From Verrucomicrobia bacterium S94 (GTDB taxonomy: Bacteria; Verrucomicrobiota; Kiritimatiellia; Kiritimatiellales; Pontiellaceae): 64,000 nucleotides of DNA. The stretch lies in the NCBI GenBank assembly GCA_004299845.1, contig CP036201.1, positions 2,294,001 through 2,358,000 of the forward strand, read 5' to 3'. Position numbers and translations under genes: made by a program. Position 1 is the stretch's first letter. The number at the start of each line of letters is the position of its first letter. The notes under the pieces were generated by a model, which searched no databases, had not been told where the DNA came from, and was given only the letters and a program-made list of their open reading frames with translations. Shown here piece by piece: positions 1-64,000 of this stretch.

Positions 1-874
1 CCGAAAGACAACGTGCAAAAACCGCTTCGCCGATCAGCGTCAGCGGCTGACCGAAGTCCAGCGCCGAAACCGCTGTCCATTTTCCGGTCCCTTTCTGCCC
101 GGCGGTATCGAGAATCGAGTCGATCACCGCTTCGCCTTCTTCGGTTTTATAGCCGAGAATATCGCGGGTGATTTCAATCAGATACGAATCCAGCTCACTC
201 TCATTCCACGCTTTAAAGACATCGTGCATCTCTTCGTTACTGAGGCCGAGTCCCTCTTTCATCATCTGGTAGGTTTCGCAGATCATCTGCATGTCGCCGT
301 ATTCGATCCCGTTGTGCACCATCTTAACAAAATGGCCGGCACCGTCGGAGCCCACCCATTCGCAGCAGGGTTCTCCGGTCTCCGTATGGGCGGAAATTTT
401 CTGAAAAATCGGTTTAACCGATGCCCACGCCGCTTCGGAACCACCGGGCATAATGGACGGGCCGAGCAGTGCCCCTTCTTCCCCGCCGGAAACCCCGGTG
501 CCGATGTAGAGCAGCCCTTTGCTTTCCACATATTCCGTCCGGCGGATCGTATCCGGATAATGGCTGTTTCCGCCATCGATGATAATATCGCCTTCTTCAA
601 GATGCGGCAGAACCTGCTCAATCAGCGCATCCACCGCCGCACCGGCTTTCACCAGCATCATCACTTTACGCGGACGCTCCAGACTGGCACAGAACTCTTC
701 GATGCTCTTGCATCCGATAAAGTTTTTTCCGGCTCCGCGACCTTCAATAAATTTATCCACTTTTTCCACCGTGCGGTTGAAAACCGCCACGGTGAACCCC
801 TTGCTCTCCATGTTGAGAACAAGATTCTCGCCCATCACTGCCAGGCCGATCAGGCCGATATCTGCTTTTGCCAT
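1..874 (-). CDS. gnd: 6-phosphogluconate dehydrogenase (3' end outside the window)
   Basis: Oxidatively decarboxylates 6-phosphogluconate to ribulose 5-phosphate with NAD(P)+ in the cytosolic pentose phosphate pathway. The minus-strand reading frame starts at 874 behind GGAGAGACATAAA and stays open to the window edge, giving about 291 residues. It opens with a Rossmann motif (GLIGLAVMGENL), then shows the family motif VSGGEEGALLGPS and the substrate-site stretch KMVHNGIEYGDMQ. Family members are usually 470-490 residues, so roughly the last third is missing here only because the window ends. It lies 22 bp behind the sugar kinase gene on the same strand, so the two probably form one operon for uronate/gluconate use. 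Identification is firm. Confidence 0.95.
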   Translation of the reverse strand, partial: MAKADIGLIGLAVMGENLVLNMESKGFTVAVFNRTVEKVDKFIEGRGAGKNFIGCKSIEEFCASLERPRKVMMLVKAGAAVDALIEQVLPHLEEGDIIIDGGNSHYPDTIRRTEYVESKGLLYIGTGVSGGEEGALLGPSIMPGGSEAAWASVKPIFQKISAHTETGEPCCEWVGSDGAGHFVKMVHNGIEYGDMQMICETYQMMKEGLGLSNEEMHDVFKAWNESELDSYLIEITRDILGYKTEEGEAVIDSILDTAGQKGTGKWTAVSALDFGQPLTLIGEAVFARCLS

Positions 875-896
875 TTTATGTCTCTCCATTTTAAAA

Positions 897-1970
897 TTAA
901 CGTTTAACCCGGGCATTGCCCTCCCAGATGCTCCAGAGCTGATCTTCATCAGCCGGTTGCGCGTAATCGGTGAGCATAGTAGCGGCGAGTGCGCCGCTTG
1001 CCCAACCGAACCGCGCACATTTTTTCACATCCCAGCCTTTCAGAATACCATAGAGCAGCCCGCCCACAAAACCGTCGCCGCCGCCGATCCGGTCCAGCAC
1101 ACCGATCTCCCGCGGCCGGATGATTTCCCAGTCGCTGGAATCCGTAACCAGCGCCCCCCACATATGGGCGTTGGCCGAAAGCACTTCACGCAGGGTCGTG
1201 GCAAAATACTTCGCATTCGGATAGGCCTGTTGCACGCGGCCGATCATCTCCTTAAACCCGTCGATCTTGGAATCCAGTCCCGCGCCGCCCGCTTCCGGAC
1301 CCTCAATACCCAGACACAGCTGAAAATCCTCTTCGTTACCGATCAGAATATCGCTGGCATCGGCAATTTCGTGAAAGGCGCTGCGCAGCTCCTCTTCACG
1401 CCCTTTCCAGAAGCTGGCCCGGTAATTGAGATCAAACGAAATTCTTGATCCGTGCGCTTTGGCCGCACGCGCCACATCCAGACAGAACCGACTGGTCTTG
1501 GGCGACAGCGCGGCAATCAGACCGGAAAGGTGAACAATCTCCACGCCTTCTTGCCCGAATATCCGGTCGAGATCAAAATCAGCAGCACTCAGCTCCCGGC
1601 CGACTTCGCCGGCGCGGTCGTTCTGCACACGAGGCCCGCGCGATCCCCACCCGCTGTCGGCCATATTGATCTGATGACGGAATCCCCACGGATTGTCCTG
1701 CTCAAATTCAGGCCCCTCAAAATCCATCCGCCGGCTTTTCAGATTATCCTTAATGAAATGCGCCACCGGACTCCCCTTTACGAAAGCCGTCAGCACCTTT
1801 ACCGGCAGACCGAGATAGGACGAAATGCTGGCCACATTGCTCTCCGCACTGGTCGCCTGCATCTTAAAGGTATCGCTGCAATGGAACGGCTGCGAATCCA
1901 CCGGCGTGAGCCGGATTCCCATACTGGTAGGCACCAAAAGGGCATATTTTTTAAATCCGTTCTCGGTCAT
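897..1970 (-). CDS. kdgK: PfkB-family sugar kinase, probably 2-keto-3-deoxygluconate kinase
   Basis: A 357-residue ribokinase-fold kinase that probably phosphorylates 2-keto-3-deoxygluconate, the product of mannonate dehydratase, to KDPG. The fold is seen in the mid-protein FDLNYRASFW and NEEDF stretches and in the C-terminal catalytic motif GGGDGFVGGLLYG, a variant of the usual GAGDAF with glycine in place of the first alanine and after the catalytic aspartate. The substrate is inferred from the neighbours: gnd is directly downstream and uxuA is divergently transcribed on the other side, which together make a uronate catabolic locus. Other PfkB sugar kinases remain possible. Confidence 0.8.
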   Translation of the reverse strand: MTENGFKKYALLVPTSMGIRLTPVDSQPFHCSDTFKMQATSAESNVASISSYLGLPVKVLTAFVKGSPVAHFIKDNLKSRRMDFEGPEFEQDNPWGFRHQINMADSGWGSRGPRVQNDRAGEVGRELSAADFDLDRIFGQEGVEIVHLSGLIAALSPKTSRFCLDVARAAKAHGSRISFDLNYRASFWKGREEELRSAFHEIADASDILIGNEEDFQLCLGIEGPEAGGAGLDSKIDGFKEMIGRVQQAYPNAKYFATTLREVLSANAHMWGALVTDSSDWEIIRPREIGVLDRIGGGDGFVGGLLYGILKGWDVKKCARFGWASGALAATMLTDYAQPADEDQLWSIWEGNARVKR

Positions 1971-2267
1971 TTTTTATCCTCCATCGGTTATTTCACAATC
2001 AACAGGTTATTAACAGCCTTTCCAGAACCCGGAAAAGTGCCGGCCCGCCCAAGACCCTTAAATGCACCTCAATGGTTTGAGAAAATGCTTTTACGTATGT
2101 TTTTACAAGAAAAAATATTGCATTTTAACGGTGATCTCCCGATATTCCCGCGAACTTACCAACGGCCCTAATCCGGCACGGAACTACTTATTTAATACCC
2201 CTCCGATACAGGGGTTTCCGGGGAAATACGACATAATTGACTACAAGTTATTCACAAGGGGAAAACC
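1971..2267. promoter_or_regulatory. Divergent intergenic region between kdgK and uxuA
   Basis: About 300 bp between two divergently transcribed uronate-catabolism genes, so it should hold both promoters. It is AT-richer than its surroundings and contains several TTATT(T/A/C)-type tracts and one TTATTCACA near 2247. I see no convincing operator palindrome. The uxuA side ends in a GGGG ribosome-binding stretch just before the ATG. Confidence 0.4.
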
Positions 2268-3743
2268 ATGAGCGAAATCTATAACCAGAACTGGAACCGC
2301 GAGCGTGTCCGCGCCGGCATGCGCTGGTTCGGACCGGATGATGCCGTAACCATCCGCAACATCCAGCAGACGCCCGGCGTCACGAATATCATCACCGCAC
2401 TGCACCACATTCCGGCCGGCGAAATATGGACGGAAAAGGAGATCGCCCGACGCAAAATTGAGGTGGAATTCCAGCCCATGGAAAACGAGCCGGACCTGGA
2501 GGGCATGCCGCTCTACCAATGGTACCAGACCAACGGAAAACGCACCGGTCTGGTCTGGGATACTGCCGAAAGTCTGGTCTTCACCGAAGACATCAAAAAC
2601 GGCAGCCCGAATCGTGACGAACATATCCGGAAATACAAAATCAGCCTGCAGAATCTCGGGCGATTCGGCGTTCAGAACGTCGTCGGAAATTTTATGCTCG
2701 TGGCCGACTGGACCCGCACCGGGACCGCTCGGCTGGCCGACGGATCCAAAACACTCAAATACATCCATGCCGCATTTGCGGCATTCGATATTTTTCTGCT
2801 CAAACGCCACAATTCTGAACAGGAATATATTGCCGATGGATCATTTTCCGCCGAAGAGGTGAAGGAGGCCCGGAAATATTTTGAGACCTATCTGGCCGAT
2901 TCTCCGGAACGCCGGAAAGAACTGATCGATATGATTACCGCCGGGCTGCCCGGTGCTCAGGAGGGATTCACGCTCGATGACTTCCGCGCGGCAGTGGCAA
3001 AATATGAAGGGATGTCGCTGGATACACTGCGGCAGCATATCGCTCATTTTCTCGATGCCGTCGTTCCTGTGGCTTCCGCCGCCGGGGTCCGGCTCTGCTG
3101 TCACGCAGACGACCCGGCTTTTTCGCCGTTTCTCGGAACTCCGCGCGCAGTGGGCGGAGTGGAGGGGTATAAGTTTCTGCTGGATCACGGCTGCGGCGTA
3201 AACCTCTGCATCGGCTCGCTGATGGCCAATGAAACCAACCGCGACATCACCACCGTCATTCGCGAAATCGCTGAATACGGACAGATGAAAGGCCTGAGCA
3301 TCGACGAAATCTTTCCGCATATTCACCTCCGCCCCATCGAAACCGATGGAAAAAACTTCCGGGAAGGCCATCATGCCGAACACCGCGAGGAACTCGCCAA
3401 AGTAGTACATACCTTCGTCGATCTCGGCTGGCAGGGCGTTTTCCGGCCCGACCATGCCCCGCAACCCGATCACGGTTTCGGCCGCACCGGCTACGACGCC
3501 ATCGGCCGCGGCTACGGAGCACAATTGCTGCTGGGTCTGTTTGAAATGGCGGAAATTATCAAAACCACCCGCTTCCGTGCTGTGGAAGCCGCCATTCAGG
3601 CCAGCGGTGGTAATATGGCAAAAAAGGAAGAGGCTTTTGCAGCCGCACGGAAAGCCGAAGCCGACAAAATCAGCCGCAAAATCGCCTTTATCAAAGTTCC
3701 CTTTGTCTACGGCGAACAGGGGGTCATGGCCAAACTGGATTGA
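2268..3743 (+). CDS. uxuA: Mannonate dehydratase
   Basis: Dehydrates D-mannonate to 2-keto-3-deoxygluconate in the hexuronate pathway. The 491-residue product starts with the family pattern MRWFGPDDAVTI and TALHHIPAGEIW, carries VADWTRT and the metal-binding region CCHADDPAFSPFLGTPRA, and ends with the FRPDHA and GYDAIGRGYG stretches. It is about 90 residues longer than the roughly 395-residue enterobacterial enzyme. Part of the extra length is an insertion near residues 65-95 (around LYQWYQTNGKRTG), which is typical of longer variants. The start is preceded by a GGGG ribosome-binding site. The kinase for its product lies divergently upstream. Confidence 0.93.
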   Translation: MSEIYNQNWNRERVRAGMRWFGPDDAVTIRNIQQTPGVTNIITALHHIPAGEIWTEKEIARRKIEVEFQPMENEPDLEGMPLYQWYQTNGKRTGLVWDTAESLVFTEDIKNGSPNRDEHIRKYKISLQNLGRFGVQNVVGNFMLVADWTRTGTARLADGSKTLKYIHAAFAAFDIFLLKRHNSEQEYIADGSFSAEEVKEARKYFETYLADSPERRKELIDMITAGLPGAQEGFTLDDFRAAVAKYEGMSLDTLRQHIAHFLDAVVPVASAAGVRLCCHADDPAFSPFLGTPRAVGGVEGYKFLLDHGCGVNLCIGSLMANETNRDITTVIREIAEYGQMKGLSIDEIFPHIHLRPIETDGKNFREGHHAEHREELAKVVHTFVDLGWQGVFRPDHAPQPDHGFGRTGYDAIGRGYGAQLLLGLFEMAEIIKTTRFRAVEAAIQASGGNMAKKEEAFAAARKAEADKISRKIAFIKVPFVYGEQGVMAKLD

Positions 3744-3825
3744 TTCATTCAGCGGTCGTCCCGCCGGAACTTCGTCCCTTGCAGCTGCCCCTCTTTTCAG
3801 GAACGGCTCTGACGGGATATTCATT

Positions 3826-3856
3826 CCGGTCCGTCAGCCTTCGCCGGCCGGACCGG
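3826..3856. terminator. Inverted repeat between convergent uxuA and response-regulator genes
   Basis: CCGGTCC (3826) and GGACCGG (3850) can form a 7-bp GC-rich stem in the 140-bp gap between two convergent genes. There is no clear T-run on either side, so it is only a candidate bidirectional transcription stop. Confidence 0.35.
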
Positions 3857-3884
3857 GATGCAGCATACCGGAAGGGAAAACGGA

Positions 3885-4256
3885 CTATCCATTTCCCAGG
3901 GCTTTTTCTACGGCTCCAAGCAGATCATCCAGCTCAACCGGTTTATAAAGCACATCGCACGCCCCGAACTTTTTCGCCATCGGCAGAAAATCCATCGGCA
4001 TCGCATGCATCCCCCCGGAAATCGCAATCACCGGAATATCCGCCTCCTTACCCCGAATCGCCATAACCACCTCAAGACCATCGGTTTCCGGCATCATGAT
4101 ATCGGTAATCACGAGATCAACCGGAGACTCTTCAACCAGTCGCAATCCCTGCCGGCCGTCGGCCGCCACAATCACATCATACCCTTTACCGCACAGAAAA
4201 CGCTTAAAGACACTGCGGATCGTTTCATCATCGTCAATTATCAATATACGAGCCAT
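3885..4256 (-). CDS. Single-domain response regulator (CheY-like receiver)
   Basis: About 123 residues made only of a receiver domain: acidic pocket IIDDDETI near the N-terminus, phosphoacceptor aspartate in DLVITDIMMPETDG, conserved Ser in IAISGG and Lys in YKPVELDDLL. No DNA-binding output domain follows, so it should act by protein contact, or as a phosphate shuttle or sink. It lies about 45 bp behind the large hybrid sensor kinase on the same strand, which is its likely partner. The second Met (4256) is chosen over the one at 4262 because GGGGAG lies at the right distance. Confidence 0.9.
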   Translation of the reverse strand: MARILIIDDDETIRSVFKRFLCGKGYDVIVAADGRQGLRLVEESPVDLVITDIMMPETDGLEVVMAIRGKEADIPVIAISGGMHAMPMDFLPMAKKFGACDVLYKPVELDDLLGAVEKALGNG

Positions 4257-4301
4257 AACCACTCCCCTTCATGTGGAAACCGGATTTGACTAAACAGCGG
4301 C

Positions 4302-7300
4302 TTATTCATCAAGCATTTCCCGCACGGTTTGCAACAACAGCATACTGCCCACCGGTTTTTCCAGATACCGGAAACGGTTTTTCTTGACCATTTCATGCAT
4401 TGCGGAATCGTGGGAATAACCACTGCAGATCAGTACGGCCAGCGCCTCATCCGACTTCCGCAACTCCTGCGCAAGCTCCAGCCCCACCCCGTCCGGAAGC
4501 ACCATATCAGCCATCAGAAGGTCGAAATGCGATTCAACCATCGCCTCTTTCGCCGAAGTCACATCGGCCGCCGGATGTACATCATACCCGGCATCTCTCA
4601 GCATCCGACACGAAAGGTCCCGCACAACGGCATCGTCTTCAAGCACCAGAATCCGCTCGCCATGCCCCTCCAGCGAACGCTCATCCGGCAAACGGCGCTC
4701 ATGACGGGACAGATCGTCCGCCTCAGCACAAACCGGAAGATAAACGCTGAATACCGCCCCTTCTCCCACAATGCTGTCCACCTCAATCCTCCCGCCATGC
4801 TGCTGAACAATCCCATAAACCACGGAAAGCCCCAGCCCGGTTCCCTCCCCAACCTGCTTGGTGGTAAAAAAAGGTTCGAACAGATGCTGCCGCACCTCTT
4901 CGCGAATGCCGTGCCCGCTGTCCGAAACCTCAAGACAGACATACCCCTCCTGATGACCGGACGCCGCCTCTCCGGCATCCGGCAAAACATTATATGTACG
5001 AACCTGCAGACGACCACCCTCGGGCATCGCGTCGCGCGCATTGATAAACAGATTCAGAAGAATCTGCTCAATCTGGCTCTGATCGGCGCGCACCGTTTTC
5101 ACCCCCTCCTCAAGATCGAAAACAAATTCAATATGTTCACCGATCAGCCGCCGCATCATCTTTTCATTCTGAAGCACAATCCCGTTCAGATTCTGAATCG
5201 TGTACTCCACGTTATGCTTCCGGCTCAGCGTCAGCAATTGACGGGTAAGCTCTCCGGCCCGGCGGGCCGCCGCCCGGATCTCCGCCACATCGTCATACTG
5301 CGCCGATCCCTCTTCCAACTCGCTCATCAATATGCCGCTGAAGCCCAGAATCGACTGCAGAATATTATTAAAATCGTGCGCAACCCCGCCGGCAAGCCGG
5401 CCCACCGCATCCATCTTCTGCGCCTGTCGAACATGCTGCTCCAGCTCCACCTGATCGCTCACATCACGGATCGAAACCACATAATGTTCAATTTTCCCTT
5501 CCGGATTCTTCACCGGAGAGATCGCCGACTCCGCAGTATACAGCGAACCATCCTTATGCCGGTTTACAATCCGTCCGTTCCACGGACTGCCCGACTCAAT
5601 CGTTTTCCAGATATTGGAATAAAACATATCATCGTGCTTCCCGCTCTTGATGATCGCCAGGTTCTTGCCGATCGCTTCATTCCGCGCAAATCCCGTCACC
5701 GCCTCAAACGCCGGATTCACATACTGAATAAAGCCCTTCAGATCCATAATCACAATGGCTTCAGCCGACTGATTAATCGCCGTGGTCAGACGCGCCCGCT
5801 CCTCTTCCAGCAGCTTGCGCCTCGTGATATCCTGATAGGCCCCCAGCACCCCGATCACCTGCCCGTCCACATCCCGGATCGGCACCTTGCTCGTACTCAC
5901 CCAATATTGCGTCCCATCCGGACGGGTCTGCGATTCTTCATAATTAATCCGCTCAAGCTCAAGCTCCATCACCTCGCGGTCATCCTGCTGATACCTCTCC
6001 GCATCCGTCTCAGCCCAGCCCATCTCAAAATCGGATTTTCCCACCAGATCATCCGGACTCGCAAATCCCGCATCGGAGGCAAAGGCACTGTTACAGCCCA
6101 TATAAATACAATTCCGGTCCTTCCAGAAAACACGCGCAGGAATCGTGTCTATAATACGCCGCTGAAACAGCCGCGACTCCTCCAGCTCCCGCTCCGCCCG
6201 GATACGTTCCGTGGCATCACGCGCAATACCATGAATCTCCTTAAGCCGCCCCGCCTCATCCCGGATCACCGTTGTAACGATTTCCAGAACAATGTTCGAC
6301 CCATTGCGATGCGCCATCTCAAAATAGAAACTTCCCGGCTCCCCACAGCCCTCAAACCGCCGCTGCAACCGCCCGGCCATCTCCTCCCGGCATTCCGGCG
6401 CCGCCAGATCCATAATATTCTTCCCGATCAGCTCATCAACCGGGAACCCGGTCACCTCCTCTGCCGCCGTGTTGAGATAGGTATAATTCCCCTCCGCATC
6501 TGTTGTGAAAATAATGTCATTCGTATTGTCAAAAATATGCTGCAGCTGCCGCTGCGCCTTCCGCACCGCCTCCTCCGCAATACGGCGTGCCGACACATCC
6601 GTGATCACCACCCCCAGATACCCCGGCTTCGGCACAAAAATCCATACCGAAAGATATCGCTCAATCGCCGCCAGCCGATTCTCATACGAGGACGCCCGGC
6701 CCGTCATCGCCACCTTCGCCAACACATCAATCCAATACGTTTCAACAGGATGAAAAGCCTCTTTCAGCGACCGGCCGATCAATGCCAGCCGGTCCCGGCC
6801 CGCCATTCTGCTCGCAGATTCATTCAGCTGAGAAAAGCGGAAATCCTTCGGCGTACCGCCCGACGAATAGATCACCTCAAAAAGCACAAACCCCGTCGTC
6901 ATGTTCTCAAACAGGTTCCGGTAATCCTGCTCACTCGCCGTCAGCGCCGCCACCATCTGCCGATAGGGCGTCACATCCCAGTTCATGCCCACCACTCGCC
7001 TCGGTTTTCCCTCTTTGTCATATTCAACCTGCGCCAGCCCCCGCACATGCTTCACCTGCAGCCGCTCCGTTACCACCCGGAACTCCGCTTCAAACGTCGC
7101 ATGCTCCTGCACCGCATAGTTGAACTCTTCCCGCGTCTTCTCCAGATCATCCGGATGCACCGAACGCTCCCACGAATGAAACTTTCCGTCAAATCCCGAA
7201 CGATCCACCCCGAAAATCTCAAACATCTGGTCATCCCAGATCAGATTATCCGTCTCGAACTCATATTCCCAGATCCCCACCTTTCCCGCCTGCGTAGCCA

Positions 7301-8582
7301 GCCGCAGCCGCTCATTCGTACGCTTCAGAGCAAGCTCCGCCTCCTTCCGCTCCGTAATATCCCGACCGACGCCGATAATCGCCCGCACCTGACCGCGCTC
7401 ATCCAGAATCGCCGTATCCTGCCACGACAGCCAACGCCACCCCAGCCGCGTCATCGCCCGCTGCTCCATATAAGCCTGATACGGCGGATCAAAAATCTTA
7501 CGGAACGCCTCTTCCGTATGCCGCCGGTCCTCCTCATGCACCAACGGCATAAACTTCCTGCCCAGCAACTCCGCCTCAGATGCTCCGAACAACTCACAAT
7601 ACGACGGACTCACATAAAGCAGCGCCCCATCCACATCCACCTTAACCACCAGATCCGACTGATTCTCCACCAGCATCCGGTAACGCGCCTCACTCGCCAC
7701 CAACCGCTCCGTCCGCCGCTTCACCTCACGCCGCAGCCACCAGCTCAACACCAGAAAAAGCAACGCCGAAACCACCATTCCCCAGAATAGCCCCCTCACC
7801 CAGAACGGCACCTCCAGGCGCCACGGACGCTCCGCACCAAACCAATAATCAAAACGCCAGAAATAATACGAATTCCTATCCCTCTTCCACCTCGTCAGAA
7901 CAGCATCAATATCCGCCAGCACATCCGCATGAAACCCCTTCTTTACCGCAAAATGAATCGGCGCCGGCGAAAACTGAATGGCCGTACCCACCACATGATT
8001 TCTACGCCCGAAACGCAGCGCGTAATGATTCGGAACCACCCCCGCATCAAGCTTCCCCGCAGACAGCGCCTCAAAAATCTCCCGATGCGAATCATACGCC
8101 TCAAACGTACAATCAATTCCGAAAGCCCGCACCAGCTGCATAAAATTCTTCCCGTGTATCCCCGCCCGCAGCACGCCCACATGAGCCCCACGCAAATCCA
8201 GCACACCCTCAATCCCGGACGCCTCGTTCACACATACCTGACTCCAGACCTCCAGCACCGGCGTCTCACAGAAATCCATCACCTCCGAACGCTCCACCGT
8301 ATATGTCACGCTCATCATCAGATCCAGATCCCCACTCTGCAGCAGCTCAAGTCCCTCCGCCCACGTAACCGGCACAAACTCCGGCACCCACCGCCCGCGT
8401 ATTTTTGAAATCTCCCGAAGCAGATCCGGATTAAACCCCTGCGCCACCCCCTCCTCATCAACAAAGTTCAACGGCTCCATGTCAAACACGCCCACACGCA
8501 CCGTACGCACCTCATCTGCCGCCATCACGGAAAACGCGCACAACAGCAGAACCCCCACCCAGCATTTAAAACAACGAACCAT
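4302..8582 (-). CDS. Hybrid sensor histidine kinase: periplasmic solute-binding sensor, about six PAS domains, kinase core and receiver
   Basis: A 1426-residue membrane kinase. A signal peptide (residues 1-21) leads into a periplasmic SBP_bac_3-like domain (about 28-250; GVFDMEPLNF, GLELLQSGDLDLMMS), then one membrane helix (about 262-285). About six PAS/PAC units follow (starting roughly at 290, 420, 545, 670, 795 and 930), several containing the linker motif VGRDITERK or DVTPYRQ. The HisKA helix has the phospho-acceptor in GGVAHDFNNILQS (about 1070). The ATPase domain has N- and G-boxes (NLFINARDAMPEGG, GEGTGLGLSVVYG), and a C-terminal receiver (about 1305-1425) has its aspartate in LLMADMVLPDG. 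Architecture suggests sensing of an amino-acid-like ligand plus intracellular cues. It is transcribed with the downstream lone receiver. The ligand is unknown. Confidence 0.92.
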   Translation of the reverse strand: MVRCFKCWVGVLLLCAFSVMAADEVRTVRVGVFDMEPLNFVDEEGVAQGFNPDLLREISKIRGRWVPEFVPVTWAEGLELLQSGDLDLMMSVTYTVERSEVMDFCETPVLEVWSQVCVNEASGIEGVLDLRGAHVGVLRAGIHGKNFMQLVRAFGIDCTFEAYDSHREIFEALSAGKLDAGVVPNHYALRFGRRNHVVGTAIQFSPAPIHFAVKKGFHADVLADIDAVLTRWKRDRNSYYFWRFDYWFGAERPWRLEVPFWVRGLFWGMVVSALLFLVLSWWLRREVKRRTERLVASEARYRMLVENQSDLVVKVDVDGALLYVSPSYCELFGASEAELLGRKFMPLVHEEDRRHTEEAFRKIFDPPYQAYMEQRAMTRLGWRWLSWQDTAILDERGQVRAIIGVGRDITERKEAELALKRTNERLRLATQAGKVGIWEYEFETDNLIWDDQMFEIFGVDRSGFDGKFHSWERSVHPDDLEKTREEFNYAVQEHATFEAEFRVVTERLQVKHVRGLAQVEYDKEGKPRRVVGMNWDVTPYRQMVAALTASEQDYRNLFENMTTGFVLFEVIYSSGGTPKDFRFSQLNESASRMAGRDRLALIGRSLKEAFHPVETYWIDVLAKVAMTGRASSYENRLAAIERYLSVWIFVPKPGYLGVVITDVSARRIAEEAVRKAQRQLQHIFDNTNDIIFTTDAEGNYTYLNTAAEEVTGFPVDELIGKNIMDLAAPECREEMAGRLQRRFEGCGEPGSFYFEMAHRNGSNIVLEIVTTVIRDEAGRLKEIHGIARDATERIRAERELEESRLFQRRIIDTIPARVFWKDRNCIYMGCNSAFASDAGFASPDDLVGKSDFEMGWAETDAERYQQDDREVMELELERINYEESQTRPDGTQYWVSTSKVPIRDVDGQVIGVLGAYQDITRRKLLEEERARLTTAINQSAEAIVIMDLKGFIQYVNPAFEAVTGFARNEAIGKNLAIIKSGKHDDMFYSNIWKTIESGSPWNGRIVNRHKDGSLYTAESAISPVKNPEGKIEHYVVSIRDVSDQVELEQHVRQAQKMDAVGRLAGGVAHDFNNILQSILGFSGILMSELEEGSAQYDDVAEIRAAARRAGELTRQLLTLSRKHNVEYTIQNLNGIVLQNEKMMRRLIGEHIEFVFDLEEGVKTVRADQSQIEQILLNLFINARDAMPEGGRLQVRTYNVLPDAGEAASGHQEGYVCLEVSDSGHGIREEVRQHLFEPFFTTKQVGEGTGLGLSVVYGIVQQHGGRIEVDSIVGEGAVFSVYLPVCAEADDLSRHERRLPDERSLEGHGERILVLEDDAVVRDLSCRMLRDAGYDVHPAADVTSAKEAMVESHFDLLMADMVLPDGVGLELAQELRKSDEALAVLICSGYSHDSAMHEMVKKNRFRYLEKPVGSMLLLQTVREMLDE

Positions 8583-8701
8583 CAGCCAACACCCCCGTAT
8601 TCAGAAAATATGAAAAAGAATAGAGAATCGCCCGCCATAAAACAACCCGCACCCCGCCCCAAACACTCGACACCCGCCCGCCATTCCGCTAACCTCCTCC
8701 C

Positions 8702-9982
8702 ATGCTGCCCCAATGGATCATCGAAAAGAAACGCGACGGCTCGGAACTCGACACCCCCGAAATCCGTGAATTCATCGAAGGCTACACCAAAGGCGACATC
8801 CCCGACTACCAGATGGCCGCCCTCGCCATGGCCATCTACTTCAACGGAATGACCCCCCGCGAAACCGCCGACCTCACCCTCGCCATGATGCACTCCGGAA
8901 ACGTCATCAACCCCGCTTCCATCCCCGGAACCAAAGTCGACAAACACTCCACCGGCGGCATCGGCGACAAAATATCCATCCCCCTCGCCCCCCTCGTCGC
9001 CACCTCCGGCGCCACCGTCCCCATGATCTCCGGCCGCGGACTCGGCATCACCGGCGGAACCCTCGACAAACTCGAAGCCATCCCCGGCTACCGCACCGAC
9101 CTCACCCAGACCGAATTTCTCCAAACCCTGAAAACCTGCCGCTGCTCCATGATCGGCCAAACCCCCGAAATCGCACCCGCCGACAAAAAACTCTACGCCC
9201 TGCGCGACGTCACCGCCACCGTTCCCTCCATCCCCCTCATCGTCTCCTCCATCATGTCCAAAAAACTCGCCGAAGGTATCGACGCCCTCGTCCTCGACGT
9301 CAAATGCGGCAACGGCGCCTTCATGAAAAATATCAACGATGCCCGCGCCCTCGCCCAAGCCCTCGTCGACACCGGCAAAGCCATGGGCAAAAAAATCACC
9401 GCCCTCATCACCGACATGAACCAGCCCCTCGGCCGCAACGTCGGCAACGCCCTCGAAATCCGCGAATCCCTCGAAATCCTCAACGGAAAAGGCCCCGAAG
9501 ACACCCGAACCCTCACCCTCACCCTCGCCGAACACATGCTCCGCTTAGCCGGCATCACCGATCCCGGAATACGTCAGAATCTGGAAAACGGCCAGGCAAT
9601 GGCCAGATTCAAACAAATGGTAACCCTCCACGGCGGCGATCTCTCCACAGCACTTCCAACCGCCGGAAAACAGATCGAACTCCCCGCCCCCCGATCCGGC
9701 TATATCTCCAAATGCGACGCCGAAGCCATCGGCCGCGCCGCCCTCCTCCTCGGCGCCGGACGCACCAAAACCACCGACTCCATCGACCCCGCCGTCGGCA
9801 TTTCCAACCTCCGGAAAATCGGCGAACCCATCGAAAAAGGCCAACCCCTCTGTACCATCCACTCCAACAGCCGCGAAAATCCCGAACCGCTTTTTCAACT
9901 CCTGGAAACCGCCTTCGGCATTTCCCCCTCCCCCCGAATCCCCCCACCCCTCATCCTCGAAACCATCACCGCACAAAACTAA
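8702..9982 (+). CDS. deoA: Thymidine / pyrimidine-nucleoside phosphorylase
   Basis: Splits thymidine (and possibly uridine) with phosphate into base and (deoxy)ribose 1-phosphate in nucleoside salvage. The 426-residue protein has the glycosyltransferase family 3 N-terminal helical domain, the phosphate-binding signature KHSTGGIGDK (about residue 80), SGRGLGITGGTLDK, and the C-terminal domain with SGYISKCDAEAIG. Size matches DeoA/Pdp enzymes of 430-440 residues. DeoA (thymidine-specific) and Pdp (broader) cannot be separated by eye. Codon use is extremely C-rich at third positions. It is the last chromosomal gene before the integron. Confidence 0.9.
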   Translation: MLPQWIIEKKRDGSELDTPEIREFIEGYTKGDIPDYQMAALAMAIYFNGMTPRETADLTLAMMHSGNVINPASIPGTKVDKHSTGGIGDKISIPLAPLVATSGATVPMISGRGLGITGGTLDKLEAIPGYRTDLTQTEFLQTLKTCRCSMIGQTPEIAPADKKLYALRDVTATVPSIPLIVSSIMSKKLAEGIDALVLDVKCGNGAFMKNINDARALAQALVDTGKAMGKKITALITDMNQPLGRNVGNALEIRESLEILNGKGPEDTRTLTLTLAEHMLRLAGITDPGIRQNLENGQAMARFKQMVTLHGGDLSTALPTAGKQIELPAPRSGYISKCDAEAIGRAALLLGAGRTKTTDSIDPAVGISNLRKIGEPIEKGQPLCTIHSNSRENPEPLFQLLETAFGISPSPRIPPPLILETITAQN

Positions 9983-10161
9983 TCGGATTTTATCTAAGAA
10001 ACGCAGAATTACAAAGAACAGCATGCTTTATAATTTGAAATTTGCGCTCCCATCAGGCACAGTCTCAAACGTGCTCATGCACTCCACATTCAAAGCACCC
10101 GACCGCAAGACCAAGGGCGGCAGCATGCCCACATCCCGCCGCACACTTCCCACCAACCCCG
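9983..10161. other. Gap between deoA and the integrase gene
   Basis: About 180 bp between the stop codons of two convergent genes. I see no gene and no strong terminator hairpin here; GC content drops just after deoA. Confidence 0.4.
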
Positions 10162-11151
10162 TTATAGCAAATCCAACGGGCTCTTCACCTGATCCAGATC
10201 CTTATTCATCACATGCGTATAAATTTCCGTTGTTTTAACATCCGCATGCCCCATCAGCTCCTGCACCATCCGGATATTCGTCCCATTTTCCAACAGATGC
10301 GTCGCAAACGAATGCCGCAACGTATGACAGCCCGCACGTTTCCGGATACCACACCGCTCCACCGCCACCTTAACCGCACGCTGCAGCCCCGACTCCTTTA
10401 CATGATGCCGCATTTCCCGTCCACTTCGCGGATCCCTCGACCGCTTCTTCGACGGAAAAACATACTGCCAGCCCGGCTCACGACACGCATTCGGATACTT
10501 CCGAGCCAACCCCTCCGGAATATAAACCTCTCCGAAACCCTCCGCCAGATCCCGCTCATGCAACCGCAAAACCCGATCAATCTGATGCCCCAGTGCCGGC
10601 ACCACCGACTTCGGCAGCACCACCGTCCGATCCTTATTCCCCTTGCCGCCCCGGACAAAAACCTGCCCCTGCCCGAAATCCACGTCCTGAACCCGTAACC
10701 GGATACACTCCATCAACCGCAACCCGCAGCCATACAACAACTGAGCCATCAACTGATGCGTCCCCGACAGCTCCAACAAAAGCTCACGCGCCTCCTCCTG
10801 AGTCAGAACCGTCGGCGGCCGACGCTCCCGACGCCCCCGCGTCGGCGCAATCTCACCCAGCTCCATATCCAGCACCTCGCGGTATAAAAAAACAATCGCA
10901 TTCAACGCCTGACGCTGCGTTGAAGCGGAAACGCCCTCCTTCACCGCCAAATAACTCAGAAAACGTTCAATCTCAGCAGCTCCCATATCCCGTGGATGCC
11001 GCTTCATCTCATAAAAACGCAAATACCGCCGAATCCAGCTGCAATACGTCTGCTCCGTACGAATCGCATAATGATGAAATCGCAAAACCTCCTTCACCTG
11101 CTCCATCAACTTTAATTTTGGATCCGGACGAAACCGCGCACTGCCGCTCAT
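10162..11151 (-). CDS. intI: Integron integrase (tyrosine recombinase)
   Basis: A 329-residue tyrosine recombinase that recombines folded single-stranded attC with attI to insert, excise and shuffle cassettes. It has the N-terminal SAM-like DNA-binding domain (about 10-100) and the catalytic residues Arg in GCGLRLMECIRLRV, His-x-x-Arg in HTLRHSFATHLLENG, His in LMGHADVKTTEIYTHV, and the nucleophile Tyr in the same stretch. The IntI-specific extra helix between patches II and III is present (CREPGWQYVFPS), which separates it from XerC/D. The start at 11151 is chosen over 11163 because a G6 run lies just ahead. All catalytic residues are intact, so it is probably active. It reads away from the array, as is normal. 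Confidence 0.96.
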   Translation of the reverse strand: MSGSARFRPDPKLKLMEQVKEVLRFHHYAIRTEQTYCSWIRRYLRFYEMKRHPRDMGAAEIERFLSYLAVKEGVSASTQRQALNAIVFLYREVLDMELGEIAPTRGRRERRPPTVLTQEEARELLLELSGTHQLMAQLLYGCGLRLMECIRLRVQDVDFGQGQVFVRGGKGNKDRTVVLPKSVVPALGHQIDRVLRLHERDLAEGFGEVYIPEGLARKYPNACREPGWQYVFPSKKRSRDPRSGREMRHHVKESGLQRAVKVAVERCGIRKRAGCHTLRHSFATHLLENGTNIRMVQELMGHADVKTTEIYTHVMNKDLDQVKSPLDLL

Positions 11152-11317
11152 ACAACCCCCCAATATCTGATATCACCTATTTTTACCCATCTATATTGCA
11201 TATTAGACAAACAACTTTTACTTTTTTTGTCTTTATATATTCAATATTACGTTATTCAATAAATGCAAGTAAGACACAAGGTCATATCACCCCAAATAAA
11301 GAGAACCCGAACCAACT
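11152..11317. promoter_or_regulatory. AT-rich region between intI and first cassette; probable Pint and Pc promoters
   Basis: In known integrons this interval, with the start of intI, carries the integrase promoter and the cassette promoter. The stretch is about 75% A+T. A plausible plus-strand promoter is TTGCAT (about 11197) spaced 17 nt from TACTTT. I do not see a canonical enterobacterial LexA box (CTGT-N8-ACAG). Promoter calls are weak. Confidence 0.35.
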
Positions 11318-11324
11318 GTTCGAT
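11306..11324 (+). other. attI: Candidate attI recombination site
   Basis: CCCGAAC (11306) and GTTCGAT (11318) form an inverted pair of integrase-type core sites separated by five bases, directly where the cassette array begins. The GTT at 11318 is the first cassette junction. Simple sites of this form are known at attI; extra upstream integrase-binding repeats are not obvious. Confidence 0.65.
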
Positions 11325-11560
11325 TAAATTATTTCTCCATCCATGTTTCCATAAGCCAGGCCCTCACCCTCGTAGCCATCATCCAAGCGTTCGCAGTCAT
11401 GAATCTCAAACATATCAATCGCGGTGTTCACAACCGCTTCGAGCTTCCTAACCTCTCCTCGCAAAAACTCATAAGCAGCATCTTTGTTTGGGAATTGGCG
11501 TGCGGTTCCTTCGATTACAACCTGCACTCTCTCTTCATCTCTCCGCTTAATTTCAACCAT
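11324..11560 (-). CDS. c1: small acidic protein, reverse-oriented cassette gene
   Basis: A 78-residue unknown protein (MVEIKRRDEERVQVVIEG...) read against the array direction. GGAG lies 7 nt upstream of the ATG. The C-terminal half is rich in Asp/Glu. The stop codon overlaps the last base of the attI core, so the gene fills the cassette. It must use its own promoter, since Pc would transcribe the antisense strand. No family recognised. Confidence 0.7.
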   Translation of the reverse strand: MVEIKRRDEERVQVVIEGTARQFPNKDAAYEFLRGEVRKLEAVVNTAIDMFEIHDCERLDDGYEGEGLAYGNMDGEII

Positions 11561-11583
11561 TGTTTTCTCCGTTTAAAACCAAC

Positions 11584-11643
11584 TGCTAACCAGCGAATCG
11601 AAATCAACGCTATTCGCCGCGCGTCTCATTCGTAACGTTGGGG
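11584..11643 (+). other. attC: attC of c1
   Basis: R'' TGCTAAC at 11584 and R' GTTGGGG at 11637. At about 60 nt it is the shortest attC in the array. The CAGCGAATCGA half lacks the CCTAC...GAAAACGCC body seen in most others. Confidence 0.75.
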
Positions 11644-11646
11644 AAA

Positions 11647-11817
11647 TTAGACATGAACAAACTTCACAGATTCGCCAGCGTAATCGACACAACGTTGTTT
11701 AAGCCTCTCAAGGGTGTAGTTCATCCCGAAGATGCACTTTCCGCGTTTGTGCGGTTGGGATTGATCCGTTTCAAAAGAGAAGAGTCCGTCGTCTTGCTTT
11801 TTAATTTTTACCGTCAT
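11647..11817 (-). CDS. c2: 56-residue protein, reverse-oriented cassette gene
   Basis: Reads MTVKIKKQDDGLFSF... to ...SVKFVHV on the minus strand, with GGAG 8 nt before the ATG at 11817. It spans almost the whole cassette between core and attC. The forward open frame across the same bases (from 11638) has no ribosome-binding site and is the weaker candidate. Function unknown; it resembles the other reverse-oriented genes only in layout. Confidence 0.65.
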   Translation of the reverse strand: MTVKIKKQDDGLFSFETDQSQPHKRGKCIFGMNYTLERLKQRCVDYAGESVKFVHV

Positions 11818-11845
11818 TGTTTTGTCTCCATTTTAGTTAAAAAAT

Positions 11846-11931
11846 ACCCAGCAGTGGTTTGAGCCTATCGCGACAACGCCCGCAAATCCGGTCAACGTCG
11901 TTTCCGCTCAGGCTCACCCATAACGTTCGAA
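11846..11931 (+). other. attC: attC of c2, with an altered R'' box
   Basis: The position of R'' reads ACCCAGC in place of the usual NNNNAAC, while the body (GTGGTTTGAGCC...GGCTCACCCATAAC) and R' GTTCGAA (11925) are normal. The change should weaken integrase binding on the left side. Confidence 0.65.
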
Positions 11932-11944
11932 AAAAGGAAACCCC

Positions 11945-12199
11945 ATGACATTCAAACTCGGTTCAGAAATAAAATTCACAGCGGTTAACGAAAAAAGCGA
12001 ACGTCTTGACTGCATTGCCAAAATCATTGGAATCACATCCGTCTGTATTGAAACCAAGGTTATTGAACCATTAGACAAATTCACGAATCCCCCTGAGTTT
12101 GACATGATTCCTGACCTGATTGAGGAAGAGAAAGAGGGATTACAGTACAAGGGCGAGATAGACGGTGCAGTAATGATTCCCGCGTTTCTCTGGAAATAA
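11945..12199 (+). CDS. c3: unknown 84-residue protein
   Basis: MTFKLGSEIKFTAVNEKSERL... with AAAAAGGAAA ahead of the start. Soluble, mildly acidic, no signal or membrane segment, no recognised family. It sits alone in a cassette in the normal orientation and ends 70 bp before the attC. Confidence 0.65.
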   Translation: MTFKLGSEIKFTAVNEKSERLDCIAKIIGITSVCIETKVIEPLDKFTNPPEFDMIPDLIEEEKEGLQYKGEIDGAVMIPAFLWK

Positions 12200-12270
12200 T
12201 CGCAAGTTCACTCGTTCCGTCTTCGTACCAAATTCTAAACATTTCTTTATTCTCCAATAATTAATAAATA

Positions 12271-12358
12271 TTCGAACCAGTGGCGTCAGCCTACGCCGAC
12301 CAACGCCCGTTTTTAATTTCAACCATCTTCCCGGCGCGGCTGCGCCAGAACGTTGGGC
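12271..12358 (+). other. attC: attC of c3
   Basis: R'' TTCGAAC (12271) and R' GTTGGGC (12352). The arms GGCGTCAGCCTACGCC and GGCGCGGCTGCGCC differ from the majority attC type. Confidence 0.75.
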
Positions 12359-12615
12359 TGATCTAATCGACAACAGTCATTATGGATCAAATTAAAAAAC
12401 ATTTGAACGTCACCAGACAAAGCCGAATCTGTGATATTTGTTGCAACGCACCACCCTGAATTTATAAGTGAAATGCCAATCCTGAATCTATTTCCGTTTG
12501 TTGAAAACGTGTAGCACCGCTGCCCTGAATTGTCGTACACATCAAAAGAATCATTAATCCTCGTTATGTGTTGAAATCTTTCGCTTGCTTGCCTTGCTAA
12601 GTCGTTAATTGTCAT
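12319..12615 (-). CDS. c4: unknown 98-residue protein, reverse-oriented, ending in the neighbour's attC
   Basis: MTINDLARQASERFQ... on the minus strand. GGAGG sits 5 nt before the second of two ATGs, so 12615 is chosen over 12618. The frame crosses the c3/c4 junction and stops at 12319 inside the attC of c3. The last dozen residues therefore depend on which cassette sits upstream. Contains a central stretch with aromatic residues (YTFSTNGNRFRIG); family not recognised. Confidence 0.65.
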   Translation of the reverse strand: MTINDLARQASERFQHITRINDSFDVYDNSGQRCYTFSTNGNRFRIGISLINSGWCVATNITDSALSGDVQMFFNLIHNDCCRLDQPNVLAQPRREDG

Positions 12616-12631
12616 CATATCCTCCGTTAAA

Positions 12632-12718
12632 GCCCAACCAGGGGCTTGAGTTTACCCGGACGACGCCGGTTTTAAATTTCACCTTTATTCGCCGGGCAAC
12701 TCAGCCCGGACGTTGGAA
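12632..12718 (+). other. attC: attC of c4
   Basis: R'' GCCCAAC (12632), R' GTTGGAA (12712); arms GGGGCTTGAG and CAACTCAGCCC, with an AT-rich middle. Confidence 0.75.
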
Positions 12719-12951
12719 CAACTCACTTAGGTGCATGGAATTTAATGAAACCTGATTTGCAGACAATTCACCGGACAACCTGCTCAGCAGCGGACTTCCT
12801 GCTGTGCACGGACAACCTGCAATGAATCGTAGAAAACCTGAAATACTGACTTGCTCAAAACAGAGTCTTTTCCAACCAGTGGTTCGAGTTTACGGTGGCC
12901 GACGCCTGTTGATTAAGTAAAGTTTATGTTCACCGAAACTCACCCATTAAC
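12712..12951 (+). repeat. c5: gene-less cassette R, first copy
   Basis: A 240-bp cassette with no conserved reading frame. After GTTGGAACAACTCACTT it carries three 12-nt repeats, CGGACAACCTGC, CGGACTTCCTGC, CGGACAACCTGC, then a degenerate fourth, CGTAGAAAACCTG. The three intervening blocks are s1 TCAGCAG, s2 TGTGCA, s3 AATGAAT. The attC (12870-12957, R'' TTCCAAC) has arms GTGGTTCGAGTTTACGG and CCGAAACTCACCC. A stop codon (AATGAAACCTGA) breaks the frame that some other copies leave open. Confidence 0.9.
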
Positions 12952-13254
12952 GTTCGATACATGAATAAAAACACATGCTGCTCTACTGAAATTTCCAATC
13001 ATCGGAACAGAATTGAAGAACAGAGATCGTTTAAAGAAAATATCCAAATCTGAATGAAATCATATTTGGCACAGAATAAAGCAAAACCAAAAACAGAGTG
13101 GAACTTCAGAGATTCATTGCTTTGCGGATGAAATCAAAAACCATCCTGATCAGGACTAAAAAAAACATAAAAATCGAACCAGTGGGTGGAGCCTACGGTG
13201 GCCGACGCCTGTTGATTAAGTAAAGTTTATGTTCACCGGCGGCTCACCCATAAC
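12952..13254 (+). repeat. c6: short repeat cassette (family S), copy 1
   Basis: A 303-bp cassette that recurs at 31221 (same length, nearly or fully identical) and in diverged form at 37916 and 23000. The only open frame is a 30-codon one at 12961-13053 (MNKNTCCSTEISNHRNR...), with no ribosome-binding site. It is kept in length in three copies but broken in the fourth. I therefore list the cassette as a repeat and leave coding open. Confidence 0.7.
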
Positions 13255-13261
13255 GTTCGCC
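13173..13261 (+). other. attC: attC of c6
   Basis: R'' ATCGAAC (13173), R' GTTCGCC (13255); arms GTGGGTGGAGCC and GGCGGCTCACCC. Confidence 0.8.
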
Positions 13262-13277
13262 AGAAAAGGAGAAATTA

Positions 13278-13781
13278 ATGTCAGATCAAATTTTGTCGTT
13301 CATCTATAGAGACGCAAAAGGAATTATCACCTTCCGTGAGGTTTTCGATATTTCCGAATCTGATGTTTATCTCCAAGCAATGTGTCTCAAAGCTCGTGCC
13401 CTGAGAACATTTAGAAAAGATCGGATTTTAGAAACGATCAAAGACAGTTCAGGTGTTGAAGAAAAGCTAGAGTTCTATAAATCCAAATTTCCAAAGCCTG
13501 AAGAAAGTGCAACACATTCCAAAAGCCGAAGTAATCGAGACCACAAACCAGAGATTTGTTTCACAGGTTTTAAGAAAGATGAAAAACAACAGCTGATTGA
13601 ACTTGCTGAATCATCAAGCTTCTTTGTTCGGACAGCGGTTACAGCCAATCTCCATTATCTTTGTTGCGGAAGCACAGCTGGTCCAAAGAAAATTGAAAAA
13701 GCAAGAGCCCAAGGAGTGATAGCACTTAGTAAAAATCAGTTTGAATCATTAGTTGAATTTGGAGAAATACCAGAAGAATAA
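13278..13781 (+). CDS. c7: WYL-like plus BRCT-domain protein, copy 1
   Basis: 167 residues behind a good AAGGAG. The N-terminal part (residues 5-50; FIYRDAKGIITFREV, then ALRTFRKDRIL) has the look of a WYL-type ligand-binding segment. The C-terminal part (about 92-167; ICFTGF, STAGPKKIEKARAQGV, LSKNQFESLV) matches the BRCT fold of DNA ligases, including the Gly-x-Gly/Pro-K-x-x-KA pattern. BRCT domains bind phosphopeptides or DNA ends, so a role in DNA damage or nucleic-acid sensing is plausible but unproven. A near-identical copy lies at 31547. No catalytic residues are visible. Confidence 0.75.
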   Translation: MSDQILSFIYRDAKGIITFREVFDISESDVYLQAMCLKARALRTFRKDRILETIKDSSGVEEKLEFYKSKFPKPEESATHSKSRSNRDHKPEICFTGFKKDEKQQLIELAESSSFFVRTAVTANLHYLCCGSTAGPKKIEKARAQGVIALSKNQFESLVEFGEIPEE

Positions 13782-13786
13782 AAATG

Positions 13787-13876
13787 GGCGAACCAGTGGC
13801 TTGAGCCTACGGTGAACCCGCCCGTTTTGATGAAGGCAAAGTTTATGAGCACCGAGGCTCATCCATAACGTTGGAA
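13787..13876 (+). other. attC: attC of c7
   Basis: R'' GGCGAAC, R' GTTGGAA (13870); arms GTGGCTTGAGCCTAC and GAGGCTCATCC. Confidence 0.8.
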
Positions 13877-14109
13877 CAACTCACTTGGGTGCATGAAATT
13901 TAATGAAATCAGATTTGCAGACAATTCACCGGACAACCTGCTTTTCACCGGACTTCCTGCTGTGCCCGGACAACCTGCTTGAACTCGAAGAAAACCTGAG
14001 ATACTGACTTGCTCAAAACAGAGTCTTTTCCAACCAGTGGTTCGAGTTTACGGTGGCCGACGCCTGTTGATTAAGTGAAGTTTATGTTCACCGAAACTCA
14101 CCCATTAAC
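13870..14109 (+). repeat. c8: cassette R
   Basis: s1 TTTTCAC, s2 TGTGCC, s3 TTGAACT followed by CGAAG in place of CGTAG. The 5' part is of the open-frame type (ATGAAATTTAATGAAATCAG). Confidence 0.9.
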
Positions 14110-14127
14110 GTTGTGTGTAGAAAAAAA

Positions 14128-14682
14128 ATGGAAAAAATACTAATCACATATTCAACCACAGATGGTCACACCAAAGAAATCTGCAAAAAGCTGTCCTGTT
14201 TATTTGAAGCCAATAAGAAGGCCACAACAATTATTCCGATAGCGGAACTCAAGGCACCCACTCTTAATACATTTCATACGGTCATAGTTGGAGCCAGTAT
14301 TCGATATGGAAAACATAACCGATCAGTCTACAGATTTATCAACAGCAATTATGAAATGCTCAATCGAATGAATAGTGGTTTATTTTCAGTTAATCTTGTG
14401 GCTCGTAAGCCAGAGAAAAAACTACCTGAAACAAACCCCTACTTCAGAAAATTCATTAAACAGATACCGTGGCAACCTAATCACTTGGCTGTATTTGCTG
14501 GTTGTCTAAATTATTCCCGTTACAAATTAATGGATCGAATGATGATTCAATTGATCATGAGAATGACAAAAGGCCCCACCAATCCAGATGCAAATATAGT
14601 ATTTACGGATTGGAATGCAGTAGAAAGCTTTGGGAAGAACATATTAAAAACTCACACAACCAGCGGGTTGACCTTACCGTGA
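14128..14682 (+). CDS. hemG: c9: HemG-type protoporphyrinogen oxidase (flavodoxin fold)
   Basis: 184 residues closely following enterobacterial HemG: FMN-binding N-terminus ILITYSTTDGHTKEI, VIVGASIRYGKH, the HemG hallmark FSVNLVARKPEK, the long insert WQPNHLAVFAGCLNYSRYK, then MIQLIMRMTKGPT and VFTDWNAVESF. HemG oxidises protoporphyrinogen IX to protoporphyrin IX at the membrane with menaquinone or ubiquinone as acceptor. The frame is open upstream to 14113, but the ATG at 14128 gives the family N-terminus. The last residues (about TSGLTLP) and the stop are encoded by attC. A housekeeping-type haem enzyme is an unusual cassette cargo. Confidence 0.88.
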   Translation: MEKILITYSTTDGHTKEICKKLSCLFEANKKATTIIPIAELKAPTLNTFHTVIVGASIRYGKHNRSVYRFINSNYEMLNRMNSGLFSVNLVARKPEKKLPETNPYFRKFIKQIPWQPNHLAVFAGCLNYSRYKLMDRMMIQLIMRMTKGPTNPDANIVFTDWNAVESFGKNILKTHTTSGLTLP

Positions 14683-14740
14683 AAACGCTCGTTGAGTCAG
14701 GCAAAGCACAAGGCACGGCAGGTCACCCGTAACGTTGGAA
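14654..14740 (+). other. attC: attC of c9
   Basis: R'' ACACAAC (14654), R' GTTGGAA (14734). The hemG stop codon lies inside it at 14680. Arms GCGGGTTGACC and GGTCACCCG. Confidence 0.8.
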
Positions 14741-14749
14741 AGGATAAAA

Positions 14750-15214
14750 ATGAAAATCAAAATTATGCTGTTAGCAATCTCGGTTGCGTTGAGTTCATTC
14801 TCATCCAAAATCCCAGAACCAGAAAAACTACATCCTGAATTCTACACCATTCAATTTTCACTCGCAGAACTTCCCACAGATTTTGAAATGTACAAGAAAT
14901 CAAGTCCACATGAGCAACCTACAATTGAGCGCGTTGAGAATTCAGGCGCAAATTTCACAACACTTACAACCATCTACACAGCTCTAAATAAAGAGTTTTC
15001 TTGTGATACTGGAGATGTAAAAGGAAAATTGGATTCTGAATCTGAAACCATTGATATTCTTAAGCTGAAAATTCCAGATTACGAAATTACTGACCCATTC
15101 ACCATTGAGGCAAAATCAACCGGCTGGTCTACTTTTTTTCTAGGTGGAAAAATAGTTGAGGGGAAAGAAAAAAAATATTGCTTACTAGTCAAAACATATG
15201 CCCCTAAAAAATAA
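14750..15214 (+). CDS. c10: unknown exported protein
   Basis: 154 residues with a signal peptide (MKIKIMLLAISVALSSFSS) and a soluble Thr/Glu-rich body; a short Gly-rich hydrophobic stretch (TFFLGGKIVEG) lies near the end. GGAAAGGA precedes the ATG at 14750; an in-frame TTG upstream lies in the attC core and is not favoured. No family recognised; likely periplasmic or outer-membrane-associated. Confidence 0.7.
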   Translation: MKIKIMLLAISVALSSFSSKIPEPEKLHPEFYTIQFSLAELPTDFEMYKKSSPHEQPTIERVENSGANFTTLTTIYTALNKEFSCDTGDVKGKLDSESETIDILKLKIPDYEITDPFTIEAKSTGWSTFFLGGKIVEGKEKKYCLLVKTYAPKK

Positions 15215-15216
15215 AT

Positions 15217-15303
15217 TTCCAACCAGTGGTTTGAGCCTATCGCGATAACGCCCGCAAATTCGGTCAACGTCGTTTGCGCTCAGGCTCACCCATAACGTTG
15301 GAA
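15217..15303 (+). other. attC: attC of c10
   Basis: R'' TTCCAAC, R' GTTGGAA (15297); arms GTGGTTTGAGCCTATCGCG and CGCTCAGGCTCACCC, the same subtype as c2, c44 and c51. Confidence 0.8.
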
Positions 15304-15536
15304 CAACTCACTTAGGTGCATGGAATTTAATGAAACCTGATTTGCAGACAATTCACCGGACAACCTGCTCTGCAACGGACTTCCTGCTGTGCACGGACAA
15401 CCTGCAATGAATCGTAGAAAACCTGAAATACTGACTTGCTCAAAACAGAGTCTTTTCCAACCAGTGGTTCGAGTTTACGGTGGCCGACGCCTGTTGATTA
15501 AGTGAAGTTTATGTTCACCGAAACTCACCCATTAAC
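15297..15536 (+). repeat. c11: cassette R
   Basis: s1 TCTGCAA, s2 TGTGCA, s3 AATGAAT; stop-containing 5' part; attC variant GTGAAGTTT. Confidence 0.9.
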
Positions 15537-15550
15537 GTTGGGATAGGAAA

Positions 15551-16093
15551 ATGAAAAAATACATCATACTTCTTAGCATCATTTCATTAATCCCTAAACT
15601 GGGTCTTGCCTGCTTCTCTACTCCTCCAGAGCAAATCACTCCCCCAGATGAATTAATTCAGCGATCTAAAAGAATTGTATTGGCAACTGTCGTTTCCGCT
15701 GAATTCATCGAAAAAGATTATGATGTCATCTACACCTTCAAGGTAGATGAAAAATTAAAGGGAGAGGTTAAGGAACAGTTTACAGTTATTGGAAGACCAT
15801 TGATATGGGATGGAGAAGCAAAAATGTTCGATCACCATAAAGAGCCCTCTTTCTGGAAGAATCAAGGTGGCAGATTATTTCATGATACTGATTGTGAAAT
15901 CTATCCATCATTTTCTGTTGGAGCAACCTATCTAGTTTTCCTCGACAAACCATATCACAGAAAAAGTTTTGAACTGATTATTCGTACCCATGGCAATCCC
16001 AAGATTCGAGATTCATGGTTGTCATATGTTGAGCAGAAAATAAAAAATCCCAACCAGAACATGGAGCCTATGCTGAAAACGCCCGCTGAGTAA
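15551..16093 (+). CDS. c12: unknown exported protein, possibly TIMP/NTR-like
   Basis: 180 residues with a signal peptide ending near GLACFSTPP. The layout of a Cys just after cleavage, the pattern IVLATVVSAEF...YTFKVDEKLKGEV, then DTDCEIYPSFSVGATYLVF, recalls the bacterial TIMP/netrin-like group, in which two Cys form a disulfide. This is a pattern match by eye only. The last dozen residues (NQNMEPMLKTPAE) are translated attC. GGATAGGAAA precedes the start. Confidence 0.65.
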   Translation: MKKYIILLSIISLIPKLGLACFSTPPEQITPPDELIQRSKRIVLATVVSAEFIEKDYDVIYTFKVDEKLKGEVKEQFTVIGRPLIWDGEAKMFDHHKEPSFWKNQGGRLFHDTDCEIYPSFSVGATYLVFLDKPYHRKSFELIIRTHGNPKIRDSWLSYVEQKIKNPNQNMEPMLKTPAE

Positions 16094-16135
16094 GTTGAAG
16101 TTTATGCCCAGCAAGGCTCACGTTTAACGTTGGAA
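16048..16135 (+). other. attC: attC of c12
   Basis: R'' TCCCAAC, R' GTTGGAA (16129); arms GAACATGGAGCC and GGCTCACGTTTAAC. It contains the stop of the c12 gene. Confidence 0.8.
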
Positions 16136-16144
16136 AATGGAAAT

Positions 16145-16777
16145 ATGAAAATAATAATATCACTCATCATCACAGCATTTCTTCCAATAATTGGAATTGC
16201 CGACCTTTCTTTCCCGACCCCGCCTCTTATTGATCCTATTCCCCTGCATCAAGGTGAAAGCTATACGTTTTCGTTTAAACCAACTGATTTCTCCTTCAAC
16301 CGAGACTATGACACAACAAGCGACCTTCCCATAAATGTCGAATGGTCATTTGGAGCTTATCAGCACTCACAAGAAACCATATACGACATTTCGCTGTACT
16401 CAGATTCTCCGGATCTGATTCCCACAAAAATAATCACAGTCACAAACTCAATGACTGCAATTTCTGGTCGGCTTTTTTTGTTTCAGAAAAATCCTAATAC
16501 AGGAGAACCAATTGAAATTTGGGATGACATGGAAGGTTCAATCAAATTTGAGGTTAAACAAGGTTCATTTCAGTTAACTCAAGCTGACGCATCAACAATT
16601 ATCGATGGTCAGATTTATACAGCAGCAATCCCAGAACCCAGCTCTGTTGCTCTTTTGATTATTGGAGGAGGAGCCATGTATATGCGAAGAAAAAGATTTC
16701 CAACCAGATCCTGGACCCTACTTGGACAACGCCCTTTTTTGATGGCGAAGTCTGTTTCCCAAGCGGGTCAGGATTAA
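16145..16777 (+). CDS. c13: PEP-CTERM exported protein with attC-encoded tail
   Basis: 210 residues: signal peptide (1-19), a secreted body of about 150 residues, then the exosortase sorting signal IPEPSSVALLIIGGGAMYM followed by the basic cluster RRKR. Known PEP-CTERM proteins are processed by exosortase (Xrt/EpsH) at the inner membrane and delivered to the surface or matrix. The frame does not stop after the basic cluster: it runs through attC for about 26 more residues (TRSWTLLGQ...SQAGQD), ending two bases before the next core. The body is a paralogue of the next cassette's protein (shared patterns around SFKPTDFSF and EGSIKFE). Confidence 0.88.
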   Translation: MKIIISLIITAFLPIIGIADLSFPTPPLIDPIPLHQGESYTFSFKPTDFSFNRDYDTTSDLPINVEWSFGAYQHSQETIYDISLYSDSPDLIPTKIITVTNSMTAISGRLFLFQKNPNTGEPIEIWDDMEGSIKFEVKQGSFQLTQADASTIIDGQIYTAAIPEPSSVALLIIGGGAMYMRRKRFPTRSWTLLGQRPFLMAKSVSQAGQD

Positions 16778-16785
16778 CGTTGGAA
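16698..16785 (+). other. attC: attC of c13
   Basis: R'' TTCCAAC, R' GTTGGAA (16779); arms GATCCTGGACCCTACTTGG and CCAAGCGGGTCAGGATTAAC, a subtype shared with c16, c23 and c64. Confidence 0.8.
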
Positions 16786-16792
16786 AATCAAG

Positions 16793-17404
16793 ATGAAAAC
16801 TATAGAGAAATTATTATTATCCTCAGTTATTTTTTCTCAGGTGGCTCTTGGGTCAGTGATTGATCATCTTCAGCCTCCTGTTGATCCAATTGTGATCACG
16901 ATCCCTGGTGTAATTCTGCAAGAAAATGAAGTTTTTTCATGGAGTTTTGATCAATCAGATTTTTCAATTAAGGGAGATGCTCCAGAGCAAGAATCATCTA
17001 GTTCAATTTTCACTTTTTGGAGTGCATCTTTTGACCACGTTAATGAATCCTCTCAAATTGAAGTTTCTTTTTTTGAAAATCCAGATGATGAGTTTGCTTC
17101 CAAAAACATCTCGATTGGGTTTGTTGAAAATGATGTTGGAATTAAGGTTGGAACAAATTTTATTTCATCGCCTTATTGGACGGATTTTAATGGGCGCATT
17201 GAGTTTGAGTCCACTGCCGGAAATGTACATATGCCGTCATTTGAGATTTATACTATCGCCAATCAAAAAGAGTATGTAGCATCAATACCAGAACCATCAT
17301 CAGTGGTTTTATTAATTGCAGGCGTGGGTGTTCTTTTTCTAGCAAAAAAAAATTTCCAACCAGTGGTTCGAGTTTACGGTGGCCGACGCCTGTTGATTAA
17401 GTAA
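16793..17404 (+). CDS. c14: PEP-CTERM exported protein, intact copy
   Basis: 203 residues: signal peptide (1-20), body, sorting signal IPEPSSVVLLIAGVGVLFL then AKKN, then an attC-encoded basic tail (QPVVRVYGGRRLLIK). An interrupted second copy sits in c49. It is homologous to c13 (SWSFDQSDFSIKGD versus SFKPTDFSFNRD). The attC-derived tail supplies most of the positive charge at the extreme C-terminus. No exosortase gene lies in the window, so export depends on a host enzyme elsewhere. Confidence 0.88.
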   Translation: MKTIEKLLLSSVIFSQVALGSVIDHLQPPVDPIVITIPGVILQENEVFSWSFDQSDFSIKGDAPEQESSSSIFTFWSASFDHVNESSQIEVSFFENPDDEFASKNISIGFVENDVGIKVGTNFISSPYWTDFNGRIEFESTAGNVHMPSFEIYTIANQKEYVASIPEPSSVVLLIAGVGVLFLAKKNFQPVVRVYGGRRLLIK

Positions 17405-17442
17405 AGTTTATGTTCACCGAAACTCACCCATTAACGTTCTGC
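17354..17442 (+). other. attC: attC of c14
   Basis: R'' TTCCAAC, R' GTTCTGC (17436). The body is the same as that of the R cassettes (GTAAAGTTT variant). Confidence 0.8.
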
Positions 17443-17487
17443 ATGATTAAACATAATGCCCAAAACAACCACACAAAGGATGGATAG

Positions 17488-17700
17488 ATGACTGAGACTA
17501 TTGAAAGAGAAGAAAGTTTTTTCTGCCCAAAAATTAATAAGTCAGTTGAGATTCTCGTAGAGTACAAATGCATCAAGAGTTACATGGGGGACGAAACAAC
17601 CTCAGAAATTAAAAACAATGCTTCATGCAATCAGATTTCTGTATGTGAAATCAATGACTACGTAAAAGAATGCGCTTTCTTCAACCAAAATAATAAATAG
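17488..17700 (+). CDS. c15: unknown Cys-containing 70-residue protein
   Basis: MTETIEREESFFCPK... has five Cys spread as CP, KC, SC, VC and EC. AAGGATGGATAG lies before the ATG. The spacing of the Cys and the start with a basic/acidic stretch resemble the c21 protein, so the two may be distant relatives and may bind a metal. The stop abuts the attC R'' box. No function assigned. Confidence 0.6.
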   Translation: MTETIEREESFFCPKINKSVEILVEYKCIKSYMGDETTSEIKNNASCNQISVCEINDYVKECAFFNQNNK

Positions 17701-17788
17701 GCAGAACCAGAGGCTTGACCTTACCGTGAAAACGCCCGTTGATTCGGTCAACGTTTATGCGCACGGCAGGTCAGCCTTAACGTTGGGA
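17701..17788 (+). other. attC: attC of c15
   Basis: R'' GCAGAAC, R' GTTGGGA (17782); arms GAGGCTTGACCTTACCGTG and CACGGCAGGTCAGCC. Confidence 0.8.
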
Positions 17789-17799
17789 TAGTAGAAAAT

Positions 17800-18393
17800 A
17801 TGAATAAGTCTATCATCACCACTTTATCGTTTTGGGCAATATCCTTAGTTGCATTCGGTAGTGTTGCAGGAGGTTTCAGAGTCGACTCTAATGAGGCATA
17901 TCAAAATCTCCCATTGGTCACATACACAGACAAATATTCAACTACAGGAAAAATACATTTCAACTTAGTTTATCGAGAAACTCTACCTTTCAACAGTCGT
18001 ACATACATTTTCGTTGGTGTGAGAGATGAAAAAGGAAAAGAAGTGTTCTCAGGACTACTCAGACCAAAAAAATATTACATCGGGAACGGATTTAAACACA
18101 TCCAATTTCAAGTTCATGAATCAAACTTAACTAACAGTACTGTGAGTATTGAAACTGGCCTGTCAGATGAATCATCAAAATTATTTCCAAATAAATATGG
18201 ATCTTCCATTAGTCATCTAGCCCTGATTATTGATCTCAATGATTTATATAATTGGAGCTCACCCAGAAATAAAAGAAGCGTCTCCCATCTAGAAGATGAA
18301 AAAAACCTTTATGAACTAAGTAGAAAACAAGACATGACCAAAGCGAAGTGGGAGAGTTTCAGAAAAAGCATTTCTCCATACACTTCAAAATAA
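17800..18393 (+). CDS. c16: unknown exported protein
   Basis: 197 residues with a signal peptide (SIITTLSFWAISLVAFGSVAG, positions 4-24). The body has a beta-rich pattern (FNLVYRETLPFNSRTYIFVG) followed by an acidic and basic C-terminal helix. The start lies 18 bp after the cassette core, with GGGATAG ahead. No family recognised; likely periplasmic. Confidence 0.68.
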   Translation: MNKSIITTLSFWAISLVAFGSVAGGFRVDSNEAYQNLPLVTYTDKYSTTGKIHFNLVYRETLPFNSRTYIFVGVRDEKGKEVFSGLLRPKKYYIGNGFKHIQFQVHESNLTNSTVSIETGLSDESSKLFPNKYGSSISHLALIIDLNDLYNWSSPRNKRSVSHLEDEKNLYELSRKQDMTKAKWESFRKSISPYTSK

Positions 18394-18396
18394 AAA

Positions 18397-18484
18397 TCCC
18401 AACCAGCTCATGGACCCTACTTGGACAACGCCCGTCGATTAGGTCAAAGTTTGATTCCCAAGCGGGTCATGAGTAACGTTGGAA
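18397..18484 (+). other. attC: attC of c16
   Basis: R'' TCCCAAC, R' GTTGGAA (18478); arms GCTCATGGACCCTACTTGG and CCAAGCGGGTCATGAG. Confidence 0.8.
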
Positions 18485-18718
18485 CAACTCACTTGGGTAC
18501 ATAAAAATTTAATGAAATCAGATTTGCAGACAATTCACCGGACAACCTGCTCAGCAGCGGACTTCCTGCTGTACTCGGACAACCTGCAATGAATCGTAGA
18601 AAACCTGAGATACTGACTTGCTCAAAACAGAGTCTTTTCCAACCAGTGGTTCGAGTTTACGGTGGCCGACGCCTGTTGATTAAGTAAAGTTTATGTTCAC
18701 CGAAACTCACCCATTAAC
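18478..18718 (+). repeat. c17: cassette R
   Basis: s1 TCAGCAG, s2 TGTACT, s3 AATGAAT; leader variant GGGTACATAAAAATTT, which removes the ATG. Confidence 0.9.
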
Positions 18719-18960
18719 GTTGGAACAACTCACTTGGGTGCATAAAAATTCAATGAAACCTGATTTGCAGACAATTCACCGGACAACCTGCTCAGCAGCG
18801 GACTTCCTGCTGTGCCCGGACAACCTGCAATGAATCGTAGAAAACCTGAGATACTGACTTGCTCAAAACAGAATCTTTTCCAACCAGTGGTTCGAGTTTA
18901 CGGTGGCCGACGCGGAATTAATCCAGTCAACGTTTATGTTCACCGAAACTCACCCATAAC
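18719..18960 (+). repeat. c18: cassette R with a hybrid attC
   Basis: s1 TCAGCAG, s2 TGTGCC, s3 AATGAAT. The attC middle reads GACGCGGAATTAATCCAGTCAACG in place of the usual GCCTGTTGATTAAG spacer, resembling the middle of the c54 attC, so this attC looks recombinant between two types. Confidence 0.88.
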
Positions 18961-19215
18961 GTTGGAGGAGATGAGTTTCACAAAGTCATCATAACCCAAC
19001 TCTTTCCAATGTTTGGGGATGCAATCCAAGTTTCCGGAATCAATCAATCCGCCTTGCAAAAACAATACACTTCGCCCCGTTTTGAGGAGGTTGTTTCTGC
19101 TGTGATTTGTGCTTTTAAAAAATAGAGAGAATTTTGTGCTGAACTCACCTTTCAGCTTAACGCCCTCAAGATTCAGGATTTCGCTATTGTCTTTTATCTT
19201 GGTGTAATAATTCAT
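18940..19215 (-). CDS. c19: unknown 91-residue protein, reverse-oriented
   Basis: MNYYTKIKDNSEILNLEGV... with GGAGG 7 nt upstream. The frame crosses the c18/c19 core and ends at 18940 within the attC of c18, so its last eight or so residues (NVMGEFR) come from that neighbour. Middle part is basic and Phe-rich (FSTKFSLFFKST). Family not recognised. Confidence 0.68.
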   Translation of the reverse strand: MNYYTKIKDNSEILNLEGVKLKGEFSTKFSLFFKSTNHSRNNLLKTGRSVLFLQGGLIDSGNLDCIPKHWKELGYDDFVKLISSNVMGEFR

Positions 19216-19222
19216 GACAAAC

Positions 19223-19309
19223 CTCCAACCAGCGGCATCAGCCTACGCCGACAACGCCTGATTTTTATGCCGCGTTTATTTCCGGCGCGGCTGTCCCGTA
19301 ACGTTCGAA
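19223..19309 (+). other. attC: attC of c19
   Basis: R'' CTCCAAC, R' GTTCGAA (19303); arms GCGGCATCAGCCTACGCCG and CCGGCGCGGCTGTCCCG. This subtype also ends c3, another cassette lying next to a reverse-oriented gene. Confidence 0.75.
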
Positions 19310-19593
19310 CTCATTTCTTTTTCATACTGAAGCTTTAGTTCAGCCTCATATTCCTGATTGTCGAACGCTTCCATTTTTACACAATCCAAGCAGTAGTATT
19401 CTCCTTCATCAGTCCAATAGCTCGTTCGCCGATAATAAAGCTCTGCGGCAGTCCCGCAGTTGTCGCAATAATCAGCCCCAAAGTCACACGCAGAGAATCC
19501 AGTCAATTCTAGCGCTTTTTTGTCCTCAATAACAACATAGTTCGAACCAGAGGTTGCAAGGGACGTGTGCCCCGCTCGCGTTTTATTGCTCAT
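19276..19593 (-). CDS. c20: zinc-ribbon-like protein, reverse-oriented, starting inside its own attC
   Basis: 105 residues with two CxxC pairs (YCDNCG and YCLDCV) about 25 residues apart, typical of a small zinc-binding fold. AAAGGAG lies before the ATG at 19593. That start and about the first 15 codons lie within the c20 attC, and the end (SSNVTGQPRRK) runs into the attC of c19. The gene thus spans the whole cassette wall to wall. Role unknown. Confidence 0.7.
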   Translation of the reverse strand: MSNKTRAGHTSLATSGSNYVVIEDKKALELTGFSACDFGADYCDNCGTAAELYYRRTSYWTDEGEYYCLDCVKMEAFDNQEYEAELKLQYEKEMSSNVTGQPRRK

Positions 19594-19640
19594 CCGTAGC
19601 TCCTTTCCGGGGCACTCGCCCCTGACCCTTAACGTTCGAC
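19542..19640 (+). other. attC: attC of c20
   Basis: R'' TTCGAAC, R' GTTCGAC (19634). About 99 nt, with arms GAGGTTGCAAGGGACGTG and GGGGCACTCGCCCC. It includes the ribosome-binding site and start of the reverse-strand gene. Confidence 0.7.
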
Positions 19641-19668
19641 TCAATAAAAATTAACCGAAGGGAAACAG

Positions 19669-19863
19669 ATGAAAACAGAACGAGTATCAAAATACTGTTC
19701 GTATGCTGACAGAGATGTTGACCACATCACCACCCGAATTGAACATCGATCATCTACCAGTGCCCAGCGGGTTACAGACAAACGATTTTCAGAAACCTCA
19801 TGTGATGAAGCGTTAACGTGCTCTGCTCAATCTAGTGAATGTCCTTTCAATCTAAAAAACTAG
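19669..19863 (+). CDS. c21: unknown Cys-containing 64-residue protein
   Basis: MKTERVSKYCSYADRDVDH... with GAAGGGAAACAG upstream. Four Cys, the last three in SCDEALTC and SECPF. It resembles the c15 product in size and Cys layout. The stop codon TAG touches the R'' box. No function assigned. Confidence 0.6.
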   Translation: MKTERVSKYCSYADRDVDHITTRIEHRSSTSAQRVTDKRFSETSCDEALTCSAQSSECPFNLKN

Positions 19864-19951
19864 TCGAACCAGGGGTTGGACTTTACGGTGAAAACGCCGG
19901 TTGATTCGGTCTACACGTTATGCGCACCGAAAGTCATCCCGAACGTTGGAA
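19863..19951 (+). other. attC: attC of c21
   Basis: R'' GTCGAAC, R' GTTGGAA (19945); arms GGGGTTGGACTTTACGGTG and CACCGAAAGTCATCCC, a subtype shared with c27 and c50. Confidence 0.8.
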
Positions 19952-20184
19952 CAACTCACTTGGGTGCATGGAATTTAATGAAACCTGATTTGCAGACAAT
20001 TCACCGGACAACCTGCTCTGCAACGGACTTCCTGCTGTGCACGGACAACCTGCAATGAATCGTAGAAAACCTGAAATACTGACTTGCTCAAAACAGAGTC
20101 TTTTCCAACCAGTGGTTCGAGTTTACGGTGGCCGACGCCTGTTGATTAAGTAAAGTTTATGTTCACCGAAACTCACCCATTAAC
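19945..20184 (+). repeat. c22: cassette R
   Basis: s1 TCTGCAA, s2 TGTGCA, s3 AATGAAT; leader CTTGGGTGCATGG with stop; attC GTAAAGTTT variant. Confidence 0.9.
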
Positions 20185-20207
20185 GTTCGATAAAATAAAA
20201 AATCATC

Positions 20208-20891
20208 ATGAAAATTAAATCCATCATAGTTTCAATATTCGTCTTAATTCTGAATGCAAATGCTTCTCTCCATTCTTTCTCGTTTAGCGGAGTGGTCGAT
20301 ACAGTGGATCAAAATGAAAATAACACATTGGGCATAATCGATTCAGGAGATCTATTTTCAGGAACCTTTTCATATTCAGACATTGATGATAGAGATTCTC
20401 GAGTGGGAATCGGGAATTATAGCCAAGAAGCAACACTCAACCTGACCCTTGGAAGCAAGCAAATTGAATATGATGGATATATCTATATTCGTGTGTGGAA
20501 TGATCTTATAAGTCGAGATGGATTTGATTTTGCAGTAGATGATCAATTTGAAGATTGGAACATGGGTTGGTATGGATTTGAGTTGATTGACAGCACACAA
20601 ACAACTTATAGCGATGAATCGCTCCCATCATCATTTTCAGCTTCAGATTTTAATAATCCAGCATTTCGTTTGGATGGATCAACAATTTCAACAGGAGATC
20701 AATTTTCTGTTAATATGACAGTTCAAAATATATCCCCAATTCCAGAACCTTCAACAATATCAATGTTGGGTTTAGCATCTGGAATCATTTGGACAATACG
20801 AAGAAAAACAAATCGAACCAGATCCTGGACCCTACTTGGACAACGCCTGTTGATTAGGTCAAAGTTTGATTCCCAAGCGGGTCAGGATTAA
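20208..20891 (+). CDS. c23: PEP-CTERM exported protein with attC-encoded tail
   Basis: 227 residues: signal peptide (1-20), an N-terminal pattern FSFSGVVDTVDQN...GDLFSGTFSYSD common to PEP-CTERM proteins, then IPEPSTISMLGLASGIIW and the cluster RRKTNR. The attC adds about 28 residues (TRSWTLLGQR...SQAGQD), read in the same frame as in c13 although the two protein bodies are unrelated. The stop lies just before the next core. Confidence 0.88.
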   Translation: MKIKSIIVSIFVLILNANASLHSFSFSGVVDTVDQNENNTLGIIDSGDLFSGTFSYSDIDDRDSRVGIGNYSQEATLNLTLGSKQIEYDGYIYIRVWNDLISRDGFDFAVDDQFEDWNMGWYGFELIDSTQTTYSDESLPSSFSASDFNNPAFRLDGSTISTGDQFSVNMTVQNISPIPEPSTISMLGLASGIIWTIRRKTNRTRSWTLLGQRLLIRSKFDSQAGQD

Positions 20892-20899
20892 CGTTCGCC
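20812..20899 (+). other. attC: attC of c23
   Basis: R'' ATCGAAC, R' GTTCGCC (20893); same GATCCTGGACCC subtype as c13. Confidence 0.8.
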
Positions 20900-20912
20900 A
20901 GAAATAAAATGA

Positions 20913-22282
20913 GGGTCTTCTGCTGAATCTGTGGGTAAAAAATAATGATTAACGCACCGGGCAACTTATCTGTAATGTGTGGTCTACCAGAACTGCACAA
21001 CACAGAAGAGGTATGCCCGGTGCGAATCCAGACCCTACTCAACAGAGTTCATCCGCTCAAATCATTTGTTTACTCCGCCTGCCGTCTGGAACTGCGTAAT
21101 GCCGGTCCGGCGTTGGTGGCGGAAATCAGGCCCCGACTCAACGGCAAGGTGCTTTGCTCGGGGTGCGGCAAGCCAAGGAAATGCTACGACCGCCAATCGG
21201 TGCGGCAATTCGAATTCGTTCCGCTTTGGAATATTCCCGTCCAACTTGAATACCGAATGCGCCGAGTCAACTGCCCCGAATGCGGTGTGAAGGTCGAAAA
21301 GGTTCCGTGGGCGGATGGAAAGTCGCATACAACCAAAGCGTTTCAGCTGTTTCTTGCCCGCTGGGCACGCAGACTCTCGTGGAAGGAAACCGCCGAATCG
21401 TTCCACACAAGCTGGGACACGGTCTACCGCTCGGTCAAAGCCATTGTCAACTATGGGCTGGCGCACCGCAACCTTGACGGCGTGATGGCCATCGGCGTGG
21501 ACGAAATCCAATACGGCAAGGGACACCAATACCTTACCGTGGTCTACCAGATCGATGCGGGGATGCGCCGCCTGCTGTTCGTCGGTAAAGACCGTACGGC
21601 CAAAACCCTGCTGCGGATCTTCCGGGCCTTCGGCCGGGATCGCTGCGCCCGGCTGGAGTTCGTCTGCTCCGACATGTGGAGGGCCTACCTCAAGGTCATC
21701 GCTAAAAAGGCCCCGCAGGCATTGCATGTGCTCGACCGCTTCCACATCATTCAGCATCTGAACAAAGCCGTGAACCAGGTTCGTATCGACGAGGTCAAAC
21801 GCTTACGGCAGGAGGGCTGCGATGACGAGGTGCTTAAACATACGAAATACTGCCTGCTCAAAAACCCGGAAAACCTCACCGAGAAACAGGCACTCAAACT
21901 CAATGATGTGCTCACCTACGACCTGAAGAGCGTCCGGGCCTATCTGCTCAAGGAAAGCTTCCAGCTCTTCTGGAACTACACGAGCCCATACTGGGCAGAA
22001 TGGTATCTCAAGAAATGGAGCACCCGAGCCATGCGCTCGCGACTCGATCCTATGAAAAAATTTGTCGGAACGATCCGGCGGCATCAGCCGCTGATCCTGA
22101 ACTGGTTCAAAGCCAAGAAGGCCTATTCATCAGGCGTCGTCGAGGGCCTGAACCGCAAAGTAAATCTGGTAACGAGAAAAGCATACGGCTTTCGAAGCTA
22201 CGAAGTGCTTGAAATCGCCCTGTTTCACACGATGGGCGACCTCCCGGAGCCGGAAGCAACCCACAGATTTTGCTGAAGAGGC
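20913..22282 (+). mobile_element. ISL3-family insertion sequence, copy 1
   Basis: 1370 bp with imperfect terminal repeats (left GGGTCTTCTGCTGAATCTG, right complement GCCTCTTCAGCAAAATCTG). It is flanked by the 8-bp direct duplication TAAAATGA (20905 and 22283), the size expected for ISL3. It landed 20 bp inside c24, just ahead of its gene. Copy 2 at 25021 encodes an identical protein and I saw no nucleotide difference, so movement is recent. Confidence 0.93.
20945..22276 (+). CDS. tnpA: ISL3 transposase, copy 1
   Basis: 443 residues: N-terminal zinc ribbon (CSGCGKPRKC...CPECGV), helix-turn-helix (SWKETAESFHTSWDTVYRS), and a DDE core with GVDEIQYGKGHQYLTVV, CSDMWRAYL and the C-terminal SSGVVEGLNRKVNLVTRKA. 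Complete and apparently functional. Catalyses cut-and-paste movement of its own element. Confidence 0.93.
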   Translation: MINAPGNLSVMCGLPELHNTEEVCPVRIQTLLNRVHPLKSFVYSACRLELRNAGPALVAEIRPRLNGKVLCSGCGKPRKCYDRQSVRQFEFVPLWNIPVQLEYRMRRVNCPECGVKVEKVPWADGKSHTTKAFQLFLARWARRLSWKETAESFHTSWDTVYRSVKAIVNYGLAHRNLDGVMAIGVDEIQYGKGHQYLTVVYQIDAGMRRLLFVGKDRTAKTLLRIFRAFGRDRCARLEFVCSDMWRAYLKVIAKKAPQALHVLDRFHIIQHLNKAVNQVRIDEVKRLRQEGCDDEVLKHTKYCLLKNPENLTEKQALKLNDVLTYDLKSVRAYLLKESFQLFWNYTSPYWAEWYLKKWSTRAMRSRLDPMKKFVGTIRRHQPLILNWFKAKKAYSSGVVEGLNRKVNLVTRKAYGFRSYEVLEIALFHTMGDLPEPEATHRFC

Positions 22283-22324
22283 TAAAATGAAAGATAACCA
22301 AACCCAGAGAGAAGGATAAATCGA

Positions 22325-22507
22325 ATGATTACATTCATTTCAGTTCTACTGACCCTCTCAACAATTGGATCTATAAACTATTTCACCGAAATCGAAATAT
22401 CTGGGTTCGGAGCATTACTGATCGGAACAATTCTTTTCATGGTATTCAGACAAATTTTACTTACCATAATAAAAATAAAAAATGGGCGAACCAGCGGTTG
22501 GAGCTGA
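22325..22507 (+). CDS. c24: small two-helix membrane protein
   Basis: 60 residues with two hydrophobic segments (ITFISVLLTLSTIGSI and GALLIGTILFMVF); the last residues (GRTSGWS) are attC-encoded. GAGAAGGAT precedes the start. A 10-codon leader frame just upstream (MKDNQTQREG once the ISL3 is removed) has been split by the insertion, so transcription from further upstream is now interrupted by the IS. Function unknown. Confidence 0.6.
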   Translation: MITFISVLLTLSTIGSINYFTEIEISGFGALLIGTILFMVFRQILLTIIKIKNGRTSGWS

Positions 22508-22576
22508 CACGGTACGACGCCGGTTTCTTCGTGCCATTCGTTTGATTCCCGTGTCAGCTCATCCGTAACGTTCGCT
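22485..22576 (+). other. attC: attC of c24
   Basis: R'' GGCGAAC, R' GTTCGCT (22570). Arms GCGGTTGGAGCTGACACGG and CCGTGTCAGCTCATCCG pair over a long stretch. Confidence 0.8.
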
Positions 22577-22586
22577 ACTAAAAAAC

Positions 22587-22916
22587 ATGACAATGCCACT
22601 ACAAATTCTATCTCCGTGGACAATAATACCCATTGAGTTCATTGATGACCTTATCCCGGCAATCAAAGAATCCATTCCGGATCAACACGAATTGAAATCA
22701 CATGACCTTATCCCCGACTTCAAAAAGGAAGGACGAGATGTATTCATTGTCGCAGACCAGACTTCAGGCAAAACTCTGCTTTTTGATTTTGAAAAATCAT
22801 CCAGATGGAAGAATACAAAATTCGTGATTCCCAAAATTCATGAATTTGCAGATGATGAAGAAATAGCAGATTTGATCAAAGAAGATCACAGTAGAGAATA
22901 CAGCATAACAGAATAA
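22587..22916 (+). CDS. c25: unknown 109-residue protein
   Basis: MTMPLQILSPWTIIPIEFIDD... Soluble and acidic, with DVFIVADQTSGKTLLFDFEKS in the middle and a Glu/Asp-rich end. The SGKTLLFDF stretch is not a P-loop because the upstream glycines are missing. Weak ribosome-binding signal. No family recognised. Confidence 0.6.
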   Translation: MTMPLQILSPWTIIPIEFIDDLIPAIKESIPDQHELKSHDLIPDFKKEGRDVFIVADQTSGKTLLFDFEKSSRWKNTKFVIPKIHEFADDEEIADLIKEDHSREYSITE

Positions 22917-22919
22917 AAA

Positions 22920-23006
22920 AGCGAACCAGCGGGTTGACCTTACCGTGAAAACGCCCGTCGAGTCAGGCAAAGCACAAGGCACGGCAGGTCACCCGTAACG
23001 TTCGGT
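22920..23006 (+). other. attC: attC of c25
   Basis: R'' AGCGAAC, R' GTTCGGT (23000); same GCGGGTTGACC subtype as c9. Confidence 0.8.
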
Positions 23007-23303
23007 ACAGAAATAAAAACACATGCTGCTCAACTGAAAATTTCCAATCATCGGAACAGAATTTGAAGGCACAGAAATCGATCCCAAACAGAATCAACAG
23101 TTGAGAGAAAGAATGCAGGAATACACGCATTCAATCACACGAAACAGAGAGAGGTTTCTGAGCATCATTGCTTTGCGGATGGAATTAAAAGGAATACTCA
23201 ACTGGACTGAAAAACAATAAAAACCGAACCAGTGGGTGGAGCCTACGGTGGAAACGCCAGTTGATTAAGTGAAGTTTATGTTCACCGGCGGCTCACCCAT
23301 AAC
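23000..23303 (+). repeat. c26: diverged S-family cassette
   Basis: Shares with c6 the segments AACACATGCTGCTC, CCAATCATCGGAACAGAATT, ATTGCTTTGCGGATG and the attC arms, but the rest has drifted and the 30-codon frame is lost. A 35-codon frame (starting near 23113, MQEYTHSITRNRERF...) exists without a ribosome-binding site. Probably non-coding. Confidence 0.6.
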
Positions 23304-23310
23304 GTTCGGC
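23223..23310 (+). other. attC: attC of c26
   Basis: R'' ACCGAAC, R' GTTCGGC (23304); arms GTGGGTGGAGCC and GGCGGCTCACCC as in c6. Confidence 0.8.
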
Positions 23311-23319
23311 AGAAATATA

Positions 23320-23568
23320 ATGAAGAAATCAAAGCTAAATCGAGAAATCCAACCGATGCCTGAGTTCGTCCTCGACGCACTTACAAAAGAAGGCTTAATC
23401 GAAGATTACAATTCACGTCCAGCCTACCAACGTAATGATTATTTACTCTGGATAAATTCAGCCAAACGAGAAGACACAAAGCAAAATCGACTTAACCAAA
23501 TGTTATATGAACTCCGTGTTGGCGGTGTGTACATGAAAATGGAACATCCAGCCTCCAAAAAGAAATAG
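23320..23568 (+). CDS. c27: YdeI/OmdA-like protein
   Basis: 82 residues matching the C-terminal part of the OmdA (bacteriocin-protection, YdeI) family: MPEFVLDALTKEGL, then RNDYLLWINSAKREDTKQNR and a Leu-rich helix. The family's typical core is a proline-x-x-hydrophobic helix followed by (Y/W)L.WI..AK...TR..R. The biochemical role of the family is poorly known. The ATG at 23320 is used; the frame is open upstream through attC but without a start signal there. Confidence 0.7.
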   Translation: MKKSKLNREIQPMPEFVLDALTKEGLIEDYNSRPAYQRNDYLLWINSAKREDTKQNRLNQMLYELRVGGVYMKMEHPASKKK

Positions 23569-23577
23569 CAAAAAATC

Positions 23578-23666
23578 GCCGAACCAGGGGTTGGACTTTA
23601 CGGTGAAAACGCCGGTTGATTCGGTCTATGCGTTATGCGCACCGAAAGTCATCCCGAACGTTGGAT
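23578..23666 (+). other. attC: attC of c27
   Basis: R'' GCCGAAC, R' GTTGGAT (23660); same GGGGTTGGACTTTACGG subtype as c21. Confidence 0.8.
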
Positions 23667-23681
23667 TAATAGAGATAAATT

Positions 23682-24257
23682 ATGAATTCAGATTTTGCCA
23701 CAGATGCCATTCGAATACTTTTATTTCTATTTCCCGGTTTCATCTCTCTAAAAATAGTTTCCTGCAAAAATGCCGTTGCGAAAGAAGAATACGATTCCTA
23801 TTTAGTTCAAGCTCTCGTTCATTCAGTGATCATTTATATGATAGCGGGATTTTTGAAACTGAATACGAACCTGCTTTCCCCTCAATCGATTTTTTTGACA
23901 TTATTAATTTCAGTTCTTGTCGGCCTTTTCGTTGGAGAACTTACTAATCGCGAGTGGACAAAATATATTTTCAAAGATAATTCATCCTACCTCTCACCAC
24001 ATGACAAAGTTTTTTTTGCCAACAGAAAAATAATCCTCGATCCAAATAAATGGCATTTAGTCAGCCTAAAAGATGGCACTGAATATCTTGGCTTCATTAA
24101 GCAGTTTAATACTGAGAATAATGAGCTCCTCTTGATTCGGTGCAGAAAAATAATCGATGGTTCGATGGCTGAAAACGAAGAAATAGTTTACCTGCCTCCG
24201 AATGAAGAACTTTTGTCGATACGTTGCATTAACAGCCAAGGAGAAACAAATGAGTGA
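23682..24257 (+). CDS. c28: DUF6338-like membrane protein
   Basis: 191 residues: three hydrophobic segments in the first 90 residues (ILLFLFPGFISLKIV, ALVHSVIIYMIAGF, FLTLLISVLVGLFVGEL) followed by a soluble beta-rich domain (WHLVSLKDGTEYLGFIKQF, EEIVYLPP). The PGFISLKI start and the C-terminal layout recall DUF6338 membrane proteins. That assignment is from memory of the pattern. The stop overlaps the next start by 8 bp, so the two genes form a coupled two-gene cassette. Confidence 0.65.
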   Translation: MNSDFATDAIRILLFLFPGFISLKIVSCKNAVAKEEYDSYLVQALVHSVIIYMIAGFLKLNTNLLSPQSIFLTLLISVLVGLFVGELTNREWTKYIFKDNSSYLSPHDKVFFANRKIILDPNKWHLVSLKDGTEYLGFIKQFNTENNELLLIRCRKIIDGSMAENEEIVYLPPNEELLSIRCINSQGETNE

Positions 24258-24432
24258 TGGAGATAGAGTCAAACCCGATGAAGAACAAGTAGTAATTGCT
24301 AATGAAAATTTTTCCAGAAAAGGACTCGTGACCAGTCCATCTAATGGCCCAAGAAATCCGCCGGCAGCATTTCTTTCTGGAAGTGGAAAACCTGTTGATC
24401 CGCCACCTACTCCTCCCAAAAAGGATGACTAA
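24250..24432 (+). CDS. c28: small Pro-rich partner protein
   Basis: 60 residues, MSDGDRVKPDEEQVV... ending in the proline-rich PVDPPPTPPKKDD. AAGGAGAAACAA precedes the ATG, which lies inside the end of the DUF6338-like gene, so translation is probably coupled. The Pro/Lys tail suggests a flexible anchor or partner-binding tail. Function unknown. Confidence 0.7.
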   Translation: MSDGDRVKPDEEQVVIANENFSRKGLVTSPSNGPRNPPAAFLSGSGKPVDPPPTPPKKDD

Positions 24433-24433
24433 A

Positions 24434-24521
24434 ATCCAACCAGAGCATTGACCCTACCGTGAAAACGCCCGTTGATTAGGTCAGAGTTTATGTGCACGGC
24501 GGGTCATGCTTAACGTTGGAA
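24434..24521 (+). other. attC: attC of c28
   Basis: R'' ATCCAAC, R' GTTGGAA (24515); arms GAGCATTGACCCTACCGTG and CACGGCGGGTCATGC. Confidence 0.8.
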
Positions 24522-24754
24522 CAACTCACTTGGGTGCATGGAATTTAATGAAACCTGATTTGCAGACAATTCACCGGACAACCTGCTCAGCAGCGGACAA
24601 CCTGCTGTGCCCGGACAGCCTGCTTGAACTCGAAGAAAACCTGAGATACTGACTTGCTCAAAACAGAGTCTTTTCCAACCAGTGGTTCGAGTTTACGGTG
24701 GCCGACGCCTGTTGATTAAGTGAAGTTTATGTTCACCGAAACTCACCCATTAAC
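24515..24754 (+). repeat. c29: cassette R with changed repeat units
   Basis: s1 TCAGCAG, s2 TGTGCC, s3 TTGAACT. The second unit reads CGGACAACCTGC (normally CGGACTTCCTGC) and the third CGGACAGCCTGC, so the middle unit has been homogenised to the outer ones. Confidence 0.9.
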
Positions 24755-24994
24755 GTTGGAACAACTCACTTAGGTGCATGGAATTTAATGAAACCTGATT
24801 TGCAGACAATTCACCGGACAACCTGCTCAGCAGCGGACTTCCTGCTGTGCACGGACAACCTGCAATGAATCGTAGAAAACCTGAAATACTGACTTGCTCA
24901 AAACAGAGTCTTTTCCAACCAGTGGTTCGAGTTTACGGTGGCCGACGCCTGTTGATTAAGTAAAGTTTATGTTCACCGAAACTCACCCATTAAC
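24755..24994 (+). repeat. c30: cassette R
   Basis: s1 TCAGCAG, s2 TGTGCA, s3 AATGAAT; same block set as c5. Directly follows c29 in tandem. Confidence 0.9.
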
Positions 24995-25020
24995 GTTGGC
25001 TTCACATAAAAATGAAAATT

Positions 25021-26390
25021 GGGTCTTCTGCTGAATCTGTGGGTAAAAAATAATGATTAACGCACCGGGCAACTTATCTGTAATGTGTGGTCTACCAGAA
25101 CTGCACAACACAGAAGAGGTATGCCCGGTGCGAATCCAGACCCTACTCAACAGAGTTCATCCGCTCAAATCATTTGTTTACTCCGCCTGCCGTCTGGAAC
25201 TGCGTAATGCCGGTCCGGCGTTGGTGGCGGAAATCAGGCCCCGACTCAACGGCAAGGTGCTTTGCTCGGGGTGCGGCAAGCCAAGGAAATGCTACGACCG
25301 CCAATCGGTGCGGCAATTCGAATTCGTTCCGCTTTGGAATATTCCCGTCCAACTTGAATACCGAATGCGCCGAGTCAACTGCCCCGAATGCGGTGTGAAG
25401 GTCGAAAAGGTTCCGTGGGCGGATGGAAAGTCGCATACAACCAAAGCGTTTCAGCTGTTTCTTGCCCGCTGGGCACGCAGACTCTCGTGGAAGGAAACCG
25501 CCGAATCGTTCCACACAAGCTGGGACACGGTCTACCGCTCGGTCAAAGCCATTGTCAACTATGGGCTGGCGCACCGCAACCTTGACGGCGTGATGGCCAT
25601 CGGCGTGGACGAAATCCAATACGGCAAGGGACACCAATACCTTACCGTGGTCTACCAGATCGATGCGGGGATGCGCCGCCTGCTGTTCGTCGGTAAAGAC
25701 CGTACGGCCAAAACCCTGCTGCGGATCTTCCGGGCCTTCGGCCGGGATCGCTGCGCCCGGCTGGAGTTCGTCTGCTCCGACATGTGGAGGGCCTACCTCA
25801 AGGTCATCGCTAAAAAGGCCCCGCAGGCATTGCATGTGCTCGACCGCTTCCACATCATTCAGCATCTGAACAAAGCCGTGAACCAGGTTCGTATCGACGA
25901 GGTCAAACGCTTACGGCAGGAGGGCTGCGATGACGAGGTGCTTAAACATACGAAATACTGCCTGCTCAAAAACCCGGAAAACCTCACCGAGAAACAGGCA
26001 CTCAAACTCAATGATGTGCTCACCTACGACCTGAAGAGCGTCCGGGCCTATCTGCTCAAGGAAAGCTTCCAGCTCTTCTGGAACTACACGAGCCCATACT
26101 GGGCAGAATGGTATCTCAAGAAATGGAGCACCCGAGCCATGCGCTCGCGACTCGATCCTATGAAAAAATTTGTCGGAACGATCCGGCGGCATCAGCCGCT
26201 GATCCTGAACTGGTTCAAAGCCAAGAAGGCCTATTCATCAGGCGTCGTCGAGGGCCTGAACCGCAAAGTAAATCTGGTAACGAGAAAAGCATACGGCTTT
26301 CGAAGCTACGAAGTGCTTGAAATCGCCCTGTTTCACACGATGGGCGACCTCCCGGAGCCGGAAGCAACCCACAGATTTTGCTGAAGAGGC
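25021..26390 (+). mobile_element. ISL3-family insertion sequence, copy 2
   Basis: Same 1370-bp element as at 20913, here flanked by the 8-bp duplication TGAAAATT (25013 and 26391). It is inserted after codon 3 of the c31 gene (ATG at 25012). Confidence 0.93.
25053..26384 (+). CDS. tnpA: ISL3 transposase, copy 2
   Basis: 443 residues, identical to copy 1 residue for residue; complete, with zinc ribbon, helix-turn-helix and DDE core as described there. Confidence 0.93.
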   Translation: MINAPGNLSVMCGLPELHNTEEVCPVRIQTLLNRVHPLKSFVYSACRLELRNAGPALVAEIRPRLNGKVLCSGCGKPRKCYDRQSVRQFEFVPLWNIPVQLEYRMRRVNCPECGVKVEKVPWADGKSHTTKAFQLFLARWARRLSWKETAESFHTSWDTVYRSVKAIVNYGLAHRNLDGVMAIGVDEIQYGKGHQYLTVVYQIDAGMRRLLFVGKDRTAKTLLRIFRAFGRDRCARLEFVCSDMWRAYLKVIAKKAPQALHVLDRFHIIQHLNKAVNQVRIDEVKRLRQEGCDDEVLKHTKYCLLKNPENLTEKQALKLNDVLTYDLKSVRAYLLKESFQLFWNYTSPYWAEWYLKKWSTRAMRSRLDPMKKFVGTIRRHQPLILNWFKAKKAYSSGVVEGLNRKVNLVTRKAYGFRSYEVLEIALFHTMGDLPEPEATHRFC

Positions 26391-26815
26391 TGAAAATTAA
26401 AGCACCATATATCATTCTGATCATTTTCGTCATCGGTGTTATTTTCACCCTCTCTAAATTCATCGTCTGGGAAACGTCCTACCCAGAAACTGATTTTGCC
26501 AAAGATCCTTTCCTCGAAAGAAACCCTGTCGAGCTAGCAATTGAACATCATCAAACAGCCCACAAAATTAAATGGCTCGGTTACGATGGCTACACCGTAT
26601 ATTTCCCAGGAGTTCCTGATGAAATTCTCAAAGAGTCCGACCGAACAGAGCGACATCGAATCATCGGAACAAGTGACAAGTTGTGCGGGAGCAAACATGA
26701 ACAATATAATATTCAAGCCCAAGAGTTTGCCGAGATTTACAACAAGAAACGACTAGAACTAAATAAACAAGCCAACCAGAACATGGAGCCTACGGTGAAA
26801 ACGCCCGTTGATTAG
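26378..26815 (+). CDS. c31: membrane-anchored unknown protein, 5' end replaced by ISL3
   Basis: The original gene began at 25012 (MKI, then KAPYIILIIFVIGVIFTLS), a single N-terminal membrane anchor followed by a soluble domain (PFLERNPVELAIEHHQTAHKIKW). The IS split it after codon 3, but the IS right end supplies an in-frame TTG (26378: M-LKRL-KIKAPY), so a slightly altered N-terminus could still be made. The TTG overlaps the transposase stop region, so translational coupling is possible. The last 12 residues (NQNMEPTVKTPVD) are attC-encoded. Function unknown. Confidence 0.6.
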   Translation: MLKRLKIKAPYIILIIFVIGVIFTLSKFIVWETSYPETDFAKDPFLERNPVELAIEHHQTAHKIKWLGYDGYTVYFPGVPDEILKESDRTERHRIIGTSDKLCGSKHEQYNIQAQEFAEIYNKKRLELNKQANQNMEPTVKTPVD

Positions 26816-26857
26816 ATCGGAGTTTATGTGCACCGAGGCTCACGTTTAACGTTAGCT
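26770..26857 (+). other. attC: attC of c31
   Basis: R'' AGCCAAC, R' GTTAGCT (26851); arms GAACATGGAGCCTACGGTG and CACCGAGGCTCACG. Confidence 0.8.
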
Positions 26858-26873
26858 TGTGAGAGAAAATATC

Positions 26874-28091
26874 ATGTCAGAATTAATTCCTTCGCCAACA
26901 GCGGAACTCGTAAAAGCATCAGAAGTCCCAACACTTCTGGAAGCCATTCGACCAGCATGGCAAGCAAAAGATTTAATTAACCGAGTGCGACGTCTCATCC
27001 CCGTTGACCCAAGTAGCGCATGCCAACGGTTGTTTAATGCATCAGTACATGACTTACGTGAAAAAGTAGTGGTTGCAGGATTAGACATCGCAACAGAGGC
27101 CGCCAAGCAATATAAGCTACCTCCAGTTGGTACTGCCGAAGATATCGAGAATTATTCCACCAGCAAACTAATCGATCTTGCCTACAGGATGGGAATTTTA
27201 AGCAGACCCGACTGGCGTCGATTATCTCGTTGTTACGAGATTAGGCGAGATTTAGAGCATGAAGATGATGAATATGAGGCTGGGGTTGAAGACTGTGTTT
27301 ATATTTTTCAAACATGCATCAATGTTGTGTTATCCAACGACCCAATTCATCTAATCAGAGTAACAGATGTAAAAGAGCTGGTTGAGCAACCAGATCCATC
27401 AACTCCAGCCCCCAGCCTTCTTGAGGACTACGAACATGCTCCCAAACCTCGACAGGTAGAGATCCTAAAGTTTTTAGCTTCAGTGGCATTAGATAGTAAA
27501 CAATCTGACTTGGTTCGGCAAAATGCCTTTAACTTCTTAGGTCATTTTTCTGAACTCACTCAAAACTCCTCCCGGCTTGAGCTTGCATCTCACCTGCAAG
27601 GCAAGATCACCAGAGGAGGCTCCATTCATCCTATTATCCGTGTTGCATATGCTTCAGGCACATTACCATATTTAAAACAGGCACACCTTAAAGATTTCTA
27701 TGCTGGCATTTTAGAACAAATGAAAAAAGTGGGATATCGATGGGGAGCCCATTCTTCTCACGGGGAGTTGTTGCGAACATTTAAAGAAGTCGGAGGTTTA
27801 TCCCATTGCCCTAAGTCTGTTCGTAAAGAAATTTTACAATGGCTTATGCTCGCATATCTTGGCGAACGTGGTGGACGAACATCATACGGAAATATCCGCA
27901 ATGTTTATTACAGCAACACAGCTGCTCCTTTGGTTGAAGAGTTGATTAGTTCGGCAGCAACAGTGGTTAGAGATGAAGTTCGTGACCTTGCAGAATCCAA
28001 AGCAATTAAGAGAGCGGTACAATCAGATCATATTCAAAGACGTCTTGATTCGATTTTAGACTGGATAGAAGAAGGAACAGAAGAAAGCTAA
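26874..28091 (+). CDS. c32: large unknown protein with a HEPN-like RxxxxH motif
   Basis: 405 residues, the largest single cassette gene. The first half is helical, with CYEIRRDLEHEDDEYEAGVED near residue 125; R-x4-H followed by acidic residues is the catalytic-motif style of HEPN nucleases and toxins. The second half (from about 185) is a helical repeat-like region ending in EEGTEES. No membrane segment. A HEPN RNase acting in phage defence is a reasonable guess; sequence alone does not show it. The start at 26874 is preferred to an in-frame upstream GTG at 26859. The stop codon lies in the attC R'' box. Confidence 0.7.
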   Translation: MSELIPSPTAELVKASEVPTLLEAIRPAWQAKDLINRVRRLIPVDPSSACQRLFNASVHDLREKVVVAGLDIATEAAKQYKLPPVGTAEDIENYSTSKLIDLAYRMGILSRPDWRRLSRCYEIRRDLEHEDDEYEAGVEDCVYIFQTCINVVLSNDPIHLIRVTDVKELVEQPDPSTPAPSLLEDYEHAPKPRQVEILKFLASVALDSKQSDLVRQNAFNFLGHFSELTQNSSRLELASHLQGKITRGGSIHPIIRVAYASGTLPYLKQAHLKDFYAGILEQMKKVGYRWGAHSSHGELLRTFKEVGGLSHCPKSVRKEILQWLMLAYLGERGGRTSYGNIRNVYYSNTAAPLVEELISSAATVVRDEVRDLAESKAIKRAVQSDHIQRRLDSILDWIEEGTEES

Positions 28092-28172
28092 CCAGAGCCT
28101 TGACCTTACCGTGAAAACGCCCGTCGATTCGGTCAACGTTTTGCGCACGGCAGGTCAGGCTTAACGTTGGAA
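28086..28172 (+). other. attC: attC of c32
   Basis: R'' AGCTAAC (contains the c32 stop), R' GTTGGAA (28166); arms GAGCCTTGACCTTACCGTG and CACGGCAGGTCAGGC. Confidence 0.8.
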
Positions 28173-28405
28173 CAACTCACTTGGGTGCATGAAATTTAAT
28201 GAAATCAGATTTGCAGACAATTCACCGGACAACCTGCTTTTCACCGGACTTCCTGCTGTGCCCGGACAACCTGCAGAGAATCGTAGAAAACCTGAGATAC
28301 TGACTTGCTCAAAACAGAGTCTTTTCCAACCAGTGGTTCGAGTTTACGGTGGCCGACGCCTGTTGATTAAGTGAAGTTTATGTTCACCGAAACTCACCCA
28401 TTAAC
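28166..28405 (+). repeat. c33: cassette R, tandem block unit 1
   Basis: s1 TTTTCAC, s2 TGTGCC, s3 AGAGAAT; open 61-codon frame; attC GTGAAGTTT variant. Confidence 0.9.
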
Positions 28406-28645
28406 GTTGGAACAACTCACTTAGGTGCATGGAATTTAATGAAACCTGATTTGCAGACAATTCACCGGACATCCTGCTCAGCAGCGGACTTCCTGCTGTG
28501 CCCGGACAACCTGCAATGAATCGTAGAAAACCTGAAATACTGACTTGCTCAAAACAGAGTCTTTTCCAACCAGTGGTTCGAGTTTACGGTGGCCGACGCC
28601 TGTTGATTAAGTAAAGTTTATGTTCACCGAAACTCACCCATTAAC
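28406..28645 (+). repeat. c34: cassette R, tandem block unit 2
   Basis: s1 TCAGCAG, s2 TGTGCC, s3 AATGAAT; first repeat unit changed to CGGACATCCTGC. Confidence 0.9.
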
Positions 28646-28886
28646 GTTGGAACAACTCACTTGGGTGCATAAAAATTTAATGAAATATGATTTGCAGACA
28701 ATTCACCGGACAACCTGCTTTTCACCGGACTTCCTGCTGTGCACGGACAACCTGCAATGAATCGTAGAAAACCTGAAATACTGACTTGCTCAAAACAGAG
28801 TCTTTTCCAACCAGTGGTTCGAGTTTACGGTGGCCGACGCCTGTTGATTAAGTAAAGTTTATGTTCACCGAAACTCACCCATTAAC
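28646..28886 (+). repeat. c35: cassette R, tandem block unit 3
   Basis: s1 TTTTCAC, s2 TGTGCA, s3 AATGAAT; leader GCATAAAAATTTAATGAAATATG, 241 bp. Confidence 0.9.
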
Positions 28887-29126
28887 GTTGGAACAACTCA
28901 CTTAGGTGCATGGAATTTAATGAAATCAGATTTGCAGACAATTCACCGGACAACCTGCTCTGCAACGGACTTCCTGCTGTGCACGGACAACCTGCAGAGA
29001 ATCGTAGAAAACCTGAGATACTGACTTGCTCAAAACAGAGTCTTTTCCAACCAGTGGTTCGAGTTTACGGTGGCCGACGCCTGTTGATTAAGTGAAGTTT
29101 ATGTTCACCGAAACTCACCCATTAAC
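28887..29126 (+). repeat. c36: cassette R, tandem block unit 4
   Basis: s1 TCTGCAA, s2 TGTGCA, s3 AGAGAAT; mixes the stop-type leader (TTAGGTGCATGG) with the open-type next segment (GAAATCAG), leaving the frame open. Confidence 0.9.
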
Positions 29127-29366
29127 GTTGGAACAACTCACTTGGGTGCATGAAATTTAATGAAATCAGATTTGCAGACAATTCACCGGACAACCTGCTC
29201 AGCAGCGGACTTCCTGCTGTGCCCGGACAACCTGCAATGAATCGTAGAAAACCTGAGATACTGACTTGCTCAAAACAGAGTCTTTTCCAACCAGTGGTTC
29301 GAGTTTACGGTGGCCGACGCCTGTTGATTAAGTGAAGTTTATGTTCACCGAAACTCACCCATTAAC
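29127..29366 (+). repeat. c37: cassette R, tandem block unit 5
   Basis: s1 TCAGCAG, s2 TGTGCC, s3 AATGAAT; open frame. Confidence 0.9.
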
Positions 29367-29606
29367 GTTGGAACAACTCACTTAGGTGCATGGAATTTAA
29401 TGAAACCTGATTTGCAGACAATTCACCGGACAACCTGCTCTGCAGCGGACTTCCTGCTGTGTCCGGACAACCTGCAGAGAAACGTAGAAAACCTGAGATA
29501 CTGACTTGCTCAAAACAGAGTCTTTTCCAACCAGTGGTTCGAGTTTACGGTGGCCGACGCCTGTTGATTAAGTAAAGTTTATGTTCACCGAAACTCACCC
29601 ATTAAC
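29367..29606 (+). repeat. c38: cassette R, tandem block unit 6
   Basis: s1 TCTGCAG, s2 TGTGTC, s3 AGAGAAA; frame broken by TGA. Confidence 0.9.
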
Positions 29607-29846
29607 GTTGGAACAACTCACTTAGGTGCATGGAATTTAATGAAACCTGATTTGCAGACAATTCACCGGACAACCTGCTCTGCAACGGACTTCCTGCTGT
29701 GCACGGACAACCTGCAATGAATCGTAGAAAACCTGAAATACTGACTTGCTCAAAACAGAGTCTTTTCCAACCAGTGGTTCGAGTTTACGGTGGCCGACGC
29801 CTGTTGATTAAGTGAAGTTTATGTTCACCGAAACTCACCCATTAAC
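29607..29846 (+). repeat. c39: cassette R, tandem block unit 7
   Basis: s1 TCTGCAA, s2 TGTGCA, s3 AATGAAT; same blocks as c11. Confidence 0.9.
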
Positions 29847-30087
29847 GTTGGAACAACTCACTTAGGTGCATAAAAATTCAATAAAATCAGATTTGCAGAC
29901 AATTCACCGGACAACCTGCTCAGCAGCGGACTTCCTGCTGTGCCCGGACAACCTGCTTGAACTCGAAGAAAACCTGAGATACTGACTTGCTCAAAACAGA
30001 GTCTTTTCCAACCAGTGGTTCGAGTTTACGGTGGCCGACGCCTGCTGATTAAGTAAAGTTTATGTTCACCGAAACTCACCCATTAAC
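29847..30087 (+). repeat. c40: cassette R, tandem block unit 8
   Basis: s1 TCAGCAG, s2 TGTGCC, s3 TTGAACT; leader GCATAAAAATTCAATAAAATC without ATG; attC spacer GCCTGCTGATT. Appears identical to c42 and c57. Confidence 0.9.
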
Positions 30088-30327
30088 GTTGGAACAACTC
30101 ACTTAGGTGCATGGAATTTAATGAAACCTGATTTGCAGACAATTCACCGGACAACCTGCTCTGCAACGGACTTCCTGCTATGCTCGGACAACCTGCAATG
30201 AATCGTAGAAAACCTGAAATACTGACTTGCTCAAAACAGAGTCTTTTCCAACCAGTGGTTCGAGTTTACGGTGGCCGACGCCTATTGATTAAGTAAAGTT
30301 TATGTTCACCGAAACTCACCCATTAAC
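30088..30327 (+). repeat. c41: cassette R, tandem block unit 9
   Basis: s1 TCTGCAA, s2 TATGCT, s3 AATGAAT; attC spacer GCCTATTGATT. Appears identical to c61. Confidence 0.9.
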
Positions 30328-30568
30328 GTTGGAACAACTCACTTAGGTGCATAAAAATTCAATAAAATCAGATTTGCAGACAATTCACCGGACAACCTGC
30401 TCAGCAGCGGACTTCCTGCTGTGCCCGGACAACCTGCTTGAACTCGAAGAAAACCTGAGATACTGACTTGCTCAAAACAGAGTCTTTTCCAACCAGTGGT
30501 TCGAGTTTACGGTGGCCGACGCCTGCTGATTAAGTAAAGTTTATGTTCACCGAAACTCACCCATTAAC
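30328..30568 (+). repeat. c42: cassette R, tandem block unit 10
   Basis: Same sequence as c40, closing the ten-unit tandem run that starts at 28166. Confidence 0.9.
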
Positions 30569-30575
30569 GTTGGAA

Positions 30576-30737
30576 TTAATCCCTGTCCGTCATTTTTAGA
30601 GTGATGGTTAGGCCACTTTCTGTCCTTGGCCTTGGGACCATCATGCCGGTGTCGCTGTTCGTCCTCAGAATCCTTTCGTTCTGATCAATAATCTTGGCGA
30701 GGTGTTCCATCGCTTGTTTTTGTATTTCTTCGTTCAT
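30576..30737 (-). CDS. c43: 53-residue protein, reverse-oriented cassette gene
   Basis: MNEEIQKQAMEHLAKIIDQ... to TLKMTDRD, with GGAGAAATAAGCA before the ATG at 30737. Amphipathic N-terminal helix followed by a short basic loop (VPRPRTE). It fills the cassette: the stop lies seven bases from the core. Function unknown. Confidence 0.68.
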   Translation of the reverse strand: MNEEIQKQAMEHLAKIIDQNERILRTNSDTGMMVPRPRTESGLTITLKMTDRD

Positions 30738-30758
30738 TGCTTATTTCTCCATTAAAAA

Positions 30759-30849
30759 TTCCAACCAGCCAGTAGAGCCGACACGGGCCGACGCCGCTGG
30801 GTTCAGTTAATCGTTTGTTTCCCGTGACGGCTCACCATGAACGTTCGAA
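30759..30849 (+). other. attC: attC of c43
   Basis: R'' TTCCAAC, R' GTTCGAA (30843); arms GTAGAGCCGACACGGG and CCCGTGACGGCTCACC. Confidence 0.75.
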
Positions 30850-30858
30850 TAAAAAATT

Positions 30859-31134
30859 ATGACTACTGAAAAATTAGAATCAGACATCAATCATCTCCGC
30901 GCTCTGTGCGCCCTTCAGTCCGCAGAGATTTCAGCACTTCTTCTTTTGACCGGACGATTGATTGAAAAAAATCCCGGGATTCTTGGAGATGGCGTCGATT
31001 TTGAATCCGAGTATTTACGGCTGAGATCACTTTCAGCACGCCAACAACTAGAAACACTAGAGGACAGTAAACCTCAACTTGCAGCAGACATTTTAGAGCT
31101 TCTTGAAAATTCATGTAAAAATCATCCCATTTAA
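30859..31134 (+). CDS. c44: unknown 91-residue helical protein
   Basis: MTTEKLESDINHLRALCALQS... Nearly all predicted helix, with a Leu-rich middle (ISALLLLTGRLIEK) and an acidic, Leu-rich C-terminus (LAADILELLENS). No clear ribosome-binding site. No family recognised. Confidence 0.62.
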   Translation: MTTEKLESDINHLRALCALQSAEISALLLLTGRLIEKNPGILGDGVDFESEYLRLRSLSARQQLETLEDSKPQLAADILELLENSCKNHPI

Positions 31135-31139
31135 AAAAA

Positions 31140-31227
31140 TTCGAACCAGTGGTTTGAGCCTATCGCGACAACGCCCGAATTTTCGGTCAACGTCGTTTGC
31201 GCTCAGGCTCACCCATTAACGTTCGAT
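31140..31227 (+). other. attC: attC of c44
   Basis: R'' TTCGAAC, R' GTTCGAT (31221); same GTGGTTTGAGCCTATCGCG subtype as c10. Confidence 0.8.
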
Positions 31228-31523
31228 ACATGAATAAAAACACATGCTGCTCTACTGAAATTTCCAATCATCGGAACAGAATTGAAGAACAGAGATCGTT
31301 TAAAGAAAATATCCAAATCTGAATGAAATCATATTTGGCACAGAATAAAGCAAAACCAAAAACAGAGTGGAACTTCAGAGATTCATTGCTTTGCGGATGA
31401 AATCAAAAACCATCCTGATCAGGACTAAAAAAAACATAAAAATCGAACCAGTGGGTGGAGCCTACGGTGGCCGACGCCTGTTGATTAAGTAAAGTTTATG
31501 TTCACCGGCGGCTCACCCATAAC
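31221..31523 (+). repeat. c45: S-family cassette, copy 2
   Basis: Same 303-bp length and, as far as I can read, the same sequence as c6, again followed by the WYL/BRCT-like gene. Together c45-c46 repeat c6-c7. Its own attC spans 31442-31530 (R'' ATCGAAC, R' GTTCGCC). Confidence 0.85.
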
Positions 31524-31546
31524 GTTCGCCAGAAAAGGAGAAATTA

Positions 31547-32050
31547 ATGTCAGATCAAATTTTGTCGTTCATCTATAGAGACGCAAAAGGAATTATCACC
31601 TTCCGTGAGGTTTTCGATATTTCCGAATCTGATGTTTATCTCCAAGCAATGTGTCTCAAAGCTCGTGCCCTGAGAACATTTAGAAAAGATCGGATTTTAG
31701 AAACGATCAAAGACAGTTCAGGTGTTGAAGAAAAGCTAGAGTTCTATAAATCCAAATTTCCAAAGCCTGAAGAAAGTGCAACACATTCCAAAAGCCGAAG
31801 TAATCGAGACCACAAACCAGAGATTTGTTTCACAGGTTTTAAGAAAAATGAAAAACAACAGCTGATTGAACTTGCTGAATCATCAAGCTTCTTTGTTCGG
31901 ACAGCGGTTACAGCCAATCTCCATTATCTTTGTTGCGGAAGCACAGCTGGTCCAAAGAAAATTGAAAAAGCAAGAGCCCAAGGAGTGATAGCACTTAGTA
32001 AAAATCAGTTTGAATCATTAGTTGAATTTGGAGAAATACCAGAAGAATAA
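31547..32050 (+). CDS. c46: WYL-like plus BRCT-domain protein, copy 2
   Basis: 167 residues differing from the c7 product at one position (KKNEK in place of KKDEK). Ribosome-binding site and layout as in c7. The two copies lie 18 kb apart, each behind the same S cassette. Confidence 0.75.
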   Translation: MSDQILSFIYRDAKGIITFREVFDISESDVYLQAMCLKARALRTFRKDRILETIKDSSGVEEKLEFYKSKFPKPEESATHSKSRSNRDHKPEICFTGFKKNEKQQLIELAESSSFFVRTAVTANLHYLCCGSTAGPKKIEKARAQGVIALSKNQFESLVEFGEIPEE

Positions 32051-32055
32051 AAATG

Positions 32056-32145
32056 GGCGAACCAGTGGCTTGAGCCTACGGTGAACCCGCCCGTTTTGAT
32101 GAAGGCAAAGTTTATGAGCACCGAGGCTCATCCATAACGTTGGAA
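32056..32145 (+). other. attC: attC of c46
   Basis: R'' GGCGAAC, R' GTTGGAA (32139); same as the c7 attC. Confidence 0.8.
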
Positions 32146-32378
32146 CAACTCACTTGGGTGAATGAAATTTAATGAAATCAGATTTGCAGACAATTCACCG
32201 GACAACCTGCTCAGCAGCGGACTTCCTGCTGTGCACGGACAACCTGCAATGAATCGTAGAAAACCTGAAATACTGACTTGCTCAAAACAGAGTCTTTTCC
32301 AACCAGTGGTTCGAGTTTACGGTGGCCGACGCCTGTTGATTAAGTGAAGTTTATGTTCACCGAAACTCACCCATTAAC
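32139..32378 (+). repeat. c47: cassette R
   Basis: s1 TCAGCAG, s2 TGTGCA, s3 AATGAAT; leader GGGTGAATGAAATTT, open frame. Confidence 0.9.
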
Positions 32379-32398
32379 GTTCTGCTGAGATAAAAAAC

Positions 32399-32989
32399 AT
32401 GAGATCCACAATAGCTTTATTTCTAACCCTTCTTCTAACTCTTGAATCCAACGCTATTCCCATAGAGTTTGGAGGCAGTCCATCTGACGGAAACGCTTTT
32501 TTGACCTTCCAAGAAAATGTCACATTTCAAATCCAAACCGCCTCCACAAATGGAATAATTTTCGTCATGCAGGATGTTCTTCCAGGAGATCGTTCATTCG
32601 ATCTTGCCAATTTTGCAGGACTCAATTTTACAAGCAATCAAAGTCAAAATATCGATCTAGATAGATGGGTTGCAAATCCTCACAGTATTATTGGAGCCGA
32701 CATAAAGCCGGATGATCAATATTTCTTCGCACTAGAAACAGCAGACCAAAATTTCTATTCAGGAGATACGATTATTTTAAATTCAGGAACAGGAACATTA
32801 TCATCGTCCTATCCATCATTCGATTTACCAAGTAGTGGAGATTACAACATGTTCATAGCAAATGGACATGGGATAAAAATTGGTGAAGTTATACCCGAAC
32901 CATCAACAATTTCTCTATTTGGAATCGCATATATCGCAATGATAATTTATCGAAAAAAAAGCAGAACCAGAGGTTGGACTTTACGGTGA
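32399..32989 (+). CDS. c48: PEP-CTERM exported protein
   Basis: 196 residues: signal peptide (1-19), beta-rich body (FLTFQENVTFQIQT, GTLSSSYPSF), sorting signal IPEPSTISLFGIAYIAMIIY and basic cluster RKKSRTR, with the last residues GWTLR from attC. Not obviously homologous in the body to c13, c14 or c23. Confidence 0.88.
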   Translation: MRSTIALFLTLLLTLESNAIPIEFGGSPSDGNAFLTFQENVTFQIQTASTNGIIFVMQDVLPGDRSFDLANFAGLNFTSNQSQNIDLDRWVANPHSIIGADIKPDDQYFFALETADQNFYSGDTIILNSGTGTLSSSYPSFDLPSSGDYNMFIANGHGIKIGEVIPEPSTISLFGIAYIAMIIYRKKSRTRGWTLR

Positions 32990-33049
32990 AAACGCCGATT
33001 GATTCGGTCTATGGTTTATACGCACCGAAAGTCACCCTTAACGTTGGAA
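32961..33049 (+). other. attC: attC of c48
   Basis: R'' GCAGAAC, R' GTTGGAA (33043); arms GAGGTTGGACTTTACGGTG and CACCGAAAGTCACCC; contains the gene's stop. Confidence 0.8.
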
Positions 33050-33402
33050 AATCAAGATGAAAACTATAGAGAAATTATTATTATCCTCAGTTATTTTTTC
33101 TCAGGTGGCTCTTGGGTCAGTGATTGATCATCTTCAGCCTCCTGTTGATCCAATTGTGATCACGATCCCTGGTGTAATTCTGCAAGAAAATGAAGTTTTT
33201 TCATGGAGTTTTGATCAATCAGATTTTTCAATTAAGGGAGATGCTCCAGAGCAAGAATCATCTACAATTTTCACTTTTTGGAGTGCATCTTTTGACCACG
33301 TTAATGAATCCTCTCAAATTGAAGTTTCTTTTTTTGAAAATCCAGATGATGAGTTTGCTTCCAAAAACATCTCGATTGGGTTTGTTGAAAATGATGTTGG
33401 AA

Positions 33403-34863
33403 CACTGTCATCCCATAGAGGGCGAAAACCGCTGGTAACCGCCCGGTTTTGTTAAGGTTTTTGATCTCTGTTCCATATAGTCAGTTCCGATTTCCTGGTT
33501 ATGGGATAACAATGGCTCCTCGTTTTATGCATTTGGCTGTCCCACAGCATTCAGCCGAACCCCGGTAGAAACGCCTGTTCCGGGGCGGCGCACATGCGTC
33601 CGGGCGGTTTGGCTGTCCCATAGGATTTGAGCAGCGCATCGAGATCCCATCGCCGCCACAGCGACGCCCGCACTACAGTGAACAGCCGCTTGAAGCTGTG
33701 TTCCCATTCGTGCATGCACGCGAGGCTGCGCATAAGCAAATGGACAAGCAATCCCATCCACACCTGCCAGCGCACGGCGTTGGCGCTATGGCCAAGGAAG
33801 TCGCTGAGCTGGAGCGTCTGCTTGATTTCCTTGAAGAACACCTCGATGTCCCAGCGGCAGCGGTAGAGTTCGGCGACCGTCCACGCGCTCCACTCCAGAT
33901 TGTTGGTCATGAAGACCATCTCGACATCCTGACCGTTGATTTCAACGAGGGCCGCGACGCGACGCAACTCGCGGGGGTACGCCTCTTTCGATTTGTCGAG
34001 CGCCATCTCGATCACCTCGTCACAAAGGATGCGTTTGTGTTCGGTGGTTTCGAGCGTGCGAACCACATTGTATTGCATATTGTCCTTCGCGCGGCCAACC
34101 CACCAGATGCCGCGCTCCGTCAGCTCATGGAGATGCCTGAACTTGGTGTAGGCCTTGTCGAACACGGCAATTTCGCCGGGTTCGAGCCCGGCGCACAGCT
34201 CCTGCGCCTTCGTGCTGTCATGGTGCTTCGCCGTATCGATGATGGCGCATTGCGGAAGGAAGCTTTGCAGGTTCAGGCGCAAGTGGCACTTGGCCGCGGC
34301 CTTGCGGCGGCGGTGTTTCGCCCAGTCGATGCAGTTGGCCACCAATTGGATCGTGGTCGAGTCGAGCGCGTGGATCGTCTTGTTGAAGCGGCGGAGGTAT
34401 CCGCTGCGCACCTTGCGCTTCGCGAAGCCGGGCACCGTGTGCGTCAGGTGCTTCATCATGCCCCAGTAAAGCGCCTCGGCCATGTCCGCATTCCGGTTCG
34501 TGTTCGCGTGGCTCAGGCCGTTGCGCGACGGCGGCACCGCCGAACGAACCGTGGCGAGCGCCGAGGAGTTCATTTGGAGCGAGTCGCAGACGTCATTAAG
34601 CCCGAATGCATGCGAGAGGTGCGCGTACATCACCGAGACCACGTGGCTCCACGGCGTAAACGTCCTGCTTTGGGCGTCCACGCCATGCTCTTTCGCGAGC
34701 TTCGAGACCATGTGTCCCGGAATCATGTTGCACAGTTGTTTCAAGGTTGTATACCTATGTCCGGCTGGTTTGTGTTTTTGTCTCTGTTTTTTCATACCCT
34801 CCGAGTGGAGGATTTAGAGCTCACAAGCCAGCCTTTTCGTTTTAGAGCTATGGGATGACAATA
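33403..34863 (-). mobile_element. IS4-family insertion sequence
   Basis: About 1461 bp. Ends share TGTCATCCCATAG in inverted orientation, and the flanks repeat ATGTTGGAA (33394 and 34864), a 9-bp duplication. Inserted in the c49 PEP-CTERM gene. Confidence 0.88.
33551..34795 (-). CDS. IS4-family transposase
   Basis: 414 residues: N-terminal DUF4372-like region (LKQLCNMIPGHMVSKLAKEHG), DDE core with ALDSTTIQL, FDKAYTKFRHL and the IS4 signature YRCRWDIEVFFKEIKQTL (Y-2-R-3-E-6-K). Complete. Promotes movement of its own element. Confidence 0.92.
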   Translation of the reverse strand: MKKQRQKHKPAGHRYTTLKQLCNMIPGHMVSKLAKEHGVDAQSRTFTPWSHVVSVMYAHLSHAFGLNDVCDSLQMNSSALATVRSAVPPSRNGLSHANTNRNADMAEALYWGMMKHLTHTVPGFAKRKVRSGYLRRFNKTIHALDSTTIQLVANCIDWAKHRRRKAAAKCHLRLNLQSFLPQCAIIDTAKHHDSTKAQELCAGLEPGEIAVFDKAYTKFRHLHELTERGIWWVGRAKDNMQYNVVRTLETTEHKRILCDEVIEMALDKSKEAYPRELRRVAALVEINGQDVEMVFMTNNLEWSAWTVAELYRCRWDIEVFFKEIKQTLQLSDFLGHSANAVRWQVWMGLLVHLLMRSLACMHEWEHSFKRLFTVVRASLWRRWDLDALLKSYGTAKPPGRMCAAPEQAFLPGFG

Positions 34864-35084
34864 ATGTTGGAATTAAGGTTGGAACAAATTTTATTTCATC
34901 GCCTTATTGGACGGATTTTAATGGGCGCATTGAGTTTGAGTCCACTGCCGGAAATGTACATATGCCGTCATTTGAGATTTATACTATCGCCAATCAAAAA
35001 GAGTATGTAGCATCAATACCAGAACCATCGTCAGTGGTTTTATTAATTGCAGGCGTGGGTGTTCTTTTTCTAGCAAAAAAAAAT

Positions 35085-35173
35085 TTCCAACCAGTGGTTC
35101 GAGTTTACGGTGGCCGACGCCTGTTGATTAAGTAAAGTTTATGTTCACCGAAACTCACCCATTAACGTTCGAA
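35085..35173 (+). other. attC: attC of c49
   Basis: R'' TTCCAAC, R' GTTCGAA (35167); R-cassette type, as in c14. Confidence 0.8.
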
Positions 35174-35425
35174 TGATAAAAAAATGAAACCAAAAGCAAT
35201 CACATCATCAATCCGATTCATTGCACTCGGTTTCATCTTCATTGCCCTTGCAATCCTTTGGTGGATTTTTGCACTTCCCCAACAAGCACAGGATCAAGAA
35301 CCAATTTTAAAGGGACATGGATTCATTACAGCACTACAGCAAGGTGTAACCATCATCATCACCTTAATTACAGCAGGGTTGCTGTGTAATGGTTCACCGG
35401 GAATTGGAAAAACCTCGGTTCGATT

Positions 35426-36382
35426 TTAGTTGGTTAACTCCCGGATTTTGCTCCGCTTTATTCGGCGCTCTTCCCGGGCTTTCGATAACTTCATTTCCCG
35501 CTCTTCAAATATTTCTTTCTGCTTCCCATCCAGCATTTGCCCGGGTGTGATAAATCCAAGCGAACTGTGTAAGCGGATCGTGTTGTAATAGGTAACATAT
35601 TCATCAATATTCCGACGAGCTTCATCCTGAGTTTCTGCACTTCTGGGACGAATGCATTCGGTTTTCAGACTTTTATGATAACGCTCAAGCTTACCGTTGC
35701 TCTGCGGATAATACGGGCTGGTTCTCACATGCGTCATGCCTGTCAGACGAATAAACTCCTTGAAATCCCGGGCGATGAACTGCGGGCCGTTATCACTTAT
35801 AATTCTCGGAGCCGCATCAGGATATTTTTCTCTCGCACGCTGAAGAATCAGCTCTACGTCGGCCTCTTTCATCTGTTCCTTGAGCTCATAGTGAACGATC
35901 AACCGGCTGAATCCATCGAGTACCGTGCACAGATAATAAAAGGTGCCGCCACAGTTGATGTAGGAAATATCAATATGCCAATGAGCATGGGCTTTTAATG
36001 GCTGAGTGAAGCCGGTTCCCTTCCTGGACGGGCGTACGTTCCGATTGTTCAGCATCCCTGCTTTTGAAAGGACTCTGTACACCGTGGCCGGACTGACCGC
36101 AACAACATCCGCATCCATCATCATATAGCAGCACCTGCGATATCCATCAAACGGATGCTCTTTATACCAGTTAACAATCTTTTCGGTTTCATTCGCCAGC
36201 AACCAGTTGTCCCGAGGTATTTTACCATTGTGCTCATTGAGTTTTCCGTATCGTTTACGCCAGTCATAAAACCGGCTTTTACCAAGAGATGCTTTAGCAA
36301 GAAGCCAGCTCAGGGCCAGCCCGGTCTGTTCCCGGATTTCAAATACGTCATCAATAATTCGATCCCGCAGATCCGGCTCCAC
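35426..36382 (-). CDS. IS3 transposase, OrfB (integrase catalytic part)
   Basis: 318 residues with the DDE integrase core: WHIDISYINC, SDNGPQF and GKLERYHKSLKTE. An HTH_21-like segment precedes it (EHPFDGYRRCCYMMMD). It lies in the -1 frame relative to OrfA and is probably made as an OrfAB fusion by slippage on the A9 tract at the end of OrfA. Confidence 0.92.
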   Translation of the reverse strand: MEPDLRDRIIDDVFEIREQTGLALSWLLAKASLGKSRFYDWRKRYGKLNEHNGKIPRDNWLLANETEKIVNWYKEHPFDGYRRCCYMMMDADVVAVSPATVYRVLSKAGMLNNRNVRPSRKGTGFTQPLKAHAHWHIDISYINCGGTFYYLCTVLDGFSRLIVHYELKEQMKEADVELILQRAREKYPDAAPRIISDNGPQFIARDFKEFIRLTGMTHVRTSPYYPQSNGKLERYHKSLKTECIRPRSAETQDEARRNIDEYVTYYNTIRLHSSLGFITPGQMLDGKQKEIFEEREMKLSKAREERRIKRSKIRELTN

Positions 36383-36390
36383 CCAACCTT

Positions 36391-36696
36391 TTAAATCTCC
36401 CCATTCTTTTTTTTTGATTTCATCAGCTCTGTTGTCACATAGGCAATAATGCTGTCTTTCTTCTGCAATTGCACTTCGAGCTGCTCGGTCTGTCTTCGCC
36501 GGGCCTTCTGTTTACGCGTGTCCGTTTTCTCGAAGGCGGCAGAGGCATTCGCTCTGAATTCGGCCTGCCATCGGTAAAACATATTCGGCTGAATATCATG
36601 CTTTACACAGATATCGGAAACCGGCACCTGGTCGACCAGGTGACTCATAACAATGTCGGCCTTCTGTTCGGCCGTGAAGTGTCTTCTCTTTGGCAT
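36391..36696 (-). CDS. IS3 transposase, OrfA (DNA-binding part)
   Basis: 101 residues: helix-turn-helix (FTAEQKADIVMSHLVDQ...VSDICVKHDIQPNMFYRWQ) and a coiled-coil Lys/Gln tail. GGAGGACAGA before the ATG at 36696 favours this start over 36708. The end contains the A-rich slippery stretch (LMKSKKKNGEI) where -1 frameshifting into OrfB is expected. Confidence 0.9.
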   Translation of the reverse strand: MPKRRHFTAEQKADIVMSHLVDQVPVSDICVKHDIQPNMFYRWQAEFRANASAAFEKTDTRKQKARRRQTEQLEVQLQKKDSIIAYVTTELMKSKKKNGEI

Positions 36697-36807
36697 TCTG
36701 TCCTCCATTCGTACTATCTAACTTGAACGAAGGTTTTGTCCAATTCCATCTGAGGCAAAACAGCTGATGTTCTATTTCGGAGTTAGAAAAATAATAACAA
36801 AATGAAA

Positions 36808-36895
36808 TTCGAACCAGGGGTTGGACTTTACGGTGAAAACGCCGGTTGAACTATCTGTACGCTATGCGCACCGAAAGTCATCCCTAACGTTGGAT
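36808..36895 (+). other. attC: attC of c50
   Basis: R'' TTCGAAC, R' GTTGGAT (36889); GGGGTTGGACTTTACGG subtype with a changed middle (GAACTATCTGTACGC). Confidence 0.8.
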
Positions 36896-36907
36896 AGTGA
36901 TAAATAA

Positions 36908-37330
36908 ATGACCTCTAAAATTGCCAAACTAGTAATCCAAATACTTTCCGCAGTCATTGGTTTGCTCGGACTTATATCCCTCATTTTATCCGTAATAATG
37001 ATCATTATGGGAATTTCTAAAGAAATAGTGTTCATCCTGTTTGCAGCATTATTTTTGATGATCGGTTTATTATTTTTAGCAACAGCATATTCAGCGTTAT
37101 TCAGATTCAAAAAAGAATCCATCAGTAACGTCACCTTCATTCTTGGTTTTGTAATCTTCGGCCAATCCAGCGATGTATTAAGACAGTTCAGCGACAATCC
37201 AATATTTGAGAATTCATCACAGGAATCTTTGTTATTTGTAATTCCAGTAATTATGGGAATTCTTACACACGTGATCCTCAAATGGATCTTTGTTAAACTA
37301 ATATATAAAGACATCCAACCAGTGGTTTGA
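36908..37330 (+). CDS. c51: four-helix membrane protein
   Basis: 140 residues with hydrophobic segments at about 8-34 (LVIQILSAVIGLLGLISLIL), 40-62 (VFILFAALFLMIGLLFLA), 75-88 and 107-125 (LLFVIPVIMGILTHVIL). The C-terminal QPVV and the stop are attC-encoded. No family recognised. Confidence 0.68.
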   Translation: MTSKIAKLVIQILSAVIGLLGLISLILSVIMIIMGISKEIVFILFAALFLMIGLLFLATAYSALFRFKKESISNVTFILGFVIFGQSSDVLRQFSDNPIFENSSQESLLFVIPVIMGILTHVILKWIFVKLIYKDIQPVV

Positions 37331-37399
37331 GCCTATCGCGAAAACGCCCGTGAATCCGGTCAACGTCATTTGCGCTCAGGCTCACCCATAACGTTCGAA
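37313..37399 (+). other. attC: attC of c51
   Basis: R'' ATCCAAC, R' GTTCGAA (37393); GTGGTTTGAGCCTATCGCG subtype. Confidence 0.8.
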
Positions 37400-37410
37400 A
37401 GAGAAAAAGA

Positions 37411-37830
37411 ATGAGGAAAAAATATATCCCGATTGCTTTAGGAATCCTGTTTTCAGTCTCAAGCTGTGCCCATAAAACTCAAAATTCAATTTTGGGTAAC
37501 TGGCAATCCCCAACGGATAATGGAGGTTCTTTAGAGTTTATAGAAAACGGCAAACTCGTGAGTCATATGGAATTCACAACAAACATTATGCAAGAGAAAT
37601 TTCAGCCTCACCTCTCAGAGGAAGATATAAAAGCGATTAGACCAGAAATGGTTTCTTCTGATGTCGAGATTCCTGGTAGTTGGAAAATGATTAACAGCTC
37701 CAACATAATCCTAAATTTTGAATTCAGTAATGAAACGATCACTGTCACCAATTCAATTGTTCAGATTACTGACAATCAAATGATCATGAGTATCAATGGT
37801 AAAAACACCGTTTACACCAAAGTAAAATAA
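37411..37830 (+). CDS. c52: lipoprotein, lipocalin-like
   Basis: 139 residues. Lipobox SVSSC at about 19, then SILGNWQSPTDNGGSLEFIENGKLV and a second GSWKMINSSNIIL strand pair. The GxW near the start of a small beta-rich domain is the pattern of lipocalin-like lipoproteins. Likely anchored in the outer or inner membrane facing the periplasm. Ligand unknown. Confidence 0.7.
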   Translation: MRKKYIPIALGILFSVSSCAHKTQNSILGNWQSPTDNGGSLEFIENGKLVSHMEFTTNIMQEKFQPHLSEEDIKAIRPEMVSSDVEIPGSWKMINSSNIILNFEFSNETITVTNSIVQITDNQMIMSINGKNTVYTKVK

Positions 37831-37832
37831 AT

Positions 37833-37922
37833 TTCGAACCAGTGGCTTGAGCCTACGGTGAACCCGCCCGTTTTGGTAAAGGCAAAGTTTATGAGCACCG
37901 AGGCTCATCCATAACGTTCGAT
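37833..37922 (+). other. attC: attC of c52
   Basis: R'' TTCGAAC, R' GTTCGAT (37916); same GTGGCTTGAGCC subtype as c7 and c46. Confidence 0.8.
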
Positions 37923-38218
37923 AAATGAACAAAAAGAGATGCTGCTCTACTGAGATTTCCAACCATCGGAAAAGAATTGGAGAACAGAGATCGTTTAAAG
38001 AAAATATCCAAATCTGAATGAAATCATATTTGGCACAGAATAAAGCAAAACCAAAAACAGAGTGGAACTTCAGAGATTCATTGCTTTGCGGATGGAATCA
38101 AAAACCATCCTGATCAGGACTAAAAAAAACATAAAAACCGAACCAGTGGGTGGAGCCTACGGTGGCCGACGCCAGTTGATTAAGTAAAGTTTATGAGCAC
38201 CGGCGGCTCACCCATAAC
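37916..38218 (+). repeat. c53: S-family cassette, copy 3
   Basis: 303 bp, about 95% like c6. The 30-codon frame (37925-38017) is preserved in length with four replaced residues (MNKKRCCSTEISNHRKR...). Here it is followed by c54, not by the WYL/BRCT-like gene. Its attC spans 38137-38225 (R'' ACCGAAC, R' GTTCGAA). Confidence 0.75.
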
Positions 38219-38499
38219 GTTCGAAGGAACACGTAGAAAAACCACAGATTCTCGGAAGAGAAAAATTCCGATGGTCGGAGAAAACCCAGTATTTTCCTTA
38301 ACGGATTCCGCATCCGAATGCGTAGAAAACACACAGTTTCTCCACCATTCCTTCCTGCTGGATTTCGTAGAAAATTCACTCCCTTTCTCGTAGAAAACAA
38401 ATAAGAACCAAACTAACTTCGAACCAGTGGCTTGAGGCTATCGGGACGACGTGGGATTAATCCGGTCAACGTTTGATTCCCCTCAGCCTCACCCATAAC
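38219..38499 (+). repeat. c54: probable non-coding cassette with CGTAGAAAA repeats
   Basis: A 281-bp cassette with four CGTAGAAAA copies (near 38230, 38321, 38368 and 38389), each followed by a different short segment; the same word ends the repeat series of the R cassettes. A 40-codon frame (MVGENPVFSLTDSAS...) lacks a ribosome-binding site. The attC is 38418-38506 (R'' TTCGAAC, R' GTTAGGC). Confidence 0.6.
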
Positions 38500-38522
38500 G
38501 TTAGGCATATAAATAAATCTCA

Positions 38523-39617
38523 ATGGCATCCAATAAAAATCAGCATTATGTCCCCCAATGTTATCTTCGTCAGTTTGCCGATGCTGACTGCTCAGCTACA
38601 ATAAACCTCTTCAATCTTGACCGGAAAACGTTCATACAAAAAGCTCCTATAAAAGGTCAGTGCTCAAAGAGTTATTTCTACGGCGAAGATTTAGAGTTAG
38701 AAAAAGCACTTCAGCCATTCGAATCACAATATTCCTTAGTTGTTTCTGAAATTGTAAAAAATGGATACAGACTGACTAATGAACATCGGTTTTTCCTAAA
38801 ACGGTTTTGGCTTTTGCAATATATGAGGACAGAAGCGGCCTCTAGACGAGCCATTGAATTAAACGAAAAAATGGGGGAAACAGTTGGTGAGACAGCACGA
38901 GAATTTAAGCTTGGTTTAAAAGAAGCAGTTCAGCAATCAATGCTTATGTTCATAAGGGAAATGAAGGTTATAGATGATTTAAGTATTTGTCTTATTAAAA
39001 ACGAATCAGACACTAGCTTTATCACCTCTGATGACCCAGCTGTACTTACCAACCGATGGCATCTGCAGAATAGAAAAACACGGGGCAGATCTTTTGGTTT
39101 AGGAACAGGAGGGAATCTTTGCCTACTACCTCTAAGCCCTAAAATAATATGTCTCTTATATGATGAACATGTTTATACAGTTGCGCACAAAAATGGATGG
39201 GTAAAAATTAAAGATAATCGTGATGCAGACGCAATTAATCAGCATCAAGTCCTTAATTGCAGAGCTAATATTTTCACACACGATAATCAATCTGCGACAG
39301 CTCTTTCATCATTATACACCGCAATCGAATCTAGTCGTCCCCCTACTCGTGTCAAAATTAACTATGCCGTACTTGATCAAGAGGTTGATGGATATAAGAA
39401 ATACAGAGTAGTAGACCGTGAAGATGCTCCGGAACACACCAATGCATTAATGCATTTCCAATCTATAAACCCAACACCAACGGCTTGGCCAAAACAAATA
39501 CGTTTGAGGCAAGATGGTTATGTTTACACAAATGGATCTGGTGCTGGATATGTAAGAAAAGAGCATGTGCCACAGATGAGTGATCGTGGATACTGGAAAG
39601 AGAAAATAGTAAAATAA
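38523..39617 (+). CDS. c55: DUF4238 protein
   Basis: 364 residues starting with the DUF4238 signature NQHYVPQCYLRQF, then FLKRFWLLQYMRTEAA and FITSDDPAVLTNRW, CLLPLSPKIICLLYD, which are the conserved blocks of this family. DUF4238 proteins are of unknown activity and are often met in mobile or defence-rich regions. Soluble, no membrane segment. The start lies 23 bp from the core. Confidence 0.85.
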   Translation: MASNKNQHYVPQCYLRQFADADCSATINLFNLDRKTFIQKAPIKGQCSKSYFYGEDLELEKALQPFESQYSLVVSEIVKNGYRLTNEHRFFLKRFWLLQYMRTEAASRRAIELNEKMGETVGETAREFKLGLKEAVQQSMLMFIREMKVIDDLSICLIKNESDTSFITSDDPAVLTNRWHLQNRKTRGRSFGLGTGGNLCLLPLSPKIICLLYDEHVYTVAHKNGWVKIKDNRDADAINQHQVLNCRANIFTHDNQSATALSSLYTAIESSRPPTRVKINYAVLDQEVDGYKKYRVVDREDAPEHTNALMHFQSINPTPTAWPKQIRLRQDGYVYTNGSGAGYVRKEHVPQMSDRGYWKEKIVK

Positions 39618-39620
39618 ATG

Positions 39621-39707
39621 GCCTAACCAGAGCCTTGACCTTACCGTGAAAACGCCTGTCGATTCGGTCAACGTTTTGTGCACGGCAGGTCAGGCTGAAC
39701 GTTAGGC
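39621..39707 (+). other. attC: attC of c55
   Basis: R'' GCCTAAC, R' GTTAGGC (39701), fully complementary outer boxes; arms GAGCCTTGACC and GGTCAGGCTGAAC. Confidence 0.85.
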
Positions 39708-39717
39708 ACAAATAAAA

Positions 39718-40164
39718 ATGGACTATTACCAAGGAATCGTAGCGGAGTATCTTGATGCGGATCGGTCAGTATTCGTAAACAACGAATGTTTCCTACAGTT
39801 GGAACCGGGAAATAATCCTCCAAAAGGAACATCATGGTACTGCGATATTGTTGCAGTCAATTTACGTGAATCTTCTGTTTATCTGTATGAAGTAACATTT
39901 TCGTCCAGTTTGCACGCACTATTGCAAAGATTGAAATCATGGGATTCAAATTGGGATAGCTTATGCACTGCAATCAGAAGAGATTGCTCAATCCCATGCG
40001 ATTGGAAAATACAACCATGGGTGTTTATTCCCGAAGATCGACGACCAATTTTGGATGCAAAACATAACTCATCTAACATGCCGGACATACGCATTACTCA
40101 TTTAGAATCGATAGTTCCATGGAAATATAAATCATGGAATAGAACGAAAGATGCAATAGACTAG
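39718..40164 (+). CDS. c56: unknown protein with a nuclease-like core pattern
   Basis: 148 residues. The segment WYCDIVAVNLRESSVYLYEVTF has the spacing of a PD-(D/E)xK beta-hairpin (Asp in the first strand, Glu in the second), but the final Lys is Thr, so activity is doubtful. The rest includes WKIQPWVFIPED and a C-terminal basic tail. No family recognised with certainty. Confidence 0.62.
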   Translation: MDYYQGIVAEYLDADRSVFVNNECFLQLEPGNNPPKGTSWYCDIVAVNLRESSVYLYEVTFSSSLHALLQRLKSWDSNWDSLCTAIRRDCSIPCDWKIQPWVFIPEDRRPILDAKHNSSNMPDIRITHLESIVPWKYKSWNRTKDAID

Positions 40165-40169
40165 AACTT

Positions 40170-40257
40170 GCCTAACCAGAGGCTTGACCTTACCGTGAAA
40201 ACGCCGGTTGATTCGGTCAAAGTTTATGCGCACGGCAGGTCAGCCTTAACGTTGGAA
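40170..40257 (+). other. attC: attC of c56
   Basis: R'' GCCTAAC, R' GTTGGAA (40251); arms GAGGCTTGACCTTACCGTG and CACGGCAGGTCAGCC. Confidence 0.8.
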
Positions 40258-40491
40258 CAACTCACTTAGGTGCATAAAAATTCAATAAAATCAGATTTGC
40301 AGACAATTCACCGGACAACCTGCTCAGCAGCGGACTTCCTGCTGTGCCCGGACAACCTGCTTGAACTCGAAGAAAACCTGAGATACTGACTTGCTCAAAA
40401 CAGAGTCTTTTCCAACCAGTGGTTCGAGTTTACGGTGGCCGACGCCTGCTGATTAAGTAAAGTTTATGTTCACCGAAACTCACCCATTAAC
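40251..40491 (+). repeat. c57: cassette R
   Basis: Same sequence as c40 and c42 (s1 TCAGCAG, s2 TGTGCC, s3 TTGAACT), 10 kb away from them. Confidence 0.9.
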
Positions 40492-40514
40492 GTTGGGGAA
40501 GGAAACTTAAAAAT

Positions 40515-41099
40515 ATGTCTCTCACAAAAAATGGAATTTCAATTTCACCTGATCAGTCCGTTCGAGATATCGAAATCTATGCCTATAAAAACAACATCAA
40601 TTTCATTACAAAATGGCACAATTTCACAGTTACAACATATGGAGCATATCTAGAAAACCTTGATCCAAGTTTAACAGAGGAAGACAGGACTAAGGTTAAG
40701 TCTGTTGCCGAAGGATTCATGGAACGGAAAACCCGAAATTTCTGTTTTATAATGCATATGAGTAATTTTGAGGAGATTAGTTATTTAATCTGCAAATCAG
40801 AAAATGTCGAAATTGAAAACAACAGTTCCATTAAACGTTTTGCAGAGGGCTGGAAGAAGAGAACAGGGAAAGATCTATCGACTCTGAAAGAGTGGACGAT
40901 CCTCACTAATGCAGAAAAAGTCAGGCACTGTATTTTGCACGCATGCGAACGTCTGTCTTTAGTCAAAGAAAAAAAAAGACCCGCACTTGAAAGCATTATT
41001 AATCAGGAAAATCTTCCTGTGAATTCTGGGCGTGTGGAGATCACAATTGACTACCTAAATAAAGTTAAGAACTCGATCATTAGAATACTTGAAATATAA
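40515..41099 (+). CDS. c58: unknown protein with a HEPN-like RxxxxH motif
   Basis: 194 residues, mostly helical. NAEKVRHCILHACERLSLV near residue 135 carries Arg-x4-His in a helix, as in HEPN nucleases and toxins; further helices follow to the end (VEITIDYLNKVKNSIIR). No partner gene in the cassette. GGGAAGGAAAC lies upstream. Could be an abortive-infection or toxin-type protein; only the motif supports this. Confidence 0.65.
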   Translation: MSLTKNGISISPDQSVRDIEIYAYKNNINFITKWHNFTVTTYGAYLENLDPSLTEEDRTKVKSVAEGFMERKTRNFCFIMHMSNFEEISYLICKSENVEIENNSSIKRFAEGWKKRTGKDLSTLKEWTILTNAEKVRHCILHACERLSLVKEKKRPALESIINQENLPVNSGRVEITIDYLNKVKNSIIRILEI

Positions 41100-41111
41100 C
41101 AACCCAAAAAT

Positions 41112-41198
41112 CCCCAACCAGCAGGTGGACCCTACCGTGAAAACGCCCGTTGAGTCAGGCAACGAACAAGGCACGGCGGGTCACCCGTAACGTTCGAA
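41112..41198 (+). other. attC: attC of c58
   Basis: R'' CCCCAAC, R' GTTCGAA (41192); arms GCAGGTGGACCCTACCGTG and GGCACGGCGGGTCACCCG. Confidence 0.8.
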
Positions 41199-41203
41199 GG
41201 AAA

Positions 41204-41881
41204 ATGAAAAGCATATTGATTATCATTGCGTCAGTGACCCTTTTTGGTTGTTCCCAGAACAAGCATGAAACGAAAGGGACTCCATTTAGCGCCTTCAATG
41301 AACGAAAGATAAAAAAGAGAATAACAAAAGAACTCAACTACCTGGGAATACCCCGTAATATTGAAGGGGAAATCGAATATCCTGAGCAAGTTCTCATGGC
41401 GTTTACTAGATATTATGATCTCCCATTCATTAAATCAGCTACCCATGCCACATACATTCGGAAACTTGAAAACAAATATGAATGTCTTTACTTTATAAAT
41501 ACCAATGATCATTGGGAAGTAATAATCCTAAACCCTATATCCAAATGTCCAGATCGGTTGTCTAACTTTGAGAAAGTTGCTGATTACGTTTACTATAAGG
41601 AATTAGAGGGAAAAGAGATCATCGGCAAATGGTCTTATGTTGAAGATGAAGATCAGTATATTGAGTTTTTGCCAGATGGAACCGTTTCCAAAGGAACGGG
41701 AGAAATCGAGGCGTATGGTTTTGATGTGACATGGACAATACAGAACAAGGACACACTTCAGCTTCACGTTCTTCATGATGGAGAACTCAGTATGGAATCA
41801 TGCACAATATTAATCATTGGAGATGAATTGACCATGACCTCTCCCAAAGGACTCGTTGTTAAATGCCGACGGTTTAAATGA
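41204..41881 (+). CDS. c59: lipoprotein of unknown function
   Basis: 225 residues: lipobox TLFGC (Cys at about 16), basic linker (FNERKIKKRITKEL), then a domain ending with the lipocalin-like pattern IIGKWSYVEDEDQYIEFLPDG and DELTMTSPKGLVVKCRRF. The second half resembles the c52 lipoprotein in layout. The ATG at 41204 is used; the open frame upstream of it is attC. Confidence 0.7.
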   Translation: MKSILIIIASVTLFGCSQNKHETKGTPFSAFNERKIKKRITKELNYLGIPRNIEGEIEYPEQVLMAFTRYYDLPFIKSATHATYIRKLENKYECLYFINTNDHWEVIILNPISKCPDRLSNFEKVADYVYYKELEGKEIIGKWSYVEDEDQYIEFLPDGTVSKGTGEIEAYGFDVTWTIQNKDTLQLHVLHDGELSMESCTILIIGDELTMTSPKGLVVKCRRFK

Positions 41882-41883
41882 TT

Positions 41884-41993
41884 TTCGAACCAGTGGGTGG
41901 AACCTACGCATAAAACGTCCGCAGTTTTAACGTTTCAGCGCATACATCCAAACCACTCTCCACCCTCTGCGAGGCTCACCCGTAACGTTAGGC
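41884..41993 (+). other. attC: attC of c59, unusually long
   Basis: R'' TTCGAAC, R' GTTAGGC (41987), 110 nt. It holds an extended middle (TTTCAGCGCATACATCC and CCACTCTCCACC) not found in the other attC sites. Confidence 0.75.
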
Positions 41994-42006
41994 AAGGAAA
42001 AATATA

Positions 42007-42420
42007 ATGATCAAAAACCTATTCATCATCACCATGATTTGTGCTTTTGCCACAGCTTGCTCCACAACAAAGGAAGAGACTCAAACGGCAGAACCAATTC
42101 CTGAAAAGAAACTCCAGAAGGAACCAATTCCAGAGGCGTTATCAGCGGAATTATTAACCCAAATTCAAAAAACCAATTTTGACATTTCTGTTTCGGAGCA
42201 ATCCCTTTCCCCTAATGGCAGTTTGATTTTAGTTTTAGAGGAAAATGAAATTTTCACACAGGGAGCGACAATCAAAATCCCCAAGGAGTCACTCAAAGAA
42301 TTAAGTGGCGTATTTTATAAATTGAAAACAGTAGTGAGCATTTCATCTAAAAACGGAAAAGGTAAGATCAAGTCACTACAGTTTACTGATGAAACTAAAG
42401 TTGCGGTAGCATACGAATAA
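42007..42420 (+). CDS. c60: lipoprotein of unknown function
   Basis: 137 residues: signal with lipobox ATAC (Cys at 18), a Pro/Glu/Lys-rich linker with a doubled EPIPE motif, then a small beta-rich domain (LSPNGSLILVLEENEIF). GCAAGGAAAAATATA lies ahead of the start. No family recognised. Confidence 0.68.
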   Translation: MIKNLFIITMICAFATACSTTKEETQTAEPIPEKKLQKEPIPEALSAELLTQIQKTNFDISVSEQSLSPNGSLILVLEENEIFTQGATIKIPKESLKELSGVFYKLKTVVSISSKNGKGKIKSLQFTDETKVAVAYE

Positions 42421-42424
42421 ACAA

Positions 42425-42514
42425 GCCTAACCAGCGAGTGGACCCTACCGTGAAAACGCCTGTTTGATTCGGTCAAAGTTTATGGTCACGGGCGGGTCAC
42501 TCGTAACGTTGGAA
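42425..42514 (+). other. attC: attC of c60
   Basis: R'' GCCTAAC, R' GTTGGAA (42508); arms GCGAGTGGACCCTACCGTG and CACGGGCGGGTCACTCG. Confidence 0.8.
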
Positions 42515-42747
42515 CAACTCACTTAGGTGCATGGAATTTAATGAAACCTGATTTGCAGACAATTCACCGGACAACCTGCTCTGCAACGGACTTCCTGCTA
42601 TGCTCGGACAACCTGCAATGAATCGTAGAAAACCTGAAATACTGACTTGCTCAAAACAGAGTCTTTTCCAACCAGTGGTTCGAGTTTACGGTGGCCGACG
42701 CCTATTGATTAAGTAAAGTTTATGTTCACCGAAACTCACCCATTAAC
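42508..42747 (+). repeat. c61: cassette R
   Basis: Same sequence as c41 (s1 TCTGCAA, s2 TATGCT, s3 AATGAAT). Confidence 0.9.
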
Positions 42748-42987
42748 GTTGGAACAACTCACTTGGGTGCATGGAATTTAATGAAATCAGATTTGCATAC
42801 AATTCACCGGACAACCTGCTTTTCACCGGACTTCCTGCTGTGCCCGGACAACCTGCAGAGAAACGTAGAAAACCTGAGATACTAACTTGCTCAAAACAGA
42901 GTCTTTTCCAACCAGTGGTTCGAGTTTACGGTGGCCGACGCCTGTTGATTAAGTGAAGTTTATGTTCACCGAAACTCACCCATTAAC
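42748..42987 (+). repeat. c62: cassette R
   Basis: s1 TTTTCAC, s2 TGTGCC, s3 AGAGAAA; point changes TTGCATACAATTC and ACTAACTTGC; open frame. Confidence 0.9.
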
Positions 42988-43007
42988 GTTCTGCACTAAA
43001 AGATAAA

Positions 43008-43358
43008 ATGAGATTATCTCCTAAGAAATATTGCGTAAGCGTAGCGGTTCAAATCGTAATCTCCCTTGGCATTGCTTTTCTCTGCCTTGCTTTAGCCTGC
43101 CTGTTTGTCGCTGACTTCAGTGACTTTTTCTCATACTTCTGGGATCCATACCTCCCGGTTGCTTGGTGGACTCTTAACCTCATTCCATCAGTAGAAATGG
43201 GACCACAAGTGATAAACATTGTATTTGGTATCCGAATTATATGGACCCTTGCTATTGCTTTGTTCTCTGGAAAGAATCTCAAGCTGGCATTAATACTCGA
43301 AACAACCCTCTCGGTAATCAGTTCACTGATTTATATGTTTCAGGCGTTTTGTATGTAG
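43008..43358 (+). CDS. c63: membrane protein of unknown function
   Basis: 116 residues with an N-terminal hydrophobic segment (VAVQIVISLGIAFLCLALA, about 12-34), a middle amphipathic part (WDPYLPVAWWTLN) and two further hydrophobic stretches near 70-85 and 92-112. No family recognised. Confidence 0.65.
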   Translation: MRLSPKKYCVSVAVQIVISLGIAFLCLALACLFVADFSDFFSYFWDPYLPVAWWTLNLIPSVEMGPQVINIVFGIRIIWTLAIALFSGKNLKLALILETTLSVISSLIYMFQAFCM

Positions 43359-43368
43359 ATAAAAATGG

Positions 43369-43457
43369 GCAGAACCAGTGGGTGGAGCCTACGGTGGCCG
43401 ACGCCAATTGAATAAGCAAAGTTTGTGAGCACCGGCGGCTCACCCATAACGTTCGCT
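43369..43457 (+). other. attC: attC of c63
   Basis: R'' GCAGAAC, R' GTTCGCT (43451); arms GTGGGTGGAGCC and GGCGGCTCACCC, as in the S cassettes. Confidence 0.8.
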
Positions 43458-43466
43458 ACTGATAAA

Positions 43467-43688
43467 ATGAAAGAAGACAATTGGTCAGAACATCCAGAAT
43501 TGAATCGTTCAGTAAATTGGAACAAATCAAATATCCAATGCATCATCGGCACAGCAAAGGTCGGTGACAACACATGGGTAATTAGAATGAATGATTTTCC
43601 AGATGAACCATTCCATTCCTTAATCATCAATAATCAGGAAGTGATCCATTTTAATGATTGGCCTGAATTTTGGAACAAACCTAAATAA
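43467..43688 (+). CDS. c64: unknown 73-residue protein
   Basis: MKEDNWSEHPELNRSVNWN... Soluble, Trp/Asn-rich, with the central strand pattern WVIRMNDFPDEPFHSLIINN. It looks like a compact small domain. No family recognised. The open frame upstream of 43467 is attC and has no start signal. Confidence 0.6.
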   Translation: MKEDNWSEHPELNRSVNWNKSNIQCIIGTAKVGDNTWVIRMNDFPDEPFHSLIINNQEVIHFNDWPEFWNKPK

Positions 43689-43697
43689 CTAAAAATC

Positions 43698-43785
43698 AGC
43701 GAACCAGCTCATAGACCCTACTTGGACAACGCCCGGTTTTGGAGGCAACGTTTAATTCCCAAGCGGGTCATGAGTAACGTTAGGC
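43698..43785 (+). other. attC: attC of c64
   Basis: R'' AGCGAAC, R' GTTAGGC (43779); arms GCTCATAGACCCTACTTGG and CCAAGCGGGTCATGAG. Confidence 0.8.
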
Positions 43786-43805
43786 ATCATAAAATAAGGA
43801 CAAAT

Positions 43806-44237
43806 ATGAATTCGTATCTATATCCCACGGAACCAGGCTGGTTTCCAGCAGAACTAGAAAAATGGAAATCATCAGGCAAGCGTTATTTTTGTTTCCCATT
43901 TTTGTGGCATGAACCACACACTCTTCCTTCAGATCAAACCAAGGAATTTTGGCTTTATCTATATTATGCTCAAGGCAGAACAGGTGAAGGAGAACTCCAG
44001 CGTGTTGTTCAGTTTCGAGCAAAAGTCGTTGAGACATCACGAGAGGAAATAGAAGGAAATGACATTCATTTGCTCTTTAATCCTGAAGCAAAAATGTATT
44101 TCAAGTGCGATATCGTTGAGGAAATAAAATCTATAGAGGGGAAATTTTTAACGGATGCAGATTTTCAGCATATTGAGGGAAAAAATTTATTATCAACAAT
44201 TCGGAAATCAGTGGCACCAATTATCCGAAATACGTAA
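43806..44237 (+). CDS. c65: unknown protein, C-terminus cut by IS66
   Basis: 143 residues (MNSYLYPTEPGWFPAEL...). AATAAGGACAAAT precedes the ATG. The natural end lies past the IS66: joining across the 8-bp duplication restores IIRNTPMITVQKTMYLLND with a stop just before the attC. The insertion removes only about 13 residues, so the protein may still fold. Contains aromatic-rich stretches (RYFCFPFLWHE, FWLYLYYAQGR). No family recognised. Confidence 0.65.
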   Translation: MNSYLYPTEPGWFPAELEKWKSSGKRYFCFPFLWHEPHTLPSDQTKEFWLYLYYAQGRTGEGELQRVVQFRAKVVETSREEIEGNDIHLLFNPEAKMYFKCDIVEEIKSIEGKFLTDADFQHIEGKNLLSTIRKSVAPIIRNT

Positions 44238-44256
44238 GCGTCTTTTGGATCACCCC

Positions 44257-45891
44257 CTATGCAGCCTCGCGAGATGCTGATAAGGTCTTGGATGATGGAG
44301 CAGGTTCGGCGTTTTCCCGGCGCGCCTTCCATTGGGCTGGCGTCCAGTCGGGGGCATCCCGACTGTCCATGGTCGGCAGGGCGTCCAGGACTTCTCTCAG
44401 ATAGTCGGCGGGGTTGATATCGAGTTTGCGACAGGTTTCGACCAGGCTGTAAATGACTGCGCTGGTCTGTCCGGAGTCCGGGCTGCCGAAGAACAGGAAG
44501 TTCTTCTTGCCGATGGCCGTGGGCCGGATGGCATTCTCCACGAGGTTGTTGTCGATTTCCAGGCGGCTGTGATCGACATAATGAGTGAGGCTGTCCCACC
44601 GGCTCAGAGTGTAGCGAATGGCTTCGCCGAGTTTGCTTTTCGGGAGCTGACGTGTCTTTTCTCGCTCCAGAATGGTTTTCAGTTTTTCCAGGATGGGTGA
44701 TGCGTCCTTCTGACGAACTGCGGATCGGTCGAGTTCAGGCGTCTTCCGCAGGTCGGTTTCGATGCGGTAGAGCTTGGCGATGTGTTTGACGATTTTGCGC
44801 GAGATGGAGTCGCCGGCCTCTACGAACTTGCGACGTGCATGGGCCCAGCACCCTGCATGGATGATGGATTCTTTTTCTTCAGTGTGGTCCGGTTTATTCA
44901 ACCAGCATGGATACGCTTCGTAGCCGTCGCTTTGCAGATAGCCGGAAAAATCCGTGAGCATTCCGTCCAGACACTCATTGGCCCGGCTTGCGAACCATTC
45001 GAACAGCGCGCCGACCCCCGGGCTGTGATAAACCCATAGGTATCCGTTAGGACAGTAGTCCTTTTGCTTGTCCTGATGCTTGATAACAGTTTCGTCGGCC
45101 TGAATATATCCACTTTGTCGAATTTCATTTCGAAGGGATTCATAAATCATCGTCAGCCAATTGGCCGTCAGATACATCCAGTTGCCCATCGTTTTCCGAC
45201 TGACTTCGATATCGTACCGATACTTTAAAATCCATTCCTGTCGATACAGGGGAAGATGGTCGCAGTATTTGTTCAGAATAATCTGTGCGATGAGTCCGGC
45301 TGAGGCATAGCTGTTTTGAATCAGTCGCTCCGGGGCCGGGGCAATCACCGGAGCGGCTTCACGATCATCGATCAGGACATATTTTTCGCGGACAATAATA
45401 CGACGAAAGTAACGGGACGGAACCACGTCGAGTTCTTCAACCGTTTCTTCGCCAATTTTCTTATAGAGCTCCGGTTCTTCCTGTACTTCATCCGGAATGA
45501 TCACAACCCGTTCAACAGGCAGATCTTCCGGCACCCGTTCTTTCAGTGGTTTACGTTTCCCGCGACGAGAGTCTTTTGGATCCTCCGGTTGCGGCATCTC
45601 ATCCGCCGACTCTTCGGCCTCCTCCAGCTGCTTCTGCAATGCGTAGAGTTCTTCAAAGGCCAGCTCCATCTGATCCGGACTCAGTTTTTCCGAACTGCGC
45701 CCGAACAGTTTCTTCAGCAGATACTGAACCTTCTCTTCCAGGATTTTTATTTTGGATTTAAGCTGCTCACTTTCGGATTCGAGCGCTTCAAAAGAAGCGC
45801 TCTTCTCCAGCAGCAGATCGAAGTTTTCCCGATTAAAATCCATGGGATGCATTATACCAAAACCCGGCGGAAAATCTGATAGAAACTTCAA
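44257..45891 (-). CDS. tnpC: IS66 transposase TnpC
   Basis: 544 residues: N-terminal Leu-rich coiled coil (LKSKIKILEEKVQYLLKKLF), zinc-finger-like linker, DDE transposase core (YIQADETVIKH, GCWAHARRKF, NNLVENAIRPTAIG) and the C-terminal IS66 segment. The true start may be one of the internal Met codons near 45843-45852. Confidence 0.92.
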   Translation of the reverse strand: MKFLSDFPPGFGIMHPMDFNRENFDLLLEKSASFEALESESEQLKSKIKILEEKVQYLLKKLFGRSSEKLSPDQMELAFEELYALQKQLEEAEESADEMPQPEDPKDSRRGKRKPLKERVPEDLPVERVVIIPDEVQEEPELYKKIGEETVEELDVVPSRYFRRIIVREKYVLIDDREAAPVIAPAPERLIQNSYASAGLIAQIILNKYCDHLPLYRQEWILKYRYDIEVSRKTMGNWMYLTANWLTMIYESLRNEIRQSGYIQADETVIKHQDKQKDYCPNGYLWVYHSPGVGALFEWFASRANECLDGMLTDFSGYLQSDGYEAYPCWLNKPDHTEEKESIIHAGCWAHARRKFVEAGDSISRKIVKHIAKLYRIETDLRKTPELDRSAVRQKDASPILEKLKTILEREKTRQLPKSKLGEAIRYTLSRWDSLTHYVDHSRLEIDNNLVENAIRPTAIGKKNFLFFGSPDSGQTSAVIYSLVETCRKLDINPADYLREVLDALPTMDSRDAPDWTPAQWKARRENAEPAPSSKTLSASREAA

Positions 45892-45894
45892 TAA

Positions 45895-46245
45895 TTATCG
45901 CTGATACCACGGCTTGAGAGAGCCGCGTCTGAGATCCACTCCGTCCAGTAGAAGCGATAGGGATTCCGGGGCAAGCTCCAGCTTTTTATCATCGCCCGTT
46001 ACGCCTTTCGGCCAGGTAAAGCGCCCCTGCTCCAACCGCTTAATCATCACCCACATTCCCGTTCCATCCCAGTAAAGCGATTTGATCAAGGTTCTTCGCC
46101 GGTTCGTAAAAACAAACAACGCCCCGGAACAGGGATCTTCCTTCAGTTGTTCGAGCACAACGGTATGCAACCCGTTAAAACTCTTCCGCAAATCAACCGG
46201 CTCCACGGCAAGAAACACCCGCAGCGATCCTGTTAGGCTCAGCAT
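45895..46245 (-). CDS. tnpB: IS66 accessory protein TnpB
   Basis: 116 residues with the Orf2 signature VEPVDLRKSFNGLHTVV, GALFVFTNRRRTLIKSLYWDG and WVMIKRLEQGRFTWP. Required for IS66 movement, role unclear. Overlaps tnpA by 7 bp. Confidence 0.93.
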   Translation of the reverse strand: MLSLTGSLRVFLAVEPVDLRKSFNGLHTVVLEQLKEDPCSGALFVFTNRRRTLIKSLYWDGTGMWVMIKRLEQGRFTWPKGVTGDDKKLELAPESLSLLLDGVDLRRGSLKPWYQR

Positions 46246-46559
46246 TGTGCAGCCTCACGAAACACTGTCCCCAATGCCGAGGGAGAATCCACCTGCATGC
46301 GAACCTCCACCTGATTGGGGAAACAGACCCGAACTTCCAGTCTCGGAGCAGGCAGATTCACTTGAACTTCCTGCATCGGCGGTGAGTTCTTGCGCTCTTT
46401 TGCGAGCCAGCTGTAGAACGTCTGCAGATTGATCTCGTGCTCCGCACAGAACTTCACCGCCGAAAGGCCGCTCCGATGAAACTGAGCTACGAACTCCTGA
46501 CGAACTGCCGCGCTGCGGTAAACTCGTCTCCGACATGTTTCTTGAGTATTGTTATCCAT
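46239..46559 (-). CDS. tnpA: IS66 accessory protein TnpA
   Basis: 106 residues with a helix-turn-helix (RQEFVAQFHRSGLSAVKFC...INLQTFYSWLAKE), as expected for the IS66 first gene. Overlaps tnpB, typical of translational coupling in this family. Confidence 0.9.
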   Translation of the reverse strand: MDNNTQETCRRRVYRSAAVRQEFVAQFHRSGLSAVKFCAEHEINLQTFYSWLAKERKNSPPMQEVQVNLPAPRLEVRVCFPNQVEVRMQVDSPSALGTVFREAAQC

Positions 46560-46675
46560 GCCGATACCGTATCAGCGAATCGCAAGCCTGACTACGGGGT
46601 CGACGAAGAGACGTTTACCGAAATACTCCAATGATCACAGTTCAAAAGACTATGTATCTACTAAATGACTAATTT

Positions 46676-46763
46676 GCCTAACCAGCGGGTTGACCTTACC
46701 GTGAAAACGCCCGTTGATTAGGTCAAAGTTTATGTGCACGGCAGGTCACCCGTAACGTTAGGC
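46676..46763 (+). other. attC: attC of c65
   Basis: R'' GCCTAAC, R' GTTAGGC (46757); arms GCGGGTTGACCTTACCGTG and CACGGCAGGTCACCCG. Confidence 0.8.
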
Positions 46764-46946
46764 GCGATCTTTTTCCATCTCACGGTGAATGCAGTTTGCA
46801 ACGCGCTTGCAACCAGCCTCGCTTTTCAAAAGACACACAAAATTCCACCCAAGCTTCAGTGAGAAGGCATCCCCGCTCTTATGGATACTCCAGTTTCCCG
46901 CTTCGATATAGCTTCCGTGTTTAGCCTTGTTCCATTTTAACGCCAT
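46758..46946 (-). CDS. c66: unknown 62-residue protein, reverse-oriented
   Basis: MALKWNKAKHGSYIEAGNW... Basic, Trp-containing, with the pattern WSIHKSGDAFSLKLGWNF. GGTGG lies about 7 nt before the ATG at 46946. Its stop codon TAA is part of the attC core junction of the preceding cassette (complement of GTTAGGC). No family recognised. Confidence 0.62.
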   Translation of the reverse strand: MALKWNKAKHGSYIEAGNWSIHKSGDAFSLKLGWNFVCLLKSEAGCKRVANCIHREMEKDRA

Positions 46947-46954
46947 AATAAACC

Positions 46955-47038
46955 ACCTAACCAGTCAATTCAGATTTACGGTGTTTAACACTCGGTTTCG
47001 ATGCCACACCGCAAGGCACCTAAACTGATTTAACAAAA
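46955..47038 (+). other. attC: Decayed attC inside c66
   Basis: R'' ACCTAAC and arms GTCAATTCAGATTTACGG and CACCTAAACTGATTTAAC form an attC-like palindrome, but the right core reads AACAAAAC where AACGTTAG is expected. The GTT cleavage triplet is lost, so this site should be dead. An intact attC follows immediately. Confidence 0.65.
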
Positions 47039-47039
47039 C

Positions 47040-47126
47040 ACCTAACCAGAGGTTCGAGCCTACCGTGAAAACGCCTGTCGATACGGCCAACGTCATTTGC
47101 ACGGCGGCTCATCCTTAACGTTGGAA
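47040..47126 (+). other. attC: Active-type attC closing c66
   Basis: R'' ACCTAAC, R' GTTGGAA (47120); arms GAGGTTCGAGCCTACCGTG and CACGGCGGCTCATCC. Confidence 0.8.
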
Positions 47127-47360
47127 CAACTCACTTAGGTGCATAAAAATTTAATGAAATCAGATTTGCAGACAATTCACCGGACAACCTGCTCAGCAGC
47201 GGACTTCCTGCTGTGCCCGGACAACCTGCAATGAATCGTAGAAAACCTGAGATACTGACTTGCTCAAAACAGAGTCTTTTCCAACCAGTGGTTCGAGTTT
47301 ACGGTGGCCGACGCCTGTTGATTAAGTGAAGTTTATGTTCACCGAAACTCACCCATTAAC
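47120..47360 (+). repeat. c67: cassette R
   Basis: s1 TCAGCAG, s2 TGTGCC, s3 AATGAAT; leader TTAGGTGCATAAAAATTTAA, 241 bp. Confidence 0.9.
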
Positions 47361-47376
47361 GTTCGCTAAATAAAAT

Positions 47377-47985
47377 ATGAAAAAATGGCTCATAGGTTGT
47401 TCGATCCCAATACTGATAATCATCGGATTAGTCGTAGCATTCTTCGCATGGCTAATCAACATGTCCTCATATTATGTAGAAGCGTACAAACCAGAGAGCA
47501 GTGTTATTTCAAAGAATCAAGATGAACTTCATCATCGCTTCACAACATTTGAGTATGAGGACGCCAACATTCATCTGGAGTGGTACACATACGATAATCA
47601 AAAAATAAATGTTGCTCCATATAAGCTGTTTGTCGTTGTAGAGCCAAAGTCCGAGGAACTAAAAAAGGTGAATATCACCAGCATATCAATTTCATCCAGC
47701 CTTGGTGAAATTTATGAATTCTCCCCTTCAACCCAATGGCCAACAGTTCTGAACGTCACAAATGTAGACAGACGAGTTTCCCACACATTTGAACCTGGAT
47801 TCATGTTCAAGTTTGAAGAGAAAGAGGAAATCTCAACTCAGGTAGAATTTGAAATAAAGACCAAAGATAAAGTACGGAAAGAAACCATCGATATAAAATG
47901 GGTTCCAATCCGAGTAAAGCACGCAGCACCAATAGTAAAAAACAGCGAACCAGAGGTTGGACTTTACGGTGAAAACGCCTGTTAA
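47377..47985 (+). CDS. c68: membrane-anchored protein of unknown function
   Basis: 202 residues: one N-terminal membrane helix (IPILIIIGLVVAFFAWLIN, about 10-29) followed by a beta-rich domain probably outside the inner membrane (IHLEWYTYDNQKINVAPYKLF). The last 14 residues (SEPEVGLYGENAC) and the stop are attC-encoded and end in an unusual Cys. No family recognised. Confidence 0.68.
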   Translation: MKKWLIGCSIPILIIIGLVVAFFAWLINMSSYYVEAYKPESSVISKNQDELHHRFTTFEYEDANIHLEWYTYDNQKINVAPYKLFVVVEPKSEELKKVNITSISISSSLGEIYEFSPSTQWPTVLNVTNVDRRVSHTFEPGFMFKFEEKEEISTQVEFEIKTKDKVRKETIDIKWVPIRVKHAAPIVKNSEPEVGLYGENAC

Positions 47986-48032
47986 TTCGGTCGATGGTTT
48001 ATGCGCACCGAAAGTCACCCATAACGTTAGGG
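47944..48032 (+). other. attC: attC of c68, core split by IS5
   Basis: R'' AGCGAAC, R' GTTAGGG (48026). The IS5 begins at the fifth base of the core. The original core was probably GTTAGCA, rebuilt by joining across the TA duplication. Confidence 0.75.
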
Positions 48033-48861
48033 CCTGTTAACACTTATGCTTGCAATATAAAACAAGTCTGGTACTATCTTTATATGAAAATAACCGAAGC
48101 CCAGTACGACAAAATCGCCCATGTGTTGCCGGTGCAGCGAGGCAACGTAACTCTTTCCAATATCGAGGTTTTAAACGCCATTCTCTATGTGGCCGAGCAC
48201 GGCTGCAAGTGGCGCGGACTCCCCTCTCGCTTTGGAAACTGGCACACCATTTACACCCGCATGAACCGCTGGGCAAAAAAAGGCGTTCTCGCAAACGTGT
48301 TCGATGAACTGCAGAAACAGCAGCTCGTGAAGATCAACCTTGAAGCGGTGTCCATCGACAGCACCTCGATCAAGGTGCATCCCGACGGAACCGGCGCATT
48401 AAAAAAAACGGCAAACAATCCATAGGAAAGTCCCGTGGTGGCTGGACTACCAAGATCCATTTGATCGCCGCCAACGCCCGGATCGCACTGGATTTCTCCC
48501 TTTCCCCGGGACAAGCCGGTGATGGTCCGGAAGGTCGTAAACTACTGGCCAGCTGGGGCGAGGATCGCCCTGAAGGCATTTGCAATGTATTGATGGATAA
48601 GGCCTACGAAGGAGATGAAACCCGGCAGCTGGTGTTCGATCTTGACCTCACTCCCGTTGTGCCGCCCAAGGCCAATCGACTTGAACCTTGGGAATACGAC
48701 AAGGAAATGTACAAGCGGCGCAATGAAGTGGAGCGCCTGTTCCGCCGCTTAAAAGGATTCCGTCGAATCTTCTCCCGCTTCGAGAAACTCGACGTAATGT
48801 TCTGTGCGTTCATCCACTTCGCCCTGACTGTGGACATGCTTCCGTTGTGTTAACACGCCCT
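48030..48861 (+). mobile_element. IS5-family (IS427-like) insertion sequence
   Basis: 832 bp. Ends GGGCCTGTTAACAC and (complement) GGGCGTGTTAACAC. The flanks share TA (48028 and 48862), the short duplication of the IS427 group. It is inserted in the attC core of c68. Confidence 0.88.
48084..48853 (+). CDS. IS5/IS427 transposase in two frames (programmed frameshift)
   Basis: The first frame (48084-48425) covers the N-terminal DUF4096-type part (LNAILYVAEHGCKWRGLPSRFGNW) and the first catalytic Asp (VSIDSTSIKVH). The second (to 48853) covers GGWTTKIHLIAANARI, MDKAYEGDE and the Glu in RRNEVERLFRRLKGFRR. They join by slipping on the A8 tract near 48400 (GALKK then NGKQSIGKSRGG), as is usual in this group. 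The full product would be about 256 residues. Confidence 0.9.
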
Positions 48862-48877
48862 AGCATGAGATAAAAAA

Positions 48878-49522
48878 ATGGACTTAACCAAAACACTCAT
48901 AACCATAGCCTGCAGTTCTGTCACAGCGGCTTTGATAACGCTATTTTTTCAGAACAAACATTATAAAGGAAATCTCATCGAAAAATGGATTTCCGATTTG
49001 AGAAATGAATTAGCTCACTTACTTGGCCATGTGGAGGAATATCGTTTACTGGGAAACATGACCCCTCTTTCGAGTGATGTGCGACATCAGATTCATGCAC
49101 GTAAACAAAAAATCCATCTTTTACTGAATGACAATAAAGATCAGGAAGAGATAGCCAAACTTGTCGATGAACTTATTCAAAAAGTAGATCAAGGCGCAGT
49201 ATTCCAAGATGTCTCCGACATAGAAGATGATCTCATGGAAAAGTCGAGATTACTACTCAGGCAGGAATGGCATAATATTTCCCGTTTCAATGGGTTAGAT
49301 ATCACTTTAAAAATTATTGCACCAATCTCACTATTTCTTTGGTTGGGTTTCTATATTCTGGATCAAAAACTATGTGGCGTAATATCTGATGCTGTGGCCT
49401 CTGGCTCAAAAACCTACGGGGAAACTTATGGGCCTCTTTCTTTTTGGAAACCCATAATTTTTTGGTGTTCCTTTGGAGTTACAACCCTTATGGCAACTAT
49501 CAACTTAGTTAAAATAAAATGA
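48878..49522 (+). CDS. c69: membrane protein with central helical domain
   Basis: 214 residues: N-terminal hydrophobic segment (LITIACSSVTAALITLFF), a cytoplasmic-looking helical domain (residues 30-140; ISDLRNELAHLLGHVEEY, EEIAKLVDELIQKVDQG), then two C-terminal hydrophobic segments (LKIIAPISLFLWLGFYIL and PIIFWCSFGVTTLMATI). No family recognised. The IS5 lies directly upstream, so its expression may now depend on the IS. Confidence 0.68.
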   Translation: MDLTKTLITIACSSVTAALITLFFQNKHYKGNLIEKWISDLRNELAHLLGHVEEYRLLGNMTPLSSDVRHQIHARKQKIHLLLNDNKDQEEIAKLVDELIQKVDQGAVFQDVSDIEDDLMEKSRLLLRQEWHNISRFNGLDITLKIIAPISLFLWLGFYILDQKLCGVISDAVASGSKTYGETYGPLSFWKPIIFWCSFGVTTLMATINLVKIK

Positions 49523-49610
49523 TGCTAACCAGAGGCTTGACCTTACCGTGAAAACGCCCGTCGATCCGGTCGAAGTTTATGTGCACGGCAGGTCAGCCTT
49601 AACGTTCATA
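49523..49610 (+). other. attC: attC of c69, core interrupted by IS110
   Basis: R'' TGCTAAC, then arms GAGGCTTGACC and GGTCAGCCTTAACGT. Right after AACGT the sequence becomes IS110 (TCATATGG...). The other half of the core (TGGAAC) appears at 51355. Confidence 0.75.
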
Positions 49611-49991
49611 TGGCTGAAGTTTTGTCAACAGGGCAAAAAAATATAAGACCCACTTTTTTCTCTCTTTGAAAAAGGGCCGGGCGATCGGAATCGGAGGCGG
49701 CCATGGAACCATTATCACAGGGTGATACGGTTGTTACCCGTTTACAGTGTATGCTCATATTCGTGGACTTTTCAATCCGCCCGGCCTCGGCCGGAGCGAA
49801 TGGCACGTTCGTTTAAACAAACGCACTACCGACAGTATCTTTGATCACCGCGGCCTTGTACCCTTAGTCTGGGTATCGAGTGCTGGCCGTACTCAATGAA
49901 GCAGTAGCGACGTAACTCATAACGTTATCAAGGACCGGCCTCTGTATTTCCAGTGAGCACACCTCCGATTCGATCATCTGTAAAATATATA
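49606..49991 (-). ncRNA. Candidate bridge RNA region of the IS110/IS1111 element
   Basis: 386 bp without a credible gene downstream of the transposase. Recently described IS110-family recombinases use a structured non-coding RNA encoded beside the gene to recognise donor and target. The plus strand here contains CTCATAACGTTATC (near 49917), close to attC right ends of the type CTCACCCATAACGTT. That would fit a target-binding guide, but structure has not been computed. The small reverse frame at 49606-49806 looks like chance. Confidence 0.4.
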
Positions 49992-51242
49992 TTACCTCAC
50001 AAGGTGAGCCAGATCCCATAGATAGGAGGAGAGCTCACGTGCGATGGCTACTTGAATTTTATTGTGATGCACTTTTCTGAACATCAATTTATACCAACGG
50101 TTATTAAGTCGGTTCTGGGCGTGCCAGGAGAGTGCTCGCACTTCGCGGCTCAATCCTTCCTGGCGTTTGGAAAGTGCTTTGGAAACTTTTGGCGGCATAC
50201 GGTAATGACCGGCACATTCAATGAGCATCCAGCGCGCATGCGAATTACCGCACTTGGTGATATTTCCCTGCCGGCGATGGTTACCCGTTGTGTTTTCTTT
50301 GGGAACCATTCCCGGAAATCCCATGAACAGTTTCGGATGAGCGAACCGCAGAAAGTCCCCCACCTCGGCGGTGAGCACCATCGCGGCGGTCGTCCTGAAT
50401 CCCCGGAAGCCCATCAACGCCTCAACGAACGCGCGGCGGCTCCAGGTCTGCAGCAGCAGTTCCATCTGATGATCAATCCGTCCGACCTGCGCCGTAGCGG
50501 CATCGATTCGAAGCAGATATTCCTCCATTACCATTTTCTGCGCACGCTCCGGCATCACCAGTTCGCGCAGATAACGCATATGCGCCTCGGTCCAGCCGGC
50601 TTTCCCGGTATAGCGGTATCCATTGCGCAGCAGAAAACCCGAGAGCTGCTGCTTCCCGCGTTTGGTATAGCGGTATCCATTGCGCAGCAGAAAACCCGAG
50701 AGCTGCTGCTTCCCGCGTTTGGTATAGCGGTATCCATTGCGCAGCAGAAAACCCGAGAGCTGCTGCTTCCCGCGTTTCACCTCATTCACCGCATCGGTGC
50801 GGCCGCGGCAGACATCGCGGATCACCTCGTCCTCCACATTCGGGATATGAACGGAAATCAGTTCACCGGCCCGATGCAGCCGCGCGAGTTTGCATGCATC
50901 CAGCCGGTCGGTTTTAACTTTATCTCCGGCGCGTTCCGGAATTTTCGACGGAGCAATCACCTGGCAGTCAAATCCGAGTTTAATCAGGCGCCGCGCCAAT
51001 ACAAATCCCGTCGGCCCGGCCTCATAGCAGAGGTGCAGTTGCTCCTTCGTCAGGTTGTTATTTTTCATGTACCTCCGAATGAAGGTCAGTGTCCGGTTCA
51101 TATCAGCCGAACATTTTCCGATGAGCTCTCCCCTGCAACGCCCGTCAAAGGCTGAACCGAATACATTTTCATCTTTGTGAACATCAATTCCTACGTATAC
51201 TTCTTTCATGGCGTGCTCCTTTGGTTTGAATGCTTCGTTCAT
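49992..51242 (-). CDS. IS110-family DEDD transposase with a triplicated 19-residue segment
   Basis: 416 residues: N-terminal RuvC-like DEDD domain (YVGIDVHKDENVF, CYEAGPTGFVLARRL, KTDRLDACKLARL) and C-terminal Tnp_20 domain with the catalytic Ser region (FRGFRTTAAMVLTAEVGDF, FPGMVPKENTTGN). Between the two, the normally single linker segment GKQQLSGFLLRNGYRYT occurs three times in tandem (three 57-bp units at about 50606-50776). It adds 38 residues to a coiled-coil region, so activity is uncertain. The start may be the downstream MKEVYVG codon at 51209. Confidence 0.9.
   Translation of the reverse strand: MNEAFKPKEHAMKEVYVGIDVHKDENVFGSAFDGRCRGELIGKCSADMNRTLTFIRRYMKNNNLTKEQLHLCYEAGPTGFVLARRLIKLGFDCQVIAPSKIPERAGDKVKTDRLDACKLARLHRAGELISVHIPNVEDEVIRDVCRGRTDAVNEVKRGKQQLSGFLLRNGYRYTKRGKQQLSGFLLRNGYRYTKRGKQQLSGFLLRNGYRYTGKAGWTEAHMRYLRELVMPERAQKMVMEEYLLRIDAATAQVGRIDHQMELLLQTWSRRAFVEALMGFRGFRTTAAMVLTAEVGDFLRFAHPKLFMGFPGMVPKENTTGNHRRQGNITKCGNSHARWMLIECAGHYRMPPKVSKALSKRQEGLSREVRALSWHAQNRLNNRWYKLMFRKVHHNKIQVAIARELSSYLWDLAHLVR
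50606..50776 (-). repeat. Three tandem 57-bp units inside the IS110 transposase
   Basis: The 57-bp block that begins GGTATAGCGGTATCCATTGC on the plus strand is present three times head to tail without visible difference. Each unit codes for 19 residues, so the frame is kept. Confidence 0.92.
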
Positions 51243-51354
51243 TCAATGTTGGATAGGCTCCGGCTCGCCGGAGCAGCCCACGGAACCCCCGAGGGCACGC
51301 CTCTTAATTTAAAGGGAAAATGACCGAGGCGCCATCAACTTCAGGCATAAGGTC

Positions 51355-51506
51355 TGGAACAACTCACTTGGGTGAATGAAATTTAATGAAACCTGATTTG
51401 CAGACAATTCACCGGACAACCTGCTCTGCAACGGACTTCCTGCTGTGCACGGACAACCTGCAATAAATCGTAGAAAACCTGAAATACTGACTTGCTCAAA
51501 ACAGAG
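51355..51506 (+). repeat. c70: terminal cassette R, truncated and lacking attC
   Basis: s1 TCTGCAA, s2 TGTGCA, s3 AATAAAT. Homology to the other R copies starts at TGGAAC (the GT is on the far side of the IS110) and stops at CAAAACAGAG, just before the attC would begin. This marks the distal end of the integron. Confidence 0.88.
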
Positions 51507-51581
51507 CAGCTTTTGCAGCGCGCATTTTTCTGTAAAGATAAATGATGTTTAATGTCAGGATAATACAGAAAGGGTGAATTT

Positions 51582-52352
51582 ATGATCCGACGCAGATCGT
51601 TTCTGGCAGGTACGCTCAGTCTACCTTTTTTCCCCGGCTTATCGCACGCGAGCGAACCGACTGAAAAACGACTCTCTGCATTTGAGCCGGGGGAGCAACT
51701 GAGGTACAGCCTGGGCTGGCAGTTTATTGTGGCGGGCTATGCAACGCTGGAGGTGCTGCCTGATGAAAATCAGGATGGGGTCAAATTGCGCAGTTTCCAG
51801 ATGCAGGCCAGAACCCGGAAAATCGTAGATTCCATCTTCAAAGTGCGGGACACGCTTTCCTCACTCACCACCTATGATGTGGACCGTTCGATGGGCTATT
51901 CAAAAATTCAGCGCGAGGGAAAAACAAAGCGGGATATTACGGTGGATTTTGACTGGGAGAATATGGAGGCCCATTATTTTGAAGCCCGGAAGCAGAAGTC
52001 GGTGGTGACGCCGGTTCAGGCAAATACACTGGATCCGCTTTCGGCCTTTTATTTTGTGCGCCGGCAGGAACTTGAAGTGGGTAAAACCATTGAAGGTCCG
52101 ATGACGGATGGGAAACGCTGCAAAATTGCGCGGATCGAGGTGAAAGAACGTAAAACCATAAAAGTAAATGGAAAAAAGTATGACTGCTTTCGTCTGAAGC
52201 CGGATATTTCCGATGTTGGAGGCGTTTTTGAAAAAAGCAAGGATGCTAAAATTGAGATCTGGTGCACGGCGGATCACCGGCACATTCCGGTCCTGCTGAA
52301 GAGCAAAGTGGCGGTCGGCAGTTTTAAAGCGGAACTGATCCCGGATGAATAA
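51582..52352 (+). CDS. DUF3108 exported protein
   Basis: 256 residues. N-terminus MIRRRSFLAGTLSLPFFPG looks like a Tat-type signal (RRRSFL). The mature part follows DUF3108: FEPGEQLRYSLGWQFIVAGYATLEV, VRDTLSSLTTYDVDR, DPLSAFYFVRRQELEVG and RHIPVLLKSKVAVGSFKAEL. The family folds as a beta-barrel-like periplasmic domain of unknown role, perhaps envelope-associated. AGAAAGGGTGAATTT precedes the start. First chromosomal gene after the array. Confidence 0.85.
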   Translation: MIRRRSFLAGTLSLPFFPGLSHASEPTEKRLSAFEPGEQLRYSLGWQFIVAGYATLEVLPDENQDGVKLRSFQMQARTRKIVDSIFKVRDTLSSLTTYDVDRSMGYSKIQREGKTKRDITVDFDWENMEAHYFEARKQKSVVTPVQANTLDPLSAFYFVRRQELEVGKTIEGPMTDGKRCKIARIEVKERKTIKVNGKKYDCFRLKPDISDVGGVFEKSKDAKIEIWCTADHRHIPVLLKSKVAVGSFKAELIPDE

Positions 52353-52360
52353 GTCATCGA

Positions 52361-52387
52361 AAATCCCGGAGTTATCCGGGATTTTTT
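52361..52387 (+). terminator. Rho-independent terminator after the DUF3108 gene
   Basis: AAATCCCGGA and TCCGGGATTT pair around GTTA and run into T6, eight bases after the stop codon. Confidence 0.85.
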
Positions 52388-52527
52388 GTATTTACATCAT
52401 GCCCCCCTGCCCTGCATAAAATTGCGATCGGCTTACAGAGGTCAGCCAATGGTTTGACACTGGAGATGAATTATAAAATAAGCATCAAAAAATGCTCCCA
52501 AAGCGGTGATGGGGAGAAAGGATCATC

Positions 52528-52911
52528 ATGAAAAGAAGCCTGGCCCTTTTTGCAGCGGCAGCCCTGCTGAGTGGCTGCACAACAGTCAACATGATTTCAA
52601 CAGAGAAAACCGATATGATTACGCACTCCGTCTTCTTCAAACTGAAACACCCTGCGGGCTCTGCGGAGGAAGCTGCATTCCTGACTGAAGCGCAAAAACT
52701 GGCGGTAATTCCGGGCGTTGGAAATTTCCAGGTATTGAAAGAAACCAGCCCGAAAAACGATTTTGCCTATGGTCTGACGATGACGTTTGAAAACCAGGCC
52801 GCATACGACGCCTATAACAACCATCCGGACCATGTTGCTTTTGTTCAGCAGATCTGGCTGAAAGAAGTTGAAGCATTTCAGGAAATCGACCATGTCCCTT
52901 TCGGGAAATAA
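52528..52911 (+). CDS. Lipoprotein with a Dabb (stress-responsive A/B barrel) domain
   Basis: 127 residues: signal peptide with lipobox LLSGC (Cys at 17), then a ferredoxin-like alpha/beta barrel domain starting ITHSVFFKLKHPAGSAEE and including FAYGLTMTFENQAAYDAYNNHPDHVAFV. Dabb domains form dimers and occur as stress proteins or small-molecule enzymes; a lipid-anchored form is less common. GGGGAGAAAGGATCATC precedes the start. Confidence 0.85.
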   Translation: MKRSLALFAAAALLSGCTTVNMISTEKTDMITHSVFFKLKHPAGSAEEAAFLTEAQKLAVIPGVGNFQVLKETSPKNDFAYGLTMTFENQAAYDAYNNHPDHVAFVQQIWLKEVEAFQEIDHVPFGK

Positions 52912-53141
52912 CGATCCGCACAACCTAGCAGTTGCTGCACCGGATATATTCCGAAAATCAGCGTCGGTGATATAAAAACCCACAAACGGTCTGGATCAAC
53001 GAATAATCATCTTCGGCGCTTGATCTTATTCGGGGTCGTTGCGGCCTGTAATCCGGGCAAAAGAACAGGATTTTAAATGTATCGCGAGGCAGGCCGGAGA
53101 CCTGCTTCGCACACATAAAACCGGATCCGCCTGAGTTCCGT
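52912..53141. other. Gap between the Dabb lipoprotein and dsbD
   Basis: About 230 bp between convergent genes. I see no gene and no clear hairpin terminator. Confidence 0.4.
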
Positions 53142-54749
53142 TTACCGGGGGTTAAGCACAACAAAGGTAGGCAGCCCCTGAACGCCGAATTCGTTCATCA
53201 CCGCCAATGTATTTTCATCTGTAGGATCCTCGGCGATATATTTGATGAAGGTATAGTCCGCGAGACGCGCCTTTACCATCTCATCTTTAAAGGTGGTTTT
53301 ATCCATTGCTTTGCAGTTCTTGCACCAGCTTGCCCAGAAATCCAGGAAAATCGGTTTTCCAGCGGCATGCGCTTCAGCAAACACTTCGGCCAGACCGGCA
53401 TTTGAAGATCCATCGATGACCATATGCCCCTCTATCTCACCTTCATCAGTGATATCGGCCGGTTTAAATGCACGGAAACTCAGGTTTCCGTAGTAAAGCG
53501 CAAAGAAGATGATACCCACGCCGAAACCGTATTTCACATACTCCATCCATTTTCCCGGTTTGGGAAGAAAAGCGAGGCCGGCACCGGCAAACGGCCAGGG
53601 TAACGCCATTCCGATACCCAGCACAAACGGCAGTGCCAGACCGGCCGCAGCGTTGGCTTCATAGACATTGGTAGCCAGCAGGAGCACAGCAATCACCACC
53701 GGAGCAACACAGGCTCCTGCAAGCAGTGCTGCCACAGCCCCCATCGTCAATGCCACCCAAAAACTACCCTGCTTCTGTGTACCACCGCCCAGTTTTGACT
53801 GGAATCGGGAGAAATCAATGTGGAAGACATCAAACATAGCCAGAGCCAGCACCACAAAAATCAGCGCAATACCCAGATTAAACCAGGGATTAGCCTGAAT
53901 GGTACCGAACTGCGAACCCGTCAATACAACGCCCACACCGAGCAATCCATACACGAGCGCAATGCCCAGACCATACACACCGCCCAGTGCAAATCCTCGC
54001 CCTTTCGATCCGGCCTGCGCGCCGGCGCCGATGATGGCCAGATTGATCGGCACCATCGGAAGGACGCAGGGAGTAAGGTTCAGCAAAAGCCCGCCGAACA
54101 GAATAAAGATAATGGTCAACAGCAGTCCCGACTCGCGAACAAAGGCCACCGGATCGGAAAGAAACAGCTTAAAACTGCTGACCTTCACCGCTTCACCTCC
54201 GTTTTCTGCCGTATCCAGAAAATCAATAAAATCTTCGGCGCGCATGTAGCCCACCGCAGATCCGCCGACAGCAAAGCGGTCCCGCTCGCTTTTCCAGTCA
54301 TTGAACTCTGCTTCCGTCTGAGCGGTTTTCAACGCGGTTTCCGAGGACCCCGCCGGCGCTTCCAGTTCAACCACCTTGGTCTGCGGAAGAAAACAGACCT
54401 CGTCGTTACAGCCCCAGTATTTCACGTGCACCGCGCCGGCACCTCCGGAAGCGGGAGCCCAGTTATATTCGGCAGAAAAAGAATGCGCATAAACCGGCTT
54501 CGGCTTCCCGGTATTCGGATCGGTGACCTCTTTAGTTTCGGGAAGCTGCAAAGCAGCCTGTTCATTTCCAAGAGCGTCCAGCACCTTGAAACTGTCCGCA
54601 TAGAGATAATGCGACTCAGGGACGTTGACATCGACGCGGACTCTGTCGGAGTCCGGAGTAACGGTAACCTCAAAAGGGTCGCCGAACTGACCAAAGGATG
54701 AAAGTACTAACTGTACCGTGAACAACAATGCGAACCAGGTTTTCTTCAT
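53142..54749 (-). CDS. dsbD: Thiol:disulfide interchange protein DsbD
   Basis: 535 residues that carry electrons from cytoplasmic thioredoxin to periplasmic thiols. Order: signal peptide; periplasmic alpha domain with the Cys pair CNDEVCF (about 110); central membrane domain with about eight helices and the conserved Cys in LTPCVLPMVP and GACVAPVVIA; C-terminal thioredoxin domain with WCKNCK (about 475) and the cis-Pro in GLPTFVVL. The membrane domain is complete. Transcribed divergently from the CCA-type gene. Confidence 0.95.
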   Translation of the reverse strand: MKKTWFALLFTVQLVLSSFGQFGDPFEVTVTPDSDRVRVDVNVPESHYLYADSFKVLDALGNEQAALQLPETKEVTDPNTGKPKPVYAHSFSAEYNWAPASGGAGAVHVKYWGCNDEVCFLPQTKVVELEAPAGSSETALKTAQTEAEFNDWKSERDRFAVGGSAVGYMRAEDFIDFLDTAENGGEAVKVSSFKLFLSDPVAFVRESGLLLTIIFILFGGLLLNLTPCVLPMVPINLAIIGAGAQAGSKGRGFALGGVYGLGIALVYGLLGVGVVLTGSQFGTIQANPWFNLGIALIFVVLALAMFDVFHIDFSRFQSKLGGGTQKQGSFWVALTMGAVAALLAGACVAPVVIAVLLLATNVYEANAAAGLALPFVLGIGMALPWPFAGAGLAFLPKPGKWMEYVKYGFGVGIIFFALYYGNLSFRAFKPADITDEGEIEGHMVIDGSSNAGLAEVFAEAHAAGKPIFLDFWASWCKNCKAMDKTTFKDEMVKARLADYTFIKYIAEDPTDENTLAVMNEFGVQGLPTFVVLNPR

Positions 54750-54829
54750 ACAATAACTTCCTATTTTTTATTGGTTCCTTCGACAGAGCACCCAAACTAT
54801 AGTTCATTCTTTTACAGGTAAAAAATTAT

Positions 54830-56185
54830 ATGGATAAAACAGTCGCACAGAGAACCGTAGCGACCGGCGTGGTACAGACGCTGCGCGACCGGGGATATAT
54901 CGCCTTTTTTGCCGGCGGCTGCGTCCGGGATGAGCTGCTCGGCCGCACTCCCAAAGATTATGATGTAGCGACTGATGCCCATCCTGAGAAAGTGGAAAAA
55001 ATTTTCCCGAAAACTGTGCCGATCGGCAAAGCCTTCGGTGTAATTGCGGTCATTCAGAATCATCAGATCATCGAGGTGGCCACCTTCCGCGAAGAAACCG
55101 GCACCCTGGATGGACGCCATCCGGAAACCATCACCTTTTCGGCCGCCAAAGAGGACGCTCTCCGCCGCGACTTCACGATCAACGGTATGTTTTTTGATCC
55201 GATTCAGAACGAACTGCACGATTATGTCCATGGGCGCCGTGATCTGGAACGCCGACTGATTTCCGCTATCGGCGATCCTGCGGAACGGTTCCGCGAAGAT
55301 CATCTTCGGATGTTGAGGGCGGTACGTTTTGCACACACACTGGATTTTGAAATCGATCCCGAAACAGAAACAGCCATTCAGGCGATGGCCCCGCTTATCC
55401 GGAACATCAGTGCAGAACGTATTGAACTGGAGCTGACCCGTACACTGACGGAAAGCAGCAGAGCCGGCCGTGCACTTAAACACCTGCATGCACTCGGTCT
55501 GATGCAGTATATCCTTCCCGAACTGGTTCCCATGGACGGACAGAAACAGCCGCCGCAGTTTCATCCGGAAGGTGATGTCTTTGAACACACCTGCCTGATG
55601 CTTGATGCCATCAATGAAATTCCGCAAACCGATGCATTCACCCGGCGCGAACTGGCCTACTCCGTCCTGCTGCATGATGTCGGCAAACCGTCCACCGCGT
55701 CAGTCGGGCCGGGAACGGACGGCCAAACCCGTATCCGATTCAACGGACACGCTGCCGTCGGAGCCCGCATGGCCGAAGACATTCTGCTTCGGCTGAAATT
55801 TCCGAATATTGAAAAGAAACGCATCATTACCGCCATCGCCGGGCATATGCGGTTTATGGACGTCCGGAATATGAAAGCCTCCACCCTGCGCAAAATGATC
55901 GGAGCCGACACCTTTGAACTCGAAATGGCTCTGCACCGGCTCGATTGCCTGGGTTCACACCGCATACTCGAAAATTATGATTTTATCCGCGCCTATCAGG
56001 AAAAAATGGCGGATGAACCGATTCTTCCGAAACCGCTGGTCAACGGCAGAGATGTCATGAATCTGGGCATTGATGAAGGCAGAACCGTCGGCCGGATCCT
56101 GAAAGCGGTATACAATGCCCAGATGGAGGGTCAGATCCGCAGCAAAGAGGATGCCCTCATCTGGATTAAGGAAAAATATCTTTAA
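54830..56185 (+). CDS. cca: CCA tRNA nucleotidyltransferase / poly(A) polymerase family protein with HD domain
   Basis: 451 residues of the class II nucleotidyltransferase family: GGCVRDELLGRTPKDYDVATDA (GG plus DxD catalytic motif), RRDFTINGMFFDP, the ERFREDHLRMLRAVRFA helix that distinguishes the family, then an HD domain (HDVGKP, about 280). CCA-adding enzymes repair or build tRNA 3' ends; poly(A) polymerases share the core. The HD domain and length fit the bacterial CCA-adding type. The end overlaps the converging OB-fold gene by 4 bp. Confidence 0.88.
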   Translation: MDKTVAQRTVATGVVQTLRDRGYIAFFAGGCVRDELLGRTPKDYDVATDAHPEKVEKIFPKTVPIGKAFGVIAVIQNHQIIEVATFREETGTLDGRHPETITFSAAKEDALRRDFTINGMFFDPIQNELHDYVHGRRDLERRLISAIGDPAERFREDHLRMLRAVRFAHTLDFEIDPETETAIQAMAPLIRNISAERIELELTRTLTESSRAGRALKHLHALGLMQYILPELVPMDGQKQPPQFHPEGDVFEHTCLMLDAINEIPQTDAFTRRELAYSVLLHDVGKPSTASVGPGTDGQTRIRFNGHAAVGARMAEDILLRLKFPNIEKKRIITAIAGHMRFMDVRNMKASTLRKMIGADTFELEMALHRLDCLGSHRILENYDFIRAYQEKMADEPILPKPLVNGRDVMNLGIDEGRTVGRILKAVYNAQMEGQIRSKEDALIWIKEKYL

Positions 56186-57246
56186 TTCACAACCCGGAAT
56201 CCACCGGCATTCCGGGGCACCAGTTCCAGTACGCCCTTATAATGAACCACCGGAGCCTCCACCCGCAGTCGGCGGCCTTTGTCCACCGCATCGCGTTCCT
56301 CCTCGGAAACGCAGCAGTCCCTGAAGAGCAGCTGAACAGTGCCGGTATCATCGGACATAGGATAAATCACCCCGCCCGGAATGGAGCGCGGTTCCCCCAG
56401 CACCCCCTCCACAATCACTACCCGTCCTTCCATCAGCGCATGGATCTCACCGATTTTAATTTCCTCCGCCGATGCCTCACCCATTCCAGGGCGCTGTATC
56501 CACTCTTCTCGGATCACCTTAAGCTCAAGACGCCCATTGTATTTCTGAACCAGGCCGGTGACTTCGAGCGGTTCGCCAACCTCCAGCACCGGAGGGCGTT
56601 CCAGCCAATGGATGATATCGATACGGCCTGTAGGATCTTCCAGCACAATCCTGTACGGTGCCTTTGAACCGGCCCGTGGATTCCAGATCCCGGAAACCAC
56701 CCCGTTCACCCGCATGGTTTCTCCTTCGCGGTCGGGCGTGACCCGGGAAATCCGGAATTCAGAACCGGCCGATTCAACCTGACCGGTCCTCCGGATCGTC
56801 GTTGCCCGCAGACTGATATAGTTTCCGACTCCGACCCGAAGATTTCCTTCGGCTTCCACACGGGCGCCTCCGGGAAACAGCGTATCCACTGCACCGGCCG
56901 GAACAAATACCGCAAGCTGTCCGGTACCGTCATGCAGAAGATGAAAGACAGAACCGCTTTTCAGCTTTCGGGCGGGCTCGAGCAGCACCCCTTCCATCCG
57001 AACCCGTTTAAAGTTCATATAGGGTTTAATATCGGCCACATGCACCATGCCGGGTTCACGGCCGTTCACCGCACGGAAAATTATAACAGCAAGAACAATC
57101 AGACCGCAGTAGGTTATTATGCGAACCGCACCATCCCACGGTTTCTCTAAACGAATTCCGCAGTTTGAACACCGATCGCTACGTTCAACCATTGCTCCGC
57201 ATCCGGAGCAGCGAACCGGTTTTCCAGACTTTGGATACAGGGTCAT
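56182..57246 (-). CDS. Unknown protein: zinc ribbon, membrane helix and OB-fold domains
   Basis: 354 residues: N-terminal double CxxC zinc ribbon (CSGCGAMVERSDRCSNCG), one membrane helix (about 41-58, IITYCGLIVLAVIIFRA), then three nucleic-acid/OB-like beta domains with repeated patterns (KRVRMEGVLLEP, MRVNGVVSGIWNP, VVIVEGVLGEP). Last gene of the Mla-like run, starting 9 bp after mlaD. The OB-like parts may bind a ligand or assemble a complex at the membrane. Function unknown. Confidence 0.72.
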   Translation of the reverse strand: MTLYPKSGKPVRCSGCGAMVERSDRCSNCGIRLEKPWDGAVRIITYCGLIVLAVIIFRAVNGREPGMVHVADIKPYMNFKRVRMEGVLLEPARKLKSGSVFHLLHDGTGQLAVFVPAGAVDTLFPGGARVEAEGNLRVGVGNYISLRATTIRRTGQVESAGSEFRISRVTPDREGETMRVNGVVSGIWNPRAGSKAPYRIVLEDPTGRIDIIHWLERPPVLEVGEPLEVTGLVQKYNGRLELKVIREEWIQRPGMGEASAEEIKIGEIHALMEGRVVIVEGVLGEPRSIPGGVIYPMSDDTGTVQLLFRDCCVSEEERDAVDKGRRLRVEAPVVHYKGVLELVPRNAGGFRVVN

Positions 57247-57254
57247 TCCATCCG

Positions 57255-58184
57255 CTAAAACGCACCAAAGAGCACACTGCCGAACGATGTTACCGGAGAG
57301 GCTTCGCGCAGATCGTCAACCGCAGCGCGGACATCTTCAACCAGTAGCGTAGTTTCATTATAAAGTTTGGCATCGCGCACCAGCATACCAAGCGTACCTT
57401 CCCCGTTATTAATGCTTTCAGCAATCTCCCGGGCGGCGGCCATGGTGGCATCGAAATTTTCATAGAGCTCGGCATCTTCGGAGAGCAGTTTGCCCACCGT
57501 TCCCTCACCGTTGGCAACCCGGTCGGAAATCATACGCAGATTCGCCATCATTGCGGCAGCATCGTTATAGACGGCATCGTCGGTCAGCAATTTACCCACG
57601 GTGCCCTCCCCTTCAGCAATACGGCTGACAACCCCCTTCAGATCTTCCGTCAGCACCGCCATGTTTTTATACATGGTATCGTCATTCAAAAGCTGCCCCA
57701 GCGTACCTTCACCGTTTTCCACCGATTTAATCATACGCTGAAGCCCGTCAACCGCTTCAGACAGCTCCGCAATCATATCAACCGGTTTGGAGCCGAGAAT
57801 GGTTACATTTTCACCCAGCAGCGGTGCGTCTTCGGGGCCCTCGTAGATTTTAAGGTATTTTCCGCCCAGCATCGATGCATCGACAATTTCAATCTTATAC
57901 CCATGACGCAACTGCAGCGGAACATCCAGCGTGGCATAAACATGCACACGGCTGTTTTCCAGCGAGGTCTGCTTCACCCGCCCGACGTTCATGCCGCGCA
58001 GATAAACCGAATCGCCCTCGCGCAGACCGCCGACTTCGGTAAAGACAAATTCATACGAATAACTCTCGCTCCACAGCTTTTCACGGCTGAGCACTATGGT
58101 GAAAACGCTGAGAGCAATGAGCACCACAAACATGAAAAGACCCACCAGGATCTCAACGCTGACTTCACGGCTGAATTTATTCAT
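57255..58184 (-). CDS. mlaD: MCE/MlaD-family substrate-binding protein
   Basis: 309 residues: N-terminal membrane anchor (VGLFMFVVLIALSVFTIVL), then the MCE domain (FTEVGGLREGDSVYLRGMNVGRVKQ, VDASMLGGKYLKI). After it come four repeats of the type NGEGTLGQLLNDDTMYKN in a helical C-terminal arm, as seen in some MCE proteins. It probably forms a ring that carries lipids across the periplasm. Start overlaps the ATPase gene by 8 bp. Confidence 0.92.
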   Translation of the reverse strand: MNKFSREVSVEILVGLFMFVVLIALSVFTIVLSREKLWSESYSYEFVFTEVGGLREGDSVYLRGMNVGRVKQTSLENSRVHVYATLDVPLQLRHGYKIEIVDASMLGGKYLKIYEGPEDAPLLGENVTILGSKPVDMIAELSEAVDGLQRMIKSVENGEGTLGQLLNDDTMYKNMAVLTEDLKGVVSRIAEGEGTVGKLLTDDAVYNDAAAMMANLRMISDRVANGEGTVGKLLSEDAELYENFDATMAAAREIAESINNGEGTLGMLVRDAKLYNETTLLVEDVRAAVDDLREASPVTSFGSVLFGAF

Positions 58185-58941
58185 GACTGAACTCTTCCCA
58201 CTTGCCTCTCTTCGTGATGTATTGCGACTCCAGAAAACGCCGCACCGTCTCGTTTTCTGATTTTATGAAGTCCGCCGGCGGAGCATTTTCCACAATTTTT
58301 CCCTCATGCAACATCATAATACGCGATCCTATAGCCAACGCACTGTGCAGATCATGCGTCACAACAACACTCGTTATACCGAGCTGTTCACGCATATCCA
58401 CGATTAAATCATCGATTCGTCTCGATGTCACCGGATCCAGTCCGGACGTCGGCTCATCGTACAGCACAATTTTCGGATCCATAATAATAGCGCGCGCCAG
58501 ACCGGCACGTTTCTGCATCCCCCCGGAAATGTCCGACGGAAACTTGTCACCGGCATCCCCCAGACTGAGCAGTTCCAGTTTTTCGCTCACCCGCCGATAA
58601 ATCTCCTCTTCTTTCAGACGGGTATGCTCTCGCAGCGGAAGAGCCACATTGTCGAAAACGCTCATCCACTGCAGCAGTGCCGCACTTTGAAACAGCACCC
58701 CGAACTTTTCACGAACCGCCCGGAGATCGCGACGGCTCAGATCGTTGATCACTTCACCATCAATGGAAACAGTTCCCGAATCCGGAACCATGAGGCGGAT
58801 CATATGCTTGAGTGTGACGCTTTTACCGGCTCCGGAAAGCCCCACAATCACAAACGTCTCCCCCTCGCCGACCTCAAAGTTCACACCGTCGAGTACGTTC
58901 CGGTTTCCCAGTTTTTTTGTAACCTGATCAAACCTGATCAT
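58177..58941 (-). CDS. mlaF: ABC transporter ATP-binding protein, MlaF type
   Basis: 254 residues: Walker A GLSGAGKSVTLKH, Q-loop FGVLFQSAALLQW, signature ISGGMQKRAGLARAI, Walker B KIVLYDEPTSGLDP and H-loop VVTHDL. The LFQSAALLQWMSVFDNV stretch is typical of MlaF. Couples ATP hydrolysis to lipid transport with MlaE. Overlaps mlaE by 4 bp. Confidence 0.94.
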   Translation of the reverse strand: MIRFDQVTKKLGNRNVLDGVNFEVGEGETFVIVGLSGAGKSVTLKHMIRLMVPDSGTVSIDGEVINDLSRRDLRAVREKFGVLFQSAALLQWMSVFDNVALPLREHTRLKEEEIYRRVSEKLELLSLGDAGDKFPSDISGGMQKRAGLARAIIMDPKIVLYDEPTSGLDPVTSRRIDDLIVDMREQLGITSVVVTHDLHSALAIGSRIMMLHEGKIVENAPPADFIKSENETVRRFLESQYITKRGKWEEFSHE

Positions 58942-59726
58942 ACGTAAAAAAGCCTCGTTATCATGTACCCCACCACGAGAATCACCAGGAAGGATATTAC
59001 GACAGAGCGCCGCGTAGCCTTACCCACACCCACTGCGCCCTCGGTCGTCATAAACCCCTCATGGCATGAAACGGTGGTGATGATGATTCCGAAAACGAAT
59101 GCTTTAAAAAGCCCGACATACAGATCTTTATTCGTAGCGAACTGCGTGGCGTTATCCATATAGGCCGTCACTGAAACCCCAAGCTGCGTCACGCCCACAA
59201 CCGCCCCGCCGGCAATCCCCAGAATATTGGTATACACCGTAAGAATCGGCATCATAACACACAGCGTAAAAAGGCGCGGCATAACAAGAAAACGGTTGGG
59301 ATTGATGCTCATCACTTCGAGCGCGGCAATTTCCTCGGACACCGTCATGGTTCCCAGCTGCGCCGCAATCGCCGATCCCACGCTGGCCGCGATAATCAGT
59401 GCCGTCATAAACGGCCCCATTTCACGGATAATGGAAACCGCAACCGCAGAACCGATAAATTCCTCCTGTCCCCAGCGCTTCAACTCAAGCCCGGTCTGCA
59501 ATGCGAGAATCATGCCGGTGAAGAGCGCCACCACGGAAATTACCGCCAGACTCTTAATTCCGGTGATATAAAGCTGCGAAACGGTTTCGGCCCGGCTGCG
59601 TTTACCGAATGCAAACTGCAGAAACCAGACCGCCTCAAACAGCATAAACATGGCATGCCCGGTATCGTGCAGCACCTGCAGCACCCGTGCCCCCAGCCGC
59701 TGGGCCGAGTGCACCGGATAGCGCAT
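58938..59726 (-). CDS. mlaE: MlaE-family permease
   Basis: 262 residues with about five membrane segments and the family motifs GSAVAVSIIREMGPFMTALI, VSEEIAALEVMSINP and TVSCHEGFMTTEGAVGVGKATRRSVV. Inner-membrane part of a phospholipid or sterol-like transporter with the neighbouring ATPase and MCE protein. Confidence 0.94.
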   Translation of the reverse strand: MRYPVHSAQRLGARVLQVLHDTGHAMFMLFEAVWFLQFAFGKRSRAETVSQLYITGIKSLAVISVVALFTGMILALQTGLELKRWGQEEFIGSAVAVSIIREMGPFMTALIIAASVGSAIAAQLGTMTVSEEIAALEVMSINPNRFLVMPRLFTLCVMMPILTVYTNILGIAGGAVVGVTQLGVSVTAYMDNATQFATNKDLYVGLFKAFVFGIIITTVSCHEGFMTTEGAVGVGKATRRSVVISFLVILVVGYMITRLFYV

Positions 59727-59746
59727 ATAATCTATGTGTAAACGTG

Positions 59747-61045
59747 CTATGGCTCCTGCTCCTTATCTCCGCCGAACCACATAAAAAGGAAACGGTATCG
59801 GCGATCATCCTGCTCCTTTTTATAGCCCGCCAATCCCTTGAGCAAGCTCCATTCAAACCGCTCCTCATCTTTATGGCGAACCTGCCGGTACAATCCCCAC
59901 AGCACATGATGCCCTATTTCACCCTGATCATCGACCCGCCGATAGAGCGTCCACCACGGCGCCCAGTTCCGTTCAATCCCCGGCGTATTCCGAAAAGGCC
60001 AGAGCTCCAGCATCCGGAAGCGGGAACGGTCTCCAATCCGGTCCCAGCTCATCAGCGGCCACAGCTTCCAATAGCCGGTAAATGCCTCGCCTTCAACATA
60101 CGGCCCGGAGTTTTCGATCATGACATCGGTCTGCGAATAAAAAAAAGGAATAATTTTGCGGCGCCGCTGCTCATGCGCAGTATAGGTGGTTTTATTGTTC
60201 CAGAACAGTGGCCAAAGCCAGTACTGACGCTGCTGGGTGCCGAGTGATTTTTTCCCGTAGAACGGCCAGAAAATGCGCTTATGCATCTCTCCGTCAGCCA
60301 GCTGGATAAACGGCCACGGCGCGTGAACAATCCACTGATTATCACTGCTCATATAACGGAAAAACGGTGGAATCAGCCAATAATTATCCGCCCGTTCGGT
60401 TTTGATCCGACCGTAGACCGGCACCAGAATAAAGCCGCCGCCGGGATTGCGTTCGTTGATGTATTTCACCTGACTGTAAAGCGGCCACAGATAGTAGGTT
60501 TTCTCAAATTCGCCTTTGAGCCGGTTATGCCCGTAGAACGGAAGTACACGGAACCGGTCGACCTTATCGCCCTGTGCCGACGAAATCAGCGGCCACAGCA
60601 CCGTCCACGACTCCACATCATTAATCCGGCTGGTGTACCAGGCGGGAAAGAAAACAAACGAGGCTTCGTCGCGCGCCATAAATTCATAGAGATTTCCATA
60701 GATTGGAAACAGCGCCCAATAGTTCTCCCCTTCTTTATTGATTCCACTGAACCAGAAGGGAAAAATCCAGTTGCGGTGCCGCTCGGTATCCGCCTCAAAT
60801 TCAGCGGAATGCCCGAAAAACAGGAAGCGGCTGTATGTTTCGTCCTTGAATCCTTTCTGCGTATAAAGCGGCCAGAGGTAATCCTTCCGCCAGCGCTCCG
60901 GCTCCGTGAAGTGGGAATAGAATGGTCGCCAGGCATAAAACGTTTCATTACTCTCCGCAACGCGGGCATAGAGCGGGTCTCCGTCGATCTGCGCAAACGT
61001 GCTGACCGACAAGACACAGGCCAGACTGACCAGCAGCCGCCTCAT
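59747..61045 (-). CDS. WPLY-repeat exported protein of unknown function
   Basis: 432 residues with a signal peptide (1-18) and about 15 aromatic-rich repeats of the type LWPLYTQKG, FPFWFSG, LFPIYGN, VLPFYGH, LIPPFFRY, FWPFYGK. Such regular Trp/Tyr/Phe strands alternating with charged turns suggest an outer-membrane or surface beta structure, perhaps a barrel. It overlaps the LolC/E-like permease gene by 4 bp and precedes mlaE, so a role in envelope lipid or lipoprotein handling is likely from context. No named family. Confidence 0.75.
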   Translation of the reverse strand: MRRLLVSLACVLSVSTFAQIDGDPLYARVAESNETFYAWRPFYSHFTEPERWRKDYLWPLYTQKGFKDETYSRFLFFGHSAEFEADTERHRNWIFPFWFSGINKEGENYWALFPIYGNLYEFMARDEASFVFFPAWYTSRINDVESWTVLWPLISSAQGDKVDRFRVLPFYGHNRLKGEFEKTYYLWPLYSQVKYINERNPGGGFILVPVYGRIKTERADNYWLIPPFFRYMSSDNQWIVHAPWPFIQLADGEMHKRIFWPFYGKKSLGTQQRQYWLWPLFWNNKTTYTAHEQRRRKIIPFFYSQTDVMIENSGPYVEGEAFTGYWKLWPLMSWDRIGDRSRFRMLELWPFRNTPGIERNWAPWWTLYRRVDDQGEIGHHVLWGLYRQVRHKDEERFEWSLLKGLAGYKKEQDDRRYRFLFMWFGGDKEQEP

Positions 61046-62304
61046 TCATACCTCAACGCATCAACCGGCTGCATCATGGCCGCCCGGATGGCGGGAAGCA
61101 CGCCGGCCAGAATACTGAAAACCATGACAATCAGACAGACAAGCACAACGTCTTCCGATGTGGTACGGGAAGGCATCTGACTGAACTGATAAAATTCCGC
61201 CGACATCAGGTTCGGGTTGAACTTCCGCAGAAATTCAAGGATCGCATCGAGATTCCCCGAAAACCAGATCCCCAACGCAGAACCCAGCACACAGCCCAGT
61301 ACGCCCTGCACAATGCCGAGAAATAAAAAGATACCGACGATTTTTCCGGACGAAAACCCAACCGCCTTTAACAGACCGATTTCATGTGTTTTCTGAATCC
61401 CCATATTGATCAGATTGATCGAAACGCAGAACGCGGCGACCACCGAAATGGCAATCAGCAGCAGAAACATCATATTTTTTTCCACCGCCAGTGTACTCAA
61501 CATGCTCTGATGAATATCCACCCACGAACGGATGGTCAGAAAACGGAACCAGTTCAGACTGTCATCAGCCAACATGGCCTCGCCGAGTTTTTCACGGATT
61601 TTAAGACTGGTTTCATCCACCGTAAACGGATCCTCTGTAATCAGCCGCAAGGTTTCCACCCCCTCTTCAATGGCAAAAACATCGCGTGCTGTAGGCAGAG
61701 AGGTGATCATATAGCCGGCATCAATCTCATACATATCGACCGAAAAAATACCCGAAACCGTCAATTCAGCCGGCAGTCGCAGTTCGTCTTCGCTCACAAA
61801 GCATTCCGGCGAATAGACGGTTATGGTATCGCCGATACCCACACCCAGCTGCATCGCCAGACGGCTGCCGACCACCACCGTTTCCTCCTCCACCGGGAGC
61901 TCCCCCTCAATCAGGTAGGATTCAATATCGGAGATTTTCTTTTCCAGTTCCGGCTCGACTCCCCGCAATACCGCCGTAATTGCCTGGCCGTAGCGCGTCA
62001 TCATCACAAAGCCTTCAACCGCCGGAGCGGCGGCTTTGACTTCCGGCATTTCATTCAGCACATCCAGCACCGGCTGCGCATAAAATGCGGAATTTCCGCG
62101 GGTTGAAATCTGAATATGCGAGTCCAGTTTGATCATGTGCTCTTTATGCACATCGTCAAAACCCGTCATCACCGAAAGCACCACAATCAGAATCGCAACG
62201 CCCAGCATAATACCGCACATCGTCAGAATCGTGATGAACGATACCATCGAGCGCTTCGGCTTCAGGTATTTAACGGCCAGAAAGAGTGAAATCGGAAGTT
62301 TCAT
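61042..62304 (-). CDS. LolC/LolE-like ABC permease (FtsX domain)
   Basis: 420 residues: N-terminal FLAVKYLKPKRSMVSFITILTM and first membrane helix, a large periplasmic MacB_PCD-like domain (about 50-270), then three helices of the FtsX domain (NMMFLLLIAISVVAAFCVSINL, IQKTHEIGLLKAVGFSSGKI, LVCLIVMVFSILAGVLPAIRAA). The N-terminal stretch fits LolC/E, which extracts lipoproteins from the inner membrane. The partner LolD ATPase is not in the window. Confidence 0.85.
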   Translation of the reverse strand: MKLPISLFLAVKYLKPKRSMVSFITILTMCGIMLGVAILIVVLSVMTGFDDVHKEHMIKLDSHIQISTRGNSAFYAQPVLDVLNEMPEVKAAAPAVEGFVMMTRYGQAITAVLRGVEPELEKKISDIESYLIEGELPVEEETVVVGSRLAMQLGVGIGDTITVYSPECFVSEDELRLPAELTVSGIFSVDMYEIDAGYMITSLPTARDVFAIEEGVETLRLITEDPFTVDETSLKIREKLGEAMLADDSLNWFRFLTIRSWVDIHQSMLSTLAVEKNMMFLLLIAISVVAAFCVSINLINMGIQKTHEIGLLKAVGFSSGKIVGIFLFLGIVQGVLGCVLGSALGIWFSGNLDAILEFLRKFNPNLMSAEFYQFSQMPSRTTSEDVVLVCLIVMVFSILAGVLPAIRAAMMQPVDALRYE

Positions 62305-62323
62305 TCAACAGGTGTAGCACACG

Positions 62324-63702
62324 TTAAATATGTTCAACCACATATTGTTTCACCAGATCAACGTCGTTGGCGATGGATTCACAGCGGGTTTCTACATTTT
62401 CCAGCGCGTCGAGCGCCGGATGATGCACCGCTTCGCCGGTGGCATCAATAATCGCCTGCGTGAATTTAGCCGGATGCGCCGTCGCAAGGCAGATTGTCGG
62501 AACTTCCGGAGACCGGAACATTTCAGCAACGTAAACGCCGACCGCCGTATGCGGATCGAGCACATACCCGTATTGTTCTTTGTACCGTTTGATGGTTTCG
62601 AGCGTGGATGCCGTATCTCCACGACCGGCCGCAAAAAGGTCGTCCACTACACCGTTATCATTCAGAGCCACCTTCAGAGCACCTTTATCCTTGAAATCGT
62701 TCATCAGACCAGTGAGCTTCACCGCATCCTTACCCACTTTGAAATAGAGATAGCGCTCAAAATTGGACGCCACCTGAATATCCATCGAGGGACTGATGGT
62801 CGGAACCGCCTGCGCCTTACTGTATTCGCCCGTATTAAAGAAACGGGTCAGAATATCATTTTCGTTGGTCGCCAAAATCAACCGACTGACAGGCAGCCCC
62901 ATCTGCTGCGCGAGGTAGCCCGCCAGAATATCGCCGAAGTTGCCGGTCGGAACCGAAAACTGAACCGAAGACGCACCCGTCTTTTCCATCGTCCGGAACG
63001 CCGAATAAAAGTAATAAACGGTCTGCGCCAGCACACGTGCCCAGTTGACCGAGTTCACTGAGCCGAGCGAATGCTCTGTTTTAAACGCCACATCACCGAA
63101 CGTGGTTTTCATGATATTCTGGCAGTCATCAAACGAACCGTCGACCGCCAGATTAAATACATTGGCATCCAGCACACTGGTCATCTGCTTTTCCTGCAGC
63201 GGACTGGTCCGCCCTTCCGGATGCATAATGAAAATATTGATATTCGGCTTACCGCGAACCCCATGAATTGCCGCACTGCCGGTATCACCCGACGTCGCAC
63301 CCAGAATATTCAGCTCCCCCCCCGATTCTTCAGAATATAGGCAAAAAGGTTCCCCAGAAACTGCAGCGCCACGTCTTTAAACGCCAGCGTCGGCCCATGA
63401 AAAAGCTCCAGAATCCGGAATTCACCCACTTCAACCGACGGACAGACCTCGGAATGTTCAAAGGTGGAATAGGAATCGTCAATCAGCTTTTTCAGGTCCG
63501 CATCCGGAATATCCGAGGCAAAAAGGCGGATCACCTCAAACGCAAGATCGGTATAGGAAAGGTTCGACCACGCCTCCAGTTCATTTTTAACATTCGGAAG
63601 CTTTTCCGGCAGCAGCAGTCCGCCGTCGGGAGCCAGTCCGGTCATCACGGCATCCTGAAATTCAATGGGCTCCATCTGCCCGCGTGTACTGATATATTTC
63701 AT
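62324..63702 (-). pseudogene. thrC: Threonine synthase, one-base frameshift in a G8 tract
   Basis: Converts O-phosphohomoserine to threonine with PLP. The first part (63702 to 63310) reads MKYISTRGQMEPIEFQDAVMTGLAPDGGLL...FHGPTLAFKDVALQFL with the PLP lysine in LAFKDVA, and stops at NRGGS. The second part (from about 63315 to 62324) continues with NILGATSGDTGSAAIHG and ends normally. The break is a run of eight G (about 63317-63324, coding strand): one more G would give the family sequence NRGGELNIL. So this is either a true frameshift or an assembly or sequencing error. GAGGAATGTC precedes the start. Confidence 0.88.
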
Positions 63703-64000
63703 ATGACATTCCTCAAAAAATGGTTGACGCAGGATCATTAATGACTTCCCGGAATGATGAAAGCCAAATTTACCCCGCAGCTCTTCCAAAAACAATGAGC
63801 CGGAAAACTCCGACCTTACATGATCCCTTATTTTTTTACTGCGGATACTCTCCAAGACTCCGGCTTTGAGCAGAATTGACCCCCTTTCGGTCGTTTTCTT
63901 TCTTTCTACAGGACCGGCGACCGATTCCGCCTTTCAAAAAGGTCCTGTACCAACTTTAACGACTAATTCGTCAAAATCTGTTTTACCGCCGCGGTTGTGC
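63703..64000. other. Region upstream of thrC
   Basis: About 300 bp with no gene I can support; the thrC frame is open upstream of its start to 63855, but that part has no family match. A 9-bp inverted repeat, TACAGGACC (63909) and GGTCCTGTA (63943), frames a 25-base loop followed by no T-run. It may be the end of an upstream gene's terminator or a small repeat. Confidence 0.4.

Follow-up and report, generated by a model that had tools for sequence, protein, structure and literature searches.

The integron array and the inserted element

The window analyzed here (the whole 64-kb stretch of DNA, G000:C1:2294001-2358000) contains a chromosomal integron of a Pontiella-type member of the Kiritimatiellota. 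An integron integrase is encoded on the minus strand at 10162-11163 (TIGR02249, 448 bits; cut-off 265), and ~67 attC R' cores found in the window form an array extending from 11.6 kb to 49.6 kb, with 61 of the ~67 cores reading TAACGTT. A family of 240-bp cassettes without an obvious gene (D3) is represented by ~24 copies, at 12714-47274 and 51355-51506, including ~10 consecutive copies at 28161-30566; the start of this cassette reads GGAACAACTCACTT(A/G)GGTG. Several other insertion sequences are located within the array, namely two near-identical ISL3 elements (20902-22276 and 25010-26384), an IS66 element (44257-45891), a DDE_Tnp_1 element (33551-34795) and, by appearance only, an IS3-like (35426-36382) and an IS5-like (47994-48853) element.

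The distal part of the array is occupied by an IS1111-type element (49607-51355, minus strand). It is preceded by its target attC (49524-49606, plus strand), which is intact up to AACGTT and whose arms, AGGCTGACC and AGGCTTGACC, pair with each other (z 3.5), and followed by the start of one more 240-bp cassette (51356-51506, plus strand; D3, 98% identity). Similarity of this last cassette to its family stops at ~51506 and no attC follows (51356-51600), so that the array ends at the element. The left flank (...GGTCAGCCTTAACGTT) ends at 49606, and the right flank (GGAACAACTCACTTGGG), starting at 51356, is the beginning of a cassette with ~23 further copies in the array. Uninterrupted copies of the same junction are present in the window, e.g., at 40248 (...GGTCAGCCTTAACGTTGGAACAACTCACTTAGG), which means that the insertion divided AACGTT|GG and removed nothing. 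A short target for the element would read, e.g., CACCCAACGTTAAG.

Because a T is found at both 49606 and 51355, the flanks and undisturbed junctions make two placements equally possible (49606-51354 or 49607-51355), of which the second is favored by the rule of 7- and 3-bp extensions in IS1111 elements (PMC11187229). Thus, the initial annotation, which had described an IS110/IS1111 element at 49606-51354 exactly splitting an attC core between GT and TGG, was right about the type of the element and about the split core, but the boundary is better drawn one shared T further, as AACGTT|GG rather than GT|TGG. The left end (51337-51355, minus strand) is composed of the 7-bp extension AGACCTT and the subterminal repeat ATGCCTGAAGTT, and the same end is observed in ~20 relatives and relics; the right end (49607-49621, minus strand), also found in relatives, is composed of the subterminal repeat AACTTCAGCCAT and the 3-bp extension ATG. 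The subterminal repeats are 12 bp long with one mismatch, as expected of IS1111 elements (11-13 bp, with 7- and 3-bp extensions). A TTGACA motif near the right end (49623-49628, minus strand), conserved in the right ends of relatives, is a candidate -35 box, possibly of a circle-junction promoter by analogy with ISEc11 (PMC11187229); a sigma-70 scan found promoters to be no commoner than in shuffled sequences.

The transposase

The element encodes a transposase of the IS110/IS1111 type (open reading frame of 416 aa, 49992-51242, minus strand; alignment A2), which combines the DEDD (RuvC) domain PF01548 with the Transposase_20 domain PF02371, both above cut-off, and matches the NCBIfam model NF033542 'IS110 family RNA-guided transposase' (194 bits; cut-off 140). 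Its closest relatives with solved structures are IS621 (the best match) and ISCro4. Homology to relatives (alignment A2) suggests that translation probably starts at the ATG at 51209-51207. The threonine of the TG motif falls inside the range reported for IS1111 transposases (PMC11187229), and the longer non-coding region (385 bp, vs. ~112 bp upstream) is located downstream of the gene, as is typical of IS1111.

A peculiarity of the gene is a 57-bp unit present in three identical tandem copies between the regions encoding the RuvC and Tnp domains (50607-50777, minus strand; +38 aa). Relatives contain one unit, as does a partial copy elsewhere in the genome that is 99% identical (G000:C1:10002-10855). 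The triplication is absent from relatives, and the window copy may therefore be inactive. In the extreme case, it would be a dead relic, with a site once chosen by RNA, which is now blocked by the repeat together with a long extra hairpin of ~40 bases in the predicted donor-binding arm of its RNA. The intact reading frame, DEDD residues, TG motif and both ends of the element argue against such a loss, which we still consider a substantial possibility, if distinctly short of an even chance.

Relatives of the element and their targets

Elements or fragments with the same left end are found in many genomes of the order, and the right ends of such relatives are all flanked by AACGT-like sequences (AACGTT, AACGTC, AACGTA, AACGTG and, once, AATGTT). 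Fragments with only the left end are commoner in the order than whole elements, and a number of relics keep the left end and a part of the gene without the right end (G000:C1:9106-12129, 2899128 and 3663936, as well as L023, L025, L028, L030, L055 and L060).

In a tree of 84 transposases, the window element belongs to a clade of 24 rows (support 100/100), whose members come from Kiritimatiellota and Verrucomicrobiota, with single bins representing other phyla. Clade members with a defined right end are located at an attC core, with one possible exception (L113; flank AAGGAACC), which is the specificity for attC that characterizes the IS1111-attC group. Of the 24 attC-labelled sites, 14 had pairing attC arms beside the right end (p <=0.05), vs. 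1 of 18 other sites, in a crude test that missed sites appearing attC-like by eye (e.g., L090). Outside of this clade, three proteobacterial IS1111 elements (L109, L154 and L161) are also located at attC ends of the AACG type; in L154, the target AACGCTTG and the guide GCAGGCGTT represent a separate change at position 5.

A predicted guide RNA in the non-coding region

The region downstream of the transposase gene (49607-49991, minus strand) is predicted to carry a guide RNA, as suggested by conserved blocks (alignment A1) and by a fold of the whole region that is better than in shuffled sequences (z -3.47). The attC-like stretch pointed out in the initial annotation is indeed present in it, as CTCATAACGTTATC at 49916-49929 on the plus strand (GATAACGTTATGAG on the transposase strand). 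It includes a putative right-target guide, TAACGTT (49921-49927, minus strand), complementary to AACGTTA adjoining the right end. Within this element alone, the 7-nt target match is no better than chance: when the non-coding region was shuffled 5000 times, such a match arose in 490 cases (~10%).

The comparison between elements is far more informative. A wider search with an alignment query yielded 80 loci (a single-protein search of genome contigs gave no matches), and from these and earlier loci we have drawn 45 non-redundant elements whose ends and targets could be defined. The longest matches of the reverse complement of the right target in the element's own non-coding region, summed over all 45 elements, reached 276 vs. 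209.5 (sd 6.0) for permuted targets, a value attained in 0 of 100,000 permutations, which ignore relatedness. The same holds for the elements with non-attC targets only (143 vs. 104.3, sd 4.4; 0/100,000). Among attC elements aligned in register, with guides read by eye, the bases at guide positions 5-8 change along with those of the target (58 vs. 39.4; 0/100,000), also with one row per distinct guide (45 vs. 29.4; 1/100,000). All four positions from 5 to 8, taken singly, show an excess, and agreement is down to chance level at position 9, which sets the length of the right-target guide at ~8 bases. For example, the guides TTGACGTT in L062, GAGACGTT in L063 and AAACGTT in L089 correspond to the targets AACGTCAA, AACGTCTC and AACGTTT, respectively, with bases past the common AACGT also matched. 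The palindrome TAACGTTA masks the strand that is read in the window, and it is the non-palindromic L062 and L063 that identify the guide as complementary to the strand carrying the transposase gene. The guide is not always fully matched, as three copies in one genome (G032) share one guide at the sites AACGTC, AACGTC and AACGTT. Nor does the right-target guide alone suffice to single out attC, since only 52 of the 89 TAACGTT(G/C)G sites in the genome (by pattern count) are inside the array; hence, the left guide must contribute.

This putative left-target guide, TACCC (49867-49875, minus strand, including the subsequent AGAC, identical to the first bases of the left end), is located on the other side of the target loop. 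Left-target guides, read by eye, match their own targets above permuted ones (91 vs. 58.2, sd 4.6; 0/100,000), with the signal coming mainly from the three bases adjoining the junction and being weaker among attC elements (33 vs. 25.5); the guide of the window element matches its own site only at the two bases adjoining the junction. In most elements, the left-target guide is followed by AGA, TGA or AGG, the start of the element's own left end. These bases resemble the handshake guides of IS621, on the other strand, with one or two independent changes in support of this likeness. An analogous extension of the right-target guide, checked by eye, gave no fit, the bases after ACGTT being A, C or G, unlike the right end.

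A third putative guide, ATATGAG (49754-49760, minus strand), combines ATATG of the right end with AG of the left end, i.e., the junction of a circularized element. Donor guides, read by eye, match their own joined ends (174 vs. 135.4, sd 4.5; 0/100,000), and the variants ATATG-AG, ATATC-AG, AGATC-AG and ATGAG correspond in each case to the junction of the right and left ends of that element; for the window element alone, the 7-nt donor match is only at the ~10% level. A tentative right-donor guide, CAAAG (49839-49843, minus strand), may pair with CTT of the left end; this assignment was made by eye only, from AGG opposite CCT in L045/L061 and AAG opposite CTT in others. Thus, of the two guides in a donor loop of the IS621 type, the one that would read the right end at the circle junction is matched statistically, and the one that would read the left end by eye only. 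For the target, guides for both strands vary with their sites, as in seekRNA and bridge RNA.

A consensus fold from six and eight close relatives places the target guides in a conserved structure. The predicted target-binding arm (49845-49944, minus strand) has outer stems of the GGCC/GGCC and CCCTT/AAGGG type and an inner stem, which carries a variable hairpin; in the internal loop between them, the right-target guide occupies the 5' side and the left-target guide the 3' side. Over 16 named pairs in alignment A3, 93% of the cells are paired and four pairs are changed on both sides; the covariation score of 0.286 (vs. 0.196 shuffled) was attained once in 500 shuffles. For the window RNA taken singly, the minimum-energy fold of its target arm is no better than in shuffles (z 0.18), so that a single-sequence fold is uninformative here and the structure rests on comparison. 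The predicted donor-binding arm (49721-49849, minus strand) has an outer GGTGA/TCACC stem, its inner part being partly resolved. An Rfam search of the element returned nothing above threshold.

These observations support the initial proposal, according to which the attC-like stretch, if located in a target loop of a bridge RNA, would explain the targeting; as a check, it called for a two-loop RNA of the minus strand, with loop bases matching AACGT/TGG and the element ends. A conserved internal loop of the target arm and the outer stem of the donor arm emerge from the comparison, although the single-sequence fold of the target arm does not add to it. TAACGTT and ATATGAG fit the right target and the joined ends, respectively, but the left guide fits two bases only; the arm complements its own right target across relatives, and the stretch accounts for the right half of the targeting only.

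Proposed mechanism and alternatives

Overall, the computational evidence makes it very likely that the IS1111-type element finds attC by means of an RNA guide. Transcription through the transposase gene would run on into the downstream non-coding region, giving rise to a guide RNA (seekRNA/bridge RNA). On the 5' side of its target-arm loop, TAACGTT would pair with AACGTTA on one strand of the attC R' core, and on the 3' side, TACCC-A would pair with the other strand beyond the insertion point; a second arm would read the junction formed by the two ends in the excised circle (ATATG|AG). The transposase would then recombine the circle and attC at a shared A, placing the element directly after AACGTT, always in one orientation. 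The anatomy of the element, the position of its target, three guides varying with their sites and a conserved predicted fold are established by comparison between related sequences. From published relatives we infer that the RNA is made and bound, that the intermediate is a circle, and the chemistry of the reaction; activity of the window copy is likewise presumed.

The target could be recognized in another form, as a folded single-stranded attC hairpin rather than double-stranded DNA. Integron recombination acts on attC in the form of a folded bottom strand. Potentially folded sites (REP, attC) are also used by several IS1111 elements (PMC11187229). The left-target guide, however, reads bases of the next cassette that are outside of the hairpin and on the other strand, and guides for both strands are what is expected for double-stranded targets, which renders RNA-guided insertion into a hairpin improbable. 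We consider it very improbable that TAACGTT is a chance match and that the transposase protein itself reads AACGTT or the attC hairpin: the window element does match at the 10% level only, and AACG, common to all clade targets, could be read by a protein, but guide and target positions 5-8 co-vary between elements, and unrelated targets are accompanied by unrelated guides at the same place and in the same layout. Finally, its likeness to the attC right ends of the array (CATAACGTT) might suggest that the stretch is a captured piece or remnant of attC without a targeting role, a hardly credible view given that all relatives have a guide at the same place of the conserved fold, that only ~8 bases fit (with position 9 at chance), that relatives with other targets have non-attC guides there, and that relatives without any target match at this place are not the rule.

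RNA-guided insertion just past AACGTT, the preferred reading, has a further consequence. The attC hairpin and the G^TT crossover are left whole, and the element comes to lie at the start of the cassette that follows. Should the integrase still accept AACGTT-CAT, the element could, from what is generally known of integrons, travel with this cassette as cargo; insertion past the crossover point would thus provide a testable route for the spread of insertion sequences within gene cassettes. Joining these threads, we tentatively envision, as something just under an even chance, a separate old IS1111 clade (mainly of Kiritimatiellota and Verrucomicrobiota) programmed for the attC R' core, with its mobility as cassette cargo provided by the integron integrase and with a left-guide handshake on the strand opposite to that in IS621. 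The proposed mechanism would provide a base-by-base account of the recurrent insertion of one family of mobile elements into integrons, extending RNA-guided attC targeting to lineages far from the ISPa21-type element and to the other end of the site. The natural guide-target pairs (~8 guide bases on the right and ~3 on the left) represent a data set for programming IS1111 systems.

Comparison with known systems

The guide order deduced here is the same as in ISEc11, ISKpn4, ISPst6 and ISPa11, for which it was established in published experiments (PMC11187229). With these IS1111 seekRNA elements, the window element shares the subterminal repeats with 7- and 3-bp extensions, the non-coding region downstream of the transposase gene, the GL-P----S(t)G motif, and a first guide for one target strand with a second guide for the other (PMC11187229). 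It differs from them in belonging to another lineage and having another target, and its putative donor-junction guide is described here by comparison. As in IS621 and the IS110 bridge RNA (PMC11208160, PMC11208158), there are predicted target- and donor-binding loops, with two guides in the target loop and, tentatively, two in the donor loop, and a predicted reading of the joined circle ends. Unlike in the window element, the IS621 RNA is encoded upstream of the gene, its guides have the reverse strand order and long subterminal repeats are absent (PMC11208160, PMC11208158); the handshake bases follow the top-strand guide in IS621, whereas here it is the bottom-strand guide that is followed by bases identical to the left end.

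Attraction to attC has a precedent in the members of the IS1111-attC group found in class 1 and Pseudomonas integrons (ISPa21, ISKpn4, ISPst6 and ISPa25), which, like the window element, are attC-specific and inserted in one orientation. This group was reportedly described by Tetu and Holmes and by Post and Hall. ISPa21 in plasmid pME-1a splits the left end of attC (GCTAACAATTCA|TTCAAGCCGAAG) and thereby breaks it, whereas the window element is inserted at the R' core and leaves attC whole. The transposase of ISPa21 forms a very long branch in the 84-transposase tree and is only distantly related to the window clade, so that the window element shares neither the attC position nor a close kinship with ISPa21, the only described group member used in this comparison. 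The literature searched contained no paper naming both Kiritimatiellota and integrons. Thus, the proposed mechanism is that of the published seekRNA/bridge-RNA systems, and what appears to be new, as compared with ISPa21 only, is a well-supported clade, mainly of Kiritimatiellota and Verrucomicrobiota, targeting the R' core of attC.

What the first reader, a model, noticed from the sequence alone, without database searches (positions are those of the whole stretch)
50606..50776. Triplicated 57-bp segment inside the IS110 transposase
A 19-residue segment that is normally single occurs three times in frame. The copies look identical, so the expansion is very recent. It lies in the linker between the RuvC-like and Tnp_20 domains, a coiled-coil region, so the length change may alter the tetramer or inactivate the enzyme.
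Basis: seen in the sequence. Interest (0 to 1): 0.6.

Follow-up and report, generated by a model that had tools for sequence, protein, structure and literature searches.

The report
Tripled segment in an integron-targeting transposase
One copy of a jumping gene that inserts into integron cassette sites has had a 57-letter stretch of its enzyme gene repeated three times, a real but probably one-off mutation that most likely weakens the enzyme.

Summary
Three identical 57-bp units lie head to tail at window 50607-50777 (one base right of the reported span), in frame in a 416-aa transposase on the minus strand. A second, truncated copy of the same element in the same genome (99% and 98% identical over its two matching pieces) has one unit. 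In 102 relatives with both flanks, 101 have a linker of 50-53 aa and the other 40; the window copy has 89.

The element is not a plain IS110. It has the marks of the IS1111 group: subterminal inverted repeats, a ~385-bp downstream non-coding region, and insertion at attC ends. It sits at the last of 55 attC-like sites of a chromosomal integron with its own IntI gene. The genome belongs to Pontiella (genus inferred).

In a single-unit relative, the unit is the last 13 residues of a continuous 33-residue coiled-coil helix plus its turn. AlphaFold2 breaks that helix in the tripled protein. DEDD residues and the Thr-Gly active-site variant usual in IS1111 are intact.

Best reading: a copy-private in-frame tandem expansion in an otherwise complete IS, probably impairing but not certainly killing it. 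Interest is low to modest.

The parts
49607..51355 (-). IS1111-type insertion sequence (ends set by the 7-bp/3-bp rule for terminal extensions; uncertain by 1-2 bases)
   Evidence: conserved left end AGACC and right end CATATG|AACGT in other copies and relatives; inverted repeats
49992..51242 (-). transposase ORF, 416 aa (378 aa plus 38 aa from two extra units); the start may instead be Met12
   Evidence: Met12 conserved in relatives
50607..50777 (-). 57-bp tandem repeat, three identical copies, aa 156-212
50607..50663 (-). unit 3 (next to the variable region)
50664..50720 (-). unit 2
50721..50777 (-). unit 1 (continues coiled-coil helix 1)
49607..49991 (-). downstream non-coding region, probable seekRNA source; contains an AACGTT tract conserved in relatives and equal to the target flank
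   Evidence: alignment of 6 elements
49609..49621 (+). right-end subterminal inverted repeat
   Evidence: pair I11
51337..51349 (-). left-end subterminal inverted repeat
   Evidence: pair I11
49523..49606 (+). attC-like site whose end is the insertion target
51355..51506 (+). remainder of a 240-bp cassette on the far side of the insertion, without its attC

Best explanation
This is a copy-specific, in-frame tandem triplication of 57 bp inside the transposase gene of an otherwise complete, attC-targeting IS1111-type insertion sequence in a chromosomal integron of a Pontiella species. Shown: the array, the single-unit state in the second copy and relatives, and the attC target. Inferred: a first duplication without visible homology at its ends, then unequal exchange or slippage to three copies. 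Predicted: the unit is the C-terminal part of the first coiled-coil helix plus its turn, so two extra helix-turn units (38 aa) are added at the tip of the coiled coil. Inferred effect: either unit 1 completes the native helix and units 2-3 bulge into the neighbouring variable region (reduced activity), or helix 1 is broken and dimerisation fails (inactive). I think impairment, partial or full, more likely than normal function (about 70 to 30).
For: Exact array. Single unit in the second copy, whose flanking CDS differs at 10 of 742 nt. 101 of 102 relatives with linkers of 50-53 aa. Continuous helix 129-161 in the single-unit relative, with the unit at 149-167; broken helices and pLDDT under 50 for most of units 1-2 in the tripled model. 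DEDD residues D20, E74, D112, D115 kept. Unit holds the LxxFLLR motif, with Arg invariant in 45 of 45 aligned rows. Ends and target shared with relatives. Largest number of departures from conserved positions of 45 aligned proteins, 8 of 82.
Against: The ORF stays open and in frame, and 6 synonymous against 4 non-synonymous differences to the second copy (ratio about 0.20, tiny numbers) suggest constraint on the lineage. The homologues in the structure alignment pair with unit 3 (seen in the small alignment; the larger one was shown in summary only, with the conserved positions of the segment placed at unit 3), so low confidence in units 1-2 is partly built in. The family as a whole varies in length in the variable region next to the insertion (PMC11187229, passages read). 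The eight departures partly reflect lineage: several are shared with nearer relatives.
Confidence: 0.72

Rival explanations
1. Assembly or polishing artefact: the genome has one unit and the extra two were created by the assembler.
For: Copy number of short tandem arrays is a known weak point of reference assemblies: PMC12817950 (passages read) reports that half of 28 structural differences between two references were likely errors. No relative shares the array.
Against: The genome is one 4.1-Mb contig, which suggests long reads that span 171 bp easily; no similar array of three or more perfect units was found in 487,003 sampled bases.
Confidence: 0.1
2. A tolerated or useful length variant: the 38 extra residues extend the variable region at the tip of the coiled coil and the element still moves, possibly with changed assembly or RNA handling.
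For: Frame kept; catalytic residues kept; ends and non-coding region kept; the family's transposase length differences lie mostly in the variable region (PMC11187229).
Against: No three-unit copy elsewhere in the genome or in relatives; linker length is nearly constant in this clade; the unit carries conserved residues that would be duplicated out of place.
Confidence: 0.15
3. The element was already dead before the expansion, and the array is neutral drift.
For: The genome otherwise holds only truncated or fragmentary copies of the closest family; 8 departures at 82 conserved positions, including Ala for Pro at 271; the second copy is truncated and has Phe for the conserved Leu at position 82.
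Against: No stop or frameshift in 416 codons; Thr instead of Ser before Gly is usual for IS1111, seen as S-T or T-T in 23 of 102 relatives.
Confidence: 0.25

Closest known systems
IS1111-attC group (ISKpn4, ISPst6; Tetu and Holmes 2008, Post and Hall 2009, known here only as cited in PMC11187229)
   Same: DEDD transposase with C-terminal (S/T)G motif, subterminal inverted repeats, long downstream non-coding region, insertion at one end of attC
   Different: Chromosomal integron of Pontiella; transposase with a tripled 19-aa segment; the inverted repeat is imperfect (92%)
IS621 and ISCro4 recombinases (IS110 type; PDB 8wt6, 9t56)
   Same: Same fold by Foldseek, E 8e-12 and 4e-12 for the window model; RuvC, coiled coil and Tnp domains
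   Different: 18% identity over the aligned part; bridge RNA from the left end of the element in IS621 (PMC11208158); no expanded coiled coil
Copy-number-variable tandem repeats (VNTRs), for example the 57-bp dop array of M. tuberculosis (PMC12817950, passages read)
   Same: Same kind of mutation and, by coincidence, the same unit length
   Different: That array is a promoter repeat varying between strains; here no variation among strains could be tested

Membership tests
IS1111 group of IS110-type insertion sequences | DEDD (RuvC-like) N-terminal domain and Transposase_20 C-terminal domain | tested here: met
   PF01548 40.2 bits (cut-off 29) and PF02371 54.2 bits (cut-off 21.3); D20, E74, D112, D115 present
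IS1111 group of IS110-type insertion sequences | GL-P----S(t)G motif | tested here: met
   GMVPKENTTG: TG form; Met for Leu at the second motif place
IS1111 group of IS110-type insertion sequences | Subterminal inverted repeats of 11-13 bp with short unequal extensions | tested here: met
   13-nt arms, 92% complementary, 49609-49621 and 51337-51349; 7/3-bp extensions fit the junctions
IS1111 group of IS110-type insertion sequences | Longer non-coding region downstream of tnp | tested here: met
   About 385 bp downstream against about 111 bp upstream; conserved blocks in 6 aligned elements
IS1111 group of IS110-type insertion sequences | seekRNA made from that region and bound by the transposase | not testable with these tools
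   Only sequence conservation seen
IS1111-attC group | Insertion at the end of attC sites | tested here: met
   Right flank AACGT in 6 of 6 right ends found; in the window it is the end of an attC-like site
Chromosomal integron (surroundings) | IntI integrase plus array of attC sites in one direction | tested here: met
   TIGR02249 448 bits (cut-off 265) at window 10168-11106; 55 attC-like sites on + and 0 on - strand
Length-polymorphic (VNTR) locus | Copy number differs between individuals of the species | not testable with these tools
   One genome per species is held; two copies in this genome differ, 3 units and 1 unit

The most novel reading that the evidence does not exclude
A natural RNA-guided IS1111 recombinase that stays active with two extra helix-turn units at the tip of its coiled coil, showing that the dimer-forming region of these enzymes can take in 38 residues and could change in length by tandem repeat expansion.
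Probability: 0.12. Interest if true: 0.45.

Novelty: new member of a known kind. Interest (0 to 1): 0.22.

Why it matters
Bridge-RNA and seekRNA recombinases are being developed as DNA-writing tools, and the role of their variable region is not known (PMC11187229). A natural insertion at the junction of coiled-coil helix 1 and that region is a ready-made probe: test the natural three-unit and single-unit proteins side by side. As biology it is most likely an ordinary tandem duplication in a mobile element.

Tried and rejected
Loss of the catalytic serine: the window has Thr-Thr-Gly where most relatives have Ser-Ser-Gly. I first took this as a sign of death; rejected because IS1111 enzymes normally have SG or TG there (PMC11187229, passages) and because 23 of 102 relatives have Thr at the second place.

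Slippage between short direct repeats at the unit's ends: the bases before and after the unit share no homology with its end or start. A 7-bp inverted repeat lies inside the unit, but its fold is not stronger than shuffled sequence (z -0.72 and -0.60 for one unit; two units gave z -2.05 and -1.16), so a hairpin cause is not well supported.

A genome-wide tendency to such arrays: not seen in 487,003 sampled bases.

More copies: protein scans of genome contigs and viral contigs with the window protein alone found no relatives; with alignments they found 80, 11 and 27 loci. Plasmids: 933 records match, all under 60% identity. Rfam: no hit in the window. Papers: 0 for IS110 + transposase + tandem duplication + coiled-coil, 0 for Pontiella + integron, 0 for Kiritimatiell + integron + cassette. 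These are searches of held open-access papers only.

Full report
OBSERVATION. The array is real: period 57, 3.0 copies, 100% matches, at 50607-50777, one base to the right of the stated span. It lies in the minus-strand ORF 49992-51242 (416 aa). Residues 156-174, 175-193 and 194-212 are the same 19-aa sequence and the same 57 bases. The length is exactly three units, with no shared bases between the unit's ends and the flanks.

SAME GENOME. The window is part of a single-contig genome of 4,107,983 bases. A second copy of the element lies at C1:10002-10857. It matches over two pieces: 636 columns at 99% and 277 at 98%, which overlap on one unit. It has one unit and is cut off within the Transposase_20 part. 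Over the 742 coding columns compared there are 10 differences; over 247 codons 6 are synonymous and 4 not. A 93-bp left-end remnant lies at C1:2899128-2899221. The first 27 bases of the unit (plus-strand reading), with up to 3 mismatches, are found four times in the genome and in 0 of 27 other genomes of the genus. So the expansion is private to the window copy among the copies that can be read.

RELATIVES. Of 288 genomes searched (own genome included), 11 had a match at 1e-30. Full-length relatives were gathered from those and from three collection scans. In the final survey I left out the window and all own-genome loci: 151 ORF hits gave 113 distinct proteins, 102 with both flanks of the linker (11 partial rows dropped). 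Linker lengths were 50-53 aa in 101 and 40 aa in one degenerate ORF (L034); none was longer. The window copy has 89. Some of the 102 are close copies of one another, so they are not independent.

AGE. Zero differences among units does not prove a very recent event: at 1.4% divergence the chance of none over 114 extra bases is about 0.20, over 171 about 0.09. The firm statement is that the other readable copy, about 1.3% diverged, does not share it (contraction in that copy is not excluded).

WHAT THE ELEMENT IS. Pfam gives DEDD_Tnp_IS110 at 17-166 and Transposase_20 at 274-346. Ends: 13-nt inverted repeats at 49609-49621 and 51337-51349. Left ends AGACC(T/C)TATG and right ends CATATG followed by AACGT are shared with relatives, with single-base exceptions. 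About 385 bp of non-coding DNA lies downstream of the gene, with blocks conserved in six elements, among them an AACGTT tract equal to the target flank; reading this tract as the guide is my inference. These are the traits that PMC11187229 (passages read) gives for the IS1111 group, some members of which target attC.

SURROUNDINGS. The window holds an integron integrase at 10168-11106, minus strand (TIGR02249, 448 bits), and 55 attC-like sites, all on the plus strand, from 12875 to 49528 (pattern search with up to 3 substitutions). The element sits at the last of these; beyond it is part of a 240-bp cassette without its attC.

STRUCTURE. IS621 has RuvC 1-122, a two-helix coiled coil 123-188 that makes the dimer, and Tnp 189-326 (PMC11208158, passages read). 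AlphaFold2 on the single-unit relative L063 (mean pLDDT 89.0) has one helix 129-161; the unit corresponds to 149-167, thus 13 helix residues and the turn. The tripled protein (mean pLDDT 84.2) shows helices 135-155, 158-167, 174-186 and 193-205, with most of units 1-2 below pLDDT 50. The numbering of that model is one lower than the ORF's. The homologues in its alignment pair with unit 3, which biases confidence toward unit 3. Both models match IS621 and ISCro4 best. Two foldings are open: unit 1 as native helix with units 2-3 bulging out, or a broken helix 1. By analogy with engineered tandem repeats in other proteins (recalled, not read here) the first is possible.

ACTIVITY. The DEDD residues are kept. 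Thr before Gly is normal in IS1111 (S-T or T-T in 23 of 102). The window protein departs from the 90% consensus at 8 of 82 positions, the most of 45 proteins (mean 2.8), though several departures are shared with nearer relatives. I therefore expect an impaired enzyme, without proof.

VERDICT. A true, private, in-frame tandem triplication in an attC-targeting IS1111-type element. It is a usual kind of mutation in an unusual place; it is worth a bench test only as a natural probe of the coiled-coil tip.

Noticed in passing
window 12710-51506, tandem block 28161-30564: A 240-bp integron cassette is present in 23 full-length copies in the array (91-100% identical to the query copy), ten of them in a row, plus one truncated remnant beside the IS. 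TRF shows 19-bp repeats (CGGACAACCTGC-like) inside. Near-full copies also occur in genome G027 of the same genus.
   Followed up: partly
window 10168-49605: A chromosomal integron of a Kiritimatiellota bacterium with IntI and 55 attC-like sites; searches of the held papers for Pontiella or Kiritimatiell with integron gave none.
   Followed up: partly
window transposase aa 317-320 and loci L065, L078, L086, L067: The two residues before the active-site Gly vary as S-S, S-T, T-S and T-T among relatives; in T-T forms no serine is left at this spot.
   Followed up: partly
L015 4107-7129 (G000:C1:9106-12128): Three IS1111-type left ends of different age lie within about 3 kb: the truncated copy and two more degraded relatives.
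   Followed up: no
L016 2900-3130: Short perfect tandem repeat of 39 bp next to the 93-bp left-end remnant.
   Followed up: no
window 48085-48854: The stretch before the last ORF of the array reads like a small transposase interrupted in frame (IS5-like by eye, no search made) within a cassette.
   Followed up: no
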